Of a DNA stretch of 64,000 bases, positions 1 through 64,000 are shown piece after piece. Source of the DNA: Clostridiales bacterium (GTDB taxonomy: Bacteria > Bacillota > Clostridia > Lachnospirales > Lachnospiraceae); NCBI GenBank assembly GCA_021204025.1, contig JAJQAC010000019.1, positions 55,693 to 119,692 of the forward strand. The letters run 5' to 3'. The position numbers and the translations under genes are program-made. Position 1 is the stretch's first letter. Every line of letters starts with the position of its first letter. The notes beneath the pieces were generated by a model. That model worked only from the letters and a program-made list of their open reading frames with translations. It did no database searches and was not told the origin of the DNA.

Positions 1-1
1 T

Positions 2-1630
2 CTTGATCCGATCATGCGGGAGCGAAAGATCCCTCTTTTTGCGTTGGAGTCGCAGGATCCGGTGCGTGATTTTGATTTTCTGGGTATCACCATCCAGTAC
101 GAAATGTGTTATACAAACATTCTGCAGATCCTGGATCTGAGCGGGATCCCGCTTCATGCAGATGAACGGACCGATGAGGATCCGATTGTGATTGGCGGCG
201 GCCCCTGTACGTACAATCCGGAACCGATCGCTCCTTTTTTTGATCTTTTTTATATTGGCGAAGGAGAGACCAGATATGATGCGCTTTTTGACCGCTATCA
301 GGCGTTAAAAAGATGTGGCGCCTCCCGTATGGATATTGTGCGGGAGTTAGGAAAACTTCCTGGGATCTATGCGCCCGGATTTTACGACGTCAGATATAAA
401 GAAGATGGAACGATCGCGTCTTTTACTCCCATCGATGATGGGATGCCGACGGTGATTCGCAAGGAAATGGTTCTTAATATGGACGCAGTCCCTTATATCG
501 AGAAGCCGGTCGTACCTTATGTGCGGATTACACAGGACCGCGTAGTGCTGGAGATCATGCGAGGCTGTATCCGTGGCTGCCGTTTCTGTCAGGCGGGCAT
601 GATCTACCGGCCGCTCCGGGAGCGCAGCGCTGAAGTGCTGAAGCGCTATGCTTATGAAATTTTAAATAATACCGGCCATGATGAGATTACGCTGAGTTCC
701 TTAAGTTCCAGTGACTATTCCCAGTTAGATGAGATTGTCACGTTTCTGATTGATGAATTTAAGGAAAAGGGGGTCAATGTCTCCCTGCCGTCTCTGCGCA
801 TCGACGCGTTCTCCCTGGACGTCATGAGCAAGATTCAGGATGTGAGGAAGAGCAGTCTGACATTTGCGCCGGAGGCCGGGAGCCAGCGCCTGCGTGACGT
901 TATCAATAAGGGACTTACGGAGGAGGATATCCTCCATGGGGCGGCGGAAGCATTCCACGGCGGATGGAATCGCGTCAAACTTTACTTTATGCTGGGTCTT
1001 CCGACGGAGACGAAGGAAGATATGGAGGGGATCGCGCTCTTATCGGAAAAAGTAGCTGAGACCTATTACGATGAGGTTCCGAAGGAAAAACGAAACGGTA
1101 AGGTGCAGGTGGTTGCAAGTTCGTCCTTCTTTGTGCCGAAACCCTTTACACCCTTTCAGTGGGCCAGAATGTGTACCCGGGATGAGTTCCTGGAGCGCGC
1201 TTATCTGGTCAAGGATAAGTTTAAAGAGATGTTAAACCGCAAGAGCCTGAAATACAATTACCATGAGGCGGATGTGACAATCCTTGAAGGCGTACTTGCC
1301 AGAGGAGACCGGCGTGTCGCCAAAGTCGTGGAACTGGCGTATCAGAACGGCGCGCTTTACGACGCGTGGACGGAAACCTTTCACAATGAATATTGGATGC
1401 AGGCATTTGAAGAAGCAGGTGTGGATCCGGACTTTTATACGGCGAGAGAACGCTCTGTCGACGAGATCCTTCCCTGGGACTTTATAGATTGCGGCGTGAC
1501 AAAGGCATTTTTAAAGCGCGAATGGGAGAATGCACAAAACGGCATTGTCACAGAAAACTGCCGGCAGAAATGCTCCGGCTGCGGCGCTTTGCGATATGGA
1601 GGAGGGGTCTGTTTTGAAAATAAGAATTAA
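2..1630 (+). CDS. B12-binding-type radical SAM protein (TIGR03960-like), 5' end outside window
   Basis: The reading frame is already open at the left edge, so the N-terminus, including most of the B12-binding-like domain expected in this family, is missing. A radical SAM cluster motif CIRGCRFC (CX3CX2C) lies at about bases 566-589 and would bind the [4Fe-4S] cluster that cleaves S-adenosylmethionine. It is followed by a TIM-barrel-like segment. The C-terminus has a second Cys-rich patch (CRQKCSGCG). The next gene overlaps the end by 17 bases and encodes the TIGR03936-type partner; the two are a conserved pair in Clostridia, usually beside RNase G. The substrate is not known; an RNA or tRNA modification role is only inferred from the neighbours. 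Confidence 0.85.
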   Translation, partial: LDPIMRERKIPLFALESQDPVRDFDFLGITIQYEMCYTNILQILDLSGIPLHADERTDEDPIVIGGGPCTYNPEPIAPFFDLFYIGEGETRYDALFDRYQALKRCGASRMDIVRELGKLPGIYAPGFYDVRYKEDGTIASFTPIDDGMPTVIRKEMVLNMDAVPYIEKPVVPYVRITQDRVVLEIMRGCIRGCRFCQAGMIYRPLRERSAEVLKRYAYEILNNTGHDEITLSSLSSSDYSQLDEIVTFLIDEFKEKGVNVSLPSLRIDAFSLDVMSKIQDVRKSSLTFAPEAGSQRLRDVINKGLTEEDILHGAAEAFHGGWNRVKLYFMLGLPTETKEDMEGIALLSEKVAETYYDEVPKEKRNGKVQVVASSSFFVPKPFTPFQWARMCTRDEFLERAYLVKDKFKEMLNRKSLKYNYHEADVTILEGVLARGDRRVAKVVELAYQNGALYDAWTETFHNEYWMQAFEEAGVDPDFYTARERSVDEILPWDFIDCGVTKAFLKREWENAQNGIVTENCRQKCSGCGALRYGGGVCFENKN

Positions 1631-2330
1631 ATTTACCAAACAGGGCTCCATGAAATTCATCGGTCACCTGGATATGATGCGTTACTTTCAGCGGGTGCTG
1701 CGGCGGGCGGAGGTGAATATCCGTTACAGTGAAGGGTTCAGCCCGCATCCGATCATGTCCTTTGCCGCACCGCTTGGTGTCGGACTGACGAGCAGCGGCG
1801 AATATATGGATATCGAAATCTTAAGTACCGAACCGTCCGCAGAGATGGTCCGCCGCATCAATGACGCCCTGGTGGATGAAATGCGTGTGGTCAGTTACCG
1901 CCTGCTCCCGGACGACGCGGTAAACGCGATGTCAGTTGTGGCCGCTGCCGATTATACATTGACTTTTCGTGAAGAAAAAATGCCGCAGCACTGGACAGAA
2001 CTTGTGCAGAAAATCCCGGAATTTTTAAGTCAGGACGCCGTTACAGTCATGAAAAAGTCAAAAAAGGGAGAGAAGGAAGTCGATATCCTGCCGATGATTT
2101 ACGAGTTTTCAGTTCTCGACGAGGGACGCCTGTGGATTAAAGCCGCGACAGGAAGCGCGGCCAACCTGAAACCGGAACAGGCAGTGAGGGCGTTTATGGA
2201 CTATGCCGGTTATACGCTCCCTGACTTTGCGCTGCTTGTCAACCGTGAGGAAGTATATGCCGATGTATCTGTCGAGCCGGGGGCGCATCGCTTCTGTCCA
2301 TTGGATGAATTTGGGGAAGAGATATCATGA
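1614..2330 (+). CDS. TIGR03936 family radical SAM-associated protein
   Basis: Encodes about 238 aa starting KIRIKFTKQGSMKFIGHLD, the conserved N-terminus of the DUF2344/TIGR03936 family that accompanies the B12-type radical SAM protein. I chose the TTG at 1614 because a strong GGAGGAGGGG ribosome site lies about 7 bases upstream; an ATG at 1596 lies inside that site. It overlaps the preceding gene by 17 bases and the following RNase G gene by 4 bases, so the three are probably translationally coupled. No catalytic motif is visible. The family is thought to act together with its radical SAM neighbour, but its biochemical role is not established. Confidence 0.82.
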   Translation: MKIRIKFTKQGSMKFIGHLDMMRYFQRVLRRAEVNIRYSEGFSPHPIMSFAAPLGVGLTSSGEYMDIEILSTEPSAEMVRRINDALVDEMRVVSYRLLPDDAVNAMSVVAAADYTLTFREEKMPQHWTELVQKIPEFLSQDAVTVMKKSKKGEKEVDILPMIYEFSVLDEGRLWIKAATGSAANLKPEQAVRAFMDYAGYTLPDFALLVNREEVYADVSVEPGAHRFCPLDEFGEEIS

Positions 2331-3538
2331 ACATACCCATTCAACCAGAAAACAAACTGATCATAACCCACTGGAAAAATCAGGTTCTCACAGCCCTGAT
2401 CTCGGAAAAAGCCGTTTTAGAGCTTTCTCTTGCCGATGACTCGTCAGTCCTCGGAAATATTTACATCGGGAAGGTAAAGAAAATTGTCAAAAACCTGAAC
2501 TCTGCGTTTGTTGATTACGGATTAAACCAGACCGGTTATTATAGTCTGACCGATAATCCGGAGACTGCGACAGCGGATGGACAGCGGAAAGCTCTGAGGG
2601 AAGGGGACGAAATCCTTGTACAGATTGCAAAAGAGGCGGTCAAAACCAAAGATCCGGTACTTTCTTCTAATCTGAACTTTACCGGTAAATACGCGGTACT
2701 GACGTCTGCGAACCGGATGATCGGATTCTCAACGCGGATTACCGACCGCGCATGGAAAGACAGCCTGCGTCCGAAGCTGGAGGAGATACTGGGAGACCAG
2801 GCAGGTATGATCGTGCGTACCAATGCCTATCAGCGCGAAGAAGAGCTTTTCCGGGAAATTACCTATTTGATGAATCAGTATCAGGCAGTTCTGAGGGCAG
2901 CGCCGTATCGTACGTGCTATAGTCTGCTTTATCACGCAGAACCGGGATATATCCGCAGCCTTAAGAGCGCCCCAAAGGACAGCCTTTCCCAGATCATCAC
3001 CGATGACGCGGAGATCTTCGACAAGGTGAGGGAGTATCTTACAGCATACCAGCCGGAAGATATCGGGAGACTCCGGTTGTATCAGGATCATCAGATTGAT
3101 CTGATTAAGGTTTATGCGCTGGAGGCAGCGATCCGTCAGGCTACACAGAAACGGGTATGGCTGAAATCAGGTGGTTACCTGGTGATTGAGCCGACGGAAG
3201 CCATGGTCGTTATCGACGTGAACACCGGAAAATATGCCGGCAACCAGAATCTGGCCGGTACGATCCGCAGAACCAACCGGGAAGCGGCTGAAGAAATCTG
3301 TCATCAGCTTCGCCTGCGCAATCTCTCCGGCATTATTATGATTGATTTCATCGATATGAAGGAAGAGGAAGACCGGCAGATGCTGATGCACGAGTTGAAA
3401 GCCCATGCTGCCAGGGACCAGATCAAGACGACAGTTGTAGATATGACGCCGCTGGGACTGGTTGAGATGACACGGAAAAAAGAGCGCCGGCCGCTGCATG
3501 AGCAGATTGCGCTGCTGGTTTCTGATTCATTAAAGTAA
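2327..3538 (+). CDS. rng: Ribonuclease E/G family endoribonuclease
   Basis: 403 aa. An N-terminal S1-like RNA-binding segment (about residues 35-115, including NSAFVDYG) precedes the catalytic DNase I-like region. The two metal-binding Asp motifs are present: VVIDVNTGKYAG (about residues 296-307) and IMIDFIDMK (about 338-346). The protein stops soon after MTRKKERRPL and has no CxxC zinc-link and no small C-terminal domain, so it is a short RNase G-like form. It acts in the cytoplasm on rRNA and mRNA 5' ends. It overlaps the upstream gene by 4 bases (ATGA). In many Clostridia rplU-ysxB-rpmA follow this gene; here a purine gene follows. Confidence 0.92.
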   Translation: MNIPIQPENKLIITHWKNQVLTALISEKAVLELSLADDSSVLGNIYIGKVKKIVKNLNSAFVDYGLNQTGYYSLTDNPETATADGQRKALREGDEILVQIAKEAVKTKDPVLSSNLNFTGKYAVLTSANRMIGFSTRITDRAWKDSLRPKLEEILGDQAGMIVRTNAYQREEELFREITYLMNQYQAVLRAAPYRTCYSLLYHAEPGYIRSLKSAPKDSLSQIITDDAEIFDKVREYLTAYQPEDIGRLRLYQDHQIDLIKVYALEAAIRQATQKRVWLKSGGYLVIEPTEAMVVIDVNTGKYAGNQNLAGTIRRTNREAAEEICHQLRLRNLSGIIMIDFIDMKEEEDRQMLMHELKAHAARDQIKTTVVDMTPLGLVEMTRKKERRPLHEQIALLVSDSLK

Positions 3539-3560
3539 ACGACAAAAATCATTTGTCTAT

Positions 3561-3569
3561 TGCTATAAT
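3561..3569 (+). promoter_or_regulatory. Extended -10 promoter candidate for the IMP cyclohydrolase gene
   Basis: The 50-base gap after rng contains TGCTATAAT, an extended -10 element, about 20 bases before the start codon. A convincing -35 hexamer is not visible. A GAGGAGGAT ribosome site follows at 3575-3583. The gene may be transcribed on its own as well as by read-through from rng. Confidence 0.4.
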
Positions 3570-3588
3570 TTTATGAGGAGGATGGAAC

Positions 3589-4308
3589 ATGACAAGAGTA
3601 TCTCTCGAGGAGGAATTAAAAAGCAACAGCTATCCGGGTCGCGGGATTGTGATCGGACGGACGCCGGACGGAACAAAAGCAGTAGCAGCGTATTTCATTA
3701 TGGGACGCAGTGAAAACAGCCGTAACCGCGTCTTTGTCACTGAAGGAGAGGGCATCCGCACACAGGCTTATGATCCGGCAAAGTTAAAGGATCCGAGTCT
3801 GATCATCTATGCGCCGGTGCGCGTGTTTGAGAATGATACCATTGTGACCAACGGCGATCAGACAGATACGATCTATGAGGGGCTTCGCTGGCATATGACG
3901 TTTGAGCAGTCCCTGCGCAGCCGGGAGTTTGAGCCGGACGCGCCGAACTACACGCCGCGGATTTCCGGAATTATGCACATCGCCAACGGAACTTATATGT
4001 ATCAGCTGTCGATCTTAAAGAGCAGCCATGGAGATCCGTCCTCCTGCAGCCGGTATACATTTTCCTTTGAAAGTCCTCTGGCCGGCGAGGGACATTTCAT
4101 CCATACCTATATGCATGACGGCGATCCGCTGCCAAGTTTTGAGGGGGAGCCAAAACTGGTAGATATTCTGGATGACATCGATACCTTTACGGATCTTGTC
4201 TGGGAAAATCTGAACGCTGACAATAAGGTATCGCTGTTTGTGCGCTATATTGATATCGCCTCAGGAACCTATGAGACCCGGATTGTGAATAAAAACGGGG
4301 CGGAATGA
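3589..4308 (+). CDS. purO: IMP cyclohydrolase, PurO type
   Basis: 239 aa, cytoplasmic. The N-terminus carries the features of the PurO-like IMP cyclohydrolase family (SNSYPGRGIVIG near residues 12-23, and the later FMGRSENSRNR-like segment, here IMGRSENSRNR, near 39-49). The enzyme closes the ring of FAICAR to give IMP, the last step of de novo purine synthesis. Most bacteria use the C-terminal half of bifunctional PurH for this; here it is a separate protein of the type first known from archaea. The next gene supplies the transformylase half. ATG with a strong GAGGAGG site just upstream. Confidence 0.88.
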   Translation: MTRVSLEEELKSNSYPGRGIVIGRTPDGTKAVAAYFIMGRSENSRNRVFVTEGEGIRTQAYDPAKLKDPSLIIYAPVRVFENDTIVTNGDQTDTIYEGLRWHMTFEQSLRSREFEPDAPNYTPRISGIMHIANGTYMYQLSILKSSHGDPSSCSRYTFSFESPLAGEGHFIHTYMHDGDPLPSFEGEPKLVDILDDIDTFTDLVWENLNADNKVSLFVRYIDIASGTYETRIVNKNGAE

Positions 4309-4544
4309 TTAAGACCGGTCATTGCTAAAAGGTCCTGTGTGTCAGTGAAACAGGTTAGGGATCGACCGAAACGCTGTGTAGATGCTATTGGCACACTAAC
4401 CTGCATAACGAGTATGAGTCCAAAAACGGCTTCCTGTGCTTGGTTTAACGGTCGAATTTCCCTGTTTAATGGTCGATTTTCTCCATAATGATAAAAAGAA
4501 TCCTGTAAATAGTGAGATATTATTGGTTTACGTCATAGAAAGGA
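4309..4544 (+). promoter_or_regulatory. Non-coding gap with inverted repeat and tandem GGTCGA repeats upstream of the AICAR transformylase
   Basis: No gene is seen here. CAGGTTAG at 4351-4358 and CTAACCTG at 4396-4403 form a perfect 8-base inverted repeat around a 37-base loop. Further on, a 21-base unit is repeated in tandem (4443-4463 and 4464-4484; both contain GTTTAA.GGTCGA). A third TCGACC core in reverse orientation lies at 4362-4367. The arrangement suggests operator sites for a purine-responsive regulator or a decayed copy of the hairpin repeat seen at 21.4 and 47.7 kb. I could not match it to a known PurR box. Confidence 0.35.
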
Positions 4545-4556
4545 ATGGCAACAATC

Positions 4557-5735
4557 ATGAATGAAATGCAGTTAAAGTACGGATGTAACCCCAATCAGAA
4601 ACCGTCCCGCATCTTTATGGCGGATGGCAAAGACCTGCCGATTCAGGCCCTTTGCGGCCGTCCCGGTTATATCAATCTGCTTGACGCGCTCAACGGCTGG
4701 CAGTTGGTGCGGGAGTTAAAAAAGGCAACCGGTCTTCCGGCGGCGACATCCTTTAAGCATGTCTCTCCGGCCGGAGCCGCGGTGGGTCTGCCGCTGTCAG
4801 AGACGCTGGCAAAGATTTACTGGGTGGACGATATGGGTGAGTTGAGCCCACTTGCGAGCGCTTACGCGAGGGCAAGAGGAGCGGACCGCATGTCCTCCTT
4901 TGGAGATTTCATCTCCCTGTCGGATCCGTGTGACGTCGCGACGGCGAAGCTGATCAAGCGGGAGGTATCGGACGGTGTGATTGCTCCAGGTTATGATCCG
5001 GAGGCACTGGAGATCCTCAAATCCAAGAAAAACGGCAATTACTGTGTGATCCAGATCGATGAGAATTACGAGCCGGAACCGATTGAGCGCAAGCAGGTCT
5101 TTGGCGTGACCTTCGAGCAGGGAAGAAACAATCTGGATATCAACCGGGAACTTCTGTCCAATATCGTGACGGATAGCAAAGAACTGCCGGAACAGGCGCA
5201 GATCGATCTGATGATCTCCCTGATTGTCCTGAAATATACGCAGTCCAACTCAGTCTGCTACGTCAAGGATGGCCAGGCGATCGGGATCGGCGCCGGTCAG
5301 CAGTCGCGCGTACACTGCACACGGCTTGCCGGTCAGAAAGCGGACAACTGGTTCCTGCGTCAGTCTCCGCAAGTACTCGGTCTGCAGTTTAAGGAAGGCA
5401 TTAAACGTGCCGACCGTGACAATGCGATTGACGTCTATATGGGCGAGGAATATATGGATGTGCTGGCGGAAGGCGAGTGGCAGAAAACCTTTGCCGTGAA
5501 GCCTCCGGTATTCACCAGAGAAGCAAAACGCGCGTGGCTCGATCAGATGACCGATGTGGCACTTGGCTCCGACGCATTTTTCCCGTTTGGCGATAATATT
5601 GAGCGCGCACATAAGAGTGGCGTGAAATATATCGCGGAGCCGGGCGGTTCGGTGAGAGACGACAATGTGATTGCAGTATGCAACAAATACGGGATGACGA
5701 TGGCCTTTACTGGGATCCGGCTGTTCCATCATTAA
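4557..5735 (+). CDS. Phosphoribosylaminoimidazolecarboxamide (AICAR) formyltransferase, stand-alone
   Basis: About 392 aa. It begins NEMQLKYGCNPNQKP and contains TSFKHVSPAGAAVG, the Lys-His motif of the AICAR transformylase domain of PurH, but lacks the N-terminal MGS-type cyclohydrolase domain. It transfers the formyl group of 10-formyl-THF to AICAR to make FAICAR. With the upstream PurO it replaces bifunctional PurH. I prefer the ATG at 4557 because the AGAAAGGA ribosome site is 12 bases away; an ATG at 4545 directly abuts that site. The end ...AFTGIRLFHH is complete. It is followed by a strong terminator-like hairpin. Confidence 0.92.
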   Translation: MNEMQLKYGCNPNQKPSRIFMADGKDLPIQALCGRPGYINLLDALNGWQLVRELKKATGLPAATSFKHVSPAGAAVGLPLSETLAKIYWVDDMGELSPLASAYARARGADRMSSFGDFISLSDPCDVATAKLIKREVSDGVIAPGYDPEALEILKSKKNGNYCVIQIDENYEPEPIERKQVFGVTFEQGRNNLDINRELLSNIVTDSKELPEQAQIDLMISLIVLKYTQSNSVCYVKDGQAIGIGAGQQSRVHCTRLAGQKADNWFLRQSPQVLGLQFKEGIKRADRDNAIDVYMGEEYMDVLAEGEWQKTFAVKPPVFTREAKRAWLDQMTDVALGSDAFFPFGDNIERAHKSGVKYIAEPGGSVRDDNVIAVCNKYGMTMAFTGIRLFHH

Positions 5736-5782
5736 TTGCGTGATCTAACAGAAGTCAAATAAAAGTAAGAGAAGAAACATGG

Positions 5783-5833
5783 AAAACCATCTGCGCATAG
5801 ATTATAAATAAGTAAGTGCGCAGGTGGTTTTTT
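5783..5833 (+). terminator. Intrinsic terminator / start-region hairpin between AICAR transformylase and sigK
   Basis: AAAACCATCTGCGCA (5783-5797) pairs with TGCGCAGGTGGTTTT (5817-5831) over 15 bases with one G-U pair and a 19-base loop. A run of T residues follows. It fits a terminator of the upstream purine gene. It also contains a GTG (5824) that could be read as the sigK start, and the GGTGG that could serve as ribosome site for a TTG at 5836. Confidence 0.75.
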
Positions 5834-5835
5834 CT

Positions 5836-6507
5836 TTGAAGACATTCCCAAAACCATTGTCAGCCGGGGAGGAAAGAGCCTGCCTGGAACGCCTGGAGGC
5901 CGGGGAACCGGAGGCCAGAACACTTTTGATTGAGCGAAATATGCGTCTTGTCGCTCATGTGGCAAAAAAATACCAGAATTCTGATTATGATATGGAGGAA
6001 TTCATCTCAGTTGGGAGCATCGGGCTGATTAAAGCGGTGAATACCTATCACAGGGATCGAGGAAGCAGGTTTGCAACTTATGCGGCGAAATGTATCGAAA
6101 ACGAGATTCTGATGCTCCTTCGCAGCAATAAAAAATATTCGAGAGAAGTTTCGCTCTATGAGCCTGTCGGAGTAGATAAAGATGGGGAAGCCGTAAGTCT
6201 GGTCGATCTGATGGAAGCGGAAAACAGAGAAATGCTGGACGATATAATCCGCGATCAGGATATCCGGGAACTCTACGAGGCTTATGAGATCGGTCTTAAG
6301 AATCAGGAAAAGGCCGTGATCCGTATGAGATACGGTCTTTTTGGTGAGAAAGCGCGAACACAGCGGGAAATCGCGGCTGCACTCGGCATATCGCGTTCCT
6401 ATGTGAGCCGGATTGAAAAAAGGGCGTTAAAGAAACTGAGAGAACAGTTCGGGGAAAAGGAGTCCCCGCCTTATCAGCAAAAAGAAAGAGAGGTAAGGAA
6501 AACGTAA
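5836..6507 (+). CDS. sigK: RNA polymerase sporulation sigma factor SigK
   Basis: About 223 aa. It has the N-terminal KTFPKPLSAGEE typical of sigma-K, region 2 (ERNMRLVAHVAKKY then DMEEFISVGSIGLIKAV, about residues 34-70) and a C-terminal region 4 helix-turn-helix (TQREIAAALGISRSYVSRIE, about 175-194). Sigma-K directs late mother-cell gene expression. The start is uncertain: a GTG at 5824 lies inside the hairpin stem, while the TTG at 5836 lies 9 bases after GGTGG. The gene is intact, not split by a skin element. No pro-sequence of the Bacillus kind is visible, in line with clostridial SigK. Confidence 0.85.
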   Translation: MKTFPKPLSAGEERACLERLEAGEPEARTLLIERNMRLVAHVAKKYQNSDYDMEEFISVGSIGLIKAVNTYHRDRGSRFATYAAKCIENEILMLLRSNKKYSREVSLYEPVGVDKDGEAVSLVDLMEAENREMLDDIIRDQDIRELYEAYEIGLKNQEKAVIRMRYGLFGEKARTQREIAAALGISRSYVSRIEKRALKKLREQFGEKESPPYQQKEREVRKT

Positions 6508-6530
6508 CTCTGGAGATCATGTAAGATCCG

Positions 6531-7073
6531 TCAGTCCCCGCCTAACAGAGACTTCATCACAAAGGCATAGATTTTCTGGCTGTTTTTCTTCCATTGGGTA
6601 CACATCGACTCTGCCTGTTCTCTGTCAGGGACAGAGAGATTCAGATCAAACAGGATCCCTTTTCCTTCGCGCACTTCACAGTGTACAATATAATCCTGAT
6701 TTGTGGATTTATAGTAATCAGCCTGGATGCCCATCTGACTGCGAAGGTGAAAGCGGTTGTCTTTGAGATACTGATCCATATCCTGGATAATAGCGGGAGA
6801 GATATTTTTCTGGAAAAAAGTCAAAGTATCTTCTCCCTCGGGAGTAATTTCATAGTTCGTGCTGTTGTGTGTGGAACGGGAACGGATCAGGCCCGCTTCC
6901 TGCAGCTCATTTAATGCCTGCTGAAGTGTAAAATAATTGGTATATTCGTGCTGAAGGAAAAAGTCAGTTAACTGGGCATTGCTCAAAGGAAAGTTGACTT
7001 TTTTCAGCATATAAAGATTCATCAGTTTATACAGGGTCATCGGATCGGACAGCATATCAAAATTCTCTTCCAT
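6531..7073 (-). CDS. DUF4364 family protein, winged-helix regulator-like
   Basis: 180 aa on the minus strand. The N-terminal 80 residues look like a winged helix: PLSNAQLTDFFLQHEYTNYF, then a helix with LQQALNELQEAGLI, then a wing with NYEITPEGEDTL. The rest is a mixed alpha/beta domain. This matches the DUF4364 family, widespread in Clostridia and of unknown function. A role as transcriptional regulator is inferred from the fold only. It is convergent with sigK and divergent from the 1192-aa gene, so their promoters share the 200-base gap to the right. Confidence 0.75.
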   Translation of the reverse strand: MEENFDMLSDPMTLYKLMNLYMLKKVNFPLSNAQLTDFFLQHEYTNYFTLQQALNELQEAGLIRSRSTHNSTNYEITPEGEDTLTFFQKNISPAIIQDMDQYLKDNRFHLRSQMGIQADYYKSTNQDYIVHCEVREGKGILFDLNLSVPDREQAESMCTQWKKNSQKIYAFVMKSLLGGD

Positions 7074-7151
7074 TCACTTTTTTTATAATCATACCAATTT
7101 AAACCTTTTAAATCAAGTGAAATTATGCTAAGATATAAACGATTATCTGCC

Positions 7152-7207
7152 TGCGACGATCCATGCTGGCGGGCATCGGTAAGAAAAGTAACTTCTGGAT
7201 TGTCGCA
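7152..7207 (+). other. Conserved-looking RNA hairpin in the 5' leader of the 1192-aa gene
   Basis: TGCGACGATCCA (7152-7163) pairs with TGGATTGTCGCA (7196-7207), 12 pairs with one G-U, closing a 32-base interior. It lies 68 bases before the start of the next + strand gene. It has no T-run, so it is not a terminator. It could be a leader structure. I do not recognise it as a known riboswitch. Confidence 0.35.
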
Positions 7208-7275
7208 CACAGTCAAATGTCCATGCGGGCGCGTACGATTGGCCAAACGCTTCGCTGGAATGAAAAGGTGACACT

Positions 7276-10200
7276 ATGAGAGAAAAAATCAATCGGCTGG
7301 CAAGAGGGATCGTGGACCGGGTAAAAACCGGTCTTATCGTTCGCCCGCTGTCTATGGAGGCTGCGGTTCTGGCAGGAGGAATCTCATCCGGAGAACTGTC
7401 TGTTTCCGATGCGGATGGCGGTTATATCAAAGGACTGGTCTATTCTTCCAACGTACGGGTTAAAGTGAAAAATGATTCCTTCGGCGGCGTTCGTAACCGG
7501 ATTGCTTTTGAGGTTGACAGCAGACATCTGTCCTGCGACGATGAGATAGCGGGAGAATTTTATCTGGTAACGGATGACGGAGAAACGAGGATACCATATC
7601 GTTTTGCAGTGCAGTTCAATCAGTCCGGTATGACTCTGAGGCAGTTAAAGAGCGCAAAAGATTTTGCGGACATTGTCAGAAGCGATCCGGATATGGGACT
7701 GCGTCTGTTCACGTTTGAAGATTTTGTGGAAGCTCCTTTTATGCAGGATCCTCATATCCGTATCCTTTATGACGGTTTGAAGAAAAGACCAGACCGCAGG
7801 AACAGTCTCGAAGAATTTTTAGTCACTTTAAAACAAAAGCAGCCGGTTGAACTTGTGGTGAGCGTCATGCCAAGAAAATACCGGGCAGATGCAAAGAAGC
7901 TCGAGGATGTAGTAAAGATCCGATGCAGTACCTGGGGATATGTACATTTTGAGGTATCCGCGGATGGAGATTTCCTGAAGCTGCCAAAAACGTCGTTCAG
8001 TCAGGAAGATTTTACAGACGGCGTATGTACCGTTTCCTACCAGATCGACCCTGCCAGGCTTCATGGCGGACATAATCTGGGATCGCTTCATATCGATACC
8101 GTGCGGGATGCCAGAATCATTCCGATCGAAGTGAAGGGAATCTCGAACAAAGATGCAAACAGAAAAAAACCATCCTATGCGGATCTGAGCAGTTATATGG
8201 CGATGCGTCTGCAGTATGAGACGCAGGAGACAAAAGATCCTCTTCTCATGGGACAGATGAGAAAAAAACTCGATGCGATGTATGAACGTTTCCAGGATAC
8301 TCTCACGATTGCATTGATGGATGCGGAACTTGCACTTACTGTTGGAGACTCTGCAAGGGCTGCTGATCTTCTGGATGCCCGCAAGGGAGAGATGGCGGAG
8401 CGTCGTCAGGAAAAGTACGTAGAATACTGTTATTATACCTATATGCAGATTCAGCTGAATGGGCAGGCCGAACAAAGGGACGCCCTGCTTCATCTGGTTG
8501 ACCGATACCGGAGAGAAGAAATATCGGGGAGTTTATTCCTCCTTTGGGTTCAGCTGGATCCGTCTGTGAAAGAAAAGCCGATGGAGCTTCTCGCGCAGAT
8601 GCGGCATTATTTCTCCAAAGGATGCCATAGCCCGTTCTTTTATTTAATTGCGCTGGAACTGTTTGAAAATCATCCGGATACTCTCAGACAGGTCAATGAC
8701 TTTGAACTTCAGGTGCTGGTTTTCGGCGTTCGCAGGGGTCTGCTGACGCGGGAACTTGCTCTGAAAGCCGCGCAGATCGCGGCGGAGAGCCGGCGTTTTG
8801 ATCAGCTGGCGTGCCGTTTGCTGATCTTAATGTACGAGACATTCAAAGACCGACAGTTTCTTTCTGCTGTCTGTGCGATGTTGATCAAAGGACATTGCCG
8901 CGGGCCGGGGTATTTTCACTGGTACGAGGAAGCGCTGACGAACGGGGTGAGCCTGACCGGGCTTTATGAATATTACCTTTATACGCTTCCGAAGGATTAT
9001 CCATACCTGCTTCCCAGGGAAGTGCTGCTGTATTTTTCCTATGGGAAACCGCTGGATGACAACAGCAGGGCGCTGTTGTATATGAATATATTGAAATATA
9101 TGAAGAAGGACGCGCCCCTTTATGCCAAATATGAAAAAGAAATCAGTGAGTTTACCATGGATCAGCTCCTTCGCTGCAAGGTGAACCGCAGGCTGGTCGT
9201 GCTTTATGAAGAGATTCTTTATAAGGAAATGATTGACCGTAAAGTGGCGAGAGTGCTTCCGTCGATTTTAAGCTCATACCGGATCCGGGTAAAGAACCCA
9301 AATATGAAATATGTGATCGTCTGTTATGAGGAACTGAATGAGGAGGATGCTTACCCGATTCAGGACGGCATAGCTTATGTGCCATTATATCTGGAACAGA
9401 ATGTGATCCTTTTTCAGGATTCGTTTGGAAACCGATTTTATCATATACCTTTCCGCAAAACGCCGGCAATGGAAAAAATGGACGTGGAGGAAATGACGAA
9501 ACGGTGCTATGAGGTTTTTCCTGATCATCCGATGCTGAGGCTGAGAGAAAGCCGTGAAATATTAGAAAGAGGGATTTCTTCTCAGAGAGAGCTGGAAGCT
9601 CAGCAGAAGACTCTGGATGGACTTCCGCTTCACCCTACTTACAGCAAAATGATCTTTGAGGAGATATTTGAAAGTCGTCTGCGGCGGTTTGAGGCTGGCG
9701 GACAGATGGCAGATGAGGATGCGGCGTATCTGCTGAAGATTAACCCGGATTCCCTTACCAGGGAGCAGCGGGCACGGATGACGGAGGCTTTGATTGACGG
9801 GAAATATGATAAAGAAGCCTGGGGTCTGGTAGAACAGTACGGCTGTGAGGGGATTTCCGATAATCATCTGGAAGAGTTGTGTTCGTTTCAGATTTTACAT
9901 CAGACGCCGCCGGATTCGGAAGAGCTGCTTGCGTATTCCTGTCAGTTATTCCTCAGGGGCAAGTTTGACAGTGTTATACTGGATTTCCTCTGTGAGCACT
10001 ATGATGGCAGTGGCGACATCATGTACAGTGTCTTGGAAAAAGGGATGACGGAGCAGGTTGAAGTCTATGATATGGCGGAACGGCTGCTGGCTCAGATGCT
10101 GTTTTGCGGAGACAGTGACCGGATGGATGCGGTATTCGAGTGGTATTCCGGCGTCAAACAGCCCAGCGACAGTCTGATTCGTGCTTATTATACGAAGAAA

Positions 10201-10854
10201 AGTGCGAATTATTTTCTGGATGAAAAGCCGGTTCCCGATAAGGTATTTGCTCATCTGGAAGGATATTTAACGAGCGCGGGGGAACTGCGCAAACTTCCTG
10301 CGATCTGGCTTCTTGCAGTCGGGCTTTATTATTCCAGGCTGCCGGTGCTTGATCATGCGAGGAAGGAACTCTGCTCGCGGATTCTGGAGGTTCTGCTGGC
10401 AGAGGGGAGGGTATTTGCCTGGTTTCAGACGTTGGGGAGGATGGTTGCGCTGCCGGCGTCGATTATGGATCAGACGATCCTGGAATATCGGTGTCAGGGC
10501 GAGGAATCGCCGGTGAATAAGCCGATGATGATGATCCGGATTCTGCCGGAGGAAACCGAATTCCATCCGGAGGAAATGAAGCGGGTCTATGCCGGAATCT
10601 ATGTGATGCAGAAGGTTCTGTTTGCAGGAGAGAAACTGGAATACCGGATCAGTGAAAACCGGAATGGACAGGATGAGGTGACGCAGGAAGGTACGCTGAC
10701 TCCGGATCCGGAACGTGCAGGAACCGGAAGCCGGTATGCGAAGTTAAACGATATCTGTGTCACTTTCTATAAAAAAGAAAAAAATTGTGAAGAAAAAATG
10801 AAGACGTATCTGGCGGAATATCTGATCAGAGAGGAATTATTTCCCCTGATGTAG
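7276..10854 (+). CDS. Large conserved protein of unknown function, DUF5717-like
   Basis: 1192 aa, no signal peptide and no membrane segment, so probably cytoplasmic. The first 290 residues look beta-rich, with two sandwich-like stretches (about 1-120 and 190-290). From about residue 300 to 960 the protein is helical and repeat-like (YCYYTYMQIQLNGQAEQRD, MEMLAQ-type helices), reminiscent of TPR or HEAT solenoids. The final 100 residues are again beta-rich. It belongs with the next two genes: 20 and 16 bases separate them. I believe it is the Lachnospiraceae family called DUF5717, always next to a DUF5716 protein, but no function is known. ATG at 7276 follows AAAAGGTGAC. Confidence 0.6.
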   Translation: MREKINRLARGIVDRVKTGLIVRPLSMEAAVLAGGISSGELSVSDADGGYIKGLVYSSNVRVKVKNDSFGGVRNRIAFEVDSRHLSCDDEIAGEFYLVTDDGETRIPYRFAVQFNQSGMTLRQLKSAKDFADIVRSDPDMGLRLFTFEDFVEAPFMQDPHIRILYDGLKKRPDRRNSLEEFLVTLKQKQPVELVVSVMPRKYRADAKKLEDVVKIRCSTWGYVHFEVSADGDFLKLPKTSFSQEDFTDGVCTVSYQIDPARLHGGHNLGSLHIDTVRDARIIPIEVKGISNKDANRKKPSYADLSSYMAMRLQYETQETKDPLLMGQMRKKLDAMYERFQDTLTIALMDAELALTVGDSARAADLLDARKGEMAERRQEKYVEYCYYTYMQIQLNGQAEQRDALLHLVDRYRREEISGSLFLLWVQLDPSVKEKPMELLAQMRHYFSKGCHSPFFYLIALELFENHPDTLRQVNDFELQVLVFGVRRGLLTRELALKAAQIAAESRRFDQLACRLLILMYETFKDRQFLSAVCAMLIKGHCRGPGYFHWYEEALTNGVSLTGLYEYYLYTLPKDYPYLLPREVLLYFSYGKPLDDNSRALLYMNILKYMKKDAPLYAKYEKEISEFTMDQLLRCKVNRRLVVLYEEILYKEMIDRKVARVLPSILSSYRIRVKNPNMKYVIVCYEELNEEDAYPIQDGIAYVPLYLEQNVILFQDSFGNRFYHIPFRKTPAMEKMDVEEMTKRCYEVFPDHPMLRLRESREILERGISSQRELEAQQKTLDGLPLHPTYSKMIFEEIFESRLRRFEAGGQMADEDAAYLLKINPDSLTREQRARMTEALIDGKYDKEAWGLVEQYGCEGISDNHLEELCSFQILHQTPPDSEELLAYSCQLFLRGKFDSVILDFLCEHYDGSGDIMYSVLEKGMTEQVEVYDMAERLLAQMLFCGDSDRMDAVFEWYSGVKQPSDSLIRAYYTKKSANYFLDEKPVPDKVFAHLEGYLTSAGELRKLPAIWLLAVGLYYSRLPVLDHARKELCSRILEVLLAEGRVFAWFQTLGRMVALPASIMDQTILEYRCQGEESPVNKPMMMIRILPEETEFHPEEMKRVYAGIYVMQKVLFAGEKLEYRISENRNGQDEVTQEGTLTPDPERAGTGSRYAKLNDICVTFYKKEKNCEEKMKTYLAEYLIREELFPLM

Positions 10855-10883
10855 AGTGCGGAACGTTTCAGGGGATGGAGATA

Positions 10884-12107
10884 ATGGAAGGATTTTTGGT
10901 CGGCATTGACCTGTGTGATACTTATACGCAGGTCTGCGGTCCTGAAGAAGAAAATTTGTGGACTTTTCCGACGGTGATCTGTCGTGGGAAAAGTACGGAT
11001 GAATGGTATATTGGAGAAAATGCTTATGCGCAGGTACTTCGTGGAGATGGGATACTGGTCGACAGACTGGTAAATCTGACGTGCAAGGACGGCACGGCTA
11101 CACTCGGCGATATCAGGTATGAAGCCGCGGAGCTGATGAGACGCTTTCTGTCCATGACACTGGATCTTCCGATACAGGCCGGAATTACCGGCGAGATCCA
11201 TGCGGTTGTGATTGCGGTACGCCGTCTTGAGACGAGACTGATCCAGGTGCTGACCGATTGCCTGAGAAGCTTTGGTTTTGAGGATTCTCAGTTTCGGATT
11301 ATCAGTCATGCGGAAGGATTTGTTTATGACACGCTCAGCCAGAAAAAAGAGATATGGAACGGGACAGTAGGAATGTTTGACCTTTCTGATGAGGGGCTTC
11401 GTTATTATGAACTGAAGATTCAGAGAGGACCCAAAAAGTCTTTTGTCCTGGCGGAATATGAGGAGATGGAGGAGCGTTTTGATCTTGATCTGCTGGAAAC
11501 GCCTCAGAAGGCAAAGGTAGGAGATACGATCCTTTGCGCCTGTGCTGAGCGTATGATGAGGAAAAAACTTTATTCTGCGGTTTTTCTTTGTGGAAAGGGT
11601 TTTGAAAGTCAGGAGTGGGCTCAGGAGTTCATGAAACTTTTATCTGTGAGCCGCCGGATATTCCGGGAACCGGCAATTTTTGCCAGAGGCGCGCTTCTGT
11701 ACGCGTCGGAGCTGGTTTCCGCGAGAGCGGCGTTTCCCTTTATCTGTGTCTGCGACGGGCATTTAAAGACTACCATTTCCATGAACGTCCTTCATAAGGG
11801 GCAGGAAACCGTGGTTACTCTGGCATCTGCGGGAGACAACTGGTACGAGCGCAGCGTGGTAATTGATGTGATCCCGGACAAACAGGATTCTGTTGATTTT
11901 ATGGTAACGCCCCTGGACGTTCGCAAAAAGAAAACGATTACGGTACCGCTGGAGGGATTCCCTCAGAAAAATGACCGCACGATGAAGGTGAGAATCTGCC
12001 TGAGATTTCTGGATGACCGGACCATGTCCGTTGAAATGAGAGACTTAGGGTTTGGCGAACTTTTTCCCTCTTCGGGCGCGCAGATCAGGCAGGAGGTTAT
12101 GCTGTGA
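10884..12107 (+). CDS. Divergent actin/Hsp70-fold protein, DUF5716-like
   Basis: About 407 aa, cytoplasmic. Three features recall the actin/Hsp70 ATPase fold: an N-terminal phosphate-1-like strand turn (LVGIDLCDTYTQVC), a phosphate-2-like segment (GTVGMFDLSDEGLRYYEL, about residues 155-172) and an adenosine-site-like segment (SAVFLCGKGFES, about 230-241) followed by an RGALLYA helix. The last 130 residues are beta-rich and end with VRICLRFLDDRTMSVEMRDL, like an Hsp70 substrate-binding domain. The usual DLGTT is replaced by DLCDT, so ATP hydrolysis may be altered. ATG 10884 is preferred (GGGATGGAG upstream); 10875 is the alternative. Function unknown. Confidence 0.6.
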   Translation: MEGFLVGIDLCDTYTQVCGPEEENLWTFPTVICRGKSTDEWYIGENAYAQVLRGDGILVDRLVNLTCKDGTATLGDIRYEAAELMRRFLSMTLDLPIQAGITGEIHAVVIAVRRLETRLIQVLTDCLRSFGFEDSQFRIISHAEGFVYDTLSQKKEIWNGTVGMFDLSDEGLRYYELKIQRGPKKSFVLAEYEEMEERFDLDLLETPQKAKVGDTILCACAERMMRKKLYSAVFLCGKGFESQEWAQEFMKLLSVSRRIFREPAIFARGALLYASELVSARAAFPFICVCDGHLKTTISMNVLHKGQETVVTLASAGDNWYERSVVIDVIPDKQDSVDFMVTPLDVRKKKTITVPLEGFPQKNDRTMKVRICLRFLDDRTMSVEMRDLGFGELFPSSGAQIRQEVML

Positions 12108-12123
12108 GATCGGAGAAGAACAA

Positions 12124-12936
12124 ATGAGTTTATTGTTATGCAGACAGGAAAATGTCCGTCATCCATATTATATGGAAAATCTGGGAATACATCTGTACTC
12201 GTCCCAGGAACTTTCCTACGTGATCTTTAATTATCCGCTGCTGGTTATGGAAGATTTTGTGGATGATAATTTACTGAATTTTTTAAGAGAAGAACTGAAT
12301 CAGGGATTTCTGGCGCTGAAGATTGAACGATTTTTAAAAAACGGCGGCAGTACCGATGAAGTACTGGCGATGATTTTGAGTGAAGGAGATTATTACAGCA
12401 GTGCTGAGATTGGCCGTTTCCGCCAGCTTTTATCGAATTTCAGAAGCAAGCACCCTGCGGATTATGGGAAAACCAAGGCAGATGAGCTGTTTTCCATGAG
12501 ACAGTATGGCAAAGCCGCGGCGATTTACGCGGGACTGACCGAATATCCGAAGGATACGTTTGTCAGCGATTTATTTATCGGAAAGGTATGGAATAATCTG
12601 GGGGCCTGTTACGCGCGGATGTTTCGAACCGGGCAGGCGATGGAGGCTTTTGAGAAGGCCTGGCAGCGGACCGGACAGAAAAGTTCCCTGGAAATGATGG
12701 TGATTTTGTCAAAGCTGGATAACGGGCAGAGACTGAGCGATCAGGTAAAAGCCCTGGTAGATGAGGAGACGGAAATGTCCTGTCAGAAGCGGATTGACGC
12801 GGCCAGAGAAGCTGCCGCAAAACACGCAAAAATGATGGAACTGGAAGCATTATTTGAAAAGGACAGCCTGAAACGCCGCGCCGGAGAAGAAACCCTGATC
12901 GGCGCCTGGAGACAGGAATATCGGCGGATCCGATAA
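12124..12936 (+). CDS. TPR-like protein of the Hsp70-like three-gene unit
   Basis: About 270 aa. The middle (residues about 115-205) has tandem helical repeats such as ADELFSMRQYGKAAAIYAGL and WNNLGACYARMFRTGQAMEA, which fit the TPR pattern. The N-terminal 100 residues are not recognised. No signal peptide. I start it at the ATG 12124, 5 bases after GGAGAAG, only 16 bases after the preceding stop. Together with the two genes before it this suggests an ATPase of Hsp70/actin fold with two helical-repeat partners. Nothing here shows the substrate. A weak alternative is a general scaffold protein. Confidence 0.6.
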   Translation: MSLLLCRQENVRHPYYMENLGIHLYSSQELSYVIFNYPLLVMEDFVDDNLLNFLREELNQGFLALKIERFLKNGGSTDEVLAMILSEGDYYSSAEIGRFRQLLSNFRSKHPADYGKTKADELFSMRQYGKAAAIYAGLTEYPKDTFVSDLFIGKVWNNLGACYARMFRTGQAMEAFEKAWQRTGQKSSLEMMVILSKLDNGQRLSDQVKALVDEETEMSCQKRIDAAREAAAKHAKMMELEALFEKDSLKRRAGEETLIGAWRQEYRRIR

Positions 12937-13010
12937 GCGCATGTGTATCATGGCGGCAGATTGTTGTCGCTGCATCATAAATATATGGTAGTTAGGAAGG
13001 TAGATTTATC

Positions 13011-15665
13011 ATGAAAGAGCTGGAAAAAAATTATAATCCTGCGGCGATTGAGTCAAAACTGTATCAGAAATGGCTGGAGAAGAAATATTTTCACGCCGAC
13101 GCCGGGCGAGGCAGACGGGAAGGGAAGAAACCGTTTACCATTGTAATGCCGCCGCCCAATATCACCGGGCAGCTCCATATGGGACACGCGCTGGACAATA
13201 CCATGCAGGATATCCTGACCCGCTATAAAAGAATGCAGGGATATGAGGCTCTGTGGCAGCCAGGTACGGATCATGCGGCGATTGCGACCGAGGTAAAGGT
13301 CATTGACAAATTGAAAAGCGAAGGAATTGATAAAGAGGACCTGGGCCGTGAAGGCTTCCTGGAGAAGTGCTGGGACTGGAAAAAAGAATATGGCACCCGC
13401 ATTATCAACCAGCTGCAGAAGCTGGGTTCTTCCGCTGACTGGGACCGCGAACGTTTTACGATGGATCCGGGATGTTCGGACGCGGTGCTGGAGGTATTTA
13501 CCAGACTTTATGAGAAAGGCTATATTTATAAGGGTTCGCGTATCATCAACTGGTGCCCGGTCTGCCAGACGTCGATCTCAGACGCGGAGGTAGAGCATCA
13601 GGAACAGGATGGCTTCTTCTGGCATATTAATTATCCGATTGTAGGCGAAGAAGGCCGGTTTGTAGAGATCGCGACGACCCGGCCGGAGACGCTGCTGGGA
13701 GATACCGCTGTAGCGGTCAATCCACAGGATGAGCGGTATCAGGATCTGGTGGGTAAGATGTTGAAGCTGCCGCTGACGGACCGCGAGATCCCGGTGATTG
13801 CCGATGAATATGTGGACAAGGATTTTGGAACCGGCTGTGTGAAGATCACGCCGGCCCATGATCCAAATGACTTTGAGGTGGGCAAGCGCCACAATCTGGC
13901 AGAGGTCTGTATCATGCATGACGACGCGACGATTGATTGTCCCGGCAGTCCGTACGATGGTATGGACCGCTATGATGCACGCCGCGCGATGGTAGAAGAC
14001 TTAAAGCAGCAGGGACTGCTGGTAAAAGTGGTTCCGCACAGCCATAATGTCGGGACTCATGATCGCTGTAAAACAACCGTAGAGCCGATGGTTAAGCAAC
14101 AGTGGTTTGTTCGTATGGACGAGATGGCAAAGCCGGCCATCGAAGCGTTAAAGACCGGCAGATTAAAATTTGTTCCGGAAAGTTTTGGTAAAATCTACCT
14201 GCACTGGCTGGAAAATATCCGCGACTGGTGTATCTCCAGACAGCTGTGGTGGGGTCATCGGATCCCGGCCTATTATTGTTGTGAGTGCGGAGAAATTACG
14301 GTTGCCCGATCCATGCCGGAGAAGTGTCCGAAATGTGGCTGCGAGAGACTTCGTCAGGATGAGGATACGCTGGATACCTGGTTTTCGTCTGCGCTGTGGC
14401 CGTTTTCGACGCTTGGCTGGCCGGAAAAGACAGAAGAACTGGAATATTTTTACCCGACTGACGTGCTGGTAACCGGTTATGATATTATTTTCTTCTGGGT
14501 CATCCGGATGGTATTTTCCGGGATCGAGCAGACCGGAGAATCGCCGTTCCACACGGTACTGATCCATGGTCTTGTGCGCGACAGCCAGGGCCGTAAGATG
14601 AGTAAATCCCTCGGCAACGGGATTGATCCGCTCGAGGTAATCGACAAGTACGGCGCGGATGCTCTGAGGATGACATTAATCACCGGCAACGCACCGGGTA
14701 ACGATATGCGTTTCTACTGGGAGCGCGTGGAAAACAGCCGTAATTTTGCAAATAAGGTATGGAACGCTTCCCGGTTTATTATGATGAATATGGAAAAGGC
14801 GTCGGTTGGAGAATGCTCTGTCGATGATCTGACGATGGCGGATAAATGGATTCTCTCTAAGTGTAATACACTGGCAAAAGAAGTGACGGAGAATCTGGAT
14901 AAATATGAACTGGGTATCGCGCTTCAGAAGGTATATGATTTTATCTGGGAGGAATTCTGCGACTGGTATATTGAGATGGTGAAACCGCGTCTGTGGAAGG
15001 ATGATGACAGTACCAAGGCGGCCGCGATCTGGACGCTCAGGACCGTGCTCATCCAGTCCCTGAAGCTGCTGCACCCTTATATGCCTTTTATCACAGAGGA
15101 GATCTTCTGTAATCTGCAGGATGAAGAAGAATCCATCATGATCTCAGCCTGGCCGGCTTATCAGGATAACTGGGTATTTACAGAAGATGAATACGCTGTT
15201 GAGACGATCAAGGAAGCCGTCCGCGCGATCCGTAATGTGCGTACCTCGATGAATGTGCCGCCGAGCAGAAAAGCAAAGGTTTTTGTTGTATCGGAGGATG
15301 AGAAAACGCGCAATATTTTTGAGAAGAGCAAGCTTTTCTTCGCGACGCTCGGTTATGCGGGTGAGGTAGAGATTCGCACGGACCGGAACGGTATCGGCGA
15401 CGACGCGGTATCGGCTGTCATTCATAACGCAACGATCTATATGCCATTTGCGGATCTGGTAGACACCGCGAAAGAGATCGAACGCCTGGAAAAAGAAAAA
15501 AAGAGACTCGAAGGCGAATTAAAGCGCGTCAACGGAATGCTTTCCAATGAGAGGTTTATCAGCAAGGCCCCGGAAACCAAGATCAACGAGGAACGCGCAA
15601 AACTTGCAAAGTACACGCAGATGATGGCGCAGGTAGAAGAACGTCTGACTCAGATGAAGGGCTGA
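13011..15665 (+). CDS. valS: Valine--tRNA ligase
   Basis: 884 aa, class I aminoacyl-tRNA synthetase. The HIGH motif appears as HMGH in [16 protein letters not shown] (about residues 44-59) and the KMSKS motif in [11 protein letters not shown] (about 527-537). The editing domain ([16 protein letters not shown], about 223-238) removes mischarged threonine. The C-terminus ends with the ValS coiled-coil arm ([19 protein letters not shown]). Length is normal. Only 74 bases separate it from the TPR gene, and no T-box leader is found here, unlike many Gram-positive valS genes. It is followed closely by folC. Confidence 0.98.
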
Positions 15666-15694
15666 AAATAAAAAAGAAAAGGTACTAAAAAACG

Positions 15695-16951
15695 ATGGAC
15701 AGGCATAAGATGATTTTGAACGCGGAAGAGTATCTGCAGATGATACCAATGTGGACAAAAAAGAAAAATACGGTTGCAGATATCAGAGCCTTTGTGAGAG
15801 AACTTCATCTGTCCTGTCCGAATATCATCCATGTAGCCGGCACCAACGGAAAGGGATCTGTCTGCGCGGATCTGACCGCTATCCTGTTGGAAGCCGGTTA
15901 TCATACGGGAACCTTTATCTCACCGCATCTGATTGACGTGAGGGAACGCTTCCTGCTGGACGGTCAGATGGTATCGGAGGAGATTTTTCAGGACACCTTT
16001 GACCGTGTGATGCCGGTGGTTAAAAAAATGACCGAAGCGGGATACTGCCACCCATCTTATTTTGAGTTCTGTTTCCTGGTGGCGATGAAATTGTTTTCTG
16101 ATAGCCGGGTAGACTTCGGTATCCTGGAAACGGGACTGGGAGGAAGACTGGACGCGACAAATGCAGTGGAGGAACCAAAGGCCTGTGTGATTACATCCAT
16201 CAGCTTCGATCATACACAGTACCTGGGAAATACCATTGCGCAGATTGCCGGAGAAAAAGCCGGGATCGTAAAGACCGGGATTCCGGTGATCTATGACGAT
16301 AACTGTCCGGAAGCGTCTGACGTGATCCGACAGCGCGCAGAAGAGCTGCATGCACCCGCGTTTCCGGTATCGGAACAGACGATGCCGGAACCGGTAACAG
16401 CAACAGAGTTTGCAGCGCCATATCAGCGGATGAACGCGGCGCTTGCCGTAAAGACTCTGGAAATACTTAAGCTGCCGCATATCGATACTCTGACGTGCCG
16501 CAGGGGACTGGCAAAAGTACACTGGCGGGGACGGATGGAGGAAGTTGCTCCCGGGATCTGGCTGGACGGAGCTCATAATCCGGGTGGGATTTCAGCCTTT
16601 ATCCGCACAGTAAAAGAACAGCTTGTCCGGTCGGGCGGTTTTGCGATTCACCTGCTTTTTGCGGCGGTGGCGGACAAAGATTATAATGAGATGATTCGTA
16701 TGCTGTGCGGGGAACTTTCACCGGATCATGTAACGGTGGCACATATTCAGAGCGAACGATCCGCAGATCAGGAGAAACTTGCCGGCCTTTTTTGTGCGGG
16801 AGGCTGCCGAACTGTTGAGCAGTATTCATCGGTGGATGAGGCGCTTTGCGCAGCGTTGGCAAAACACGGTAAATCGGACAGGCTTTATATCATTGGATCG
16901 TTGTATCTGATCGGAGAGATAATGGAGAGATGGAACCATGATAGATTTTGA
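15695..16951 (+). CDS. folC: Folylpolyglutamate synthase / dihydrofolate synthase
   Basis: 418 aa, cytoplasmic Mur-ligase-like ATPase. The P-loop GTNGKGS lies at about residues 49-55, the omega-loop region SPHLIDVRERFLLDG at about 76-90 and the ligase-domain motif GAHNPGG at about 292-298. It adds glutamate residues to folates. Gene order valS-folC is common in Firmicutes. It starts 29 bases after valS, with AAAAGAAAAGGTA as a modest ribosome site, and its 3' end overlaps a 48-aa ORF by 14 bases. Confidence 0.96.
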   Translation: MDRHKMILNAEEYLQMIPMWTKKKNTVADIRAFVRELHLSCPNIIHVAGTNGKGSVCADLTAILLEAGYHTGTFISPHLIDVRERFLLDGQMVSEEIFQDTFDRVMPVVKKMTEAGYCHPSYFEFCFLVAMKLFSDSRVDFGILETGLGGRLDATNAVEEPKACVITSISFDHTQYLGNTIAQIAGEKAGIVKTGIPVIYDDNCPEASDVIRQRAEELHAPAFPVSEQTMPEPVTATEFAAPYQRMNAALAVKTLEILKLPHIDTLTCRRGLAKVHWRGRMEEVAPGIWLDGAHNPGGISAFIRTVKEQLVRSGGFAIHLLFAAVADKDYNEMIRMLCGELSPDHVTVAHIQSERSADQEKLAGLFCAGGCRTVEQYSSVDEALCAALAKHGKSDRLYIIGSLYLIGEIMERWNHDRF

Positions 16952-17084
16952 GGAAGAATTAAAACGGTTTCGCCCAAGCACCGAAATTGGCGATGTCGAG
17001 AAAGTGATTGGTACAGAAGATCTGACGGATATGTCGGATCTGATGATGCAGCTGATGAAATCTGTTTCTGAGAAATCAGAATAG
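16938..17084 (+). CDS. Small acidic protein of 48 aa
   Basis: The reading frame starts at ATG 16938 (MIDFEEELKRFRPSTE) and stops at TAG 17082-17084. It is highly charged, with an N-terminal acidic helix (DFEEELKRF) and a Met-rich C-terminal helix (MSDLMMQLMKSVSEK). It overlaps the end of folC by 14 bases, with GGAGAGATGGAA upstream as ribosome site, so it is likely coupled to folC. It lies 14 bases before the next gene. I recall similar small ORFs at this place in other Lachnospiraceae, but I cannot name a family or function. Confidence 0.6.
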   Translation: MIDFEEELKRFRPSTEIGDVEKVIGTEDLTDMSDLMMQLMKSVSEKSE

Positions 17085-17098
17085 CCGGAGTTTCATAT

Positions 17099-18406
17099 AT
17101 GGAAATGGACAAAACAATCCGCCGGATCGCGGACGCCTATTATAACCGGGGGCTGTCAAAGGCAAAAACGCGTGATCTGACCGGCGCGGCCGGCGATCTG
17201 AAACAATGTCTCCGGTACAATAAATATCATACGGACGCTCGGAATCTGCTCGGCCTGATTTATAATGAGACCGGCGAAGTTGGTGCGGCTCTTGTACAAT
17301 GGGTGATCAGTCTGAATTTACAGGAGCAGCAAAACCTGGCGGAGGAATATCTGAGCCGCGTTCGTGAGCAGCACGGCTATCTGGAGATCGCGGATCAGGC
17401 GGCAAAAAAATATAATCAGGCATTGGCATATGCGCAAAATGATAATGAGGACCTGGCAATCCTGCTCTTAATGCGTATGCTGGAGGAATTTCCTCAGTTT
17501 GTGAAAGCGCAGGAGCTTCTCGCGCTTCTCTATATCCATCATGAGGATTATACGAAGGCCGGCCGCTGTCTTTATCAGGCTGCCAAAATTGACCGTTATA
17601 ATCCTCAGGCACAGTATTACATGAACATAGCCAAGCGTAATACAGGCCGCGCGGAAGTGGAACGTCGTAAGCTGAAAAACGCATTTTCACACAGACAGAT
17701 GCAGGATGATGATATCATCATGCCTCCCAGTTACAAAGAAAATACCGGATGGCAGTCAGTATTAAATATCCTGGCAGGTCTGATCATAGGAGTCGTGGCG
17801 GCTGTTTTTCTGATACTGCCGGCGGAACGGGAGGCTCTGAATCGATCACATAATGATGAAATGCTGGAAAATCTGGAACTGCTTAATCAGAAAAGTCTTC
17901 AGATCGACAGTCTGGAGCGGGAACTTGTGTCAGCGGCTGCCGCTAAGGAACTGGCAGAAAAGGAGCTCGCCTCCTTCACAGATGAAAACAGTGCGATGTT
18001 AGAGCAGTACCGTAATCTGGTGCAAATCCTGAAAGATCTGGAAAATGATCAGATCAGTGAGGCGTCCTTAATCTATGTACAAACAGACTGGTCTATCCTG
18101 CAGCAGGAGGAATCACTCGCGGATACGCTGACACAGGTTTATCAGGTGATGGCGGAGACCGGTTATCGGTTGTTGGAACGTATGGGAGATACGGCAATGG
18201 AGGAAGACGATGCCGCTGCGGCAATTGGATATTACCAGTATAGCCTCTCTATCCGTGAGGATAATGTCGCGGCGATTTATAAGATCGGACTGGCTTATCA
18301 GGCGCTGGGAGATACAGAGTCGGCGAATCAGTATTTTGGGGATGTGATCATGAATCATGCGGATTCGGAGTATGCGGAAATGGCGAAAGAGATGAGGGGG
18401 TATTAG
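17099..18406 (+). CDS. Membrane-anchored tetratricopeptide repeat protein
   Basis: 435 aa. Helical TPR repeats occupy about residues 8-180 (AYYNRGLSKAKTRDLTGAAG, NLLGLIYNETGEVGAALVQW, KAQELLALLYIHHEDYTKAG). A single membrane segment follows (VLNILAGLIIGVVAAVFLIL, about 221-240), then a coiled coil (about 250-305) and a final TPR pair (about 360-430). The N-terminal half is probably cytoplasmic and the C-terminal half extracellular. CCGGAG lies 8 bases before the ATG. It ends the valS-folC transcription unit, as a terminator follows. Specific function unknown. Confidence 0.75.
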   Translation: MEMDKTIRRIADAYYNRGLSKAKTRDLTGAAGDLKQCLRYNKYHTDARNLLGLIYNETGEVGAALVQWVISLNLQEQQNLAEEYLSRVREQHGYLEIADQAAKKYNQALAYAQNDNEDLAILLLMRMLEEFPQFVKAQELLALLYIHHEDYTKAGRCLYQAAKIDRYNPQAQYYMNIAKRNTGRAEVERRKLKNAFSHRQMQDDDIIMPPSYKENTGWQSVLNILAGLIIGVVAAVFLILPAEREALNRSHNDEMLENLELLNQKSLQIDSLERELVSAAAAKELAEKELASFTDENSAMLEQYRNLVQILKDLENDQISEASLIYVQTDWSILQQEESLADTLTQVYQVMAETGYRLLERMGDTAMEEDDAAAAIGYYQYSLSIREDNVAAIYKIGLAYQALGDTESANQYFGDVIMNHADSEYAEMAKEMRGY

Positions 18407-18515
18407 AAAATAAGTGCCGACGTGAAAAATGTCCTCTACAGATATTCTTCTTGCTCAGGGACTAAGTTGTTGGCATACATTCAATCAATATAAATAATAA
18501 TTCTTCGGCAAAAGG

Positions 18516-18569
18516 GAAGATACACAAAAGATTAGATTTGTTAGATCTTTATATGTATCTTCTTTTTTT
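18516..18569 (+). terminator. Intrinsic terminator before the spoIIA operon
   Basis: GAAGATACA (18516-18524) pairs with TGTATCTTC (18554-18562), with an inner AAAGAT/ATCTTT stem, followed by seven T residues. It ends the transcript of the TPR gene about 100 bases before spoIIAA. Confidence 0.85.
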
Positions 18570-18672
18570 ATTTTATATGCAAAGCAGGACAAAGTGTTCT
18601 GAAGCGTACATTTGGACGTGTTTTCTTTCTATCGATCAACATGAAAAATTTTATGAATAAAAGGAGTGAACC

Positions 18673-19014
18673 ATGATGCAGAATTCATTTACCTACGAAC
18701 CGTATCAGCAGACGCTGATCATCCATCTTCCGAAGGAGCTGGATCATCATAACTGCCGTAATCTGAAATATGAGACGGATCTGCTTTTTTCGGAGAATTA
18801 TATTAACCGTTTGATTTTTGATTTTTCACAGACGGAGTTTATGGATTCTTCTGGGATCGGGATTTTACTGAACCGGTATAAACAGATGCATTTAAGTGGG
18901 GGAAAGACAGTCATTTATGGGGTAAACGGACAGATTGCGCGCGTGCTCGCCATAGGAGGGATCGGAAAGCTGATGATGATCTGTGACTCCAAAGAGGCCG
19001 CTCTGATCCGATGA
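18673..19014 (+). CDS. spoIIAA: Anti-sigma F factor antagonist SpoIIAA
   Basis: 113 aa STAS-domain protein. The phosphorylation site is in EFMDSSGIGIL, with Ser59 as the likely target, and the STAS fold runs through the whole length. Unphosphorylated SpoIIAA binds SpoIIAB and frees sigma-F in the forespore. It is the first gene of spoIIAA-spoIIAB-sigF and has a strong AAGGAGTG site. I looked for a sigma-H promoter or a Spo0A box in the 100 bases upstream and did not find a convincing match. Confidence 0.96.
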   Translation: MMQNSFTYEPYQQTLIIHLPKELDHHNCRNLKYETDLLFSENYINRLIFDFSQTEFMDSSGIGILLNRYKQMHLSGGKTVIYGVNGQIARVLAIGGIGKLMMICDSKEAALIR

Positions 19015-19042
19015 AGGATATGGGAAAGGGAAGGAGAAAACG

Positions 19043-19459
19043 ATGGAACAGTTTCATCTGGAGATTGACAGCAGATCCAGAAATGAAGAATTTGCCAGAG
19101 TGGTCACAGCGGCTTTTTTAAGCCGTCTCGATCCGACACTGGAGGAGGTCAACGATGTGAAGACCGCGGTATCGGAAGCGGTTACAAATGCTGAGATTCA
19201 CGGATATGGAGGTGGTGAGGGTACGATTGACATCAAAGGACGGATTGAAGAACGGACTTTTACAATTGAAATCTCCGATCAGGGAATCGGCATCCCGGAT
19301 ATCCAAAGGGCGATGGAGCCGTTATTTACCACAGATCGAACCGGTGAACGTTCCGGCATGGGCTTTTCCTTTATGGTTGCATTTATGGACGGAGTCTTTG
19401 TAGAATCCAAACCAGGTAATGGCACCAGGGTTGTGATGAGAAAAGAAATCGGCAGGTGA
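19043..19459 (+). CDS. spoIIAB: Anti-sigma F factor SpoIIAB
   Basis: 138 aa serine kinase of the GHKL family. The N box is in SEAVTNAEIHGY (about residues 44-55), the G1 box in DQGIGIPD (about 79-86) and the ATP lid in GERSGMGFSFM (about 99-109). It holds sigma-F inactive and phosphorylates SpoIIAA. It lies 28 bases after spoIIAA and 6 bases before sigF. Confidence 0.97.
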   Translation: MEQFHLEIDSRSRNEEFARVVTAAFLSRLDPTLEEVNDVKTAVSEAVTNAEIHGYGGGEGTIDIKGRIEERTFTIEISDQGIGIPDIQRAMEPLFTTDRTGERSGMGFSFMVAFMDGVFVESKPGNGTRVVMRKEIGR

Positions 19460-19465
19460 CGCGGG

Positions 19466-20185
19466 ATGGAGGATACGCTGACGCTGATTGGTCTGGCTCA
19501 CGAGGGAGATCCGAAAGCGAGAGATACGCTGGTTCTGGAAAATACGGGGCTGGTGTGGAGTATCGTACGTCGGTTTCAAGGGCGTGGCTGCGAGCAGGAG
19601 GATCTTTATCAGATCGGATATATCGGACTGATCAAAGCAATTGATCGCTTCGATACCAGCTATGATGTAAAATTTTCAACCTATGCGGTTCCCATGATTA
19701 TGGGTGAAATCCGGCGGTTTTTACGGGACGACGGCATGATCAAGATCAGCCGCAGTATCAAGGAGATGAATGTCCGTGTACAGCGGACGAGAGAGGAGAT
19801 GATGTGGGAACTGGGTCGTGAGCCGACGCTGGAAGAGATCGCGGACAAACTTTCTGTCAGCCGTGAAGAAGTGGCGGCGGCAATCGACGTTGGCGCGGAG
19901 ATCGAGTCAATCGACAAAAATGTGGGAAATGGTGATGATCAGAACCTGCGTCTGATGGATCGTCTGTCTGATGAGTGGCATGAACAGGAAAATTTACTGA
20001 ACCGTATGCTACTGGATGAGATTTTCTCCCGGCTGGATCCACGCGATCGTGATATCATCGAGAGACGCTATTTCAAAAATCAGACACAGGGGGAGATCGC
20101 AGCAGATTATCATATCTCTCAGGTACAGGTCTCACGGCTGGAAAAAAAGATTCTTCGTCGGATGAGAGAATATCTGGACTCGTAA
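19466..20185 (+). CDS. sigF: RNA polymerase sporulation sigma factor SigF
   Basis: 239 aa. Region 2 (EDLYQIGYIGLIKAIDRFD then KFSTYAVPMIMGEIRRFLRDD) spans about residues 47-90, region 3 (LGREPTLEEIADKLSVSREEV) about 113-135, and region 4 (TQGEIAADYHISQVQVSRLEK) about 203-223. It switches on early forespore genes, including the spoVA genes just downstream. Standard spoIIA operon order. Confidence 0.97.
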   Translation: MEDTLTLIGLAHEGDPKARDTLVLENTGLVWSIVRRFQGRGCEQEDLYQIGYIGLIKAIDRFDTSYDVKFSTYAVPMIMGEIRRFLRDDGMIKISRSIKEMNVRVQRTREEMMWELGREPTLEEIADKLSVSREEVAAAIDVGAEIESIDKNVGNGDDQNLRLMDRLSDEWHEQENLLNRMLLDEIFSRLDPRDRDIIERRYFKNQTQGEIAADYHISQVQVSRLEKKILRRMREYLDS

Positions 20186-20233
20186 AATGACATACTAGGG
20201 AACAGACAGAATACGGAAGGGAAGTGGTGGCAG

Positions 20234-20476
20234 ATGCTTTTTCGTAAATTCCTGCGGCTGCTGATCAGTGCTGCCTGCCTGGCGGCACTGGCAGGCGCGG
20301 TATGGTTTTGGCTGTTTCAGGATAAGGGATCGAAAGTACAGGAGGGAACATTGATTTATGAGCAATCCAAAGACAGTATATTTGAATCTCCCGAAAATAA
20401 CAGAGGTCCACAAAAAGGAGATATTTTTAGCGGATATTGCAGATATTTACTGCTCAGATGTATCGATTCAGAGTAA
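20234..20476 (+). CDS. Possible small membrane protein upstream of and overlapping spoVAA
   Basis: 80 codons starting MLFRKFLRLLISAACLAALA, a basic N-terminus followed by one hydrophobic segment (residues about 8-27). The first 41 codons lie in the gap between sigF and spoVAA and look protein-coding; the remaining 39 are out of frame with and overlap spoVAA by 119 bases, which is unusual. GAAGTGGTGG could be its ribosome site. It contains the AGGAGGG site used by spoVAA, so translation of it could couple to spoVAA. It may be a chance ORF. Confidence 0.35.
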   Translation: MLFRKFLRLLISAACLAALAGAVWFWLFQDKGSKVQEGTLIYEQSKDSIFESPENNRGPQKGDIFSGYCRYLLLRCIDSE

Positions 20477-20990
20477 ATGCCGGGCGCAAAAGGTCTGTGC
20501 CATCCGCGGAGAACGCAGACAGAACCGGGTGCTTCACACGCTGGATCTGATCCGTCAGATGGAAAGCCTGGATCCGCAGATTCAGGTCAATAACATTGGT
20601 GAACTGGATACGATCATCAGCTTTCATCCCCCGCATCCGCCGAGAATCATCTGGCAATGGATCAAGACGATCTTTGTCTGCTGTCTCTGTTTTAGCGGCG
20701 CTGCGTTTGCGATTATGACATTTAATAATGATGTGAATGTCCAGGACGTTATGAAGGAGGTTTACCGGCTGATCACAGGGCGGGAGTCCGATGGTTTTAC
20801 GGTTCTGGAGGCGACATATTCCATCGGTCTTGCCGTGGGCATCCTCGTCTTCTTTAATCATTTTGCAAAATGGAAGATAAGTTCAGATCCGACGCCGCTT
20901 GAAGTAGAGATGAGGCTGTATGAGGACAATATCAGCAAGACCGTGATTCAGAATGATGCGAGAAAGGAGAGAGAAACGGATGTCCGTTAG
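20358..20990 (+). CDS. spoVAA: Stage V sporulation protein AA
   Basis: 210 aa. A soluble N-terminal half (TVYLNLPKITEVHKKEIFLADIADIY split over residues 6-31, then DPQIQVNNIGELDTII) is followed by two membrane segments (about residues 98-118 and 150-170). This matches SpoVAA, part of the forespore inner-membrane SpoVA channel that moves Ca-dipicolinic acid. AGGAGGG lies 11 bases before the ATG. It overlaps spoVAB by 11 bases. Expression in the forespore by sigma-G is expected from the family, not shown here. Confidence 0.9.
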   Translation: MSNPKTVYLNLPKITEVHKKEIFLADIADIYCSDVSIQSKCRAQKVCAIRGERRQNRVLHTLDLIRQMESLDPQIQVNNIGELDTIISFHPPHPPRIIWQWIKTIFVCCLCFSGAAFAIMTFNNDVNVQDVMKEVYRLITGRESDGFTVLEATYSIGLAVGILVFFNHFAKWKISSDPTPLEVEMRLYEDNISKTVIQNDARKERETDVR

Positions 20991-21426
20991 GGAAATCCTG
21001 GAGAGTGCGGCGCTGATCCTGATCGGGGCTGGAGCCGGTGGGATTATCTCGGCCGGGGTTTTTGCATTTCTGGCCATCATCGGAGTATTTCCGCGTCTGA
21101 TCGGCAAGACAGGTACCGGACGTCAGATCTGTTGTTATGAGACGGTCATTATCCTGGGAGGAATTCTGGGAAATGTTCTGGACCTCTATGAATTCCCGAT
21201 CCCGGCAGGAGGTCTGATCGGCGATATGCTTATGGCCGTTTTTGGATTGTCAGTGGGAATCTTTGTCGGATGTCTGGCGATGTCTCTCGCGGAGACTTTA
21301 AAGACGCTTCCGGTAATCAGTCGCAGGATCCACCTGGCGGTCGGAGTGCAGTATATCATTCTTGCGGTGGCCATCGGGAAAATGCTCGGATCGCTGATCT
21401 ATTTTTACCGGGATATGGGAGCGTGA
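20980..21426 (+). CDS. spoVAB: Stage V sporulation protein AB
   Basis: About 148 aa with four or five membrane segments (for example LILIGAGAGGIISAGVFAFL near the start, LMAVFGLSVGIFVGCLAM in the middle, VQYIILAVAIGKMLGSLIYF at the end). I start it at ATG 20980, 8 bases after AGAAAGGAGAG; a longer in-frame ATG at 20953 lacks a good site. Member of the SpoVA channel operon. A 290-base gap with a hairpin array separates it from spoVAC. Confidence 0.88.
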   Translation: MSVREILESAALILIGAGAGGIISAGVFAFLAIIGVFPRLIGKTGTGRQICCYETVIILGGILGNVLDLYEFPIPAGGLIGDMLMAVFGLSVGIFVGCLAMSLAETLKTLPVISRRIHLAVGVQYIILAVAIGKMLGSLIYFYRDMGA

Positions 21427-21679
21427 GAATGCGCCAAGGCGCATTCTTTGTTCTCTTACAGGAAAGTTCGTCCTGTAAGAGAAAAAGCCCTCCGGGCGGG
21501 GCGCTGAGCGCCAGTGGCGCTCGTTCAGCGCCGACCGAAACAGAGTGTAGAGCGCACTCGCGCGTAGGGAATTATGTCGCTTATGCGACCGCGTCTACGC
21601 TCCGCTTCGGTCGTTGCTAATCGAGTGCCACTGGCACTCAGCAACGGCGCGAGAATCCTGCTTTGCAGGATTCTTTTTT
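21427..21679 (+). repeat. Six-hairpin intergenic repeat element, copy A
   Basis: A chain of inverted repeats: GAATGCGCC/GGCGCATTC (21427-21446), a perfect 13-base stem TTCTCTTACAGGA/TCCTGTAAGAGAA (21451-21483), a nested GCGCTGA stem (about 21500-21533), a long CGACCGAA/TTCGGTCG stem (about 21533-21613), GTTGCT..GAGTGCC/GGCACTC.AGCAAC (about 21613-21645) and GAATCCTGC/GCAGGATTC with six T residues (21653-21679). The last three modules recur at 47.8 kb. The element lies between spoVAB and spoVAC and ends as an intrinsic terminator. Confidence 0.8.
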
Positions 21680-21721
21680 AAGAAATTTACAATACAAAGA
21701 CCAGAAGGAGAACAAAACATT

Positions 21722-22177
21722 ATGGAGATCAATCAGCAGGAATACAATAAATACGTAGAACAAATCACCCCGGTACGTCCGCTGTGGCCGGAGCTTCTCA
21801 AGGCTTTTGTGACCGGAGGCGTCATCTGTTCCATCGGCCAGATATCGACCATGTGCATGATGAACTGGTGGGGGATGGAGAAGGAAACCGCGATGACCTG
21901 GACACAGCTGGAACTGATTCTTGCGAGCGTTATTCTGACCGGGTTCAATCTTTATCCAGGTATTGTAAAATGGGGCGGTGCCGGAGCTCTCGTTCCGATC
22001 ACCGGATTTGCCAACTCGGTAGTAGCGCCGGCGATTGAGTATAAGACAGAGGGACATATCTTTGGAATCGGCTGTAAGATTTTTACGATTGCCGGACCAG
22101 TGATTTTGTTTGGAGTGTTTACAAGCTGGGTGCTGGGGCTGATCTATTGGGTGCTGAAAGCTATTGGAGTGGAGTGA
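21722..22177 (+). CDS. spoVAC: Stage V sporulation protein AC
   Basis: 151 aa membrane protein. The N-terminus NQQEYNKYVEQITPVRPLW and the segments GGVICSIGQISTMCMMNWW and GGAGALVPITGFANSVVAPA are typical of SpoVAC, which acts as a mechanosensitive channel component in the spore inner membrane. I start at ATG 21722 with AAGGAG 11 bases upstream; a longer open frame runs back into the hairpin repeat and is not real. spoVAD and spoVAE, which normally follow, are not found in the window. Confidence 0.93.
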   Translation: MEINQQEYNKYVEQITPVRPLWPELLKAFVTGGVICSIGQISTMCMMNWWGMEKETAMTWTQLELILASVILTGFNLYPGIVKWGGAGALVPITGFANSVVAPAIEYKTEGHIFGIGCKIFTIAGPVILFGVFTSWVLGLIYWVLKAIGVE

Positions 22178-22410
22178 GCTGTATACTCTATTATTCATTC
22201 ATTTTGAATAAGAAAATTTGAAATTGCGCAGGTGCAACCCCCATCGAGAAAGTTAAAATTATGCTTGTTAGCTAGGAAGCTATGTGCTAAACTGCATTAT
22301 AGGTTTTATACTTTTGTCAGTAAGATAATGTAAGTTGCAATACAGATAATATGTGGCTTGATGAGCGGAACAGGTTTATCTTTAATGTAAGAAGATGGGG
22401 GATTTCATTT

Positions 22411-23706
22411 ATGCGAGGAAAATATGAAGAAAAAATATCTGAGGTAATAAAATTTGCTCAAAATAATGAAAACACTATCAGCTATAATGTTGTCGTAGAT
22501 ATATTAAAAGAAAAAACAGAAGGAGTAACAGAGACTGATATTACTAGCGTAATGCTGGAACTTAACAAATACGGAATATCCATTACGCCTGAAAAAGATG
22601 AAGGTTATACTGCTGAAGAAACAGACCCTGCAAATTTTATCCCGGCGGAAGTTAATATAGGTCAAAGGCCGGTGAATATATACAATTTAATGGAACGTTT
22701 GGAAAACAGAGAGATTGATTTAAATCCGGGTTTTCAGAGAAAAGGAAATTTATGGTCTTTGACGCAGCAAAGCCGTTTGATAGAGTCTCTGATGTTGAAA
22801 ATTCCAATTCCTGCATTTTATTTTAATGCTGCTGATGAAGACAACTGGATTGTAATTGATGGGTTACAGAGACTGACTGCATTTCAAAATTTTCTGGTTG
22901 GTACTAACGATGAAGAAAGCGGAAATAAGACGAAGAAAAAACTTGAAAATCTTCAATATCTGACGGATTTCAATGGTCATACTTTTGATGAACTTCCGAG
23001 ACAGTATATGCGGCGGATTAAAGAAACACCTGTTATCGCATATACTGTTGAAAAGGGAGCTCCCGATGAAATTGTATATAATATCTTCCAACGCATCAAT
23101 ACCGGCGGAATAGTGCTCAATGATCAGGAAATTAGACAAGCGCTCTATCAGGGTAAGGTAACTGATTTAATCGAAGAACTTGCAAGGACGAATGAGTTTC
23201 TGATTGTAACTGAACATAGTATTCGGACGGAGCGCATGCTGGACCGGGAATATGTAACACGTTTCCTTGCATTTACCGAGTTGGATCATACGAAAGAATA
23301 TAATGGCAATATAGATAGTTATTTGATTAAAGCAATGAAACTTGTTAATACATATCCTGAAGAAGATATTGATCGCATTAAAAAGAGTTTTAGGAGAATA
23401 ATGAATTATTGTTATCAGATATTTGGAAGATATGCATTCAGAAAATACAGCCGGATGGGAAGAAGAGGTCCAATTAATAAGGCTTTATTTGAAATATGGT
23501 CTTTTTGTTTTTCGAAGTTATCTGATGAAAATTTAGAAAAGCTCATAATGATCAAGGGTGATTTCCTAAAAAAGTTTGAAGAACTACAAAATGATCCGGC
23601 TTTTATAAAATATCTAAAAAGTGGCGATCAATATTCAACGAAATACAGAATTACTATGGCGCAAGATCTGATAAAGGAGATTTTATGTTACGAGAAATTT
23701 ATGTAA
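22411..23706 (+). CDS. DUF262 domain protein with sigma-1.1-like N-terminus
   Basis: About 431 aa. Residues about 80-230 are a DUF262 (ParB/Srx-like) domain with DLNPGFQRKGNLW and the VIDGLQRLTAF motif, followed by the helical INTGGIVLNDQEIRQALY segment. DUF262 proteins use nucleotides and occur in GmrSD and other anti-phage systems. The first 75 residues resemble the winged helix of sigma-70 region 1.1 (TISYNVVVDILKE then LELNKYGISITPEKDEG). I start at ATG 22411, after AAGATGGGGGA; an in-frame ATG at 22351 is possible. It overlaps the ATPase gene by 22 bases. The DNA is markedly AT-rich compared with the neighbours. Confidence 0.82.
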   Translation: MRGKYEEKISEVIKFAQNNENTISYNVVVDILKEKTEGVTETDITSVMLELNKYGISITPEKDEGYTAEETDPANFIPAEVNIGQRPVNIYNLMERLENREIDLNPGFQRKGNLWSLTQQSRLIESLMLKIPIPAFYFNAADEDNWIVIDGLQRLTAFQNFLVGTNDEESGNKTKKKLENLQYLTDFNGHTFDELPRQYMRRIKETPVIAYTVEKGAPDEIVYNIFQRINTGGIVLNDQEIRQALYQGKVTDLIEELARTNEFLIVTEHSIRTERMLDREYVTRFLAFTELDHTKEYNGNIDSYLIKAMKLVNTYPEEDIDRIKKSFRRIMNYCYQIFGRYAFRKYSRMGRRGPINKALFEIWSFCFSKLSDENLEKLIMIKGDFLKKFEELQNDPAFIKYLKSGDQYSTKYRITMAQDLIKEILCYEKFM

Positions 23707-24806
23707 AAAACTTTAAGTGCTTTGAAGATTTTACTCTGCCGTTGAGGCAGGTCAATATTCTGAGTGGTATGAATGGCATGGGAAAGTCTACAATGCTCCA
23801 AAGCATCTTATTAATACGTCAGTCTTTTTTGCAGGAAAATGTAATGAAAGGACTTCGACTAAACGGAAAATATGTTTCTCTTGGAAATGCGCAGGATATA
23901 TTGTATGAAAAAGCCGAACAAGAAATAATCGGGTTGGGATTTACTGATGAGAATCAAAAAATTCGATGGGAATATCAGTATACAGTTGATTCGGATTATC
24001 TTCCGATTATACAGCATACAGATGAATCGGACCATCCTTCAATAATAAACGGAAAAGTGTGTTGCCAAGGAATCTTAGGTACACGTTTTACGTACATTTC
24101 TGCTTATCGGATTGAACCAAAAGATTTATACAAAGTTCAGAATGAAAAAGAATTATTTAGCAGGGAATTTGGAAATAACGGTGAGTTTGCTCTACAATAT
24201 TTAGGAATGTATAGAGATGAAGAAGTTATGAATCCTCATGTGATTTTAGAAGATCGTATGGGTCCTTCACTTCTCAATCAGACAAGACTATGGTTAAATC
24301 GGATTTCTCCAGGTGTTTCACCACAGGTGATTATCAATATGCAGCAAAGGAACGCAGAGGTTCGTTATGAATATATTGAAGGTAGAGAAAAAACACAGTC
24401 CTATAAAAGTGTTAATGTTGGATTTGGAATTACTTATGTTCTGCCACTGATTGTCAGCATTCTGTCTGCAAAGGAAAATGATATTATTGTTATGGAAAAT
24501 CCGGAAGCGCATATTCATCCTTCAGGGCAGAGAATGTTGGGAGAATTAATTGCACGAGCCGGTGAAGGCGGTGTGCAATTGATCGTTGAAACACATAGTG
24601 ATCATATATTAAATGGTGTACGCTTGGCGGTTAAAGAGCATAAAGCTTCTAAAGATAATATTGAACTGTCCTATTTTTACAAAGAGAGTGATGATGGATA
24701 CAGACATAAATGTGTTTACCCTCATATTTTATCAGATGGACGACTGGATTGCTGGCCGGAAGGATTTTTTGATGAGTGGGACAATACGTTATTAGAATTA
24801 CTTTGA
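23685..24806 (+). CDS. AAA/ABC-type ATPase, DUF3696 family
   Basis: 373 aa. The Walker A motif is in SGMNGMGKSTMLQS (about residues 28-41) and the Walker B in IIVMENPEAHIHPSGQRM (about 267-284), with a following H-loop-like ETHSDHILNG. The C-terminus with DGRLDCWPEGFFDEWD fits DUF3696. This architecture is the OLD/RecF/SMC-like ATPase used in several defence systems. It overlaps the DUF262 gene by 22 bases, with GATAAAGGAG inside that gene as ribosome site, so the two are co-translated. The DNA is AT-rich like the rest of the cassette. Confidence 0.88.
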   Translation: MLREIYVKNFKCFEDFTLPLRQVNILSGMNGMGKSTMLQSILLIRQSFLQENVMKGLRLNGKYVSLGNAQDILYEKAEQEIIGLGFTDENQKIRWEYQYTVDSDYLPIIQHTDESDHPSIINGKVCCQGILGTRFTYISAYRIEPKDLYKVQNEKELFSREFGNNGEFALQYLGMYRDEEVMNPHVILEDRMGPSLLNQTRLWLNRISPGVSPQVIINMQQRNAEVRYEYIEGREKTQSYKSVNVGFGITYVLPLIVSILSAKENDIIVMENPEAHIHPSGQRMLGELIARAGEGGVQLIVETHSDHILNGVRLAVKEHKASKDNIELSYFYKESDDGYRHKCVYPHILSDGRLDCWPEGFFDEWDNTLLELL

Positions 24807-24826
24807 GTATGGAAAGTGAGGGATCA

Positions 24827-25570
24827 ATGACAGCCGCTGTGAATGATTTATCATTTAAGCAAATACACCACAGTAAGGAAGAAGCTATTGAATGTATTCG
24901 CCAATGGATGCATGTATGCAAAAGAATTGAATCTAGAGAAACGACAGCAGTAAATGAAATATATTCAGTCAGGCTTAATTCTTCTGCAGAAATTGCTCCA
25001 GGGTATCCTCTTATTGATTTAATTAAAGAATTCAAATTAAAAGAAGAAAAAAGTTATTTTCTACATTTATTATGTAATCTTCCAGAACCCGATGATTTAT
25101 CAGAAGAAACATCGGAATACTTTTACTTTATGGATATGAAATCTTTAATTTGTGCGTACGCAAAAGAGGGATTTCTGATTAGCCTTGAGACGATAGAACC
25201 ATTCAAAGAGTGTTTGATTAATGGAAAAATTGGAGGAGAGTATATATCCATTAAAAATATTTCCAAGATGGATCACGTCAATTTATATAGTCAGAAACTC
25301 GGAATTCGATTTTATCAACCCAATCCAAAACATGGAAAGACTTCATATATAGGAGCTAAGGGACGTTATGTGAATCCTATGGACTTAAGTGATGAAGAAG
25401 CTCAGAATTTATTAAACCTGGCTATTGAGATTAACGGAATTCTGTACGGGAAATTACATGGAAATTACTATTGTTTTAGGAGGCATATCAATAATTGCTA
25501 TCATGGATATAAGAATAATGACTTGGACTCAAATATTCGTTGCAAAATTGATATAGGAAATTGGGAATAG
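24827..25570 (+). CDS. Third protein of the DUF262/ATPase cassette, unknown
   Basis: About 247 aa, not recognised. No signal peptide or membrane segment. The C-terminal part is rich in Tyr, His and Cys (YYCFRRHINNCYHGY), and a conserved-looking stretch YQPNPKHGKTSYIGAKGRYV lies at about residues 165-184. I start at ATG 24827, with GAGGGATCA just upstream; ATG 24809 is the alternative, 3 bases after the ATPase stop. Tight spacing and shared AT-rich composition place it in the same operon. It may be an effector or sensor of the cassette, which is inference. Confidence 0.6.
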   Translation: MTAAVNDLSFKQIHHSKEEAIECIRQWMHVCKRIESRETTAVNEIYSVRLNSSAEIAPGYPLIDLIKEFKLKEEKSYFLHLLCNLPEPDDLSEETSEYFYFMDMKSLICAYAKEGFLISLETIEPFKECLINGKIGGEYISIKNISKMDHVNLYSQKLGIRFYQPNPKHGKTSYIGAKGRYVNPMDLSDEEAQNLLNLAIEINGILYGKLHGNYYCFRRHINNCYHGYKNNDLDSNIRCKIDIGNWE

Positions 25571-25751
25571 TATAATAAAAGAATACATATAAAATAAGAT
25601 TTCTAATATATATGTAAAAAAATGGTATTGACAGAAAAGTATTCTAAATATGTAGAGTCAAAATCTAATATGCAAGATTGGCTAATAACAAATAATTAAG
25701 GAAGAACTCAGCAACAGAGGAATTACTCATTCACCATGGGAGGCGGAAATT

Positions 25752-26114
25752 TTGTCAGAACCCCAATTAAGCAAACAAATGGAACTGATGCAGCAAAACG
25801 CCGCTTATGCTTTTCGGGAAGTCCCTACATTTGAAAACCTCTGGGAGTTGATAATTCAGTATCAATCTCATCCATTCCGTACCGTAAAAGGGCTGACCTT
25901 TACCTATGAAATCCATGGTGGAGAGATGCGTGTGAGCAGAAAGGAGAAAACAATTACCAAAAGCAGTGTGAAGATCGCCTTTCAGCGCGCCAAAGCATCC
26001 GAAGGCATCACTGGCCCGAAAAAACTGGGAGTATTTGGAGCGAGCTATCTATATCCGGTATTTATGGAGCTTGGAGTGATAAGAATGATTTCTGATAAAG
26101 AAATGGATCGATAA
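25752..26114 (+). CDS. Conserved hypothetical protein, possibly 5'-truncated
   Basis: 120 codons from TTG 25752, with GGGAGGCGG 8 bases upstream. The sequence (TVKGLTFTYEIHGGEMRVSR, KLGVFGASYLYPVFMELGVI) is coding-like and has host-like codon use, unlike the AT-rich cassette on its left. The same frame stays open upstream to a stop at 25686 and reads KEELSNRGITHSPWEAEIL, which looks like real protein. The 5' end of the original gene may therefore have been lost when the cassette arrived. Family and function not recognised. The 180 bases before it hold no other gene. Confidence 0.55.
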   Translation: MSEPQLSKQMELMQQNAAYAFREVPTFENLWELIIQYQSHPFRTVKGLTFTYEIHGGEMRVSRKEKTITKSSVKIAFQRAKASEGITGPKKLGVFGASYLYPVFMELGVIRMISDKEMDR

Positions 26115-26279
26115 TCCCTGCCGTCCGCACCAGGAGTTGTTATAATTATGGCATATATTCTATTATTATTATAAATATGATTGAATCTGATAAAAATCAA
26201 AATATCGGTTGTTGTATTTTCCATCTACATCATGATATATGGAAAAATGTAAGTGAAAAAGTAATTTTGAAAAAAGGTA

Positions 26280-26330
26280 TTGACATATTTCCAATATAAT
26301 TGTAAACTTATCGAGCATCATGGTTAACAA
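26280..26330 (+). promoter_or_regulatory. bioY promoter with BirA-type biotin operator
   Basis: TTGACA (26280-26285) is 17 bases from TAAACT (26303-26308), a usable sigma-A promoter. Overlapping the -10 box is TTGTAAACT (26300-26308), 13 bases, then GGTTAACAA (26322-26330), an inverted repeat close to the BirA operator (TTGTTAACC, spacer, GGTTAACAA). Biotinyl-AMP-bound BirA would block the -10 region when biotin is plentiful. Confidence 0.8.
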
Positions 26331-26357
26331 AGCTGTGTGCAAAAGGAGATAATAATA

Positions 26358-26930
26358 ATGGAAAATATGACTGCCAAACGAACAGAAATGACTACAGGGA
26401 TTCAGGTACATGACATGACGAAAGTCGCCATTTTTACCGCATTAATGTGCATCCTGGCGCCGATGTCCGTACCAATCGGTCCGATACCGATCTCACTTGC
26501 AAACCTCGTGATGTTCCTTTCCCTCTATGTAGTCGGCAGGAAAAACAGCAGTATCAGCGTTCTGATTTATCTGCTATTGGGTCTGGTCGGCCTGCCGGTG
26601 TTTTCCGGTTATACTGGTGGCCCTGCCAAGCTGCTCGGTCCGACTGGTGGGTATCTGATGGGTTATATCCTGATCCCTCTGATCGGCGGACTGGCAGTGG
26701 AGAAGCAGCCGGCAAATTACCTGTTACAATTGATCGCCATAACTTTTTCTGAGGCGCTTTGCTACGCTCTTGGTACGGCCTGGTTCGTATATCTTATGAA
26801 GTGTACGCTTGCCTATGCGATGTCCGTGTGTGTGTTCCCGTTTATCGGTCTGGATTTGTGCAAGATCGTGGCAGCAATGCTGGTTGGAACGCAGATTCGC
26901 AGGAGACTGGTCCGCGCAAATCTGTGTTGA
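26358..26930 (+). CDS. bioY: Biotin transporter BioY (ECF substrate-binding component)
   Basis: About 190 aa with six membrane segments. The family motif around GLPVFSGYTGGPAKLLGPTGGYL (split over residues about 75-97) is clear. BioY binds biotin in the membrane and works with the shared ECF module, which is not encoded here. I start at ATG 26358, 8 bases after AAAAGGAGAT. A BirA-like operator overlaps its promoter and a terminator follows, so it is a single-gene, biotin-controlled unit. Confidence 0.95.
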   Translation: MENMTAKRTEMTTGIQVHDMTKVAIFTALMCILAPMSVPIGPIPISLANLVMFLSLYVVGRKNSSISVLIYLLLGLVGLPVFSGYTGGPAKLLGPTGGYLMGYILIPLIGGLAVEKQPANYLLQLIAITFSEALCYALGTAWFVYLMKCTLAYAMSVCVFPFIGLDLCKIVAAMLVGTQIRRRLVRANLC

Positions 26931-26966
26931 AAGAAATGATGGTTGTAAGTGAATATGCCGTGAAAG

Positions 26967-27012
26967 AGACTGCATTCCATGCGCAATTGCGCTCCGGGTG
27001 CAGTCTTTATTT
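26967..27012 (+). terminator. Terminator after bioY
   Basis: AGACTGCA (26967-26974) pairs with TGCAGTCT (26999-27006) around an inner GCGCAATTGCGC palindrome, followed by TTATTT. Confidence 0.7.
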
Positions 27013-27069
27013 CGATGACGTTTTTATTTTTCTCGGGTTGCAGATGATATTCACCATATGATATACTAT

Positions 27070-27139
27070 GTTCTATAGGCAGGTTCGTTCTATGAAAGAA
27101 CAAAGAATTTCGCAAAGCGAAATTCTCCGCCTGCGGCGG
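27070..27139 (+). repeat. Short hairpin-array element, possible degenerate relative of copies A and B
   Basis: Three consecutive hairpins: an imperfect one around GGTTCG (27070-27101), GAATTTCGC/GCGAAATTC (27105-27125) and CCGCC/GGCGG (27127-27139). The GGTTCGTTC loop recalls the GGAAAGTTCGTCC loop of copy A. Sits between bioY and the acetyltransferase gene. Confidence 0.45.
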
Positions 27140-27202
27140 GAAGTAAATCGGTTCATCATTAGAGGGAAAATGTTCCTAACGATATAGAAAGAGGACTGTG
27201 AA

Positions 27203-27715
27203 TTGAATACCAATATAAAAGAATTTTTTGAATTTCGCGATATACGCTCCGAGGAGGCGGAAGAAGCTGTCAGGATCGAACAAATCTGTTTCCCGCCGAA
27301 TGAAGCCTGCTCGAGGGAACATATGCTGGAGCGTGTCGCAGTTGCGCCAGAACTTTTCCTGGTGGCGGTGGATCGGAGGACAGGGAAAATAGCCGGTTTT
27401 TTTAATGGGCTTTCCACGAAAGAGGAGATTTTCCGGGATGAATTCTTTACAGACGCGGGACTTTATGACCCGGAAGGGAAAAATGTCATGCTACTGGGCC
27501 TGGATGTGTTGCCAGAGTATCGCGGTCGGGGACTGGCAAAGGCTCTGGTTGCGCGCTATGCCAGTCGGGAACAGGAGAAGGGCCGGAGTTGTCTGATCCT
27601 GACCTGTCTGGAGGAAAAAGTGCTGATGTATCAGAAAATGGGATTTCATGATGACGGAATCGCCAATTCAACCTGGGGCGGAGAAGAGTGGCATGTGATG
27701 AGTCTCAGGATCTGA
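27203..27715 (+). CDS. GNAT family N-acetyltransferase
   Basis: 170 aa. The acetyl-CoA-binding motif A is in LDVLPEYRGRGLAKALV (about residues 99-115, containing R-G-R-G-L-A), and the C-terminal MYQKMGFHDDGI is the usual GNAT beta-strand 5 region. It starts with TTG at 27203, 7 bases after GAGGA. The acceptor is unknown; resemblance to arylalkylamine-type or ribosomal-protein acetyltransferases is too weak to choose. The next gene starts 38 bases downstream. Confidence 0.85.
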   Translation: MNTNIKEFFEFRDIRSEEAEEAVRIEQICFPPNEACSREHMLERVAVAPELFLVAVDRRTGKIAGFFNGLSTKEEIFRDEFFTDAGLYDPEGKNVMLLGLDVLPEYRGRGLAKALVARYASREQEKGRSCLILTCLEEKVLMYQKMGFHDDGIANSTWGGEEWHVMSLRI

Positions 27716-27753
27716 GTGGGCGCATGATAAAACTTTATGTAATGGAGATTAAT

Positions 27754-28452
27754 ATGTCATTATATGCGATCGGAGATTTCCACCTGTCCTTTACCGTCCA
27801 CAAGCCGATGGACATTTTTGGCGCAGAGTGGACAAACCATGCACAAAAATTGCGTGACAACTGGCTGTTTACGGTAAATCCGGAGGATACCGTGGTCATT
27901 ACCGGCGACCACTCCTGGGGACATAATCTGGAAGAGTGCCGGATGGACCTGGATTATATTGCCGGCCTTCCCGGACGCAAGATTCTCCTTCGGGGCAATC
28001 ATGATATGTTCTGGGATCCCGCGAAAACAGAGCGCCTGAACCGGGAATTTGCCGGCAGACTACAATTCCTGCAAAATAATTTTTATACGTATGGGGAGTA
28101 TGCGCTGGTTGGAACAAAGGGCTACTGTGATGAAGGCCGGGATGCCTCGCCGCAGCAACTGGAGAAGCTGCTGCGACGGGAAGAAAATCGGCTGAGGTTG
28201 TCTTTCGAAGCGGCAAAAAGATCCGGATACAGAAAATTTATCGTGTTCCTGCACTTCCCGCCTACCAGCATTTACGAAACAGAGAGCCGTTTTACAAAAA
28301 TGGCAGAGGAATATGGCGCCGAAAAGGTGGTTTATTCCCACTGCCATGGCAAAAAACGGTATGGCGACAGTATCCGGGGATATCAGAACGGAATCGAATA
28401 TAAACTGGTGTCGTCGGATTACCTGGGATTTATACCGGAAAAGATCCTGTAA
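27754..28452 (+). CDS. Metallophosphoesterase family protein
   Basis: About 232 aa. Metal-binding motifs are in order: IGDFHL (D-x-H, about residues 6-11), ITGDHSW (GD, about 48-54), LRGNHDMFW (GNHD, about 84-92), VFLHFPP (H, about 168-174) and YSHCHG (GHxH-like, about 194-199). The second motif reads GDHSWG instead of the usual GDxxD/E. I start at ATG 27754 with GGAGAT 5 bases upstream; a longer frame runs back into the acetyltransferase gene. Likely co-transcribed with that gene; substrate unknown. Confidence 0.85.
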   Translation: MSLYAIGDFHLSFTVHKPMDIFGAEWTNHAQKLRDNWLFTVNPEDTVVITGDHSWGHNLEECRMDLDYIAGLPGRKILLRGNHDMFWDPAKTERLNREFAGRLQFLQNNFYTYGEYALVGTKGYCDEGRDASPQQLEKLLRREENRLRLSFEAAKRSGYRKFIVFLHFPPTSIYETESRFTKMAEEYGAEKVVYSHCHGKKRYGDSIRGYQNGIEYKLVSSDYLGFIPEKIL

Positions 28453-28477
28453 AATCGCAAAGAGATCCTGGTAAGAT

Positions 28478-28852
28478 TTAATCTCTGGTCGGCAGGATCT
28501 CCAGCCAGTAATCGTCAGGATCCGTGATAAAATAGATTCCCATTTTGGGATTTTCAAAGCAGATACAGCCCATATCCTTATGCTTCTGATGAGCCGCCTC
28601 ATAATCATCGACCCGGAAAGCAAGATGGAATTCATTATCGCCCAGGTCATAATGATCCTTTTCCCAATCACGCAGCCAGGTTAATTCCAGCTCATGTGAG
28701 GTGATGCCGTCTCCCAGGTAAACGATGATAAAGCTGCCGTCAGCAGCCTCATTACGCCGTACAACCTTAAGACCCAGTGCCTCCTCATAGAATCGGATGG
28801 ACTTGTCGAGATCCATAACATTGATATTATTGTGTACAAATTTGAATTTCAT
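28478..28852 (-). CDS. VOC family protein, glyoxalase I-like
   Basis: 124 aa. Two beta-alpha-beta-beta-beta units are visible: FVHNNINVMDLDKSIRFYEE at the N-terminus and FHLAFRVDDYEAAHQKHKD from about residue 74. The metal ligands of glyoxalase I have counterparts in H7, E55/E57 (SHELELT), H75 and E118 (DYWLEIL). It may be a lactoylglutathione-lyase-like enzyme removing methylglyoxal or another vicinal-oxygen-chelate protein. AAGGAGAAC lies upstream of the start on the minus strand. Divergent from the amidohydrolase gene. Confidence 0.85.
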   Translation of the reverse strand: MKFKFVHNNINVMDLDKSIRFYEEALGLKVVRRNEAADGSFIIVYLGDGITSHELELTWLRDWEKDHYDLGDNEFHLAFRVDDYEAAHQKHKDMGCICFENPKMGIYFITDPDDYWLEILPTRD

Positions 28853-28969
28853 AAATCGTTCTCCTTTTTTGATTTCTCAGCCAATTCATCATAACACAGT
28901 TATGATAAAATAATCAAAGGAAAACCGTAAAAATTTAAAACAGTTAAAATTCATCAGGAGAAATACACC

Positions 28970-30301
28970 ATGAAAACGATCATCGAACATGCCCATATCC
29001 TTACTATGGACGCAAAAGATACCTGTTATCAAAACAGCTACCTTGTTATCGATCATGACCGGATTATTGCTGTCGGGGACGGAGATTGTCCGGATCCCGT
29101 AGATAACGGTGAAGTCGCTGAACAGATCGACGCCAGAGGAGCCATCCTGATGCCGGGTATGATCAATACCCACTGTCATGTATCAATGATTCCTTTCCGC
29201 ACGATGGGAGACGACTGTCCGGATCGGCTGCGGCGTTTTCTATTCCCTTTAGAGGAAAAAGCCATGACGCCGGAACTTGTCTACTGGGGAGCGCTCTATG
29301 GGATCGCAGAAATGCTGCTTTCCGGTGTCACAACCTTCCTGGATATGTATTATTTTGAAGACCAGGTGGCCAAAGCCTGTGACCTTGCCGGGATCCGGGC
29401 TTTTCCGGGAGAGACGGTTATCGGACAGAAGACCTGTGACAGTTCCGGACCGTATGGCGGCCTGGAATATGGGGAATGGTTGATCCGTAAATGGCAGGGA
29501 CATCCCCTCATCCACCCATTAACCGCTCCACATGCCACCAACACCAGTGAAGGCAGGTTCCTTAGGCAGGCATATGATCTTGCCTGTAAGTACAATACAC
29601 TCTATACGCTTCATAACAGTGAGATGGATTATGAACTTGCTTACTTCGCGAAAGAGTATGGAAAGACGCCGACAGAATTTTTGGATAGCCTTGGCGTACT
29701 GTCACACCGGACAATTCTGGCTCATTGTATTCATATGACAGAACATGATCTTGCTCTGGTTGCGGAACGCGGCACGGCGGTTTCGCACTGTATCGGTTCG
29801 AACACCAAATCCGGCAAGGGCGTTGCCCCGGTTAAGGAAATGACAGCTCTGGGGATCCCGGTCAGCCTTGGCACGGACGGACCTTCCTCAGGCAATACTT
29901 TAAGCATCTTTACGCAGTTCCGGCTCTTCGCGTCATTTCATAAGACAGCAAATCATGACCGTAGTCTGTTTCCTGCTAGAGAAATTGTTCGTTTCGGTAC
30001 AATGGGCGGGGCGAAAGCACTGGGGATTGACGGGGAAACCGGTTCGCTCGAGGCAGGAAAGCAGGCAGATCTCGTATTGATCGAATGTGATTCTGTAAAT
30101 ATGTTTCCCTGCTATAACCCGTATTCAGCGCTGGTTTATTCCGCAGAACGGGCAAATGTGGATCGCGTCTGGGTTGCGGGTCAGGAACTTGTGCGCCATG
30201 GGAAACTCACCCGCCTGAAACTTGATGATATCCGTGCGAATCTGCTCGGACAAATGCAGGATTTTATGGAGAAGGCACAGGAGTATCGTGATATTATATA
30301 A
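28970..30301 (+). CDS. Amidohydrolase of the MTA/SAH-deaminase or chlorohydrolase type
   Basis: 443 aa. The metal-binding NTHCH (about residues 64-68), LHNSEMDYE (about 211-219), AHCIHMTE (about 246-253) and catalytic LGTDGPSSGN (about 302-311) motifs fit the TRZ/ATZ and S-adenosylhomocysteine/methylthioadenosine deaminase subfamily. It would deaminate a purine-like or triazine-like base in the cytoplasm. It is upstream of a Pot-like ABC transporter, a PfkB kinase and an M20 hydrolase. AGGAG lies 7 bases before the ATG. The exact substrate cannot be read from the sequence. Confidence 0.88.
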   Translation: MKTIIEHAHILTMDAKDTCYQNSYLVIDHDRIIAVGDGDCPDPVDNGEVAEQIDARGAILMPGMINTHCHVSMIPFRTMGDDCPDRLRRFLFPLEEKAMTPELVYWGALYGIAEMLLSGVTTFLDMYYFEDQVAKACDLAGIRAFPGETVIGQKTCDSSGPYGGLEYGEWLIRKWQGHPLIHPLTAPHATNTSEGRFLRQAYDLACKYNTLYTLHNSEMDYELAYFAKEYGKTPTEFLDSLGVLSHRTILAHCIHMTEHDLALVAERGTAVSHCIGSNTKSGKGVAPVKEMTALGIPVSLGTDGPSSGNTLSIFTQFRLFASFHKTANHDRSLFPAREIVRFGTMGGAKALGIDGETGSLEAGKQADLVLIECDSVNMFPCYNPYSALVYSAERANVDRVWVAGQELVRHGKLTRLKLDDIRANLLGQMQDFMEKAQEYRDII

Positions 30302-30343
30302 AAGAAATCTTTATTTATTTTTTACAACTTCTTTACCAGTTTA

Positions 30344-30406
30344 TTGACAATTAATTCACTCAATGATAAGATGTACACATCATACATTGGAATGTTCATT
30401 GTATGA
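30344..30406 (+). promoter_or_regulatory. Promoter and dyad operator of the ABC transporter operon
   Basis: TTGACA (30344-30349), 17 bases, then TAAGAT (30367-30372) gives a good sigma-A promoter. Directly at the expected start of transcription lies TCATACA (30380-30386) ... TGTATGA (30400-30406), a 7-base perfect inverted repeat with a 13-base spacer, a likely repressor site. The promoter also decides the start of the next gene: an ATG at 30363 lies inside it and cannot be used from this transcript. Confidence 0.65.
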
Positions 30407-30440
30407 ATTTTTTCGGTTTACCGAAAGGGAGGGCTTGGAG

Positions 30441-31274
30441 TTGAAGAAAAAATCTTTGTTCTTTGGTTATCTTATGATTTTTCCCGGCTGCCTGTTTATC
30501 GCAGTTTTTATGCTGATCCCCCTGTTCATGCTTGTATTTAAATCTTTCTTTCATGACGGAGGAGGCTTTACTCTGGCAAATTACTGGGAGATCTTTCAGA
30601 GCACCTATTTTCAACAGGTACTTGTCCGTAGCCTGAAGCTGAGTATTCTCAGCACTGCGGTTTGTGCGGTACTCGGATTTCCGACTGCTTATTATATTGC
30701 CAAATATTCCAGACAGAAGGGTATGCTGATGGCTTTTGCCGTATTCCCCATGTTTACCAGCCCGGTGATCCGTTCTTTCAGCTGGATGGTGCTTCTGGGT
30801 AAAAAGGGTATTGTGAATTCCTTTTTTGTCTCAACAGGTCTGACAGCCAAACCGATCAGCCTTTTATATAATGAAATTTCAATTACAATTGGTTTTATCC
30901 AGCTTTTTCTCCCGCTTATGATCCTGTCCTTAATCGGAGTCATGGAAAATATTCCGGAAGATCTGAATCTGGCAGCCGGAAGTCTTGGCGCTACCCGGAT
31001 GGGGACATTTCGCCATGTAGTGCTTCCGCTCAGTATCCCCGGACTCGTTACCGGTTGTGTACTGGTGTTTACCGGTTGTCTGACCGCCTACACGACGCCT
31101 CAGCTTCTGGGGGGAACTGACACCAGGGTACTGGCTACCGTCATTTATCAGTATGCAATGAGCCTTGGCGACTGGACTCAGGCTTCGGTCGTTGCCGTGG
31201 TGATGATTGTAATAACCATATGTGTATCTACTATTATTAACGGAATCAGCCGCCGGCTGAACCCGACTATTTAG
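30441..31274 (+). CDS. ABC transporter permease, PotB-like
   Basis: About 277 aa, six membrane segments. The EAA loop is DLNLAAGSLGATRMGTFRHV (about residues 173-192), typical of binding-protein-dependent importers of the spermidine/putrescine class. I start at TTG 30441, about 6 bases after GGGAGGG, because the longer ATG 30363 lies in the promoter. It is first in a four-gene operon: permease, ATPase, binding protein, permease. Confidence 0.9.
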   Translation: MKKKSLFFGYLMIFPGCLFIAVFMLIPLFMLVFKSFFHDGGGFTLANYWEIFQSTYFQQVLVRSLKLSILSTAVCAVLGFPTAYYIAKYSRQKGMLMAFAVFPMFTSPVIRSFSWMVLLGKKGIVNSFFVSTGLTAKPISLLYNEISITIGFIQLFLPLMILSLIGVMENIPEDLNLAAGSLGATRMGTFRHVVLPLSIPGLVTGCVLVFTGCLTAYTTPQLLGGTDTRVLATVIYQYAMSLGDWTQASVVAVVMIVITICVSTIINGISRRLNPTI

Positions 31275-31289
31275 AGAAAGGGACTGATT

Positions 31290-32339
31290 ATGGCACTGAT
31301 CGAGCTTCAAAATATCACAGCCGGATATGACAAAACAGTAATTCTCAAAGATCTCAACCTCAATGTAGAGAAAGGCGAACTGGTTTCCCTTCTGGGTTCC
31401 AGCGGCTGCGGAAAGACAACGACGCTGCGGCTGATTGCCGGTTTTTCCGAACCGATGAGCGGAAAATTTATCTTTGACGGAAAGGATTATACACGTGTAC
31501 CGCTCCATAAACGAAACTTCGGTTTTGTTTTCCAGAGTTATGCTCTTTTTCCGCATATGACCATTTTTGACAACGTCGCTTTTGGCCTGAAGATGCGCAG
31601 GTGTTCTTCGTCGGAGATTCAGAAGCAGGTACTGGAAGCGCTGGAGATGGTTGACCTCGCCGGATATGAGAAACGGTTTCCCAAAGAGCTTTCTGGTGGC
31701 CAGCGTCAGAGAGTCGCGCTCGCGCGTGCGCTTGTGATCAAACCGGATCTTCTCCTGATGGATGAACCTCTCAGTAACCTTGACGCCAAGCTGCGCGTCA
31801 AGATGCGTGTCGAGATCCGCAGGATTCAGCAGCAGTTCGGCATTACTGCCATCTACGTCACACATGACCAGGAAGAATGTTTTGCGATCTCAGACAAGGT
31901 TGCTATTATGAACCAGGGAGCGATCGAACAACTGGATGCTCCGGATATGATCTATAATCATCCAAAAACAGAATTTATTGCCAGATTTGTAGGATTTGAA
32001 AATTTCCTCAATCTGACAGCCGCGGAAAATGGTTACCGTGGGAATGACGGGACCTTTTTCCATGTGGACGCACCCGGACAGAGTGGAAATACCGTTGCCT
32101 GCATCCGCCCGGAGGACATCCAGATCACAGTTGGAGACAGCGAGCTTCCGAATCAGCTTGCCGGCAGGGTGATGGTTGGTACGTTCCTTGGCAAGAGTTA
32201 TCAGTACAATGTGAAAACCGCGCTTGGCGAACTGGTGGTCAGCACCGACCAGGAGCGTATTTATCACGCCGGAGAGAATGTTACGTTATCTCTGGCGCCA
32301 AATAAAATCATTCTTTTACAGGAGGGAACTAAATTATGA
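31290..32339 (+). CDS. ABC transporter ATP-binding protein, PotA-like
   Basis: 349 aa. Walker A GSSGCGKTT (about residues 36-44), Q-loop FVFQSYALFPH, signature LSGGQRQRVALARAL (about 132-146), Walker B LLLMDEPLSNLDA and H-loop THDQEE are all present. The C-terminal 110 residues form a TOBE domain of the polyamine/iron/thiamine type. It starts 15 bases after the permease gene and overlaps the binding-protein gene by 4 bases. It powers the importer with the two flanking permeases. Confidence 0.95.
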   Translation: MALIELQNITAGYDKTVILKDLNLNVEKGELVSLLGSSGCGKTTTLRLIAGFSEPMSGKFIFDGKDYTRVPLHKRNFGFVFQSYALFPHMTIFDNVAFGLKMRRCSSSEIQKQVLEALEMVDLAGYEKRFPKELSGGQRQRVALARALVIKPDLLLMDEPLSNLDAKLRVKMRVEIRRIQQQFGITAIYVTHDQEECFAISDKVAIMNQGAIEQLDAPDMIYNHPKTEFIARFVGFENFLNLTAAENGYRGNDGTFFHVDAPGQSGNTVACIRPEDIQITVGDSELPNQLAGRVMVGTFLGKSYQYNVKTALGELVVSTDQERIYHAGENVTLSLAPNKIILLQEGTKL

Positions 32340-33514
32340 AAAAACAGGCAATTGGACTTATGCTCGCGATGACAGCATGCGCGGGACTGATGACCGGATG
32401 CGGATCTTCGTCTTCATCCTCTGCGGCTTCTACTACTGCGGCGGAGACGACAGCGGCAGAAACCGAAGCGACCGAGGAGACCGAAGCAGCAGACGCGCAG
32501 ACGGAAGCAGAAGAGACAAAGGCAAAAGATTCGGGAGAAAAGCCGTTTGCCGGCCAGACCTTAAGCATTTCTACCTTCGCTTTTAACGCGGAACTGCTTC
32601 AGAAAAATATCTATGATCCTTTTATGGAAGAGACCGGCTGTGAACTGATCGTGGAGGGAGCGGCAAATGCGGCGCGTGTAACCAAGATCAAGGAAAGCCC
32701 GCAGGATTATGACATCGTTATTATCGGCGACTCCTTTATCGTTGACCTGATCAATGATGGACTGGTTGCGGAGATTGACCGCTCAGCGCTCACCAATCTG
32801 GATGCGCTTTATGACTGCGCGAAGGCACCGTTCGGAGAAGAGTACGGTCCTGCGTATACCTTCAACCGGATCGGCATTGTATACGATTCCAGTTTCTGCC
32901 CGATCGAACTGACGTCCTGGGCGGATCTGTGGAACCCGGAGCTGGAAGACAGTATCGCCATTCCGGATATCACCGCGACGACCGGCCCGCTCTTTTACTA
33001 TATGACAGCGAAAGCATTTGATCTGACTCCCGGTGAGGATGACGATGCAATTTTTGCCAAGTTAGAAGAGTTAAAGCCCAATATTGTAAAGACGTATACC
33101 AGCGCTAACGATACAATCACCATGCTGAATCAGGGTGAGGTCAATACCGCAGTTCTTCTGGATTATTCCTACACTACCGCAAAACAGGCTTCTGAAGATT
33201 ACGTATGGGTGGATCCATCCGAGGGAAGCTACAGCGGATTCAACGCGATTAATATCCTGAAGGATTGCGAAAATATGGATCTGGCACATGCGTTTGTCGA
33301 TTATTATATCTCTTATGAGGTTCAGCTTGCCGAGGCTCTTGACGGCGTGGATTCGCCGGTCAGAACGGATATCGAGCTGACAGAAGAACAGTCTCAGAAC
33401 TTTACTTATGGCGAAGACACCATCAACAATCTGATGTTCCCAGATTGGGATGTCATCAACGCAAACAAAGCTGACTGGATTACCCGCTGGAATGAATTAT
33501 TCTCTGTGCAGTAA
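32336..33514 (+). CDS. ABC transporter substrate-binding lipoprotein, PotD-like
   Basis: 392 aa. A signal peptide ends in a lipobox LMTGC, so the protein is anchored to the outer membrane face by Cys at about residue 22. A Ser/Thr/Ala/Glu-rich linker follows to about residue 70, then a type II periplasmic-binding-protein fold (QTLSISTFAFNAELL onward). It resembles PotD/PotF, but the ligand need not be a polyamine: the neighbours (deaminase-like amidohydrolase, PfkB kinase) suggest a nucleobase, nucleoside or amide. Overlaps the ATPase gene by 4 bases. Confidence 0.9.
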   Translation: MKKQAIGLMLAMTACAGLMTGCGSSSSSSAASTTAAETTAAETEATEETEAADAQTEAEETKAKDSGEKPFAGQTLSISTFAFNAELLQKNIYDPFMEETGCELIVEGAANAARVTKIKESPQDYDIVIIGDSFIVDLINDGLVAEIDRSALTNLDALYDCAKAPFGEEYGPAYTFNRIGIVYDSSFCPIELTSWADLWNPELEDSIAIPDITATTGPLFYYMTAKAFDLTPGEDDDAIFAKLEELKPNIVKTYTSANDTITMLNQGEVNTAVLLDYSYTTAKQASEDYVWVDPSEGSYSGFNAINILKDCENMDLAHAFVDYYISYEVQLAEALDGVDSPVRTDIELTEEQSQNFTYGEDTINNLMFPDWDVINANKADWITRWNELFSVQ

Positions 33515-33531
33515 CAGGAGTTGATACGATT

Positions 33532-34311
33532 ATGAAAAAGAGTAAGGCGCTGCTTATTGTTACCTGTCTCGTCTACGTGTTCTTGCTGGGACCGCTGCTG
33601 ATTATCGCGGCGGCCTCCTTCAGTGACACCAGCTACCTGACATTTCCGGGAAAGGGATTTACCCTTCGCTGGTATGCTCAGATCTTTCAGGTGAAATCCT
33701 TTATCTCGGCCGCTCAGATGAGCCTCTTTATCGCGGTGGCCGCGACACTGATCGCTCTGATTCTGGGGCTTCCGGCAGCTTATGCGCTGAACCGGTATCC
33801 CGTAAAGGGAAAGGAGATGATCCAGTCGCTGTTTCTCTCGCCGGTACTGATCCCGGTGATTGTACTTGGTTTTATCATGCTTCGTTATGTAGTCAACCAG
33901 TACAATCTGCCTACCGTTGCAAGTCTTCTGATCGGTCATACCATCCTTTCCATCCCTTATGTGATGCGGGTGGTGACAGCGAGCTTAAGCAGCTTTGATT
34001 TTGCCGTCGAAGAGGCCGCAAGAAGCCTTGGCGCTACACAGGTTTATACCTTTTTTCATATCGTACTGCCTAATATCAAATCCGGAATCGCGTCTGCCTG
34101 CATTATGGCGCTGATCAATTCGTTCAATAATGTATCGCTTTCGACCTTCCTTACCGGGGCTGGTGTCAAGATGTTGCCGATCGAGATGATGGCTTATGTT
34201 GAATATCATTTCGAACCTACGATTGCGGCACTTTCCACGCTCATGATGCTGGTGACACTGGGAGTGATGCTGTTGATTGAGAAGACGCTTGGACTCAAGA
34301 GCATCGTATAA
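33532..34311 (+). CDS. ABC transporter permease, PotC-like
   Basis: 259 aa with six membrane segments. The EAA motif is EEAARSLGATQVYTFFHIVL (about residues 159-178). It is the second permease of the importer and the last gene of the operon. A long hairpin follows that can end transcription from both sides, since the next gene points the other way. Confidence 0.92.
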   Translation: MKKSKALLIVTCLVYVFLLGPLLIIAAASFSDTSYLTFPGKGFTLRWYAQIFQVKSFISAAQMSLFIAVAATLIALILGLPAAYALNRYPVKGKEMIQSLFLSPVLIPVIVLGFIMLRYVVNQYNLPTVASLLIGHTILSIPYVMRVVTASLSSFDFAVEEAARSLGATQVYTFFHIVLPNIKSGIASACIMALINSFNNVSLSTFLTGAGVKMLPIEMMAYVEYHFEPTIAALSTLMMLVTLGVMLLIEKTLGLKSIV

Positions 34312-34321
34312 TGAAAACCAG

Positions 34322-34384
34322 ATGCCCCGCATCAGGCTGCAGATTATCTGCTCGAGTGCATTGCCTGTATGTGGGGTATTGTTA
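34322..34384 (+). terminator. Probable (bidirectional) terminator between convergent transporter and kinase genes
   Basis: ATGCCCCGCATCAGGC (34322-34337) pairs, with wobble pairs, to GCCTGTATGTGGGGTAT (34363-34379). An inner GCAGAT/ATCTGC hairpin is nested in the loop. A T-rich stretch follows. Confidence 0.55.
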
Positions 34385-34437
34385 TATAAAATATAAGGCG
34401 AACATGACATGAGTTCCGTTTATTAAATCTCTGGTTA

Positions 34438-35385
34438 TTACTCTGACACAAATCGCAAAACAGGGGAATCATCCGGCAGCGAGGCTCCTCTGACGGATAC
34501 GACGGCTGCCGCGATCTCATTGGCCCATTGGATGGCAGATCGCAGATCCATGCCCTTCTGCAGGCCGGAGAGGAGTGTACCGATATGGGCATCTCCCGCA
34601 CCGATGGTATCCACGACGGTTGCCGGTGTGGCCGGCACGAAGTAAGGCTCGCCTTCCGGTTCCAGGCAGCAGGCTCCATCGGAACCACGAGTGATGATCA
34701 CCGTGTTGCCGGTTCGGTCTCTGAGGCAGCGCGCCGCCGACATCACATCCGTGCATCCGGACATCAGACAGCCCTCTGTCTCGTTGATATGGAGAACCGG
34801 TGACAGGGCAAGCAGACGATTCATACGTTCTTCGGGAATACGTAAGACTCTTGGACCTGGCGCAAAATAAATCTCTGGTCCTCGATTTTCTTCCAGCCAG
34901 GATACCAGTTCCCCGCCGGTCGGTTCTTCTAACTCCAGGCCACAGATATAGGCCATACCGTAGTCAGTCGCGTGAAACGGATTCATCCATTCTTTACGGA
35001 AACTGTATTCTACCCCGTGAATCGACATAAAAGTCCGCTCACCGCCGGCTTCTACAAGGCAGTAGCAGCAGCCATTTTCATCCGGCAGCTTTACATGGAT
35101 GGGAAAGCCTTTTTCCGTCAGCTTTTTCCCGACATAATCCCCATACAGGCCGCTGCCTACCGGACAGACAAAGGTAACATCTGCATCTGTCTGGCGAAGG
35201 ATATTGGCAACATTAAACGCGCATCCGCCCAGAGCCATCGTCTGGCTTACAGGACGGATATCTTCTTCTGTTACCGGGAGATGATCCACATTGATGATCA
35301 GGTCGACACAGGTGGAGCCGATCACAAGGATGGGAGCCTTGCGCTTCTGATTATTGTTAAATTTCAGATTTTCTTTTAAATTCAC
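34438..35385 (-). CDS. PfkB family carbohydrate/nucleoside kinase
   Basis: 315 aa. The N-terminal di-Gly-like region (TMALGGCAFNVANILRQ, about residues 48-64) and the C-terminal signature DTIGAGDAHIGTLLSG with catalytic Asp (about 261-276) place it in the ribokinase/PfkB family. It would phosphorylate a sugar or nucleoside in the cytoplasm. Transcribed toward the transporter operon and divergently from the M20 hydrolase. Family members in similar clusters include pseudouridine and ribose kinases, but the substrate cannot be fixed here. Confidence 0.9.
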   Translation of the reverse strand: MNLKENLKFNNNQKRKAPILVIGSTCVDLIINVDHLPVTEEDIRPVSQTMALGGCAFNVANILRQTDADVTFVCPVGSGLYGDYVGKKLTEKGFPIHVKLPDENGCCYCLVEAGGERTFMSIHGVEYSFRKEWMNPFHATDYGMAYICGLELEEPTGGELVSWLEENRGPEIYFAPGPRVLRIPEERMNRLLALSPVLHINETEGCLMSGCTDVMSAARCLRDRTGNTVIITRGSDGACCLEPEGEPYFVPATPATVVDTIGAGDAHIGTLLSGLQKGMDLRSAIQWANEIAAAVVSVRGASLPDDSPVLRFVSE

Positions 35386-35502
35386 TTGAGTTTCTCCATT
35401 CTTATTGCTATGATTCTATCGTTGCATGTATCGTAAGAATTTTCACTATGACAACTTTACATGAATTTTCCGGTTTTATCAACTTTTATAAGGAGTTTTT
35501 CT

Positions 35503-36834
35503 ATGGATATCTATCAGAAAATTGATCAGCTTGCAAAATCGATTCATGATGAGACTGTGGCTCTCCGTCAGGACTTTCATACATATCCGGAGATCGGATG
35601 GTTTGAGATGCGCACGTCCGCGATTATAGCCAGACATCTGACGGAACTTGGATATGAAGTACTGACAGGCCGACGGGTATGTCAGGCTGACTGCCGGATG
35701 GGCACACCTGATCCGGATGCTCTGTCTGCACATTATGAACGAATCTGTCATCAGAATACACCGATGGAATTTGTATCGGAAGATATCAGGAAGGGATTTA
35801 CCGGTGTCATCGGCATCCTTCGATGCGGCGAAGGCCCGGTTGTGGCTCTTCGTTTTGACATAGACGCACTTCCCATGACGGAAAACCCGGGATGTGATCA
35901 TCGGCCAACGCGAGAAGGGTTTGCCTCCCGTAATCCGGGCTGGATGCATGCCTGTGGTCATGACAGCCATATCGCGATGGGACTGGGTACCGCCTGGGTC
36001 CTTATGCAGATCCGCGGAGAACTTCACGGTACCATCAAACTGATTTTCCAGCCGGCCGAAGAGGGCGCGCGGGGAGCGAAAAGCATCGCAGCAGCCGGTC
36101 ATCTGGACGATGTGGACTATTTTGCTGCTACTCATATCGCTCCGGACAATTCTATCGATGATGGCGATATTACGCCGGGGACCTATGGCTCTCTGGCTAC
36201 CACTAAGTTAGATGTTGAATTTCAAGGACTTGCGGCTCATGCCGGGGGATATCCGGAAAAAGGACTCGACGCCCTGCAGGCAGCCGCCCACGCAGCGGTA
36301 GCTCTTGCCGGGATTCCGCGCAACAGCGGCGGGATGAGCCGGATCAATGTGGGTACTTTACATGCAGGAAGCGGGCGCAACGTAGTACCGGATCATGCTG
36401 TCATGGAGCTTGAGGTTCGCGGAGAGACTACAGAGATTAACACATTTATGGCCAAACGTGCAGGAGAAATCTGTGAAAGCGCCGCACGGATGACCGGGTG
36501 TACCTGCGGGATCCGTGTCGTCGGCGAAGCTCCCTCGCAGGTCAGTGATCTTGCGTTTGTAGAGCGTATCCGGGACATGATCCTGCGGCATTTCCCTCAA
36601 TATAAAGTCAGCACAGTTTATAATTCTAAAAACTGGGGCAGCGAGGATATCGGTTTTCTGATGGAACGCGTCCAGGCACACGGTGGACAGGCGGTATATA
36701 TGCGTACAATGACAGCCATGCCGTCCGCTCAGCATACGACTGCCTTTGACCTGGATGAAAAGGCACTGGATAAGGGGATCAGTGTATTTGCCGGAATCGT
36801 GTATGATGTGATGAATCATTCCATGTTGTCATAG
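35503..36834 (+). CDS. M20 family amidohydrolase/peptidase, AbgA-like
   Basis: About 443 aa. The metal-site motifs are HACGHDSHIAM (about residues 149-159) and QPAEEGARGAKS (about 185-196), with a dimerisation domain (GLAAHAGGYPEKGLDA) and a C-terminal SAQHTTAFD histidine. This is the amidohydrolase branch (p-aminobenzoyl-glutamate, indole-acyl-amino-acid or N-acyl-amino-acid hydrolases). I start at ATG 35503, 7 bases after AAGGAG. An unusually long insert (residues about 60-105, with CQADCRMGTPDPDAL) is also seen in AbgA-like proteins. Likely part of the same catabolic island as the ABC transporter. Confidence 0.88.
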   Translation: MDIYQKIDQLAKSIHDETVALRQDFHTYPEIGWFEMRTSAIIARHLTELGYEVLTGRRVCQADCRMGTPDPDALSAHYERICHQNTPMEFVSEDIRKGFTGVIGILRCGEGPVVALRFDIDALPMTENPGCDHRPTREGFASRNPGWMHACGHDSHIAMGLGTAWVLMQIRGELHGTIKLIFQPAEEGARGAKSIAAAGHLDDVDYFAATHIAPDNSIDDGDITPGTYGSLATTKLDVEFQGLAAHAGGYPEKGLDALQAAAHAAVALAGIPRNSGGMSRINVGTLHAGSGRNVVPDHAVMELEVRGETTEINTFMAKRAGEICESAARMTGCTCGIRVVGEAPSQVSDLAFVERIRDMILRHFPQYKVSTVYNSKNWGSEDIGFLMERVQAHGGQAVYMRTMTAMPSAQHTTAFDLDEKALDKGISVFAGIVYDVMNHSMLS

Positions 36835-37217
36835 CTTTTTCCGATCAGAGTCTTTTCCAGTGCTTCAAACGCCGGTATAAAACTGTCCCGGATCAGAAAA
36901 AGCATTTCATCAGCGGAATTTTCATCATAGATATGCACAGAAATATTACGTTTTTTCAACATTATCAGCCAGACAGCTTCATCGTTTACAAATCCCATGT
37001 GATAACCAAGCTGCAGAATTTCTTTCGGTGAACCTGTCTGTGATTCTTCGATACCGTGTTGACGCATCACTGCCTGTAAGGCTTTCCATGCCAGTTCAAA
37101 TGTGAGATTAAACTGGCCAATTACTCCCATGCGATAGATCACATTATTATAGGCCATTTCAAAATCTGCATTTTTCAGATCTCTCAGACAATTAGAGAAA
37201 TTATTGAGCTTTTTCAT
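36816..37217 (-). CDS. HEPN-family protein (HI0074/HepT-like) of an MNT-HEPN pair
   Basis: 133 aa, all helical. The segment FNLTFELAWKALQAVMRQHG (about residues 35-54) is the core of the HI0074 nucleotidyltransferase-substrate-binding family. An R-x4-H motif, RNISVH (about 90-95), matches the HEPN RNase signature, so the protein may be a toxin RNase. It overlaps the MNT gene by 17 bases and the M20 gene tail by 19 bases on the opposite strand. The pair acts as a toxin-antitoxin or nucleotidyltransferase module. Confidence 0.85.
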   Translation of the reverse strand: MKKLNNFSNCLRDLKNADFEMAYNNVIYRMGVIGQFNLTFELAWKALQAVMRQHGIEESQTGSPKEILQLGYHMGFVNDEAVWLIMLKKRNISVHIYDENSADEMLFLIRDSFIPAFEALEKTLIGKSYDNME

Positions 37218-37494
37218 ATAATATCACTCCGTTTTTGTTGATTTCCTGTGCCAGTTCATCGGAAATATTTTCATTCAGATTTATGACATCAAACATCAAA
37301 AGCGTAAACTCCTGATCCTGTATCATCCAGTAAAAATCATCGAAATTACCACCCAGAACGGCCAGATCAATATCGCTTCTGGGAGTATGCGTGCCGGTTG
37401 CCCTTGAACCGAAAAGAATTACTTTTTCGACATGACATTTCTCGGCAAACTTAGTAATGTTTTTTTTAATTCTTTCTGACAGGTTATCACTCAT
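37201..37494 (-). CDS. MNT-type minimal nucleotidyltransferase, antitoxin of the MNT-HEPN pair
   Basis: About 97 aa. The nucleotidyltransferase motif GSRATGTHTPRSDIDLAV (about residues 26-43) has GS and both Asp residues of DxD. In known MntA/HepT pairs the MNT protein AMPylates the HEPN toxin. I start at the ATG at 37494; an upstream in-frame ATG at 37548 would add 18 residues without an obvious ribosome site. It lies 130 bases from the tRNA-Trp promoter and points the opposite way. Confidence 0.85.
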   Translation of the reverse strand: MSDNLSERIKKNITKFAEKCHVEKVILFGSRATGTHTPRSDIDLAVLGGNFDDFYWMIQDQEFTLLMFDVINLNENISDELAQEINKNGVILYEKAQ

Positions 37495-37620
37495 AGATTT
37501 TGAACCTCGATTCGGCTTTATCATAACATGGAGGATTGCAGTTGGCAAGTATCCTTCCGCAAAAATAAGGAAACCGGCTAAATGGATAAAAATATGGATA
37601 AAAATATGCTGAAAAAAAGG

Positions 37621-37649
37621 TTGACAGCCATTTGCAGTTGTGATATTCT
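37621..37649 (+). promoter_or_regulatory. Promoter of tRNA-Trp
   Basis: TTGACA (37621-37626), 17 bases, then TATTCT (37644-37649), 28 bases before the mature tRNA start. Confidence 0.75.
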
Positions 37650-37677
37650 ATTAAAGTGCCAAATGGTTCGATTGAAT

Positions 37678-37748
37678 AGGGGAATAGTTCAATGGTAGAG
37701 CAGCGGTCTCCAAAACCGTAGATGGGGGTTCGAGCCCCTCTTCCCCTG
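37678..37748 (+). tRNA. tRNA-Trp (anticodon CCA)
   Basis: The acceptor stem AGGGGAA (37678-37684) pairs with TTCCCCT (37741-37747), followed by discriminator G at 37748. The D arm has AGTTCAATGGTAGAGC. The anticodon loop CTCCAAA gives CCA, which reads UGG. The T arm has GGGGTTCGAGCCCC. CCA is not encoded. A promoter lies upstream and a terminator downstream, so it is a single-gene unit. Confidence 0.95.
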
Positions 37749-37785
37749 CTGACTATTTTAGCGAATAGCCCAACCCGAAAATAGT

Positions 37786-37827
37786 TGAAATTCCTTGATT
37801 TTTGAGGGATTTCAGCTAATTTTTTTC
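37786..37827 (+). terminator. Terminator after tRNA-Trp
   Basis: TGAAATTCCTTGA (from 37786) pairs imperfectly with TGAGGGATTTCA (ending 37814), followed by CTAA and a run of T residues to about 37827. Confidence 0.6.
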
Positions 37828-37905
37828 GTTTTCTAAACACCAATCGAAAAAGCTAAAAGGTCTTTTTATCTATTTTTAAATTCCACAAAAGAGAAATAAG
37901 AAGCG

Positions 37906-38229
37906 TTAAGGGGTATTAAGGAGTATGTTTTTTCGACCCGGATGTTTTTCCCTGGTCGTATGGAAAACCATTAAATATGTTCCAAGTCGATAAATCGCAA
38001 GATCTTTTCCGCGAGCGATTTTATAAGCTGGAAACAACACTACATAGGAAATCAACATGAATATATTATCATATTTAGCAAGGGAATAAGTTAAAATCAC
38101 GCCAAGGAAACCATATGTTATCGCCATTACACTATGTTTTAATGAATCATCCTGCATAATTTCTCTTCGAATCATCAAATATTCCTCTTTGCTACATGTA
38201 CAATTTGTATAATTATTTGTTGAGTCCAT
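37906..38229 (-). CDS. Small membrane protein, possibly truncated
   Basis: 107 aa with two adjacent hydrophobic segments (VMAITYGFLGVILTYSLA and IFMLISYVVLFPAYKIA, about residues 33-50 and 55-71). AGGAGAAG lies upstream of the ATG on the minus strand, so it is expressible. The protein ends abruptly about 35 residues after the second segment with REKHPGRKNILLNTP, which looks unlike a natural end. It may be the N-terminal part of a longer membrane protein cut near the tRNA gene. No family recognised. Confidence 0.5.
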   Translation of the reverse strand: MDSTNNYTNCTCSKEEYLMIRREIMQDDSLKHSVMAITYGFLGVILTYSLAKYDNIFMLISYVVLFPAYKIARGKDLAIYRLGTYLMVFHTTREKHPGRKNILLNTP

Positions 38230-38475
38230 AAAAATCTTCTCCTATTGATGTTAAATTTAGTATATCTATACGAAACATTGATTAAACTACATGCTGGAAT
38301 CCCAAGCAAGGAGTACGGATGCGAAGCGATCATCGGCGGTCTTTAGAGACGACATATCAGACGGAGGCGAGGGCGCTGGCGTAAAATTGTGGGACCGGGA
38401 TAAGATTATTCGGAAATTCTTCTAAGATAAATGCAAGAAAATATGGTAAAATGATCATTAAGGAGGATTTTCGAA

Positions 38476-39573
38476 ATGCTTATGGATCAGGATCAACAGA
38501 TGCGGAACTGTAGAGAAACAATCGCAAAACAGAAACCGATCATTACTATGCTGCCATGCTTTCTTCTCTGTACATTCATTTTGTCCGCCATATTCAGTCT
38601 TTTTTGTATATCCGACGTCAGGGCAGAAGTGTCTTCTGAGAAAGGCAGAGAAAACGTTTCGGTTGCAGCACCATCGGTCAACGGTGCGCTTCAGGTCATC
38701 GGCACACAACTCTCAGACAGCAAAGGAAAGCCTGTGCAGCTCAAAGGGATCAGTACCCACGGCATTGCATGGTATCCGGAATATATCAATGCAGATTGCT
38801 TTACTCAGCTCAAAAACGAATGGAACGTCAACTTGATCCGTCTGGCGATGTATACGGCCGAAACTGGAGGATATTGTACGGGCGGCGATCAGGAATATCT
38901 GAAAGGACTGATCAAGAGGGGCGTGGAATATGCCACGGAAGCAGATATGTATGTCATCATTGACTGGCATATTCTCTCTGATGGCAATCCAAATATTTAT
39001 AAGGAAGAAGCGAAAGCCTTTTTTGAGGAAATGTCTTCCACCTTTACAAATCATTCGAATGTCATGTACGAAATTTGCAATGAACCAAACGGTGGCACAA
39101 CCTGGGAGGATATTAAATCATACGCAGAAACCATCATTCCAATCATCCGCTCCCATGATGCAGATGCCGTGATTCTGATCGGAACGCCGAACTGGTCACA
39201 ATACGTGGATCAGGCGGCAGCGGATCCCATCACCGGTTATGATAATCTCATGTACACTCTGCATTTCTATGCCGCTACCCACACGGATACCCTGCGTAAC
39301 ACACTGGCTGCAGCGTTGAAAGACGGTCTTCCTGCATTTGTATCAGAATACGGAATCTGTGATGCCAGCGGAGGAGGTACCATCGATGAAGAGCAGGCAA
39401 ATCAGTGGATGAACCTGTTGGACCGGTACGGGATCAGCAATGCCGCGTGGAACCTCTCAAATAAAAACGAAACCTGCGCCATCCTGCGGGCGGACTGCAG
39501 CAAAACCAGTGGTTTCACCGAAAACGACCTCTCTGATTGCGGGAAATGGGTTGTATCAAATCTGGAAAAATAA
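38476..39573 (+). CDS. Secreted glycoside hydrolase family 5 endoglucanase-like protein
   Basis: 365 aa. A signal peptide with hydrophobic core at about residues 25-48 ends near VRAEVSS. The GH5 fold follows: GKPVQLKGISTHG (N-terminal strand), LIRLAMYT, then the acid/base in YEICNEPNG (about residues 195-203) and the nucleophile in PAFVSEYGICD (about 288-298). It would cut beta-1,4-glucan or mannan chains outside the cell. AAGGAGGAT precedes the start; ATG 38476 and 38482 are both possible. The only carbohydrate-active enzyme in the window, in an accessory-gene patchwork. Confidence 0.92.
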   Translation: MLMDQDQQMRNCRETIAKQKPIITMLPCFLLCTFILSAIFSLFCISDVRAEVSSEKGRENVSVAAPSVNGALQVIGTQLSDSKGKPVQLKGISTHGIAWYPEYINADCFTQLKNEWNVNLIRLAMYTAETGGYCTGGDQEYLKGLIKRGVEYATEADMYVIIDWHILSDGNPNIYKEEAKAFFEEMSSTFTNHSNVMYEICNEPNGGTTWEDIKSYAETIIPIIRSHDADAVILIGTPNWSQYVDQAAADPITGYDNLMYTLHFYAATHTDTLRNTLAAALKDGLPAFVSEYGICDASGGGTIDEEQANQWMNLLDRYGISNAAWNLSNKNETCAILRADCSKTSGFTENDLSDCGKWVVSNLEK

Positions 39574-39592
39574 ATGTCATTCGGAGGAATAG

Positions 39593-40576
39593 ATGGACGA
39601 AGCAAAGGCAAAGCAGATTCTTGGAATTACCGGAAACGACAATGCCAGAACCGCGAAAATAAAATTTCGCAGACTGATCGGGAAATACCACCCAGATGCA
39701 GCAGGGGAGAATTCCTCTCATTATCAGGAACAGGCACAGAAGATCAATGCCGCCTACACGTTTCTCAAAAACAAGAACTTCTTCATGGAACAGGAAGAAT
39801 TCGCTGCTGAAGAAGAACCTGTCTTATGGAACGCACCGGTCAATGAGAACGCATTTACCCCACGGAATATTTACAGCCCTTATCATATGGATATTGATAC
39901 CGAAGGCATGGTCCAGACCGTTGCCCGGGGAAAGTACATGTGGGATCCGGATGAAGAGGAATTTCCTCTGTTTTTACGGAGCATCTTCCATGCATGCAGG
40001 GATCTGCTGGATGAAGCGGATCTCCGATATGGCATTCATGTCGGGACAGACCGTGTGCGCGCCTCCTTCCAGAGACAACTTTTCCACAGCCTTACTTTAC
40101 AGTATGTCGATCCGGTAGCCTCTCTGGAAAAAATCGCGAAGCCGGAAGCAATCGATCCAGAAGGCCGGAAGATTTATCGTTTTCGGGCTTATATCGGGAA
40201 AACGGAAAGCAGAGAGATGCTGGACCGTATTCTGTCCCTGCAAAAAGACGACCGGATTTATCCGGCGATGTTCAAGGACTGGCGACTTACCGTGGAGGAT
40301 ATGCAGGGGAATGGTTTAGGATATTTATCCTTCGTCGAAGATGAATTATATTACTGCCTGTTCCCGCTCATGCACGCGCGCCTGATCCAGGTGAAAATGA
40401 CTGTCGTCCGTGTACGGATGAAAAGAGAAGTGTTTCAGGATTCTGCGGAAGCGGAGATCCGATTTCTGATACGGATTAAAAAAGAAGCTTCCCAGTATCA
40501 GAATCCGGATGGGAATGAGAAAATCCGTCAGATTTTAGAAGAATATCAGAGAGAAGTTTTCAGGCGAAGGAGATGA
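39593..40576 (+). CDS. J-domain (DnaJ-like) protein
   Basis: 327 aa. Residues 1-62 form a J domain with helix II/III loop motif YHPDA (about residues 34-38), although the spacing is more compact than in DnaJ. It lacks the Gly/Phe-rich and zinc-finger domains. The rest (about residues 90-327) is an unrecognised domain with alternating strands and helices. Through HPD it should stimulate a DnaK-like ATPase. GGAGG lies 9 bases before the start, 19 bases after the GH5 gene. Confidence 0.75.
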   Translation: MDEAKAKQILGITGNDNARTAKIKFRRLIGKYHPDAAGENSSHYQEQAQKINAAYTFLKNKNFFMEQEEFAAEEEPVLWNAPVNENAFTPRNIYSPYHMDIDTEGMVQTVARGKYMWDPDEEEFPLFLRSIFHACRDLLDEADLRYGIHVGTDRVRASFQRQLFHSLTLQYVDPVASLEKIAKPEAIDPEGRKIYRFRAYIGKTESREMLDRILSLQKDDRIYPAMFKDWRLTVEDMQGNGLGYLSFVEDELYYCLFPLMHARLIQVKMTVVRVRMKREVFQDSAEAEIRFLIRIKKEASQYQNPDGNEKIRQILEEYQREVFRRRR

Positions 40577-40819
40577 GCAGGAAGCCAGAAGATGGAAAAT
40601 TCCGGACAAACATATCCGTCCAGATTAAACCGTTTTTCACTGTAATCCCACCATTTTCTTCTGAAAAGCCTTTCCATAAACCGACCAGTCATATATTCCA
40701 GAAAAGAGCACAGAATCATACCGCCCAGAAACAAGAAAAGAAACTGGTTTTCCAGATCCTGCAAAAAAACATGATTCCGCCGAGCGGTTAAAGGATCCGG
40801 CAATGAAAGGAATCTTTTC

Positions 40820-40957
40820 TGGATGCAGCAGCCGCATGATACGCCGGATGAATCCGGGTTTGGAATGGAAAGTATACCAGAACTTATGCTGGTTACGTTC
40901 CTGGATGAGAATGGTGATTATATGAGGCCATTCCGGCTGGAGAGTGTGAAATGGTAA
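40820..40957 (+). pseudogene. C-terminal fragment duplicating the 43610-44140 gene
   Basis: In one frame the 45 codons before the stop at 40955-40957 read WMQQPHDTPDESGFGMES..., nearly identical to the C-terminus of the protein at 43610-44140 (WMLQSHDTPDESGFGMEN...; both end PFRLESVKW). Upstream of the Trp codon the similarity stops. This is a broken copy, probably from recombination or a deletion. The surrounding 40577-41126 region holds no intact gene; the only other open frames there overlap each other on opposite strands and look spurious. Confidence 0.85.
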
Positions 40958-41126
40958 AGACGATGAATGGCAGTAATTCTTCTTGTTTCAAATCAGGAAA
41001 TATGTTTTCACCAATTCAGGTTGCTTTTTTAATCGCAGTGAATTAAACTGTTACTGGGGCAGATTTTTCCATGTTTTGCCAGAAAAGATGCCGAGATGAT
41101 AACAATATTTGCAAAGGAAAAAGATT

Positions 41127-41891
41127 ATGAATGTGAACACCTTACCGACATCCGTAAAAATTATAGGTGTAGTTTTGCTACTGGTTGTTATTACGTTACT
41201 GGTTCGTGTGGTTCTGAAAGCCATTCGGATCAAAAACCACAGAATTCAGACAATCCTTACTCTGACGTACAGCCTGGTTCAGTACGTTGCTTTTATTGTA
41301 GGGCTTGCCTGGTGCCTGAGTATTGCGGGTGTGGACGTCAATATGATCCTCGCGAGCGTAGGAGTGGTCGCATTGATCGTGGGTTTCAGTGCAGAGAGTC
41401 TGATTGAGGATGTCATTACCGGCCTGTTCATGATATTTGAAAATCAGTTTAATGTCGGGGATGTTGTAGAGGTCGATAACTATCGCGGCACGGTGGAAAA
41501 TATCGGGATCCGGACAATCAGCTTGCGGGATTCTGGTGATAATATTAAGATCGTCAATAATTCCAATATCAAAAATATGATAAACCTTTCCACCAGTACT
41601 TCACGGGCAGTTTGTGATATCCGTGTTTCTTATGATGAAGATCTGGTGAAGGTTGAGGGACTGATAGAAAAATTACTTTCCGTGATTTATGAAGAGCACA
41701 GGAATGTATTTCTTCAAAAACCAGAATATATCGGAGTACAGGATATGGATTTAAACTCGTTGGTCCTTCGCGTCGTAGTTGAAGTTGAAGAAGAGAAGAT
41801 TTTTTCTGGTCGGCGTATATTAAATCGAGAATTGTATCTTGGTCTGGAAAATCTTGGAATACATATGCCTCGATATACGAAAAAGGTATGA
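41127..41891 (+). CDS. Small-conductance mechanosensitive channel, MscS family
   Basis: About 254 aa. Two or three N-terminal membrane helices (about residues 10-90) lead into the pore helix region VALIVGFSAESLIEDVITGLFMIFENQF (split; about 88-115), then the beta domain GDVVEVDNYRGTVENIGIRT. This is the MscS signature. It opens on osmotic downshift. I start at ATG 41127, 7 bases after AAAGGAAA. It overlaps the next gene by 4 bases (ATGA), suggesting co-translation. Confidence 0.93.
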   Translation: MNVNTLPTSVKIIGVVLLLVVITLLVRVVLKAIRIKNHRIQTILTLTYSLVQYVAFIVGLAWCLSIAGVDVNMILASVGVVALIVGFSAESLIEDVITGLFMIFENQFNVGDVVEVDNYRGTVENIGIRTISLRDSGDNIKIVNNSNIKNMINLSTSTSRAVCDIRVSYDEDLVKVEGLIEKLLSVIYEEHRNVFLQKPEYIGVQDMDLNSLVLRVVVEVEEEKIFSGRRILNRELYLGLENLGIHMPRYTKKV

Positions 41892-43009
41892 GTAGAGAAT
41901 ATAACACAATCCGAACAGACGGTCAGGCGCCTGAGTATTATCAGAGTGTTTGCGAATATTACCAGGGAAACTCTGACGAAATGTATCAGCATGGGGCCGA
42001 GATACATAAGACCGTGGAATTTACGGACGAAAAAATAAAGGAAACTGGGACCGGACAAAAGACAACTGGTAAACCAGAAGACAGGCGGCATGCGATGAAA
42101 CAGATTATGCGCCGGACAAAGTGCATACTGGCGCTTTCTTTTTGTGCGATAGCTGCGATGAATATTCCGGGAGGCGTCAAGCAGAGCGCGGTTTTGAAAA
42201 CGGTTGCGGATATCGTCACAGTGGATAGTCCCAATGAAACAGGTCTTCCGACAGAGCCTGAAAATTTCGAATCGTTAGGGGAAACCGGGCTCTTGCCTGT
42301 CCTTTTGGACGATGAGGAGAAGGAATTTATGGAAACGCTCTGGGCTGCCATGGAGGGCAACGATCCTTCTGTTCTGGAAGATCTGGTACGGCGGCCAATG
42401 TTTGTCCAGGTATGTCGAAAATTCTATGCGGCAGAAGAGGACGATACGAAGATCGAAAAAATACTGGCTTATCAGGATGGATGGGGAAAGCCGTATGAAG
42501 AAGCAGAAGGGAAAACTTTGCTGGTAAATTATGATCTTGACAATGGTGATTTTGACGAGTGTTATTTTGTGTATTTGGGTGATAGTCGGAACATTCGGTC
42601 AGGAACATGCTGTGCGCTGGAAGTATTGACCTTTGAGGGGCAATTGGATATGACCTTTTTCTATCAGGGAGACAGTGAATCCGGCGTTGCGAACGGACAG
42701 GGACACTTCTGGGAATATCAGTATGGACATGGGGAGTCTGAAGAAAAATATCATACGGTTATGAGCGGTGATTTTTTCAACGGTTTTTTGTACAACGGAA
42801 CCGCAATATCTTCATCTGTCTCGGAGGATGCGGGAGTATCTGAAGTTACGGATATGATCGAAAACGGGGTGATTGTATCGGAATCTGGCTTTGACAGTAT
42901 GGGCGATGAAAGTTATTTCTGGGAAGACGAAGAGATAATAGGAGAAACCTGGGAAAGTGTATTTCGGAATCATGCTGAAGCGGGACGTCTAATTGAAGGA
43001 TGGAATTAG
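41888..43009 (+). CDS. Unknown protein with internal signal/membrane segment
   Basis: 373 aa if read from the ATG that overlaps the MscS stop. The first 68 residues are polar (SREYNTIRTDGQAPEYYQSV). A basic-hydrophobic segment (RRTKCILALSFCAIAAMNIP, residues about 73-92) follows, so either the protein is membrane-anchored with a cytoplasmic head, or the true start is the ATG at 42092 and it is secreted. The rest is acidic, with Gly/Tyr/Phe patches (GQGHFWEYQYGHGESEEKYH) slightly like MORN repeats. No family recognised. Confidence 0.55.
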   Translation: MSREYNTIRTDGQAPEYYQSVCEYYQGNSDEMYQHGAEIHKTVEFTDEKIKETGTGQKTTGKPEDRRHAMKQIMRRTKCILALSFCAIAAMNIPGGVKQSAVLKTVADIVTVDSPNETGLPTEPENFESLGETGLLPVLLDDEEKEFMETLWAAMEGNDPSVLEDLVRRPMFVQVCRKFYAAEEDDTKIEKILAYQDGWGKPYEEAEGKTLLVNYDLDNGDFDECYFVYLGDSRNIRSGTCCALEVLTFEGQLDMTFFYQGDSESGVANGQGHFWEYQYGHGESEEKYHTVMSGDFFNGFLYNGTAISSSVSEDAGVSEVTDMIENGVIVSESGFDSMGDESYFWEDEEIIGETWESVFRNHAEAGRLIEGWN

Positions 43010-43182
43010 AGAATCGGTATCTTTAAGAGGCATGAAGGACACTCTTTATTGAGACTCGATTAGATGGTACGGATAACGTGGGACTGGGATGCGAAAGCGG
43101 GAAAAAGTATAAGACAGCCGAAATAAACCCGGAGAGACAGAATTATCTGGCTCTCTGAGGCGATCATAAACACAAATATAGC

Positions 43183-43314
43183 TTAAGCGTTATAGTTCGA
43201 AAAGAATGAGGCATACCGGATCGCAATCGCTGCAACTCCAAGACCAAACATAAGAAGCATCCCTTTGATATCGGTGCCGTATTCTTTCCAAAAAATATTT
43301 ATATTCTTCAACAT
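43183..43314 (-). CDS. Possible 43-aa membrane peptide
   Basis: On the minus strand, ATG at 43314 to TAA at 43183 encodes 43 residues: an amphipathic start (MLKNINIFWKEYGTDIKGM), one hydrophobic helix (LLMFGLGVAAIAIRYA) and a short polar tail. The composition is like a real small membrane protein. No strong ribosome site is seen, only GGCGG 11 bases upstream. It is the only coding candidate in the 600-base gap 43010-43609; the rest of that gap shows no other structure I can support. Confidence 0.35.
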   Translation of the reverse strand: MLKNINIFWKEYGTDIKGMLLMFGLGVAAIAIRYASFFSNYNA

Positions 43315-43609
43315 AATAGTGTACCGCCTATACCATATGAGTTCGATCAGCCTTTCGGCTGGTTTCCATGTATTGCCGGTAAGCGCCCTGCGGGTGTAAG
43401 TGCCTTGTGAGTATTCTCAACCGACACCCATAGGATACTGGAAAATTCAGAATATAATCAGGTATGATTTTGAGGAAAAACATGGCAATATTGACTTTTG
43501 GACTGTTATAATAGGATATTGATATCATGGTAAAATAAGATTGTATCTAAGAAAAGCTGCTGATATAATGGAATAAGACTATATTTATGGCAAGGGAGGT
43601 ATGCCGCCC

Positions 43610-44140
43610 ATGAAATTTTCGCTTCCCTATCAAAAGGCTCAGGTTGCAAAAGCGGAAGATCCAAAGATTCCGTCCAGAATACAACAGCCAGACAGTCCTT
43701 CCCAGAATACCGTACATCATGCGAAAGAAGGTTTTTTTGTCAGCTGTTCTCTTTCTTATGGTGTACCCGTGAATTTTATTAATGATCAAAAGGATATTTA
43801 TAAGCCGCTGATCCGGGATCATGCGTTTGTGGGATTCCCGGGCGTGGATGAAGCCGTGGAAGAGGGAAGAAGATACAATCGACACAGCAACAAAAATTAT
43901 TCCGACTGGATAAAATATGTGGCGAAGACGCCCATTGACGGCTATATCGAATACTATGTAGTGTTTTCGCGTCCGGATGAACAGGGAAAGACCAAAGTTT
44001 CATGGATGCTGCAGTCGCATGATACACCGGATGAATCCGGCTTTGGGATGGAAAATGTACCGGAGATTATGCTGGTTACGTACTTGGATAAGAATGGCGA
44101 TTATACGGAGCCATTCCGGCTGGAAAGCGTGAAATGGTAA
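43610..44140 (+). CDS. Conserved hypothetical protein with a duplicated tail elsewhere
   Basis: About 176 aa, soluble. It contains VSCSLSYGVPVNFINDQKDI and a C-terminal WMLQSHDTPDESGFGMENVP region. I start at ATG 43610, 9 bases after AAGGGAGG; ATG 43601 abuts that site. The C-terminal 45 residues are duplicated at 40820-40957. No family recognised. The 590-base gap upstream and nagB remnants downstream suggest a rearranged neighbourhood. Confidence 0.55.
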   Translation: MKFSLPYQKAQVAKAEDPKIPSRIQQPDSPSQNTVHHAKEGFFVSCSLSYGVPVNFINDQKDIYKPLIRDHAFVGFPGVDEAVEEGRRYNRHSNKNYSDWIKYVAKTPIDGYIEYYVVFSRPDEQGKTKVSWMLQSHDTPDESGFGMENVPEIMLVTYLDKNGDYTEPFRLESVKW

Positions 44141-44178
44141 ATCAGTTATTCACTTACCAAAAACATCACAATAGGAGA

Positions 44179-44400
44179 TTATTTCCCATAAAGAACAGTA
44201 ACATTAGGATGCAATTGCAATACCGATGCAGGGACAAAGGGTGTTACTTTTCCGTTTAATGCCTGCTGCAAGATTTCCTGCTTGTCGGTTCCAAAAGCGA
44301 TAAGTACGATCTTCCGTGCTTTCATAATCGTGCCGATGCCCATAGTAAGTGCTTTGGCAGGAACCTAGTCACAGGGTTCATTGAAACATACAAAATTAGT
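44179..44400 (-). pseudogene. nagB: Remnant of glucosamine-6-phosphate deaminase (nagB)
   Basis: Reading the minus strand from about 44400, the frame gives FNEPCD, a stop, then VPAKALTMGIGTIMKARKIV..., ...EILQQALNGKVTPFVPASVL and QLHPNVTVLYGK before a final stop at 44179. These are the C-terminal motifs of NagB. The FNEP motif normally lies about 60 residues before the ALTMGI motif; here they are almost adjacent, so the middle is deleted, and the N-terminus is absent. It is a dead fragment. No other gene is visible between 44141 and 44805. Confidence 0.8.
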
Positions 44401-44585
44401 TGCAAGCGGAATCAGTCTCTGTGGTTTTTTATCAAGCGTATTTTTGATCAGTTCACTTTGTGGAATGTTTCAAAAAAGAAATGCTCCTTTTTTAATTATA
44501 ACGAAAATAAATCGATCACTTGAACTGTATCAAGCTCATATCAATCGCAACTTTTCCCACTCTTTTCCTCATCCTGACACAGGAG

Positions 44586-44606
44586 GCCGCCGGACTAGCC
44601 GGCGGC
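44586..44606 (+). terminator. GC-rich hairpin, possible terminator
   Basis: GCCGCCGG (44586-44593), ACTAG loop, CCGGCGGC (44599-44606), followed by TTGTTTC. A perfect 8-pair stem with a weak T-run; it may be left over from a lost gene. Confidence 0.5.
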
Positions 44607-44805
44607 TTGTTTCGCGTTGATTTTTTGAAAAAAGGAGAGAGAAGGGGTGTGGAGAGAGGCAGGAGAGGGTTGCTGAAGAAAAATAATATATCGGAATCTT
44701 TTTCGATTGCATGCCGGGGTGCAGGAATGGTATACTTTCAGCATCCCGGCAAATATCGGAAGCCGGGAATGGATAACAGGAAAATGAGTTAAGGGGAAGA
44801 TACGT

Positions 44806-46929
44806 ATGAAAGAGTATTTTAGGAAAATGATATTAGCATGTCTGATCGTTATTGCATGTATACAGTTATGCGGCTGCCATTTTTCTTTCTGGAATCTGGA
44901 AGGAACCCAGATTGCCGAACTTGGAAAACTCAAAAAACAGCAGGAAAACGGCGTCCAAAATGCTGCCGAAACGATCGGAACAACTCTGTTATATCAGGGA
45001 ATTTCGAAATCTTATTCAGAGATTAACGACAAGATCCGGGAGATTGAAGCGGATTATCTGGATGAGTCCGGGTATGTAGCCGTGGAAGATGCAGACTCCC
45101 TGCTGGAAGCCGTATATCAGGATGTAAAAGAAAAGGTGGACGGAACGATCCTGACCGAATGCTCTTATGCTCCCGGGGATAGCTGCGTGTATATGCAGTT
45201 TGCCGGTTGGATTGGAGTAATCTATGAGCCGGAATTTGAGGACGCCCTGTGCGGGGGCGAAGAAGTAAACATATACACCTTCCAGCCTTATTCGTATCAG
45301 CGTTTCCGTAATCTTTTTGCCGGCGTCAGCGGTCTGAAAACGGTGGACGAGGCGGCGGATCTTCTGATCGGCCAATTTGATGATTTTACATTTGCGGGGA
45401 ATTATGATTCCCTGGAAGCTGCCAATCTGCAAAATCTTCTCGATCTCCCGGCGCACAGTATCATCCTGTGGGACGGGCATGGAGGATATCGCGAAGCGAC
45501 CGGCTCTTACCTGGGCATTGCAGATACCGGTCATAATTATGACTTGTTTGACCTGACAGACGAAGCGTTCAAACAAATGGTAGAAGTATTAGGACCCTAC
45601 TTACAAGATGATTCTGTGTTTCTGACAGAATCCGGGCATTATGTGGTTACCAGCAGATTTTTTGACAACTATTTAGATGACGACGCATTAAGCGGAAGCC
45701 TGATCTATCTGAATGCCTGCCACAGCCTGGAAGAGGTAACCAATGAAGATGGATCCAAAGAGACAGACCAGCGTCTTGCCAGAAGCCTGATGGACAAAGG
45801 AGCCGCCTGCGTAGTCGGAAACTCGGGAACTGTGCTTATGGCTTATTGTATGTCGATGGAATATTCTTTCTGTGAGGGCCTTACAAAGAAGACAGAAAGT
45901 GGGAAGTATTTATCGATAGCAGAAGCGTTGATATATGCACAGGAGAAACAGGGAGGCCGTGATCCGCGCTATGATTCCTATGTAAGTATCATGTACTGCG
46001 ATGATTCTGCACTGGACCTTACGATGAAAAACTTTTCCCTTTATGGGACTGCCGAAGGTGTGCTCCTGTTAGAACTGGACAAACTGGTGACAGAACACGG
46101 TATGTTCAGGAGTCCGCAGACGGGGAGCATGACATCCTGGCAGGACGCATGGTTTGCGCCAGGCGGGATTATGGGAGCGGCGATCGAGGATTTTGACGGG
46201 GATGAAGAACCAGAGATGCTTGTCTGTATCTCAGAACAAGATGACAGTTATACACAGGATGGAGCGTACCATATCATGCTGTATCTGTGGGAATGTAAAG
46301 ATAGGAGAGCAGAACAAGCCGACTGTGTGCCGTACGGGGCTTACATCCAATCGGAATATCGGGAAGGAAACGTGTCAGAGGTACACTTTACCGCTTCCAA
46401 CTGGTCGGAAGAAATCCTGGCAATACACACCGTGAAAGTGGATGATCATTGTTATCTGTTTTGTGAAGACCATGAACTGGCGTCCGCGTTTGCGGACGGT
46501 TCCGGCCGCAGCTACTGGCTGATGTCTTACCAGGATGGGAAGCTGGAGTACAACGCTTCCTTTACACAGACCGAAGGAGGAAGTTCGGACTTTGCTTATA
46601 CCGGTTACTGTTTTGATCACGGGGCTCTCAGCAGTTCGGATTTATATTATAAATGGTATGATAATAACGCATTATACCAGGATTATGGGAAAGCGCTTTC
46701 CGCATTCTGGGAAAATGAGGGGATTACCATTGATGACCATGGGGATTTTACGTCGATCCTGTCATCGGAGAATGAGGCGGAGCCGGTATTTATCTTCAAC
46801 AATACACTCGTTTCGCAGACCTATTCCGGTCATTCGACGAAAGCCGTCTTTGAAGCTGATCTGACATGGGGCAACTGCCTGTTAGAGGCGTATGAGCAAA
46901 ACGGAGAAAATGGGGCAGGAGGAAGATGA
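44806..46929 (+). CDS. Lipoprotein with caspase-fold (clan CD) peptidase-like motifs
   Basis: 707 aa. A short signal peptide ends with a lipobox-like QLCGC, so it is probably anchored outside the membrane at Cys24. A coiled-coil-like helix follows (about residues 35-105). At about 220-228 HSIILWDGHGG and at about 301-307 LIYLNACHSLEE match the His-Gly and Ala-Cys catalytic motifs of clan CD peptidases (gingipain, clostripain, CHAT). RSLMDKGAACVVGNSGTV after the Cys fits that fold. The second half has an EF-hand or FG-GAP-like DFDGDEEPE and unrecognised beta-rich sequence. Peptidase activity is inferred. It starts 14 bases after AAGGGGAAG. Confidence 0.65.
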   Translation: MKEYFRKMILACLIVIACIQLCGCHFSFWNLEGTQIAELGKLKKQQENGVQNAAETIGTTLLYQGISKSYSEINDKIREIEADYLDESGYVAVEDADSLLEAVYQDVKEKVDGTILTECSYAPGDSCVYMQFAGWIGVIYEPEFEDALCGGEEVNIYTFQPYSYQRFRNLFAGVSGLKTVDEAADLLIGQFDDFTFAGNYDSLEAANLQNLLDLPAHSIILWDGHGGYREATGSYLGIADTGHNYDLFDLTDEAFKQMVEVLGPYLQDDSVFLTESGHYVVTSRFFDNYLDDDALSGSLIYLNACHSLEEVTNEDGSKETDQRLARSLMDKGAACVVGNSGTVLMAYCMSMEYSFCEGLTKKTESGKYLSIAEALIYAQEKQGGRDPRYDSYVSIMYCDDSALDLTMKNFSLYGTAEGVLLLELDKLVTEHGMFRSPQTGSMTSWQDAWFAPGGIMGAAIEDFDGDEEPEMLVCISEQDDSYTQDGAYHIMLYLWECKDRRAEQADCVPYGAYIQSEYREGNVSEVHFTASNWSEEILAIHTVKVDDHCYLFCEDHELASAFADGSGRSYWLMSYQDGKLEYNASFTQTEGGSSDFAYTGYCFDHGALSSSDLYYKWYDNNALYQDYGKALSAFWENEGITIDDHGDFTSILSSENEAEPVFIFNNTLVSQTYSGHSTKAVFEADLTWGNCLLEAYEQNGENGAGGR

Positions 46930-46946
46930 AAACCTGCTGCCTCCTT

Positions 46947-47306
46947 TCAGTTGATAACACTTTTATAATGTATGGTAGCACTATGCAATGTGTAATTGTC
47001 CTTTCCCTTTTCAATGGCATCCCACTCGGTCTCGCTGCCTTTATAATAAATATCTTTCAGATCCTTGCAGTCATAAAAGGCGCGGTCACCAATCTTCGTC
47101 ACATCCTTTGAAATATGGATGGCAGTCAGAGACGCGCAGTTGCGGAACATCTGAGAGCTGATTGTCATCGTTCCGCCGCTCAGGATCCACGTCACCGCAT
47201 CGCCGCAGGTACCGGATTTTTCCCCGCTTCCGACCGCCCCGGCTGAAACGGAGACAGAGGCACCAATCGGGTTAACTACTTCGTCAAGGACCTCAACATT
47301 CTTCAT
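46947..47306 (-). CDS. Short BspA-like leucine-rich-repeat protein, probable remnant
   Basis: 119 codons. GTCGDAVTWILSGGTMTIS followed by FRNCASLTAIHISKDVTKIG and AFYDCKDLKDIYYKGSETEW are BspA-type (LRR_5) repeat sequences. There is no signal peptide, anchor or the usual length, and only about two repeats remain, so an internal deletion of a larger surface protein is likely. A weak GAGGC lies before the ATG. Convergent with the lipoprotein gene. Confidence 0.55.
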   Translation of the reverse strand: MKNVEVLDEVVNPIGASVSVSAGAVGSGEKSGTCGDAVTWILSGGTMTISSQMFRNCASLTAIHISKDVTKIGDRAFYDCKDLKDIYYKGSETEWDAIEKGKDNYTLHSATIHYKSVIN

Positions 47307-47433
47307 GCCTCTGGTGATTTCCCGATTTATTTTTATATATAGAAATAATTATATACGTCTAAGCCATAATTGTCTACAATGTGTTGGATTGTCTTCCCAT
47401 CGAAAATCTTCCCCACGAAAATGTAAAAACAAT

Positions 47434-47462
47434 TTGACTTTCTTTGCGCAGGGTGTTATAGT
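47434..47462 (+). promoter_or_regulatory. Promoter of the T-box leader
   Basis: TTGACT (47434-47439), 17 bases, then TATAGT (47457-47462): a near-consensus sigma-A promoter placing the transcript start near 47469. Confidence 0.8.
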
Positions 47463-47468
47463 TTAACC

Positions 47469-47745
47469 AATAAAAGTAAACTGTTGAAGCAGAGATAACG
47501 GCAATTATGGACTCACAGAGAGTCAGTGGGGCTGAGAAGCTGACAGAACCCAGATTGTCAAATGGACCGCTGAGGGCGCAGTCAAAAGAGTGATCTGAGT
47601 ATTCTGCGAAGCGGGGCCGGCGTTAAAAGGCTGACAGTATGTTGGTACTGGTAAGAGGAGCACAGCTTTTTGAGAAGACAAGGTGGCACCGCGGTTAATC
47701 CGTCCTTGATGAATGGTATTTCATTCATCAGGGACTTTTTTTATT
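47469..47745 (+). promoter_or_regulatory. T-box leader (tRNA-sensing riboswitch) without a matching downstream gene
   Basis: All parts of a T-box are present. A stem I-like region runs from about 47489 to 47550, with GGCAATT pairing to GATTGTC at its base. The conserved T-box/antiterminator AAGGTGGCACCGCGG is at about 47680-47694. The terminator is GTCCTTGATGAATG (47702-47715) with CATTCATCAGGGAC (47722-47735) and seven T residues. The TGGC bulge predicts a tRNA with G at position 73. The specifier region reads GAACCC, so AAC (Asn), ACC (Thr) or CCC (Pro) are possible; the G73 prediction favours Asn. Uncharged tRNA would allow read-through. The next gene is a PTS component. Confidence 0.9.
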
Positions 47746-47917
47746 TCAGTAGGAAAATGCGCCCTATGAAATAAAAAGTCTCCGACGGATCGCACTGCGG
47801 CGGAGTGGAATTATGTCGCTAAAGCGTCTACGTTCCACTCCGGTCGTTGCTAAACGTGTGCCACTGGCACACAGCAACCGCCGCAGGCGCAGAATCCTGC
47901 TTTGCAGGATTCTTTTT
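47741..47917 (+). repeat. Hairpin-array intergenic repeat element, copy B
   Basis: It starts with an imperfect stem TTATTTCA.TAGG/CC.TATGAAATAA (47741-47775), then GGAGTGGAA/TTCCACTCC (about 47802-47843), GTTGCT..GTGTGCC/GGCACAC.AGCAAC (about 47846-47879) and GAATCCTGC/GCAGGATTC with a T-run (47892-47917). The last three modules match copy A at 21.5-21.7 kb in order and largely in sequence (GGAATTATGTCGCT, GGTCGTTGCTAA, GCCACTGGCAC shared). It separates the T-box from the PTS genes and ends as a second terminator. Confidence 0.8.
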
Positions 47918-47957
47918 CAAATTATATGGTAAAACCCATAAAGGAGGAAAGAAAGGA

Positions 47958-48425
47958 ATGAGTGTAGAATTAGCGAGGGTAGATGAACGACTGGTTCATG
48001 GGCAGATTATGACGGCCTGGGTAAAACGATTTTGGATCCGGCGAATTATGCTGATTGATGATGAAATTGCTCAGGATGAATTTATGAAGCAGCTGTTGGC
48101 GATGTCTGCTCCATCCGGCGTAACCGTTGAGGTCAGAAGTGTGGCAGATGCAGCGGAAAACCTGAAGGTTGAGAGTAGTGAAAAGACATTGCTTCTGTTT
48201 AAGGAAATTGGAGGTGCGCTTGCACTCATAAAAGAGGGCTATATCCTGAAAGAACTGAATATCGGAAATATTGGCAGTACACCCTCGCGAAGAGCGATAA
48301 CCAGAGAGGTATACGTCTCAGAGGAGGAGAAAGAGATGCTCCGCAAACTGAATGCGGCGGGTGTGAACTGTTATATCCAGAAACTGCCGCAGGATAACCG
48401 CGTCGATATTATGAGCAGGATCTGA
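47958..48425 (+). CDS. PTS mannose/fructose/sorbose family IIB component
   Basis: 155 aa, cytoplasmic. The N-terminal LARVDERLVHGQIMTAWVK contains the phosphorylated His (about residue 15) of the mannose-family IIB domain. It receives phosphate from a IIA domain and passes it to the sugar at the IIC/IID channel. No IIA gene is seen nearby. I start at ATG 47958, where AAGGAGGAAAG precedes it; the longer frame runs into repeat copy B. It is 65 bases before the IIC-IID gene. Confidence 0.93.
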   Translation: MSVELARVDERLVHGQIMTAWVKRFWIRRIMLIDDEIAQDEFMKQLLAMSAPSGVTVEVRSVADAAENLKVESSEKTLLLFKEIGGALALIKEGYILKELNIGNIGSTPSRRAITREVYVSEEEKEMLRKLNAAGVNCYIQKLPQDNRVDIMSRI

Positions 48426-48490
48426 AAATAATCCCGGACGGGAAAAGAACCCTTGTCCGAAAAATAATTTACCAACAGGAGGAGAATGGT

Positions 48491-50086
48491 ATGTCACTTT
48501 TATTTCACGCAGTTTTAATGTCTTTTTTAGCATGGATGAGTAAAACAGGTGCGCCAATGTGGACAAAATGGTCGCTGGCACTTGGCGCGCCGTTGATTTC
48601 CGGAGCGCTTAATGGTGTTATTCTGGGAAATCTTTCTTATGGACTCAATATGGGAGCAACCGTAATGCTGGTATATATCGGTGTTACAGTTATCGGAGGC
48701 ACAGTCGCCAGCGATGTGATGTTGGGAGGTTATCTGGGAGTTACGATGTCGATGATCGCCGGAGTAGAGCCCGCCGTTGGTATTACAGTGGCTTCCACGC
48801 TTGGTTTGCTGGGAACCCTGATTTCCCCGGTAGAAAAGACCCTGAATACCATCTGGGTAGCACAGGCGCGCCGGTATGCTGCAAAGGGAGATACCCGTGG
48901 CATTGGTTTCATGAATGTAGTTGCACCACTATTATGGGGATTTTTGATTTATTTCATTCCAGGCTTTATCCTGATTTATTTTGGCAGTGGAACACTGGAT
49001 CAAATACTGAATGCCGCGCCGATGTGGGTAACAAAGGCTCTGGCTGCAGTCGGACATCTGCTTCCGGCTCTTGGTCTTGCGATGCTGATGAACCTGCTGT
49101 ATTCGGGGAAACTGGCAGCCTTCTTTATCATTGGCTTTGGCGCCAGTGTTTATCTTGGCCTGGGCGTCACGCCGATCGCGATCTTTGGCGTCGCTCTGGC
49201 AATGCTGCATTATTTTTATACAGGGAAGGATGATGATGGATCACCTGTCCCGGCTGCGGAAGAGAAAAAGACCGGCCTGATACGTCTGGAAAAGAGTGAT
49301 CTCAACAAGTCCTGGCTGCTTTGGATCTGTTTCGGACAGCAGTGCTATAATTTTGAAATTATGCAGGGCGTAGGATTTTGTCACGCAATGACCCCGATTA
49401 TCCGCCGTTTATATCCGGACAATGCAGAAAAACGGCGGGAGGCGCTGGAACGTCATCTGGTTTATTACAATACCGAAAACAATTTTGGTGCGGCGATTGC
49501 AGGTATTGCGGCATCCATGGAAGAAGAATTGGCCGGAGGCGCGGAAATCTCAAGTGCCGCAATCAACAGTATCAAGGCTGCCCTGATGGGACCTCTGGCC
49601 GGCATCGGAGATACCGTTACCCAGAGTCTTGTGAAGACGGTCTTCCTTGGAATTGCCTGTGATATGGCTCTGAATGGAAGCGCTTTTGGACCGATATTTT
49701 TTATTATAGCAATGTCAGCATACGCGCTGATTCTTAGCAACCGTGCATTTTATCTGGGTTATTATTCCGGAAAAACCTCCATTCTGCGTCTGCTGAGCGG
49801 CGGACGCATGAAACAGGTCACGGAAGCAATGAGCGGCCTGGGATTGATGGTGCTTGGCGGATTGGTGGCGTCCAGTATTGCTGTCAGTACGCCGCTCACG
49901 ATTACGGCCGGGGAGACCTGTGTTGTACTGCAGGATGTACTCAATGCGGTTCTTCCGGGGATGCTTCCCCTGATCGCATTTCTTTTGATTTATCGCCTGG
50001 TTAATAAAGGTGTAAAGCCCGTGAGGATCATATTGATTATTTTTGCAGCCGGCGTTATCGGGTCACTGCTGGGTATTCTGGCGTAA
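48491..50086 (+). CDS. Fused PTS IIC-IID component, mannose/fructose/sorbose family
   Basis: 531 aa. Residues about 1-245 are a mannose-family IIC domain with many membrane segments (GALNGVILGNLSYGLNMGAT, GGYLGVTMSMIAGVEPAVGI). After a charged linker with PVPAAEEKKTG, residues about 262-531 are a IID domain (QQCYNFEIMQGVGFCHAMTP, HLVYYNTENNFGAAIAGI, ALMGPLAGIGDTVTQSLV). IIC and IID are normally separate proteins, so this fusion is unusual. The reading frame is continuous, with no sign of a frameshift. AGGAGGAGA lies 7 bases before the start. The sugar is not known. Confidence 0.93.
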   Translation: MSLLFHAVLMSFLAWMSKTGAPMWTKWSLALGAPLISGALNGVILGNLSYGLNMGATVMLVYIGVTVIGGTVASDVMLGGYLGVTMSMIAGVEPAVGITVASTLGLLGTLISPVEKTLNTIWVAQARRYAAKGDTRGIGFMNVVAPLLWGFLIYFIPGFILIYFGSGTLDQILNAAPMWVTKALAAVGHLLPALGLAMLMNLLYSGKLAAFFIIGFGASVYLGLGVTPIAIFGVALAMLHYFYTGKDDDGSPVPAAEEKKTGLIRLEKSDLNKSWLLWICFGQQCYNFEIMQGVGFCHAMTPIIRRLYPDNAEKRREALERHLVYYNTENNFGAAIAGIAASMEEELAGGAEISSAAINSIKAALMGPLAGIGDTVTQSLVKTVFLGIACDMALNGSAFGPIFFIIAMSAYALILSNRAFYLGYYSGKTSILRLLSGGRMKQVTEAMSGLGLMVLGGLVASSIAVSTPLTITAGETCVVLQDVLNAVLPGMLPLIAFLLIYRLVNKGVKPVRIILIIFAAGVIGSLLGILA

Positions 50087-50132
50087 CTGTTTTGCAAGAA
50101 CGAATTTCAGATTTTTTATATTTTTAAGTTAA

Positions 50133-50161
50133 GGAGCATCCGGCCCGGATGCCCCTTTTTT
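50133..50161 (+). terminator. Terminator after the PTS genes
   Basis: GGAGCATCCG pairs with CGGATGCCCC (one mismatch), followed by six T residues. Confidence 0.88.
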
Positions 50162-50205
50162 AGTATGTCTGTTATTTTCTTCCAATCCATATTTTCAATC
50201 ACCAT

Positions 50206-50229
50206 ACAACATCATTTGCATGATGTTGT
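50206..50229. promoter_or_regulatory. Perfect inverted repeat upstream of the XRE regulator
   Basis: ACAACATCA (50206-50214), six bases, TGATGTTGT (50221-50229). A perfect 9-base dyad without a T-run, so more like an operator than a terminator. It lies in the 360-base gap between the PTS terminator and the regulator gene. Confidence 0.5.
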
Positions 50230-50340
50230 AAATTTCCACGGAATCCGGTAAATATGCCGTTTTTTAAAAAGAAAATCCGTTAAACACGAAAAGATATTTT
50301 TCGTTGAAAATAATTTTGTGTAGTTTTAAATTCATATAAT

Positions 50341-50370
50341 TATTTTGCGAGTATTTTCTCTTGCAAAATA
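50341..50370. promoter_or_regulatory. Second inverted repeat upstream of the XRE regulator
   Basis: TATTTTGCGAG (50341-50351), eight bases, CTTGCAAAATA (50360-50370); 10 of 11 positions pair. It lies about 80 bases before the regulator start and could be an autoregulatory operator. The gap 50087-50448 contains no gene. Confidence 0.5.
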
Positions 50371-50448
50371 TCCATAAATGATGTAAAATGAGATAAATTT
50401 ATGAATTCAACAGAATGAAAATTATGTTGAATGACGAAGGGAATCTGG

Positions 50449-50754
50449 ATGGAGAGTAATATTCGAAAGCTAAGGATGGAAAAGAACAATATTTCACAGA
50501 TGGAGCTGGCCGAAGCGATTGGTCTTTCGCAGCAGATCATAAGCCGGATGGAAAGGGACCGGAGTAAGATTCAGGTCAAAACCCTGATTGATATTGCTGA
50601 TTACTTTGGTGTATCTACAGATGAAGTACTGGGATATCATCCCAAAAAAGATATAAGCAGGAAAACAGTCGATGAATCGTCGGAACGATTGCAGTCAGTG
50701 GTCTATGATCTTCTGGTAAGCGCGAAGCGCTGCCTGGAAGAAAGCGGGATATAA
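50449..50754 (+). CDS. XRE/Cro-type helix-turn-helix regulator
   Basis: 101 aa. The helix-turn-helix is in SQMELAEAIGLSQQIISRME (about residues 16-35), followed by a C-terminal helix (ERLQSVVYDLLVSAKRCLEE). I start at ATG 50449, 7 bases after GAAGGGAAT; a GTG-type extension to 50431 is less likely. Two inverted repeats upstream are candidate binding sites, and the pilus genes lie downstream, so control of the pilus locus is plausible but inferred. A short CGGACG/CGTCCG hairpin (50760-50776) follows. Confidence 0.88.
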   Translation: MESNIRKLRMEKNNISQMELAEAIGLSQQIISRMERDRSKIQVKTLIDIADYFGVSTDEVLGYHPKKDISRKTVDESSERLQSVVYDLLVSAKRCLEESGI

Positions 50755-50810
50755 AAAACCGGACGATTTACGTCCGTTTCAATAAAGAAAAAGACACAGG
50801 AGACAAGAAG

Positions 50811-51038
50811 ATGGGATTAAAACTGGATTGGAGATTTCCTTTACAAAAGAGATTTTCTTTAGAAAAGAGATTTTCTTTAAGAAAAAATATTTCCTTTACA
50901 AAAGATAAAACAAAGATGGTGCAGGGTGCTGCAAGGTCTTACTGTCAGAGGATCCTTCGACCTGGCAATCAGCGATACGTCAGACAAAGAAAAATACTCA
51001 TACGCAAGACGGTTGGATGGAATACCGGCTTTACTTAG
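50811..51038 (+). CDS. Possible small basic protein with hexapeptide repeats
   Basis: 75 codons from ATG 50811, 8 bases after AGGAGA. Residues about 8-31 are four imperfect hexapeptides: RFPLQK, RFSLEK, RFSLRK, NISFTK. They correspond to an 18-base DNA repeat at 50831-50905 (GAGATTTTCTTTAGAAAA and variants). The repeat length being a multiple of three keeps the frame open. The rest is basic, with no similarity I recognise. It may be a leader or a small secreted-type peptide of the pilus locus, or a by-product of the DNA repeat. The gap 51039-51121 is otherwise empty. Confidence 0.35.
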   Translation: MGLKLDWRFPLQKRFSLEKRFSLRKNISFTKDKTKMVQGAARSYCQRILRPGNQRYVRQRKILIRKTVGWNTGFT

Positions 51039-51121
51039 TTATGCCGTTCATCGGAAGAACCGTGTCAGTATTCGGATCTGAATGATGGAACTGTTTAGAT
51101 CGCTGCAATGGAGGTTAAAAA

Positions 51122-54100
51122 ATGGGGAACAATGGTTTACAGGAAAAGATCAGAAAATTCAAAAGAATCATAGCTGTAATTTTGTGTGTCATTATGGCTA
51201 CAGGAACCGGCGTATCGTCATTGGCAGAATTAGGACCTTTAAATATCTGGATTCCTATTGCTTCTGACAGTAATGCAACTAAGGCGGGTGACGATGAAGA
51301 AGAACAGGAGGAGAGCAGGGTTGTGATCGCTTCCTGGTCGGATGCGACACTCTCCGACGCGACAGCTTCCAATGCGACCAACTGGCAGGCTGAACTGCAG
51401 ACCCGGATCGATGCTCTGCCGGGCATTCAGGAAATCCGGGAGGATGAGACGAATGAATTGCTGGTCGATACCTACTGGGAAGTCCTGGATATCATGGACG
51501 TCCTGAACGATCAGGTGGGCGTGGCGCTGTACGACTCGATCATGGACGCAGACGACGGTTCGATCGAGGGAGCAGACGAGCTGGATGTGAGCAGGCTGTA
51601 TGAGATCGCAGATTATGTGATGGCGGCATATGCTGCGCTGGAAGCGTCCGAACAGATGGAAGATCCGATTCCCGGGACGTATAATGGCCAGATCAAGGTC
51701 GAGGTGAAGGATTATGACGGAGATGATCAGGCAGTTCTGACGCTGGAGATCATGGGAGATCCGGATGAGGACTCGGCGGCGGATAACCATACGAACGATT
51801 ATTATTCTTTCTGGACCGCGGAGACCCTGACGCTGGATTACACGATCTACGGAGGCATCCCGGAGAATTATACCTACCGGATTTATTTCATGCCGGCGGA
51901 TGTGGAAGGTCTTTACAGCTCTCTGGAAGAAGGGCAGTCGATCGGTGAATATCTGAAGGATCAGCTTACCTTTTATACGGGCAATGCGAACGCGTCACTG
52001 ACATGGGACGATAAGCTGGATGCCTGGTATCTGGAGGTTGCGGAGAAAAGCTATGACGGTACTTATGGCGGTACGGTGCAGGTGACTTATCCGTCTCCGG
52101 ACACGCCTGGCGGAGATCTGTATATCTTTGGCGTGATCTATGATGCGAATACCGGAAATATTGTAAGCAATAACTGGAACGCTTTTGACGCGTACTGGCA
52201 GACGGAACCGGAGACCTTTGACGTGTTGATTGAGCTGGATGAGACTCTGGACGAGGGACTGGTTCTCGAATCGGGCGAAGGATCGTCGTCGCCGCATGTG
52301 GCGGTCAAGGATAATCCGGATCAGGAGATTGTTTATATCATCAGTATGGCAGATACCACACCGGCATCAGACCGGGAGGACAGTACCGGCGAGGATCTGA
52401 TCCGGTATATCGATGTAACAGATGTCATTACGCTCCCGGCCGGGATCTCGCTGGATGCGGATGTGATCCTTGAGGCGACGGTAACGGAAGAAGACGGGGC
52501 ACAGTTTATCCGCTTTAATTCCGGTGGGACAGTCCTGATGCTGGTGAATCGCAGTGAAAATAACTCCAGCGGGTATTCAATTCCTTATTACAACGCCACG
52601 GATAACACAATCACGCTTACATGGCGGATCGAAAATGCGACGCTGGATGAGACGACTGGTCTGGCGGATAGTCAGATTGAAAACGGAGTCTGGGAGGTCT
52701 GGTTAAACGGAGATTATCTGATTGCCGATGAGGATGTGTTCAGCAGTCAGGCAAGCCATGAGATTAAGAACGAAGTTACCTATCATTACACTTATACCTG
52801 GTCAGAAAATCAGGAAAACAAGAGCGAGGCGACCATCGAAATTGCAAATCCGTCCAGCAATGTGGTGTTGAGTAAGACCAAGGATCGCAGCGGTACCGTG
52901 TATATGGGGGAGGACGCTTATTATACCATCTCTCTGTATAACCAGGGAACCGTGGGCGCGACGGATCTGCTGACACTGGAAGATACCGGGCTGGATACCA
53001 CGCAGTATATCACCCCGGCAAATATTATCAAAATGTTTTTCGGAGATAGTGACGACGAAGATAAGTATCTGGCTGAGGATTCCGGCAGCTATCTGACTCT
53101 TACCATCACAGACGCTACGGTCTATTATGACGATGCTACGGATCTGGATATGACTTATGATATGTCCGGTGAGAAGACTGTCTATAAGACGAATGCCAAT
53201 AACTACCTCAACGCGAAACCGGAGCATACCGGGGTGACGATCATGATGACCCGCATGGACAAGTATACGATCGAGGTCCTTTTTACGGATGGCAGCGACA
53301 CCTTCTACGGAGGATATGTGAGCGATGAGAAGGAGCTGACTGAGCTCTTCCGTGAGATCGGTTATGTCGTGACAGCTGACGCCAGATATAGCGCGGTCTG
53401 GAATCTGAGCGCCGCCGGTACACTTACGGGAGGCGATACATGGCATTACCGGGTCTATTCGTCGATGAAAGATACGTTCCAGTATTATGAGGATCTTTAT
53501 CTGAATCAGGCGGACGGGTATAACACGGCGGCGAATACGGTCACTCTGTATTATGACAATTCCGGTAAGAGCGAAGAAGACTACCAGCAGGAAAAGACGA
53601 AAAGCGCGACCTACACAAACATAATGAGGGATTACCTTGTTAATAAGAAAGTGAATCAGATCGATGGCGAGGCAGCCGGCGACACCGACGTCTTCTACCG
53701 TGGATCGATCATTACCTATCAGTTGGAAGTGGAGCACTTCGGTACCGGAACTGTGGAGGATCTTCCACTGGTTGATAATTCGAAAGGTTCGCAGAGTCTG
53801 CTGGTTCCTCTGGAACTGAATAAGGAGTCAATCCAGGCCGGTAACTGGCCGGTTTCATGGGATACGATACAGAAAGATACTGCGCATCTGGTTACCATAA
53901 ACGGCGTCACCTACTATGATCTGTGGTACACGGACACGCGCGCAAGTTCTACCAATTTTACAGGTACTTATAATCTTGTCTGGTTTGATGAGACGCACTG
54001 TGCGGCGTCGGTGGAACTGACGACGACCAACCAATACGCTCCGACGACTTATACGTATGTAATTACATGGAACTATCATACGCTTGAAGGAAACGGAGAT

Positions 54101-57100
54101 ATATTCACTTATTATATGCTGGTCGAAGCAGACGCAGATAAGGTGGTGAATGCGCAGAATACCGTGTATCTGAATAACCGGTATCGGCAATACCACGGTA
54201 GTTACCGTATTTCAGCTCTGTACGATGAGATTGCGGAGACAGAGATCAAAGCGGGCTCATTGGATAAAAAGATCCTGACGTCAGACACCGATGTAGGAGA
54301 CTCAGAAAACGAAACCTATGCGGAATCCAGTGTGCTGGATCTGGCAAACGCTGATACGACGACAGTCCGCTATAAGTTATGGCTGCAGACAAAGAGCGGC
54401 AACTCTGAGATGACGTTTCAGCAGGTAAGGGATATCCTGCCTTATACCTACGGGGTCTTTACCTGGGAAAAGGGGAAAAATGTAAAAGTATACGGATCAG
54501 TATATGAGACCGCGGTTAAGGATGACAGCGGCAAGGAACTCTCCCCGGGTCTTGAGGATAATTATGAGATCTACTATTCAGACGCAGAGGGAAAAGAAGT
54601 TTCTGTGGATGCTGATGGATACTATGAGGAGAACGGCAGTCGGATCCCGGCCTATCAGGCAATTTCATGGGGTGATGGCAATATCACACTCCCGGAGGAC
54701 GCGGAGGGGATCTGGATCTATGTAGAACTGGATTTCTCTCTGAAAGAAGAGGATCAGACGGACTATGCGGAAGCAGTCAGCGGCTATCTTAGGAATACGT
54801 TTTCTGCAGTGATTCCAGGGAATACAACCGTGGACACTGCAGACGTGATTCACACAGTGAAAAAGGACGCGAAAGCGTATCTCCAGAAGGGCGTATACTG
54901 GATTAAAACCTATGGTTCCACCAGTTCCAACAACGCCAGTGACCTGCGGAACATTTATTATAATTCTGTATCGTCTGATGGAAATGTCGATAAAGCTCGC
55001 GTAGCATACTATATCCAGCTGTATAACGCCAGCTCTTCCTACCTGTATCTTGAGGAGATACAGGATCTGGCGCCGGAGGGCTTTACCTTTGTCTCTCTCT
55101 ATGGGGCGGCAACCGGGACACCGGGATCAGGAGCATATGAAGGAGGAGGAAACACGGCAAATACAGAGGTTACTACGGATCCGGATTCTCCCGTTTCCTC
55201 TCTGTCCGGCGATGATATCAGCGAAAAGCCGATCTGGAAGACGGCGCATATCCAGGCGGAAGAGGGAACAGACGGTGTTCTCCGCTTCCTGATCGATAAT
55301 GAGGGCGGCGACCTTCATGAGGATGAGACGACCGGATATTGCTATCTGGAGGAGGGTGAAGCAATTTGCTTTATCGCGGAATTTGAAGTGGGAGTGGATT
55401 CGGAGACCGAAAAGTACGCGGAAAATAAGATTGCTATGCCGTATGTGGATTTCTCAGACGGAGAAGTTACGGTGGCGAAGGTCAGCGGTACGGCAGTCAA
55501 CGCCTATGAGAGCACAACTGTGGCGCAGAACGTGGGAGGCTGCAGCATACTCGACGAGACAGAGCGGCGCGTAGAGGGCTTTCAGAGCGTCACGCCGAAG
55601 AATGATGGTATGGAGATCAGCCAGTGGCTTACCTCGGATGTAACCGTGCGCAGGGGTGCGATTATTCCTGGTATCAATAAAGCAGTGATTACGGACGTCG
55701 ACGAGGACGGAGGTGATACTGTGGAATGGCAGATCACTGTCAGCAATGACGGCGAGATCCCCATGGAGAATTATACGATCAGGGACATTATGGATAGCCC
55801 GTATCTGCTGATGGGCGCTGTGAATTATAAGATCTATGAGGGGGATGACCTTACTGCTACCCCGATCATGGAGATAGAAAACGGTGGAAATCCGATGTTT
55901 ACCATAATCAGAGACAGCACTACTTCGGAAGAAGCTCTGGCGGATGATTCCGAGTATACCCTTACTTGGCACTGGCTTAATGTGCTGCTCAGAGACGATG
56001 GTGAGGGAAGCGCTAAATCCGGAGAAGCCATTGAGGTCTCCGGCCTTCCGGTCAGCAGTTATATTTCGGGTACAAAGGCTACAGAAGCGGTCACGATCAA
56101 TGTGACTGTCGGCAACGAGTTGGATGGATCTGACATCAACAACTATCTGTCGATTGACTTTACCGATGTTGTCTTTGCGATCCCTGCGGGAGGAAGAGGG
56201 GTACTGACTGTCACGACGAAGGTGCCTGCAGGCACCGGCGTATCCACTGGCACTTATTATAACCTTGCGAAGATTATACCGACGCAGGTGTATGAGGACG
56301 ATGCGGTCAGCATCGGTGACGCGGTGTCAGCGACGGCCGATACCAGCGCTTATGTGAAATCCAGCGATCAGATCCATGTGACAAACGGTTACTCGACCAG
56401 TGCGCAGAAGTGGATCCAGAGTAATGACAATAAGGACAGGGTAGCCAGATCGGAGACCGGCATCCATTATATCGAGCTGGACAGCGAGAGCGAGACATTT
56501 ACCTATACTCTCGAGGTGACCAATAACCTGAGTTCTTCGATGAGAAACCTGATTATCGTGGACAGCCTGCCGCAGTCCGGAGATTACTCACCGTTCACGA
56601 CGCAGAATGAGAAAACCGAGCACGGAAGCCAATTCCAGGTTGATTTTTACGACGGCGCAGTAAAGGTGATGAAGGGTGTTAAGACCGAAGAAGAGATCAA
56701 GGATGATACGCCCGCGGAGGCCACGATCGACACCACTGCGAAGGAAGATGGCAATATTACAGATAAGGTTACGGTTCTCTACAGCGAATACAGTGAGTTT
56801 GGCAAAGGTATGTCGGATGGAAATAAGTGGGCGAGTGACAGCACGGCGGATGACGGTGGAGACTTCTGGACAACGGATTATGAGGGAGCACGATCCATCC
56901 GAATCGAGTTTAACGAACCGATCGAAAAGGGCAAGTCGGTGCAGGTGAGCTTTACCGGAAAGATTTGCACGACGAACGAGGCAGATATCGCGGAACCGGG
57001 AGAGATCGGATGGAACAGCTTCGCCTACAAGTATACGACGGATAAGTCAGAGTCGGATACCTCGGATAATGGCAGCAATGAGGCGACTCTCTGGGCGGCT

Positions 57101-58132
57101 CCCAGAAAGGTAGGTATCAAGTTCCCGGACATGCCGAAACTGACAAAAGAGATTATGGGTGTCGACGAAGATGCTGCAGCTAATATGAAGGATCAGACGT
57201 TCCGATTCCTTGTGCATGAGGGAAAATACCTGTCTGGGTTTGATTACACCGGTAAGAATACGACTTCACTGGAAAAGGATCTGATCGATGCACTGGAGGA
57301 AAATAATCTTAAGTACTTCACGAAGGAGCTTACAATCGACGTATCGGAAAGCCTTACGGGGACGATCACTCTGGATCCCGGAGATGCATTTACTTACGTA
57401 AACGAAAAGCCGTACACCGTGGTAGAGCTTCCTTACAATAACAGCAGCCGGCCGGGTAACGATGCGTTTATATATGGCTATATGGCGGTCGGAAGTAGCT
57501 ATGTACAGAAAAATGTGATTACCTTTACCTATACCAGTGGTACCATGGTCCGGGTATATGCGGACAATAAGGTGATCGAGTGGGCTCTCGACGTCGCAAA
57601 AGTCGACAAAGACACCGAAGAACCGATTCCGGGAGTGGTGTTTGGCCTGTATGCAGCGACGAAGCCGGATACGAGTACTTCTGAGAGCCTTATGGAATCT
57701 CTGGAGGGCATACTGGCAACGCCGTCTGACGCGGCGAAGATCAAGGTTGCGGATGACGATGGAGATGAGAGTACCTGGTATCTGATCGACATGCAGACGA
57801 CGGATGAGGATGGGAAGATACTCTGGAGCGGCATGACAGACAGCATTTATTACCTGAAAGAGCTGAAAGCCGCGGACGGATATTCCCTGCTGACAGAACC
57901 GATTCTGGTCGATTACTGGGAGCAGCAGGTGAATGGTACCAGCGAGTCGGAGGATGGAACCTACAAGATTATCCATATGACGGTTGAAAACAAAGTAGGA
58001 TATCTCCTGCCAAAGACCGGCGGACACGGAACATTATGGATCCAGCTGCTTGGGTTATTGCTTATGAGTATGGGCGTAAGCTTAACATACATAACCAAAA
58101 GGAAAATCACAAGTTCAAGGAGGACAAAGTAA
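51122..58132 (+). CDS. Giant LPXTG surface adhesin / pilus tip protein
   Basis: 2336 aa. A signal peptide with core AVILCVIMATGTGVSSLA ends near residue 36. The long extracellular part contains repeated immunoglobulin-like blocks of the DUF11 or isopeptide type (YYTISLYNQGTVGATDLLTL near 600, WQITVSNDGEIPMENYTI near 1540, FTYTLEVTNNLSSSMRNLII near 1790). A SpaA-like domain (WALDVAKVDKDTEEPIPGVV, then YYLKELKAADGYSLL) lies just before the anchor. The end is LPKTG, a hydrophobic segment and a basic tail, cleaved by sortase. Start after GGAGGT, 6 bases upstream. It is first in the pilus operon and, by size and position, likely the tip adhesin. Confidence 0.92.
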   Translation: MGNNGLQEKIRKFKRIIAVILCVIMATGTGVSSLAELGPLNIWIPIASDSNATKAGDDEEEQEESRVVIASWSDATLSDATASNATNWQAELQTRIDALPGIQEIREDETNELLVDTYWEVLDIMDVLNDQVGVALYDSIMDADDGSIEGADELDVSRLYEIADYVMAAYAALEASEQMEDPIPGTYNGQIKVEVKDYDGDDQAVLTLEIMGDPDEDSAADNHTNDYYSFWTAETLTLDYTIYGGIPENYTYRIYFMPADVEGLYSSLEEGQSIGEYLKDQLTFYTGNANASLTWDDKLDAWYLEVAEKSYDGTYGGTVQVTYPSPDTPGGDLYIFGVIYDANTGNIVSNNWNAFDAYWQTEPETFDVLIELDETLDEGLVLESGEGSSSPHVAVKDNPDQEIVYIISMADTTPASDREDSTGEDLIRYIDVTDVITLPAGISLDADVILEATVTEEDGAQFIRFNSGGTVLMLVNRSENNSSGYSIPYYNATDNTITLTWRIENATLDETTGLADSQIENGVWEVWLNGDYLIADEDVFSSQASHEIKNEVTYHYTYTWSENQENKSEATIEIANPSSNVVLSKTKDRSGTVYMGEDAYYTISLYNQGTVGATDLLTLEDTGLDTTQYITPANIIKMFFGDSDDEDKYLAEDSGSYLTLTITDATVYYDDATDLDMTYDMSGEKTVYKTNANNYLNAKPEHTGVTIMMTRMDKYTIEVLFTDGSDTFYGGYVSDEKELTELFREIGYVVTADARYSAVWNLSAAGTLTGGDTWHYRVYSSMKDTFQYYEDLYLNQADGYNTAANTVTLYYDNSGKSEEDYQQEKTKSATYTNIMRDYLVNKKVNQIDGEAAGDTDVFYRGSIITYQLEVEHFGTGTVEDLPLVDNSKGSQSLLVPLELNKESIQAGNWPVSWDTIQKDTAHLVTINGVTYYDLWYTDTRASSTNFTGTYNLVWFDETHCAASVELTTTNQYAPTTYTYVITWNYHTLEGNGDIFTYYMLVEADADKVVNAQNTVYLNNRYRQYHGSYRISALYDEIAETEIKAGSLDKKILTSDTDVGDSENETYAESSVLDLANADTTTVRYKLWLQTKSGNSEMTFQQVRDILPYTYGVFTWEKGKNVKVYGSVYETAVKDDSGKELSPGLEDNYEIYYSDAEGKEVSVDADGYYEENGSRIPAYQAISWGDGNITLPEDAEGIWIYVELDFSLKEEDQTDYAEAVSGYLRNTFSAVIPGNTTVDTADVIHTVKKDAKAYLQKGVYWIKTYGSTSSNNASDLRNIYYNSVSSDGNVDKARVAYYIQLYNASSSYLYLEEIQDLAPEGFTFVSLYGAATGTPGSGAYEGGGNTANTEVTTDPDSPVSSLSGDDISEKPIWKTAHIQAEEGTDGVLRFLIDNEGGDLHEDETTGYCYLEEGEAICFIAEFEVGVDSETEKYAENKIAMPYVDFSDGEVTVAKVSGTAVNAYESTTVAQNVGGCSILDETERRVEGFQSVTPKNDGMEISQWLTSDVTVRRGAIIPGINKAVITDVDEDGGDTVEWQITVSNDGEIPMENYTIRDIMDSPYLLMGAVNYKIYEGDDLTATPIMEIENGGNPMFTIIRDSTTSEEALADDSEYTLTWHWLNVLLRDDGEGSAKSGEAIEVSGLPVSSYISGTKATEAVTINVTVGNELDGSDINNYLSIDFTDVVFAIPAGGRGVLTVTTKVPAGTGVSTGTYYNLAKIIPTQVYEDDAVSIGDAVSATADTSAYVKSSDQIHVTNGYSTSAQKWIQSNDNKDRVARSETGIHYIELDSESETFTYTLEVTNNLSSSMRNLIIVDSLPQSGDYSPFTTQNEKTEHGSQFQVDFYDGAVKVMKGVKTEEEIKDDTPAEATIDTTAKEDGNITDKVTVLYSEYSEFGKGMSDGNKWASDSTADDGGDFWTTDYEGARSIRIEFNEPIEKGKSVQVSFTGKICTTNEADIAEPGEIGWNSFAYKYTTDKSESDTSDNGSNEATLWAAPRKVGIKFPDMPKLTKEIMGVDEDAAANMKDQTFRFLVHEGKYLSGFDYTGKNTTSLEKDLIDALEENNLKYFTKELTIDVSESLTGTITLDPGDAFTYVNEKPYTVVELPYNNSSRPGNDAFIYGYMAVGSSYVQKNVITFTYTSGTMVRVYADNKVIEWALDVAKVDKDTEEPIPGVVFGLYAATKPDTSTSESLMESLEGILATPSDAAKIKVADDDGDESTWYLIDMQTTDEDGKILWSGMTDSIYYLKELKAADGYSLLTEPILVDYWEQQVNGTSESEDGTYKIIHMTVENKVGYLLPKTGGHGTLWIQLLGLLLMSMGVSLTYITKRKITSSRRTK

Positions 58133-58133
58133 A

Positions 58134-60074
58134 ATGATGAAGGGGAAACTGAAACAACTGATCAGTGTCCTGCTGATCTCGGTACTGGTGCTGTCGATGG
58201 CAGCACCGGGGATCGCTTTTGGCGGCGTAGGTACGACGACTGAAAGCAAAGCGAACAACTCACTGACGATTTCTTCCGTAACATCCGGACATACCTTTGA
58301 GTTGTACCAGATCTTTGGCGGAGACCGTGTCAAGGATGATGACGGGACAGAGCGTCTGACCAATATTATCTGGGGCGATGGTGTAGATTATACGACGGAA
58401 AAAAACTACACCGATAAATACGGAACAACTGTTCTTGGAACAGGAAATTATATTGACGCTTTGAAGAGCAACACCATCATTGGAGACAAATTTGCCAGCG
58501 TGGATGCAGATGATCCGAGCGCGGTAGCTGTGGCATATGGCCTTTCTCAGATTGCCAGTATGAGTGATGCTGCGTATGCTTTTGCGGAAGTGACAAACAA
58601 CTTTCTTGTTGAAAATAAAAAAGAAACAGGTACGTTGAAAAGTGTAAGTGACACGGAAGCAACTTATACATTTGATGGTCTGTATGACGGATATTATCTG
58701 TTAAAAGATAAAGATGGAAGTCTGGAATCAGCACAAGATCAACAGAAAAATACGCCATCTTATACGCTGTATATTCTCTACATTATAGGCGGAGGAAATG
58801 TCGAGGTTGATGCTAAGGCAGATACGACAACGATCGAAAAGTTTATAGTAGATCCGGATAATTCAAGCAATCTGGAAAAATCTGAAGAATACAGTATCGG
58901 CGATCCGATCACCTATCAGCTGGATTCGAAACTTCCGGATATGGAAGGCTATGAGAGCTTTTGGTTTGTAATGCAGGATACCCTCTCCGAAGGACTGGAT
59001 TTTGATGGGATCAAAAGTGTTAAAGTTGGAAACATAGTTGTGGATGAGGATACAGAAGGGACACAAGGCTATCGCACATATACACTTATCAGGGATAGTG
59101 AGCATGATGATGATAAGGATGAGCCGTATTCTATTTACATTGTATTTAACGACTTCCTGAACAGCTATAAGGATTTAACGAAAGGTACGCCGATTACTGT
59201 TCAATATAAAGTGCATATTAATGAGTATGCGAATATTGGAACAGTGGGAAATGACAACACAGTCACTTTGTACTATTCTCATAATCCATATGACGAATAT
59301 GACGGAGAACCAGATGAGGACGATTTAAAGGACTGGGGATATGGAAAGACCCAGGACAAGAAGACTATCGTTTATACAACGCAACTGAAGCTCAAGAAAA
59401 TTGACGCACAGACAAAAGAAACGTTAAGCGGTGCTAAGTTTACATTGACAAGCGATGACTCTTCAAAAACGTATTATCATCTGGAAACGTCAACAAGCTA
59501 TAAGTATACAGAAGATGAGAATGGGCTTTACGTAAAAGTTAATGATGAATATGTATTGTATGATTCGGAAGACGAATCTCATAAAGGACTTAAAAGATAT
59601 ACACGCGTGACAACCGATACCGATAACAAATATTATGTTACAACTGAGGCGAAGGATGGAAGAGAAGTAATCGAAGGTGTAACCGACGAGAACGGAGTTG
59701 TAACGTTTGTTGGCCTTGGCGAGGGTACTTACTATCTGGAAGAGACTGCTGCGCCAAACGGATACAGTAAGCGGGAAGGAAAGATCAAGGTAGTCGTAAG
59801 CTATACAGATCCGGAAATTACCGAAGGGAATCAGCCTGATCAGAGTTATAAGTGTAAGTGGGAATTCGAAGTTTACGATGGCGAAGATGAAAATTATGAC
59901 GCAGATGTTAAAGCGGAGGGGGATTATATTACCATAACCGTTACAAATACCTCCAGCGCACTCCTTCCTGCTACCGGTGGCATCGGCACGATGGTATTCA
60001 CCGTAGCTGGTCTCTGTGCAATGGCAGGCGCGGTTCTCTTCCTGTACACAAAGAAACGCCGAGAAGAGCTGTAA
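58134..60074 (+). CDS. Major pilin (backbone) with SpaA-type domains and LPATG anchor
   Basis: 646 aa. A signal peptide (VLLISVLVLSMAAPGIAFGG) ends near residue 31. A D1-like domain with HTFELYQIFGGDRV is followed by a middle domain (YSIGDPITYQLDSKLPDM) and a C-terminal SpaA domain with the isopeptide Lys (LKLKKIDAQTKETLSGAKF) and an E-box (YYLEETAAPNGY). It ends LPATGG, a hydrophobic helix and KKRREEL. This fits a backbone pilin polymerised by the adjacent class C sortase. It starts 1 base after the adhesin stop, inside AAGGAGGACAAAG spacing. I do not see a clear WxxxVxVYPK pilin motif. Confidence 0.9.
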   Translation: MMKGKLKQLISVLLISVLVLSMAAPGIAFGGVGTTTESKANNSLTISSVTSGHTFELYQIFGGDRVKDDDGTERLTNIIWGDGVDYTTEKNYTDKYGTTVLGTGNYIDALKSNTIIGDKFASVDADDPSAVAVAYGLSQIASMSDAAYAFAEVTNNFLVENKKETGTLKSVSDTEATYTFDGLYDGYYLLKDKDGSLESAQDQQKNTPSYTLYILYIIGGGNVEVDAKADTTTIEKFIVDPDNSSNLEKSEEYSIGDPITYQLDSKLPDMEGYESFWFVMQDTLSEGLDFDGIKSVKVGNIVVDEDTEGTQGYRTYTLIRDSEHDDDKDEPYSIYIVFNDFLNSYKDLTKGTPITVQYKVHINEYANIGTVGNDNTVTLYYSHNPYDEYDGEPDEDDLKDWGYGKTQDKKTIVYTTQLKLKKIDAQTKETLSGAKFTLTSDDSSKTYYHLETSTSYKYTEDENGLYVKVNDEYVLYDSEDESHKGLKRYTRVTTDTDNKYYVTTEAKDGREVIEGVTDENGVVTFVGLGEGTYYLEETAAPNGYSKREGKIKVVVSYTDPEITEGNQPDQSYKCKWEFEVYDGEDENYDADVKAEGDYITITVTNTSSALLPATGGIGTMVFTVAGLCAMAGAVLFLYTKKRREEL

Positions 60075-60086
60075 GGAAATGATCGT

Positions 60087-60965
60087 ATGAAAAAACGATG
60101 GTCAACAGTCATCATTGTCCTTCTCTTCGTACTGGGATGCTGTATCCTGCTCTATCCGATCGTCAGCGACTACTGGAACTTTAATCACCAGAGCCGTGCG
60201 GCGGCGATTTACGAGGAGGTTATCGGAGAGATTGAGGAGAAGGACTATGATGCGATGCTGGAGGCTGCGCAGGCGTATAATCAAAGCCTTCTGACGAAAG
60301 GAAGCCGGTTTATGCCAACGGAAGAAGAAGACTCGTATTATCGTTCTCTGTTGGTGATGGAGCGTACGGATGTTATGGCTGTATTGGAGATACCTGCCAT
60401 CAACGTCTACCTTCCGGTCTATCATGGGACAGACGATGATGCTCTCCAGTCCGGGATCGGGCATGTGGAGGGTTCGTCCCTGCCGATTGGTGGGCCCGGC
60501 ACCCATGCGGTACTCTCCGGACACCGGGGGCTTCCCTCGTCCAAGCTGCTGTCTGACCTCAATCTGATGCAGATCGGCGATCGCTTTATGATCCATGTTC
60601 TTGGACAGGTATTAGTCTATGAAACCGACCAGATTGAAGTGGTGCTGCCGTCTGAGATGCAGAGTCTGGCGATCACCAAAGGAGAGGACTATGTGACGTT
60701 ACTTACGTGTACTCCTTATGGGATTAATACGCACCGGTTGCTGGTAAGGGGACATTACGTGGAGACTCTGACTGAGGAAGATAACAAAAAGAGCGGCGGC
60801 GGGAGCACCATTTCTTACCAGTGGAAGCCGGACCGCAGCGAGATCCTGGCACTGATTCCTGTACCGTTCCTGATCGGAGCGCTGGTAATCGTTTTAAAGA
60901 AGCCGGCGAAAAAGAAGAAAAAAGGAAGAAGCAGAGGCAGTAGCCGTAAGAAAGACTACAAGTAA
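60087..60965 (+). CDS. Class C sortase (pilin polymerase)
   Basis: 292 aa. An N-terminal membrane helix (VIIVLLFVLGCCILLYPIV) and a C-terminal one (ILALIPVPFLIGALVIVL) bracket the sortase barrel. The catalytic His is in LSGHRGLPSS (about residue 152), Cys in LLTCTPYGINTHR (about 211) and Arg in HRLLVRG (about 220). The two membrane helices and TLLTCTPYG-type motif are typical of pilus-assembly class C sortases. The basic C-terminal tail is Lys-rich. It lies 12 bases after the backbone pilin and is expected to link pilins through their LPXTG motifs. Confidence 0.95.
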   Translation: MKKRWSTVIIVLLFVLGCCILLYPIVSDYWNFNHQSRAAAIYEEVIGEIEEKDYDAMLEAAQAYNQSLLTKGSRFMPTEEEDSYYRSLLVMERTDVMAVLEIPAINVYLPVYHGTDDDALQSGIGHVEGSSLPIGGPGTHAVLSGHRGLPSSKLLSDLNLMQIGDRFMIHVLGQVLVYETDQIEVVLPSEMQSLAITKGEDYVTLLTCTPYGINTHRLLVRGHYVETLTEEDNKKSGGGSTISYQWKPDRSEILALIPVPFLIGALVIVLKKPAKKKKKGRSRGSSRKKDYK

Positions 60966-61091
60966 GAACAGCAGGAAAAGTAACAGCAATCATTAAGAAG
61001 AATAGCATTCATAATAAGAATAGCTATCCTGGTGATAAAAGCAATAGTAACAGTAAGTAGAGTAACAACAATAGTAGCAGAAGGAGGAGCC
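60966..61091 (+). other. A-rich low-complexity spacer between sortase and accessory protein genes
   Basis: About 110 bases of AATAGY/AGTAAC-like units (for example repeated AATAGC, CAATAGTAACAGTAAG, AACAATAGTAGCAG) with almost no stable structure. An open frame through it is a low-complexity artefact. It ends in AAGGAGGAG, the ribosome site of the next gene. It may have grown by slippage. Confidence 0.5.
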
Positions 61092-62450
61092 ATGATGATT
61101 AAAAGTAGAGGGATCCGGCACATAGCGGTGTTGCTTGGCCTGATCCTCATGGCGCAGATGGCTTTCCCCGCGTATGCGGAGATTTCTGCAGACCAGACGG
61201 AAAATGCAGATATCGATATAACAGAAGAGATTTCTTTAGAAACCGGGACAATTACAGCGAGAGTTGTGTGCGTGAGTTCTCTGGATTCGTCTGAGACTCC
61301 GCTGGCAGGCGTAGGTCTGTCCCTGTACCGGGTCGCGTCTGCGGCAGTTAGTGACGGGACGATCCAATATATACCAGTTGACGTATTGTCAGGTTACGAG
61401 AAATTTTTCAACGAGGATTTTAGTTCCGATGACGTAGCGAACACGGCTTCGGAAATCGTATCTCAGACGGATCTGAGCAGCTGTCTGGTATCTGTCCTGA
61501 CAACCGCCGAGAATGGTTCCGTTGAGTTTGAAGGATTGTCGGCCGGGATTTATCTGATCGATCAGACCGGCGCTTTGGATGGTTACGTGAGTACGACGCC
61601 TTATCTGATCAAACTGCCGGAGATCGAAGAAAATGACCTCTTCTGGGATTATGATCTGATGTTGACGACACAGGAGACGACCGGTACAGCGGAAGAATGG
61701 GATCTCTCCAAAGCGGGGACGCTGACGGTCAACGCCGGTTATGTTTCCACAGGAACGGATCGTACTCCGGTCGTAGGAGTCGAGTTTACCGTGTATCAGG
61801 TAGCGACTGTCACGTTGAGCGGCGGTAATGTCTACTATGTCGCAGTAGATGCGCTGAAGACATACGAGAGTCAGATGAACTCTGCCACCACGACAGACAG
61901 CTACAGTGAACTGGCCGCAGAGCTCGCCGCGGTGATTGCCGGAGATGATACGCTGGCCGGACAGCTTAAGATCGGGACGCAGGAAAGCGGATCAGACGGC
62001 AATGCGGTGTTTGAATCGATGATGTCCGGGATGTATCTGGTCGTTCAGACCAATACCGTGAGCGGTTATCAGGCGATCAGCCCGTTCCTTGCCTGTCTGC
62101 CGATGACGTCGGAGGATGGGAGTGGATGGGATTACAACATTCAGGCTCTGCCTAAGCTGGGCAAAACCAGTACGGGCGGAGGCAGCAGTTCCAGTGGCGG
62201 ACACAGCAGCGGAGGCAGCGGTGGAAGCAGTTCCGGTTCCGGCAGCGGAGGTCCGGGCAGCGGTAGTTCAAGTGGAAATCCTGCTGACACAGGCAGCCCG
62301 TCAGGAGATCTGTATGAGATCGTAACAGATTCTCCCCTTTCTCCGCTTCTTCCACAGACCGGATTGCGCCGCAGTATCGTGAGTTTCCTGGCGATTGGCG
62401 GGATCTTTTTCATCACACTTGGCTGGAAACTTGGTGGATCGAAACAATGA
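61092..62450 (+). CDS. Accessory LPQTG surface protein with two SpaA-like domains
   Basis: About 452 aa from ATG 61092, after AGAAGGAGGAG. A signal peptide (HIAVLLGLILMAQMAFPAYA) ends near residue 28. Two related domains follow: residues about 50-185 (GVGLSLYRVASAAVSDGTIQ) and about 215-350 (VGVEFTVYQVATVTLSGGNV), each with an E-box-like SAGIYLI or SGMYLVV strand. A Ser/Gly-rich linker (about 360-398) spans the wall, then LPQTG, a hydrophobic helix and a short basic end. Probably a minor pilin or base anchor. It overlaps the next sortase gene by 4 bases. Confidence 0.88.
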   Translation: MMIKSRGIRHIAVLLGLILMAQMAFPAYAEISADQTENADIDITEEISLETGTITARVVCVSSLDSSETPLAGVGLSLYRVASAAVSDGTIQYIPVDVLSGYEKFFNEDFSSDDVANTASEIVSQTDLSSCLVSVLTTAENGSVEFEGLSAGIYLIDQTGALDGYVSTTPYLIKLPEIEENDLFWDYDLMLTTQETTGTAEEWDLSKAGTLTVNAGYVSTGTDRTPVVGVEFTVYQVATVTLSGGNVYYVAVDALKTYESQMNSATTTDSYSELAAELAAVIAGDDTLAGQLKIGTQESGSDGNAVFESMMSGMYLVVQTNTVSGYQAISPFLACLPMTSEDGSGWDYNIQALPKLGKTSTGGGSSSSGGHSSGGSGGSSSGSGSGGPGSGSSSGNPADTGSPSGDLYEIVTDSPLSPLLPQTGLRRSIVSFLAIGGIFFITLGWKLGGSKQ

Positions 62451-63097
62451 GGTTTTTAGAAAGACTGAAAAAACGATTTACCAGAAGTAATGATTCGGGA
62501 AAGCCTGCCCGCTGGTGCAGGCGGACTTTCATCATCCTTGGCGTGTGTATGCTGGCTGGCGCTGTAGGCATGGAAGTGCATTATGCCTGGGAAGAACATC
62601 AGGCAGGCAGGGAAACAGAGAAAGCGTATGAGGAACTGCAGACCGTGATCGATATCCTGCGCATGGAGGAGTCAGCGACACCGGCTGAGCCGGTATCGGA
62701 TGAAGCAGAAGCGGAGCCACTGGATGCTTCCAGGTATCTGGGGATCCTGCGGATCCCGGAGTTTGACCTGAATCTTCCGGTTCAGTGGGAATGGAGTTAT
62801 CCGGCATTGCGGCTGACCCCGTGCCGGTTTACGGGAAGTGTACAGACGGGCGATCTGGTGATCTGCGCTCATAACTATTCTTCCCATTTTGGAAATCTGA
62901 GGAACCTGTCTTATGGAGCGGCTATCACCCTGGAGGATATGGACGGGACAGTTCATCGGTATCGAGTGGAAAGCGTTGAAATAATCGGACCCAGGGATGC
63001 CGGACAACTGCTCGACGGAAATTGGCCGTTGACACTTTTTACCTGTACTTATGGGGGAGAAAACCGTGTTGTGGTGCGGTGTGGATACGATGTATGA
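62447..63097 (+). CDS. Sortase, small single-pass type (first copy)
   Basis: 216 aa with one N-terminal membrane helix (FIILGVCMLAGAVGMEVHYA). The catalytic His is in ICAHNYSSHFG (about residue 142), Cys in LTLFTCTYGGENR (about 202) and Arg in RVVVRCG (about 209). It lacks the second membrane helix of class C and seems related to the SrtB/SrtD-like accessory sortases. Its start overlaps the LPQTG gene (ATGA), so it probably anchors that protein. A strong terminator follows 24 bases after its stop. Confidence 0.93.
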   Translation: MRFLERLKKRFTRSNDSGKPARWCRRTFIILGVCMLAGAVGMEVHYAWEEHQAGRETEKAYEELQTVIDILRMEESATPAEPVSDEAEAEPLDASRYLGILRIPEFDLNLPVQWEWSYPALRLTPCRFTGSVQTGDLVICAHNYSSHFGNLRNLSYGAAITLEDMDGTVHRYRVESVEIIGPRDAGQLLDGNWPLTLFTCTYGGENRVVVRCGYDV

Positions 63098-63120
63098 ATG
63101 GCCTCACATCAAATTGACGT

Positions 63121-63146
63121 AACCACGCCATCTGGCGTGGTTTTTT
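63121..63146 (+). terminator. Terminator after the first small sortase
   Basis: AACCACGCCA (63121-63130), two bases, TGGCGTGGTT (63133-63142), followed by a T-run: a perfect 10-pair stem. It ends the pilus operon. An open frame crossing it from 63098 is therefore unlikely to be a gene. Confidence 0.92.
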
Positions 63147-63232
63147 GTCCAAATAACAGAACTGCTTTCAGCAGATCATTCATTGAGAAAATAATTAAAA
63201 TTGAGATAGATAATCGGAACCTCCGAAAAGAG

Positions 63233-63316
63233 TTGACGTTATGCGGACTTTTGTTGTTTGTAATCGGCTGGAAACTTTTCTTCGGAGGAAAGAGACATCT
63301 TGGACAGGAAGCATAA
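63233..63316 (+). pseudogene. Relic of the C-terminal anchor of a lost LPXTG protein
   Basis: The frame reads LTLCGLLLFVIGWKLFFGGK and ends HLGQEA. It matches the membrane anchor of the upstream LPQTG protein (IGGIFFITLGWKLGGSKQ), including the shared GWKL and the DNA GGCTGGAAACTT. No LPXTG motif, signal peptide or body is left. It overlaps the next sortase gene by 17 bases, as an intact LPXTG gene would. Confidence 0.6.
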
Positions 63317-63953
63317 AGCAGGGATTGGATTGATGGCTGCGGGTATCGTTTTGATGGCCGCAGCCATCGCTTTGTTAGGTTATAACCGCAGGGAAGATCA
63401 GAGAGCCGGCGAAGAAGCTCTGGAACTGGTTTCTCAGATCAGGCAGGAAATATCTTATCGTGAATCTTTATCAGATAAAGAAGAACGATTTACCGATAGG
63501 GATAATGAGGATACGATTGTCTCAGAGACAGAACTTTCGGGTGACGAGGCCGTTACCATGATCGACGGTTATGATTATATTGGCATTCTCGTAATACCTT
63601 CTCTGGGTCTGGAACTTCTCGTGATGGCGGAGTGGGATTACGCCAGGTTACGCATTGCACCCTGCCGGTACACAGGCTCTTTAGAGACCGGAGATCTGGT
63701 CGTTTCGGGGCATAATTACAGCCGTCATTTTGGCAGACTGAAAAACCTTGCCGCCGGCGAGGATGTTATTTTTACGGACATGGATGGAAATGTATGCTAT
63801 TATAGCGTAGTGGAGACTGAGATCCTGGAACCGACCGCGATTGAAGAAATGACAGACAGCGGATATCCGTTGTCGTTATTTACCTGTACCTACGGCGGGC
63901 AGACCCGCGTGACGGTACGGTGTGAGTATAAAAATAGAGGGGAATTAGTGTGA
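63300..63953 (+). CDS. Sortase, small single-pass type (second copy)
   Basis: 217 aa, paralogue of the sortase at 62447-63097. One N-terminal membrane helix (LMAAGIVLMAAAIALLGY). Catalytic His in VSGHNYSRHFG (about residue 138), Cys in LSLFTCTYGGQTR (about 200) and Arg in RVTVRCE (about 206). It starts at TTG 63300, 6 bases after GGAGGAAAG. The upstream gene is only a relic, so its substrate may be elsewhere. The remaining 47 bases of the window hold no feature I can support. Confidence 0.92.
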   Translation: MDRKHKAGIGLMAAGIVLMAAAIALLGYNRREDQRAGEEALELVSQIRQEISYRESLSDKEERFTDRDNEDTIVSETELSGDEAVTMIDGYDYIGILVIPSLGLELLVMAEWDYARLRIAPCRYTGSLETGDLVVSGHNYSRHFGRLKNLAAGEDVIFTDMDGNVCYYSVVETEILEPTAIEEMTDSGYPLSLFTCTYGGQTRVTVRCEYKNRGELV

Positions 63954-64000
63954 AAGAAAGTAGCGGATAGCCAAGAAATGGCATACTGAAATAAGCTGTC

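What the first reader, a model, noticed from the sequence alone, without database searches (positions are those of the whole stretch)
22411..25570. Candidate anti-phage cassette: DUF262 protein, DUF3696-type ATPase, unknown third protein
Three genes with 22-base overlap and tight spacing, all AT-rich in a moderate-GC region. The DUF262 protein has NPGFQRK and IDGLQR motifs and the ATPase has clear Walker A and B. DUF262 and OLD-like ATPases are each known in defence systems; the trio with the unknown Tyr/His/Cys-rich third protein is not one I recognise as a named system.
Basis: partly seen in the sequence, partly recalled or inferred. Interest (0 to 1): 0.75.

Follow-up and report, generated by a model that had tools for sequence, protein, structure and literature searches.

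The report
Menshen phage-defence operon beside spoVAC
Three adjacent AT-rich genes next to a sporulation gene match, gene for gene, a phage-defence system already named Menshen, so this is a further copy of a known kind, likely acquired at a site where several related bacteria keep other defence genes.

Summary
The trio is real but is not an unnamed system. Its proteins match, in order, PADLOC's NsnA (E 7e-124), NsnB (4e-108) and NsnC (2e-50): Menshen. Of 71 NsnB loci taken from many phyla, 67 have NsnA on the same strand directly upstream; of the 69 with a following ORF, 66 carry an NsnC relative. The 22-base overlap is real; gene 3 more likely starts at ATG 24827 than at GTG 24776.

It looks acquired: GC is 0.33-0.36 against 0.47 for the window, and the closest relative has the same neighbours without the trio. 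In this genus the 3' end of spoVAC, or a duplicate of that end, has PADLOC-recognised defence genes beside it in 8 of 24 genomes (Gabija, Rosmerta, Wadjet, Cas3, Septu, Druantia, restriction systems, Menshen). In 7 genomes a duplicate gene end follows a shared motif, as an integrated element would leave. The motif is absent from this genome, so how the trio arrived is inferred.

Predicted mechanism (untested): NsnA (BrxU/SspE-like NTPase with a sigma-1.1-like N-terminus) and the ABC ATPase NsnB form the core; the exchangeable NsnC, whose C-terminus resembles a CDI toxin and RelE-type folds, is the effector. Known kind; modest interest, mainly for the site and two domain leads.

The parts
22411..23706 (+). 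nsnA: DUF262 (ParB/Srx-type) protein, 431 aa
   Evidence: PADLOC NsnA E 6.9e-124; PF03235; model closest to BrxU and SspE
22411..22593 (+). NsnA N-terminal domain, residues 1-61, sigma-70 region-1.1-like winged-helix fold (predicted)
23685..24806 (+). nsnB: ABC-type ATPase with C-terminal DUF3696, 373 aa
   Evidence: PADLOC NsnB E 4.4e-108; PF13175, PF13304, PF12476
24827..25570 (+). nsnC: third subunit, 247 aa from ATG 24827
   Evidence: PADLOC NsnC E 2.3e-50; 17 homologues without Pfam domain
25376..25567 (+). NsnC C-terminal toxin-like domain, residues 184-247 (predicted)
22178..22410 (+). intergenic stretch that presumably holds the promoter (not tested)
   Evidence: sequence
21722..22177 (+). 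spoVAC, the gene whose 3' end is the insertion site
   Evidence: PF03862 E 3.5e-41; TIGR02838 E 5.8e-45
22138..22177 (+). left edge: identity to the empty-site relative falls from 85% to 45%
25730..25751 (+). right edge: identity to the empty-site relative resumes
25752..26114 (+). 120-aa ORF of unknown function, next to spoVAC in the empty-site relative
   Evidence: 74% identical ORF in L035; no Pfam hit

Best explanation
The three genes match, in order, the NsnA, NsnB and NsnC families of the named Menshen anti-phage system and form a probable operon that was likely acquired at the 3' end of spoVAC, in which NsnC is predicted to be the toxin-like effector of an abortive phage defence. Shown here: family identity, gene order, intact NTPase motifs, AT-rich composition, a relative with the same neighbours and no trio, and other defence genes at this site in relatives. 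Inferred: NsnA (a DUF262 protein that resembles BrxU and SspE but has no recognised nuclease domain) and NsnB (an ABC ATPase) form an NTP-driven core that responds to infection on DNA or on the transcription machinery. Inferred and least certain: this core then activates NsnC, whose C-terminal domain, perhaps an RNase, would stop the infected cell. Identity as Menshen I put at about 0.97, this mechanism at about 0.35.
For: PADLOC matches over nearly full length; conserved A-B pairing and third gene; DGxQR in 64 of 65 NsnA, Walker A in 65 of 65 and ENPExHxHP in 63 of 65 NsnB; no nuclease family among the Pfam hits of NsnA or NsnB; NsnC C-terminus like 5t87_E, with BrnT, ParE2, PrpT, HigB2 and RelE below it; NsnC varies and is exchanged relative to NsnA/NsnB; empty site; a published summary says that disrupting the DUF262 gene of Menshen abolishes resistance (PMC10952713, passages).
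Confidence: 0.6

Rival explanations
1. Menshen in which NsnC is the exchangeable recognition subunit: it would bind a phage product, NsnB would couple ATP hydrolysis, and NsnA (or NsnB) would cut or nick DNA as the effector.
For: NsnC is the most variable subunit and differs between close NsnA/NsnB relatives; DUF262 proteins BrxU and SspE are nuclease systems (PMC10952713); the same review calls the ATPase a predicted OLD nuclease.
Against: No DUF1524 or TOPRIM match in NsnA or NsnB at E up to 0.5; the NsnC C-terminus resembles toxins, not a known sensor fold.
Confidence: 0.3
2. The genes are a decayed or silent relic at the hotspot and no longer protect.
For: No intact element end or recombinase was found at the trio; broken copies of Menshen genes exist elsewhere (NsnC of L068 and NsnB of L114 are split).
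Against: All three frames are open and full length with conserved motifs.
Confidence: 0.1
3. A vertically inherited housekeeping unit of this genus, unrelated to defence.
For: It sits in a sporulation neighbourhood.
Against: Absent at this site in G006; NsnB-family matches in only 7 of 24 genus genomes, 8 places, and only this one at spoVAC; atypical GC.
Confidence: 0.02

Closest known systems
Menshen (NsnA-NsnB-NsnC; the Nsn prefix and the source, Millman et al. 2022, are recalled)
   Same: All three families, gene order and strand; DUF262 gene paired with an OLD-like ATPase, as PMC10952713 describes.
   Different: No known difference in kind. NsnC is of the short (about 247 aa) type; whether this subtype is covered by Li et al. 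2025 (10.1093/nar/gkaf357, title seen in reference lists only) is unknown.
GmrSD / BrxU / SspE (DUF262 proteins)
   Same: NsnA keeps the DGxQR motif and a BrxU/SspE-like predicted fold.
   Different: No DUF1524 nuclease domain; works with an ABC ATPase and a third protein.
Gabija, PARIS (AriA) and other OLD-type ATPases
   Same: NsnB has the ABC ATPase fold of this group (PADLOC cross-hits; 6p74 by sequence).
   Different: No TOPRIM match, no UvrD helicase partner, DUF3696 C-terminus.
Defence hotspots at fixed addresses (for example in Pseudomonas aeruginosa, PMC10250203, search listing only)
   Same: One chromosomal address, different defence systems in different strains.
   Different: Here the address is the 3' end of a sporulation gene whose end is duplicated behind a shared motif in 7 relatives.

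Membership tests
Menshen | NsnA (DUF262) gene | tested here: met
   PDLC03877, E 6.9e-124, model positions 28-383 of 385
Menshen | NsnB (ABC ATPase) gene | tested here: met
   PDLC03878, E 4.4e-108, model positions 1-343 of 345
Menshen | NsnC gene | tested here: met
   PDLC03911, E 2.3e-50, model positions 1-238 of 245
Menshen | order A-B-C on one strand, tightly spaced | tested here: met
   22-base overlap A/B, 20 bases B/C; same strand for A and B in 67 of 67 scored loci
Menshen | OLD-type TOPRIM in one component (as PMC10952713 reports) | tested here: inconclusive
   no TOPRIM among Pfam hits of the three proteins at E up to 0.5; the NsnB model itself is covered end to end, so I do not treat this as defining
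Menshen | protection against phage | not testable with these tools
   needs a challenge experiment
GmrSD type IV restriction | DUF262 domain | tested here: met
   PF03235 E 8.6e-24
GmrSD type IV restriction | DUF1524 nuclease domain | tested here: not met
   no such Pfam hit in any of the three proteins
Gabija | GajA with TOPRIM and GajB helicase partner | tested here: not met
   NsnB hits GajA models only weakly (best E 1e-15); neither neighbour hits GajB
BECR/RelE-type toxin (NsnC C-terminus) | shared fold | tested here: inconclusive
spoVAC-directed integrated element | duplicate spoVAC 3' end behind the shared end motif | tested here: not met
   for the trio: no second spoVAC end, motif absent from the window and from this genome

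The most novel reading that the evidence does not exclude
spoVAC is the attachment gene of a genus-restricted family of integrative elements that carry phage-defence cargo and rebuild the end of the sporulation gene they enter. Menshen here is such cargo whose element end has been lost. In it NsnA uses a sigma-1.1-like domain to read the state of transcription or DNA, and the exchangeable NsnC is a RelE/CDI-like toxin released when a phage takes over.
Probability: 0.2. Interest if true: 0.6.

Novelty: new member of a known kind. Interest (0 to 1): 0.35.

Why it matters
The trio itself adds one copy to a catalogued system. What may be new lies around it: in one genus the 3' end of spoVAC repeatedly has different defence systems beside it, and duplicates of that gene end sit behind one shared sequence, which gives a searchable address for further defence genes. 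Two testable leads on Menshen also follow: a sigma-1.1-like domain on NsnA and a toxin-like fold at the end of NsnC.

Tried and rejected
An unnamed system: rejected. The GTG 24776 start of gene 3: less likely than ATG 24827. GmrSD-type restriction: no DUF1524. Splitting of the spoVA operon by the trio: considered because spoVAD lies on another contig of this genome, but G006, with no trio, also has spoVAC followed by the 120-aa ORF and bioY and keeps spoVAD on another contig, so the trio did not by itself split it. A clean attachment site for the trio: direct repeats around it look like chance matches, the end motif is absent, and identity of spoVAC to G006 does not fall sharply at the presumed core (290 of 327 bases before it, 76 of 89 after it).

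Full report
Observation. The three ORFs are as described. Genes 1 (22411-23706) and 2 (23685-24806) overlap by 22 bases. Gene 3 ends at 25570; its likely start is ATG 24827, where the family model begins and a GTGAGGG sequence precedes. All three are AT-rich: GC 0.344, 0.363, 0.325; window 0.470.

Identity. PADLOC gives NsnA E 6.9e-124 and NsnB E 4.4e-108, and NsnC E 2.3e-50 from the corrected start. The next best names are far behind (PD-T4-2_A E 4.9e-38 for gene 1, HEC-03B E 1.8e-34 for gene 2). That Nsn is the gene prefix of Menshen (Millman et al. 2022) is recalled; [quoted passage not shown] Pfam confirms DUF262 on gene 1, AAA_15, AAA_21 and DUF3696 on gene 2, and nothing on gene 3.

Conservation. 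A scan of one genome per species with this NsnB kept the best 80 of 96 related loci. I set aside L124-L132 (weak or short matches). Of the other 71, 67 have NsnA and NsnB ORFs above 100 bits, all 67 pairs on one strand and 59 overlapping if the first possible start is taken. By record title they span Lachnospiraceae and other Clostridia, Bacteroidota, cyanobacteria, Chloroflexota-type, proteobacterial and actinobacterial genera. In 69 of the 71 an ORF follows NsnB, and an iterated profile begun with this NsnC recovers 66 of the 69 (missed L072, L116, L117); it also hits 10 other ORFs, most of them short pieces in loci L068, L087, L094, L119 and L122. Over 81 NsnC sequences N6 and S119 are invariant, S9 is kept in 74, F217 in 68, G227 and Y228 in 64, H220 in 59 (Glu in 15). 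In the closer set of 28, Y215, H226 and Y228 are invariant.

Modularity. The closest NsnA/NsnB relatives, L053-L055 (NsnA 59-67%, NsnB 58-65%), have an NsnC of 299-313 aa without BLAST match to this one at E up to 10, whereas 13 more distant loci (L056-L062, L064-L069; NsnA 53-59%, NsnB 51-54%) share it at 35-40%. The simplest account is exchange of NsnC between cassettes; no tree was built.

Mechanism. DGxQR is kept in 64 of 65 NsnA, Walker A in 65 of 65 and ENPExHxHP in 63 of 65 NsnB, so both are probably active NTPases. No nuclease family was found on either. The best candidate for the damaging activity is then the toxin-like end of NsnC; the main alternative is that NsnC senses and NsnA or NsnB cuts. 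I rate these about 0.35 and 0.3. Neither was tested.

Site. The trio lies between spoVAC (ends 22177) and a 120-aa ORF at 25752 followed by bioY. G006, the closest of 40 relatives by spoVAC, has spoVAC, the ORF (74%) and bioY (84%) in a row without the trio. Identity to G006 is 290 of 327 and 76 of 89 bases up to 22137, 18 of 40 over 22138-22177, and resumes near 25730.

Hotspot. In the 24 genomes held for the genus, PADLOC-recognised genes lie at the spoVAC 3' end, or near an extra copy of that end, in 8: this genome; G010 (GajA, GajB, RmrT, RmrA, PDC-S02, PDC-M13-like); G013 (JetA-D and a Cas3c gene); G022 (a JetC fragment; its other genes look like those of G013 but were not scanned); G021 (PtuA, PtuB, DruE); G012 (type I restriction, specificity and methyltransferase genes); G017 (type III methyltransferase, and a Dsr2-like gene about 8 kb from the copy); G023 (JetB, JetC and part of JetD). 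In G012, G017 and G023 these genes are on another contig than the full spoVAC and are tied to the site only by the duplicate end. The other 16: four without insert (G002, G006, G009, G019); eight with other, unscanned or rearranged content (G003, G004, G007, G011, G014, G015, G016, G020); two at contig ends (G005, G018); two without a full spoVAC (G001, G008). No random-site control was run. The reading of RmrA/RmrT as Rosmerta and of Jet, Ptu and Dru as Wadjet, Septu and Druantia is from recall of the gene prefixes.

Duplicate ends. In G010 three extra copies of the last third of spoVAC follow the gene at 7.3, 3.3 and 7.0 kb steps, and each is preceded by the same sequence. In the fetched loci that sequence precedes 10 such copies in 7 genomes (G010 three, G012 two, G007, G015, G017, G021, G023 one each); 8 other near matches there are not followed by spoVAC. 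A 24-base pattern with up to 3 mismatches finds 8 of the copies in 5 of the 24 whole genomes and none with the reversed control. In samples of the family and order, in which the genus was represented by G000 and G009 alone, it is in 1 of 397 and 0 of 392 genomes; the one family hit is followed by only a short spoVAC-like piece. This is what element ends at a gene-internal attachment site would look like. Recombinase-family fragments (PF07508 and PF13408, no catalytic domain hit) lie just after the full spoVAC and after one copy in G010. The motif is absent from the window and from this genome, and the trio shows no second spoVAC end, so that Menshen came by such an element rests on its position alone.

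Verdict. A further copy of a known system, Menshen. The site and the two domain leads are the parts worth following.

Noticed in passing
L036 8671, 11928, 18928; L043 2452; L048 7176; L133 13178; L134 13966; L135 4475; L136 12356; L140 119: Ten duplicates of the spoVAC 3' end behind one shared motif in 7 relatives, with defence genes near most of them: probable element ends.
   Followed up: partly
L140 (G015:C147) 1-260 and G015:C109:130-468: In G015 spoVAC is split between two contig ends, the 3' part directly behind the motif, so an unassembled element probably sits between them.
   Followed up: no
L034 (G000:C15) 7117-8390: spoVAD and a SpoVAC/AEB-type gene of this genome lie on another contig than spoVAA-AB-AC; in several relatives spoVAD is tail-to-tail with spoVAC.
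   Followed up: partly
L012 (G000:C34) 1501-2043: A second DUF262-like protein in this genome, a weak NsnA relative (E 4.3e-16).
   Followed up: no
G000:C53:2677-5823: A full-length JetC (Wadjet) relative elsewhere in this genome (E 1.2e-133).
   Followed up: no
L087 7478-8360, L094 5944-7083: Several short ORFs that match the NsnC profile follow the full NsnC in these two loci, like leftover or stored NsnC pieces.
   Followed up: no
window 51122-58132: A 2336-aa ORF that ends in an LPKTGG-type wall anchor, by eye a large surface protein.
   Followed up: no
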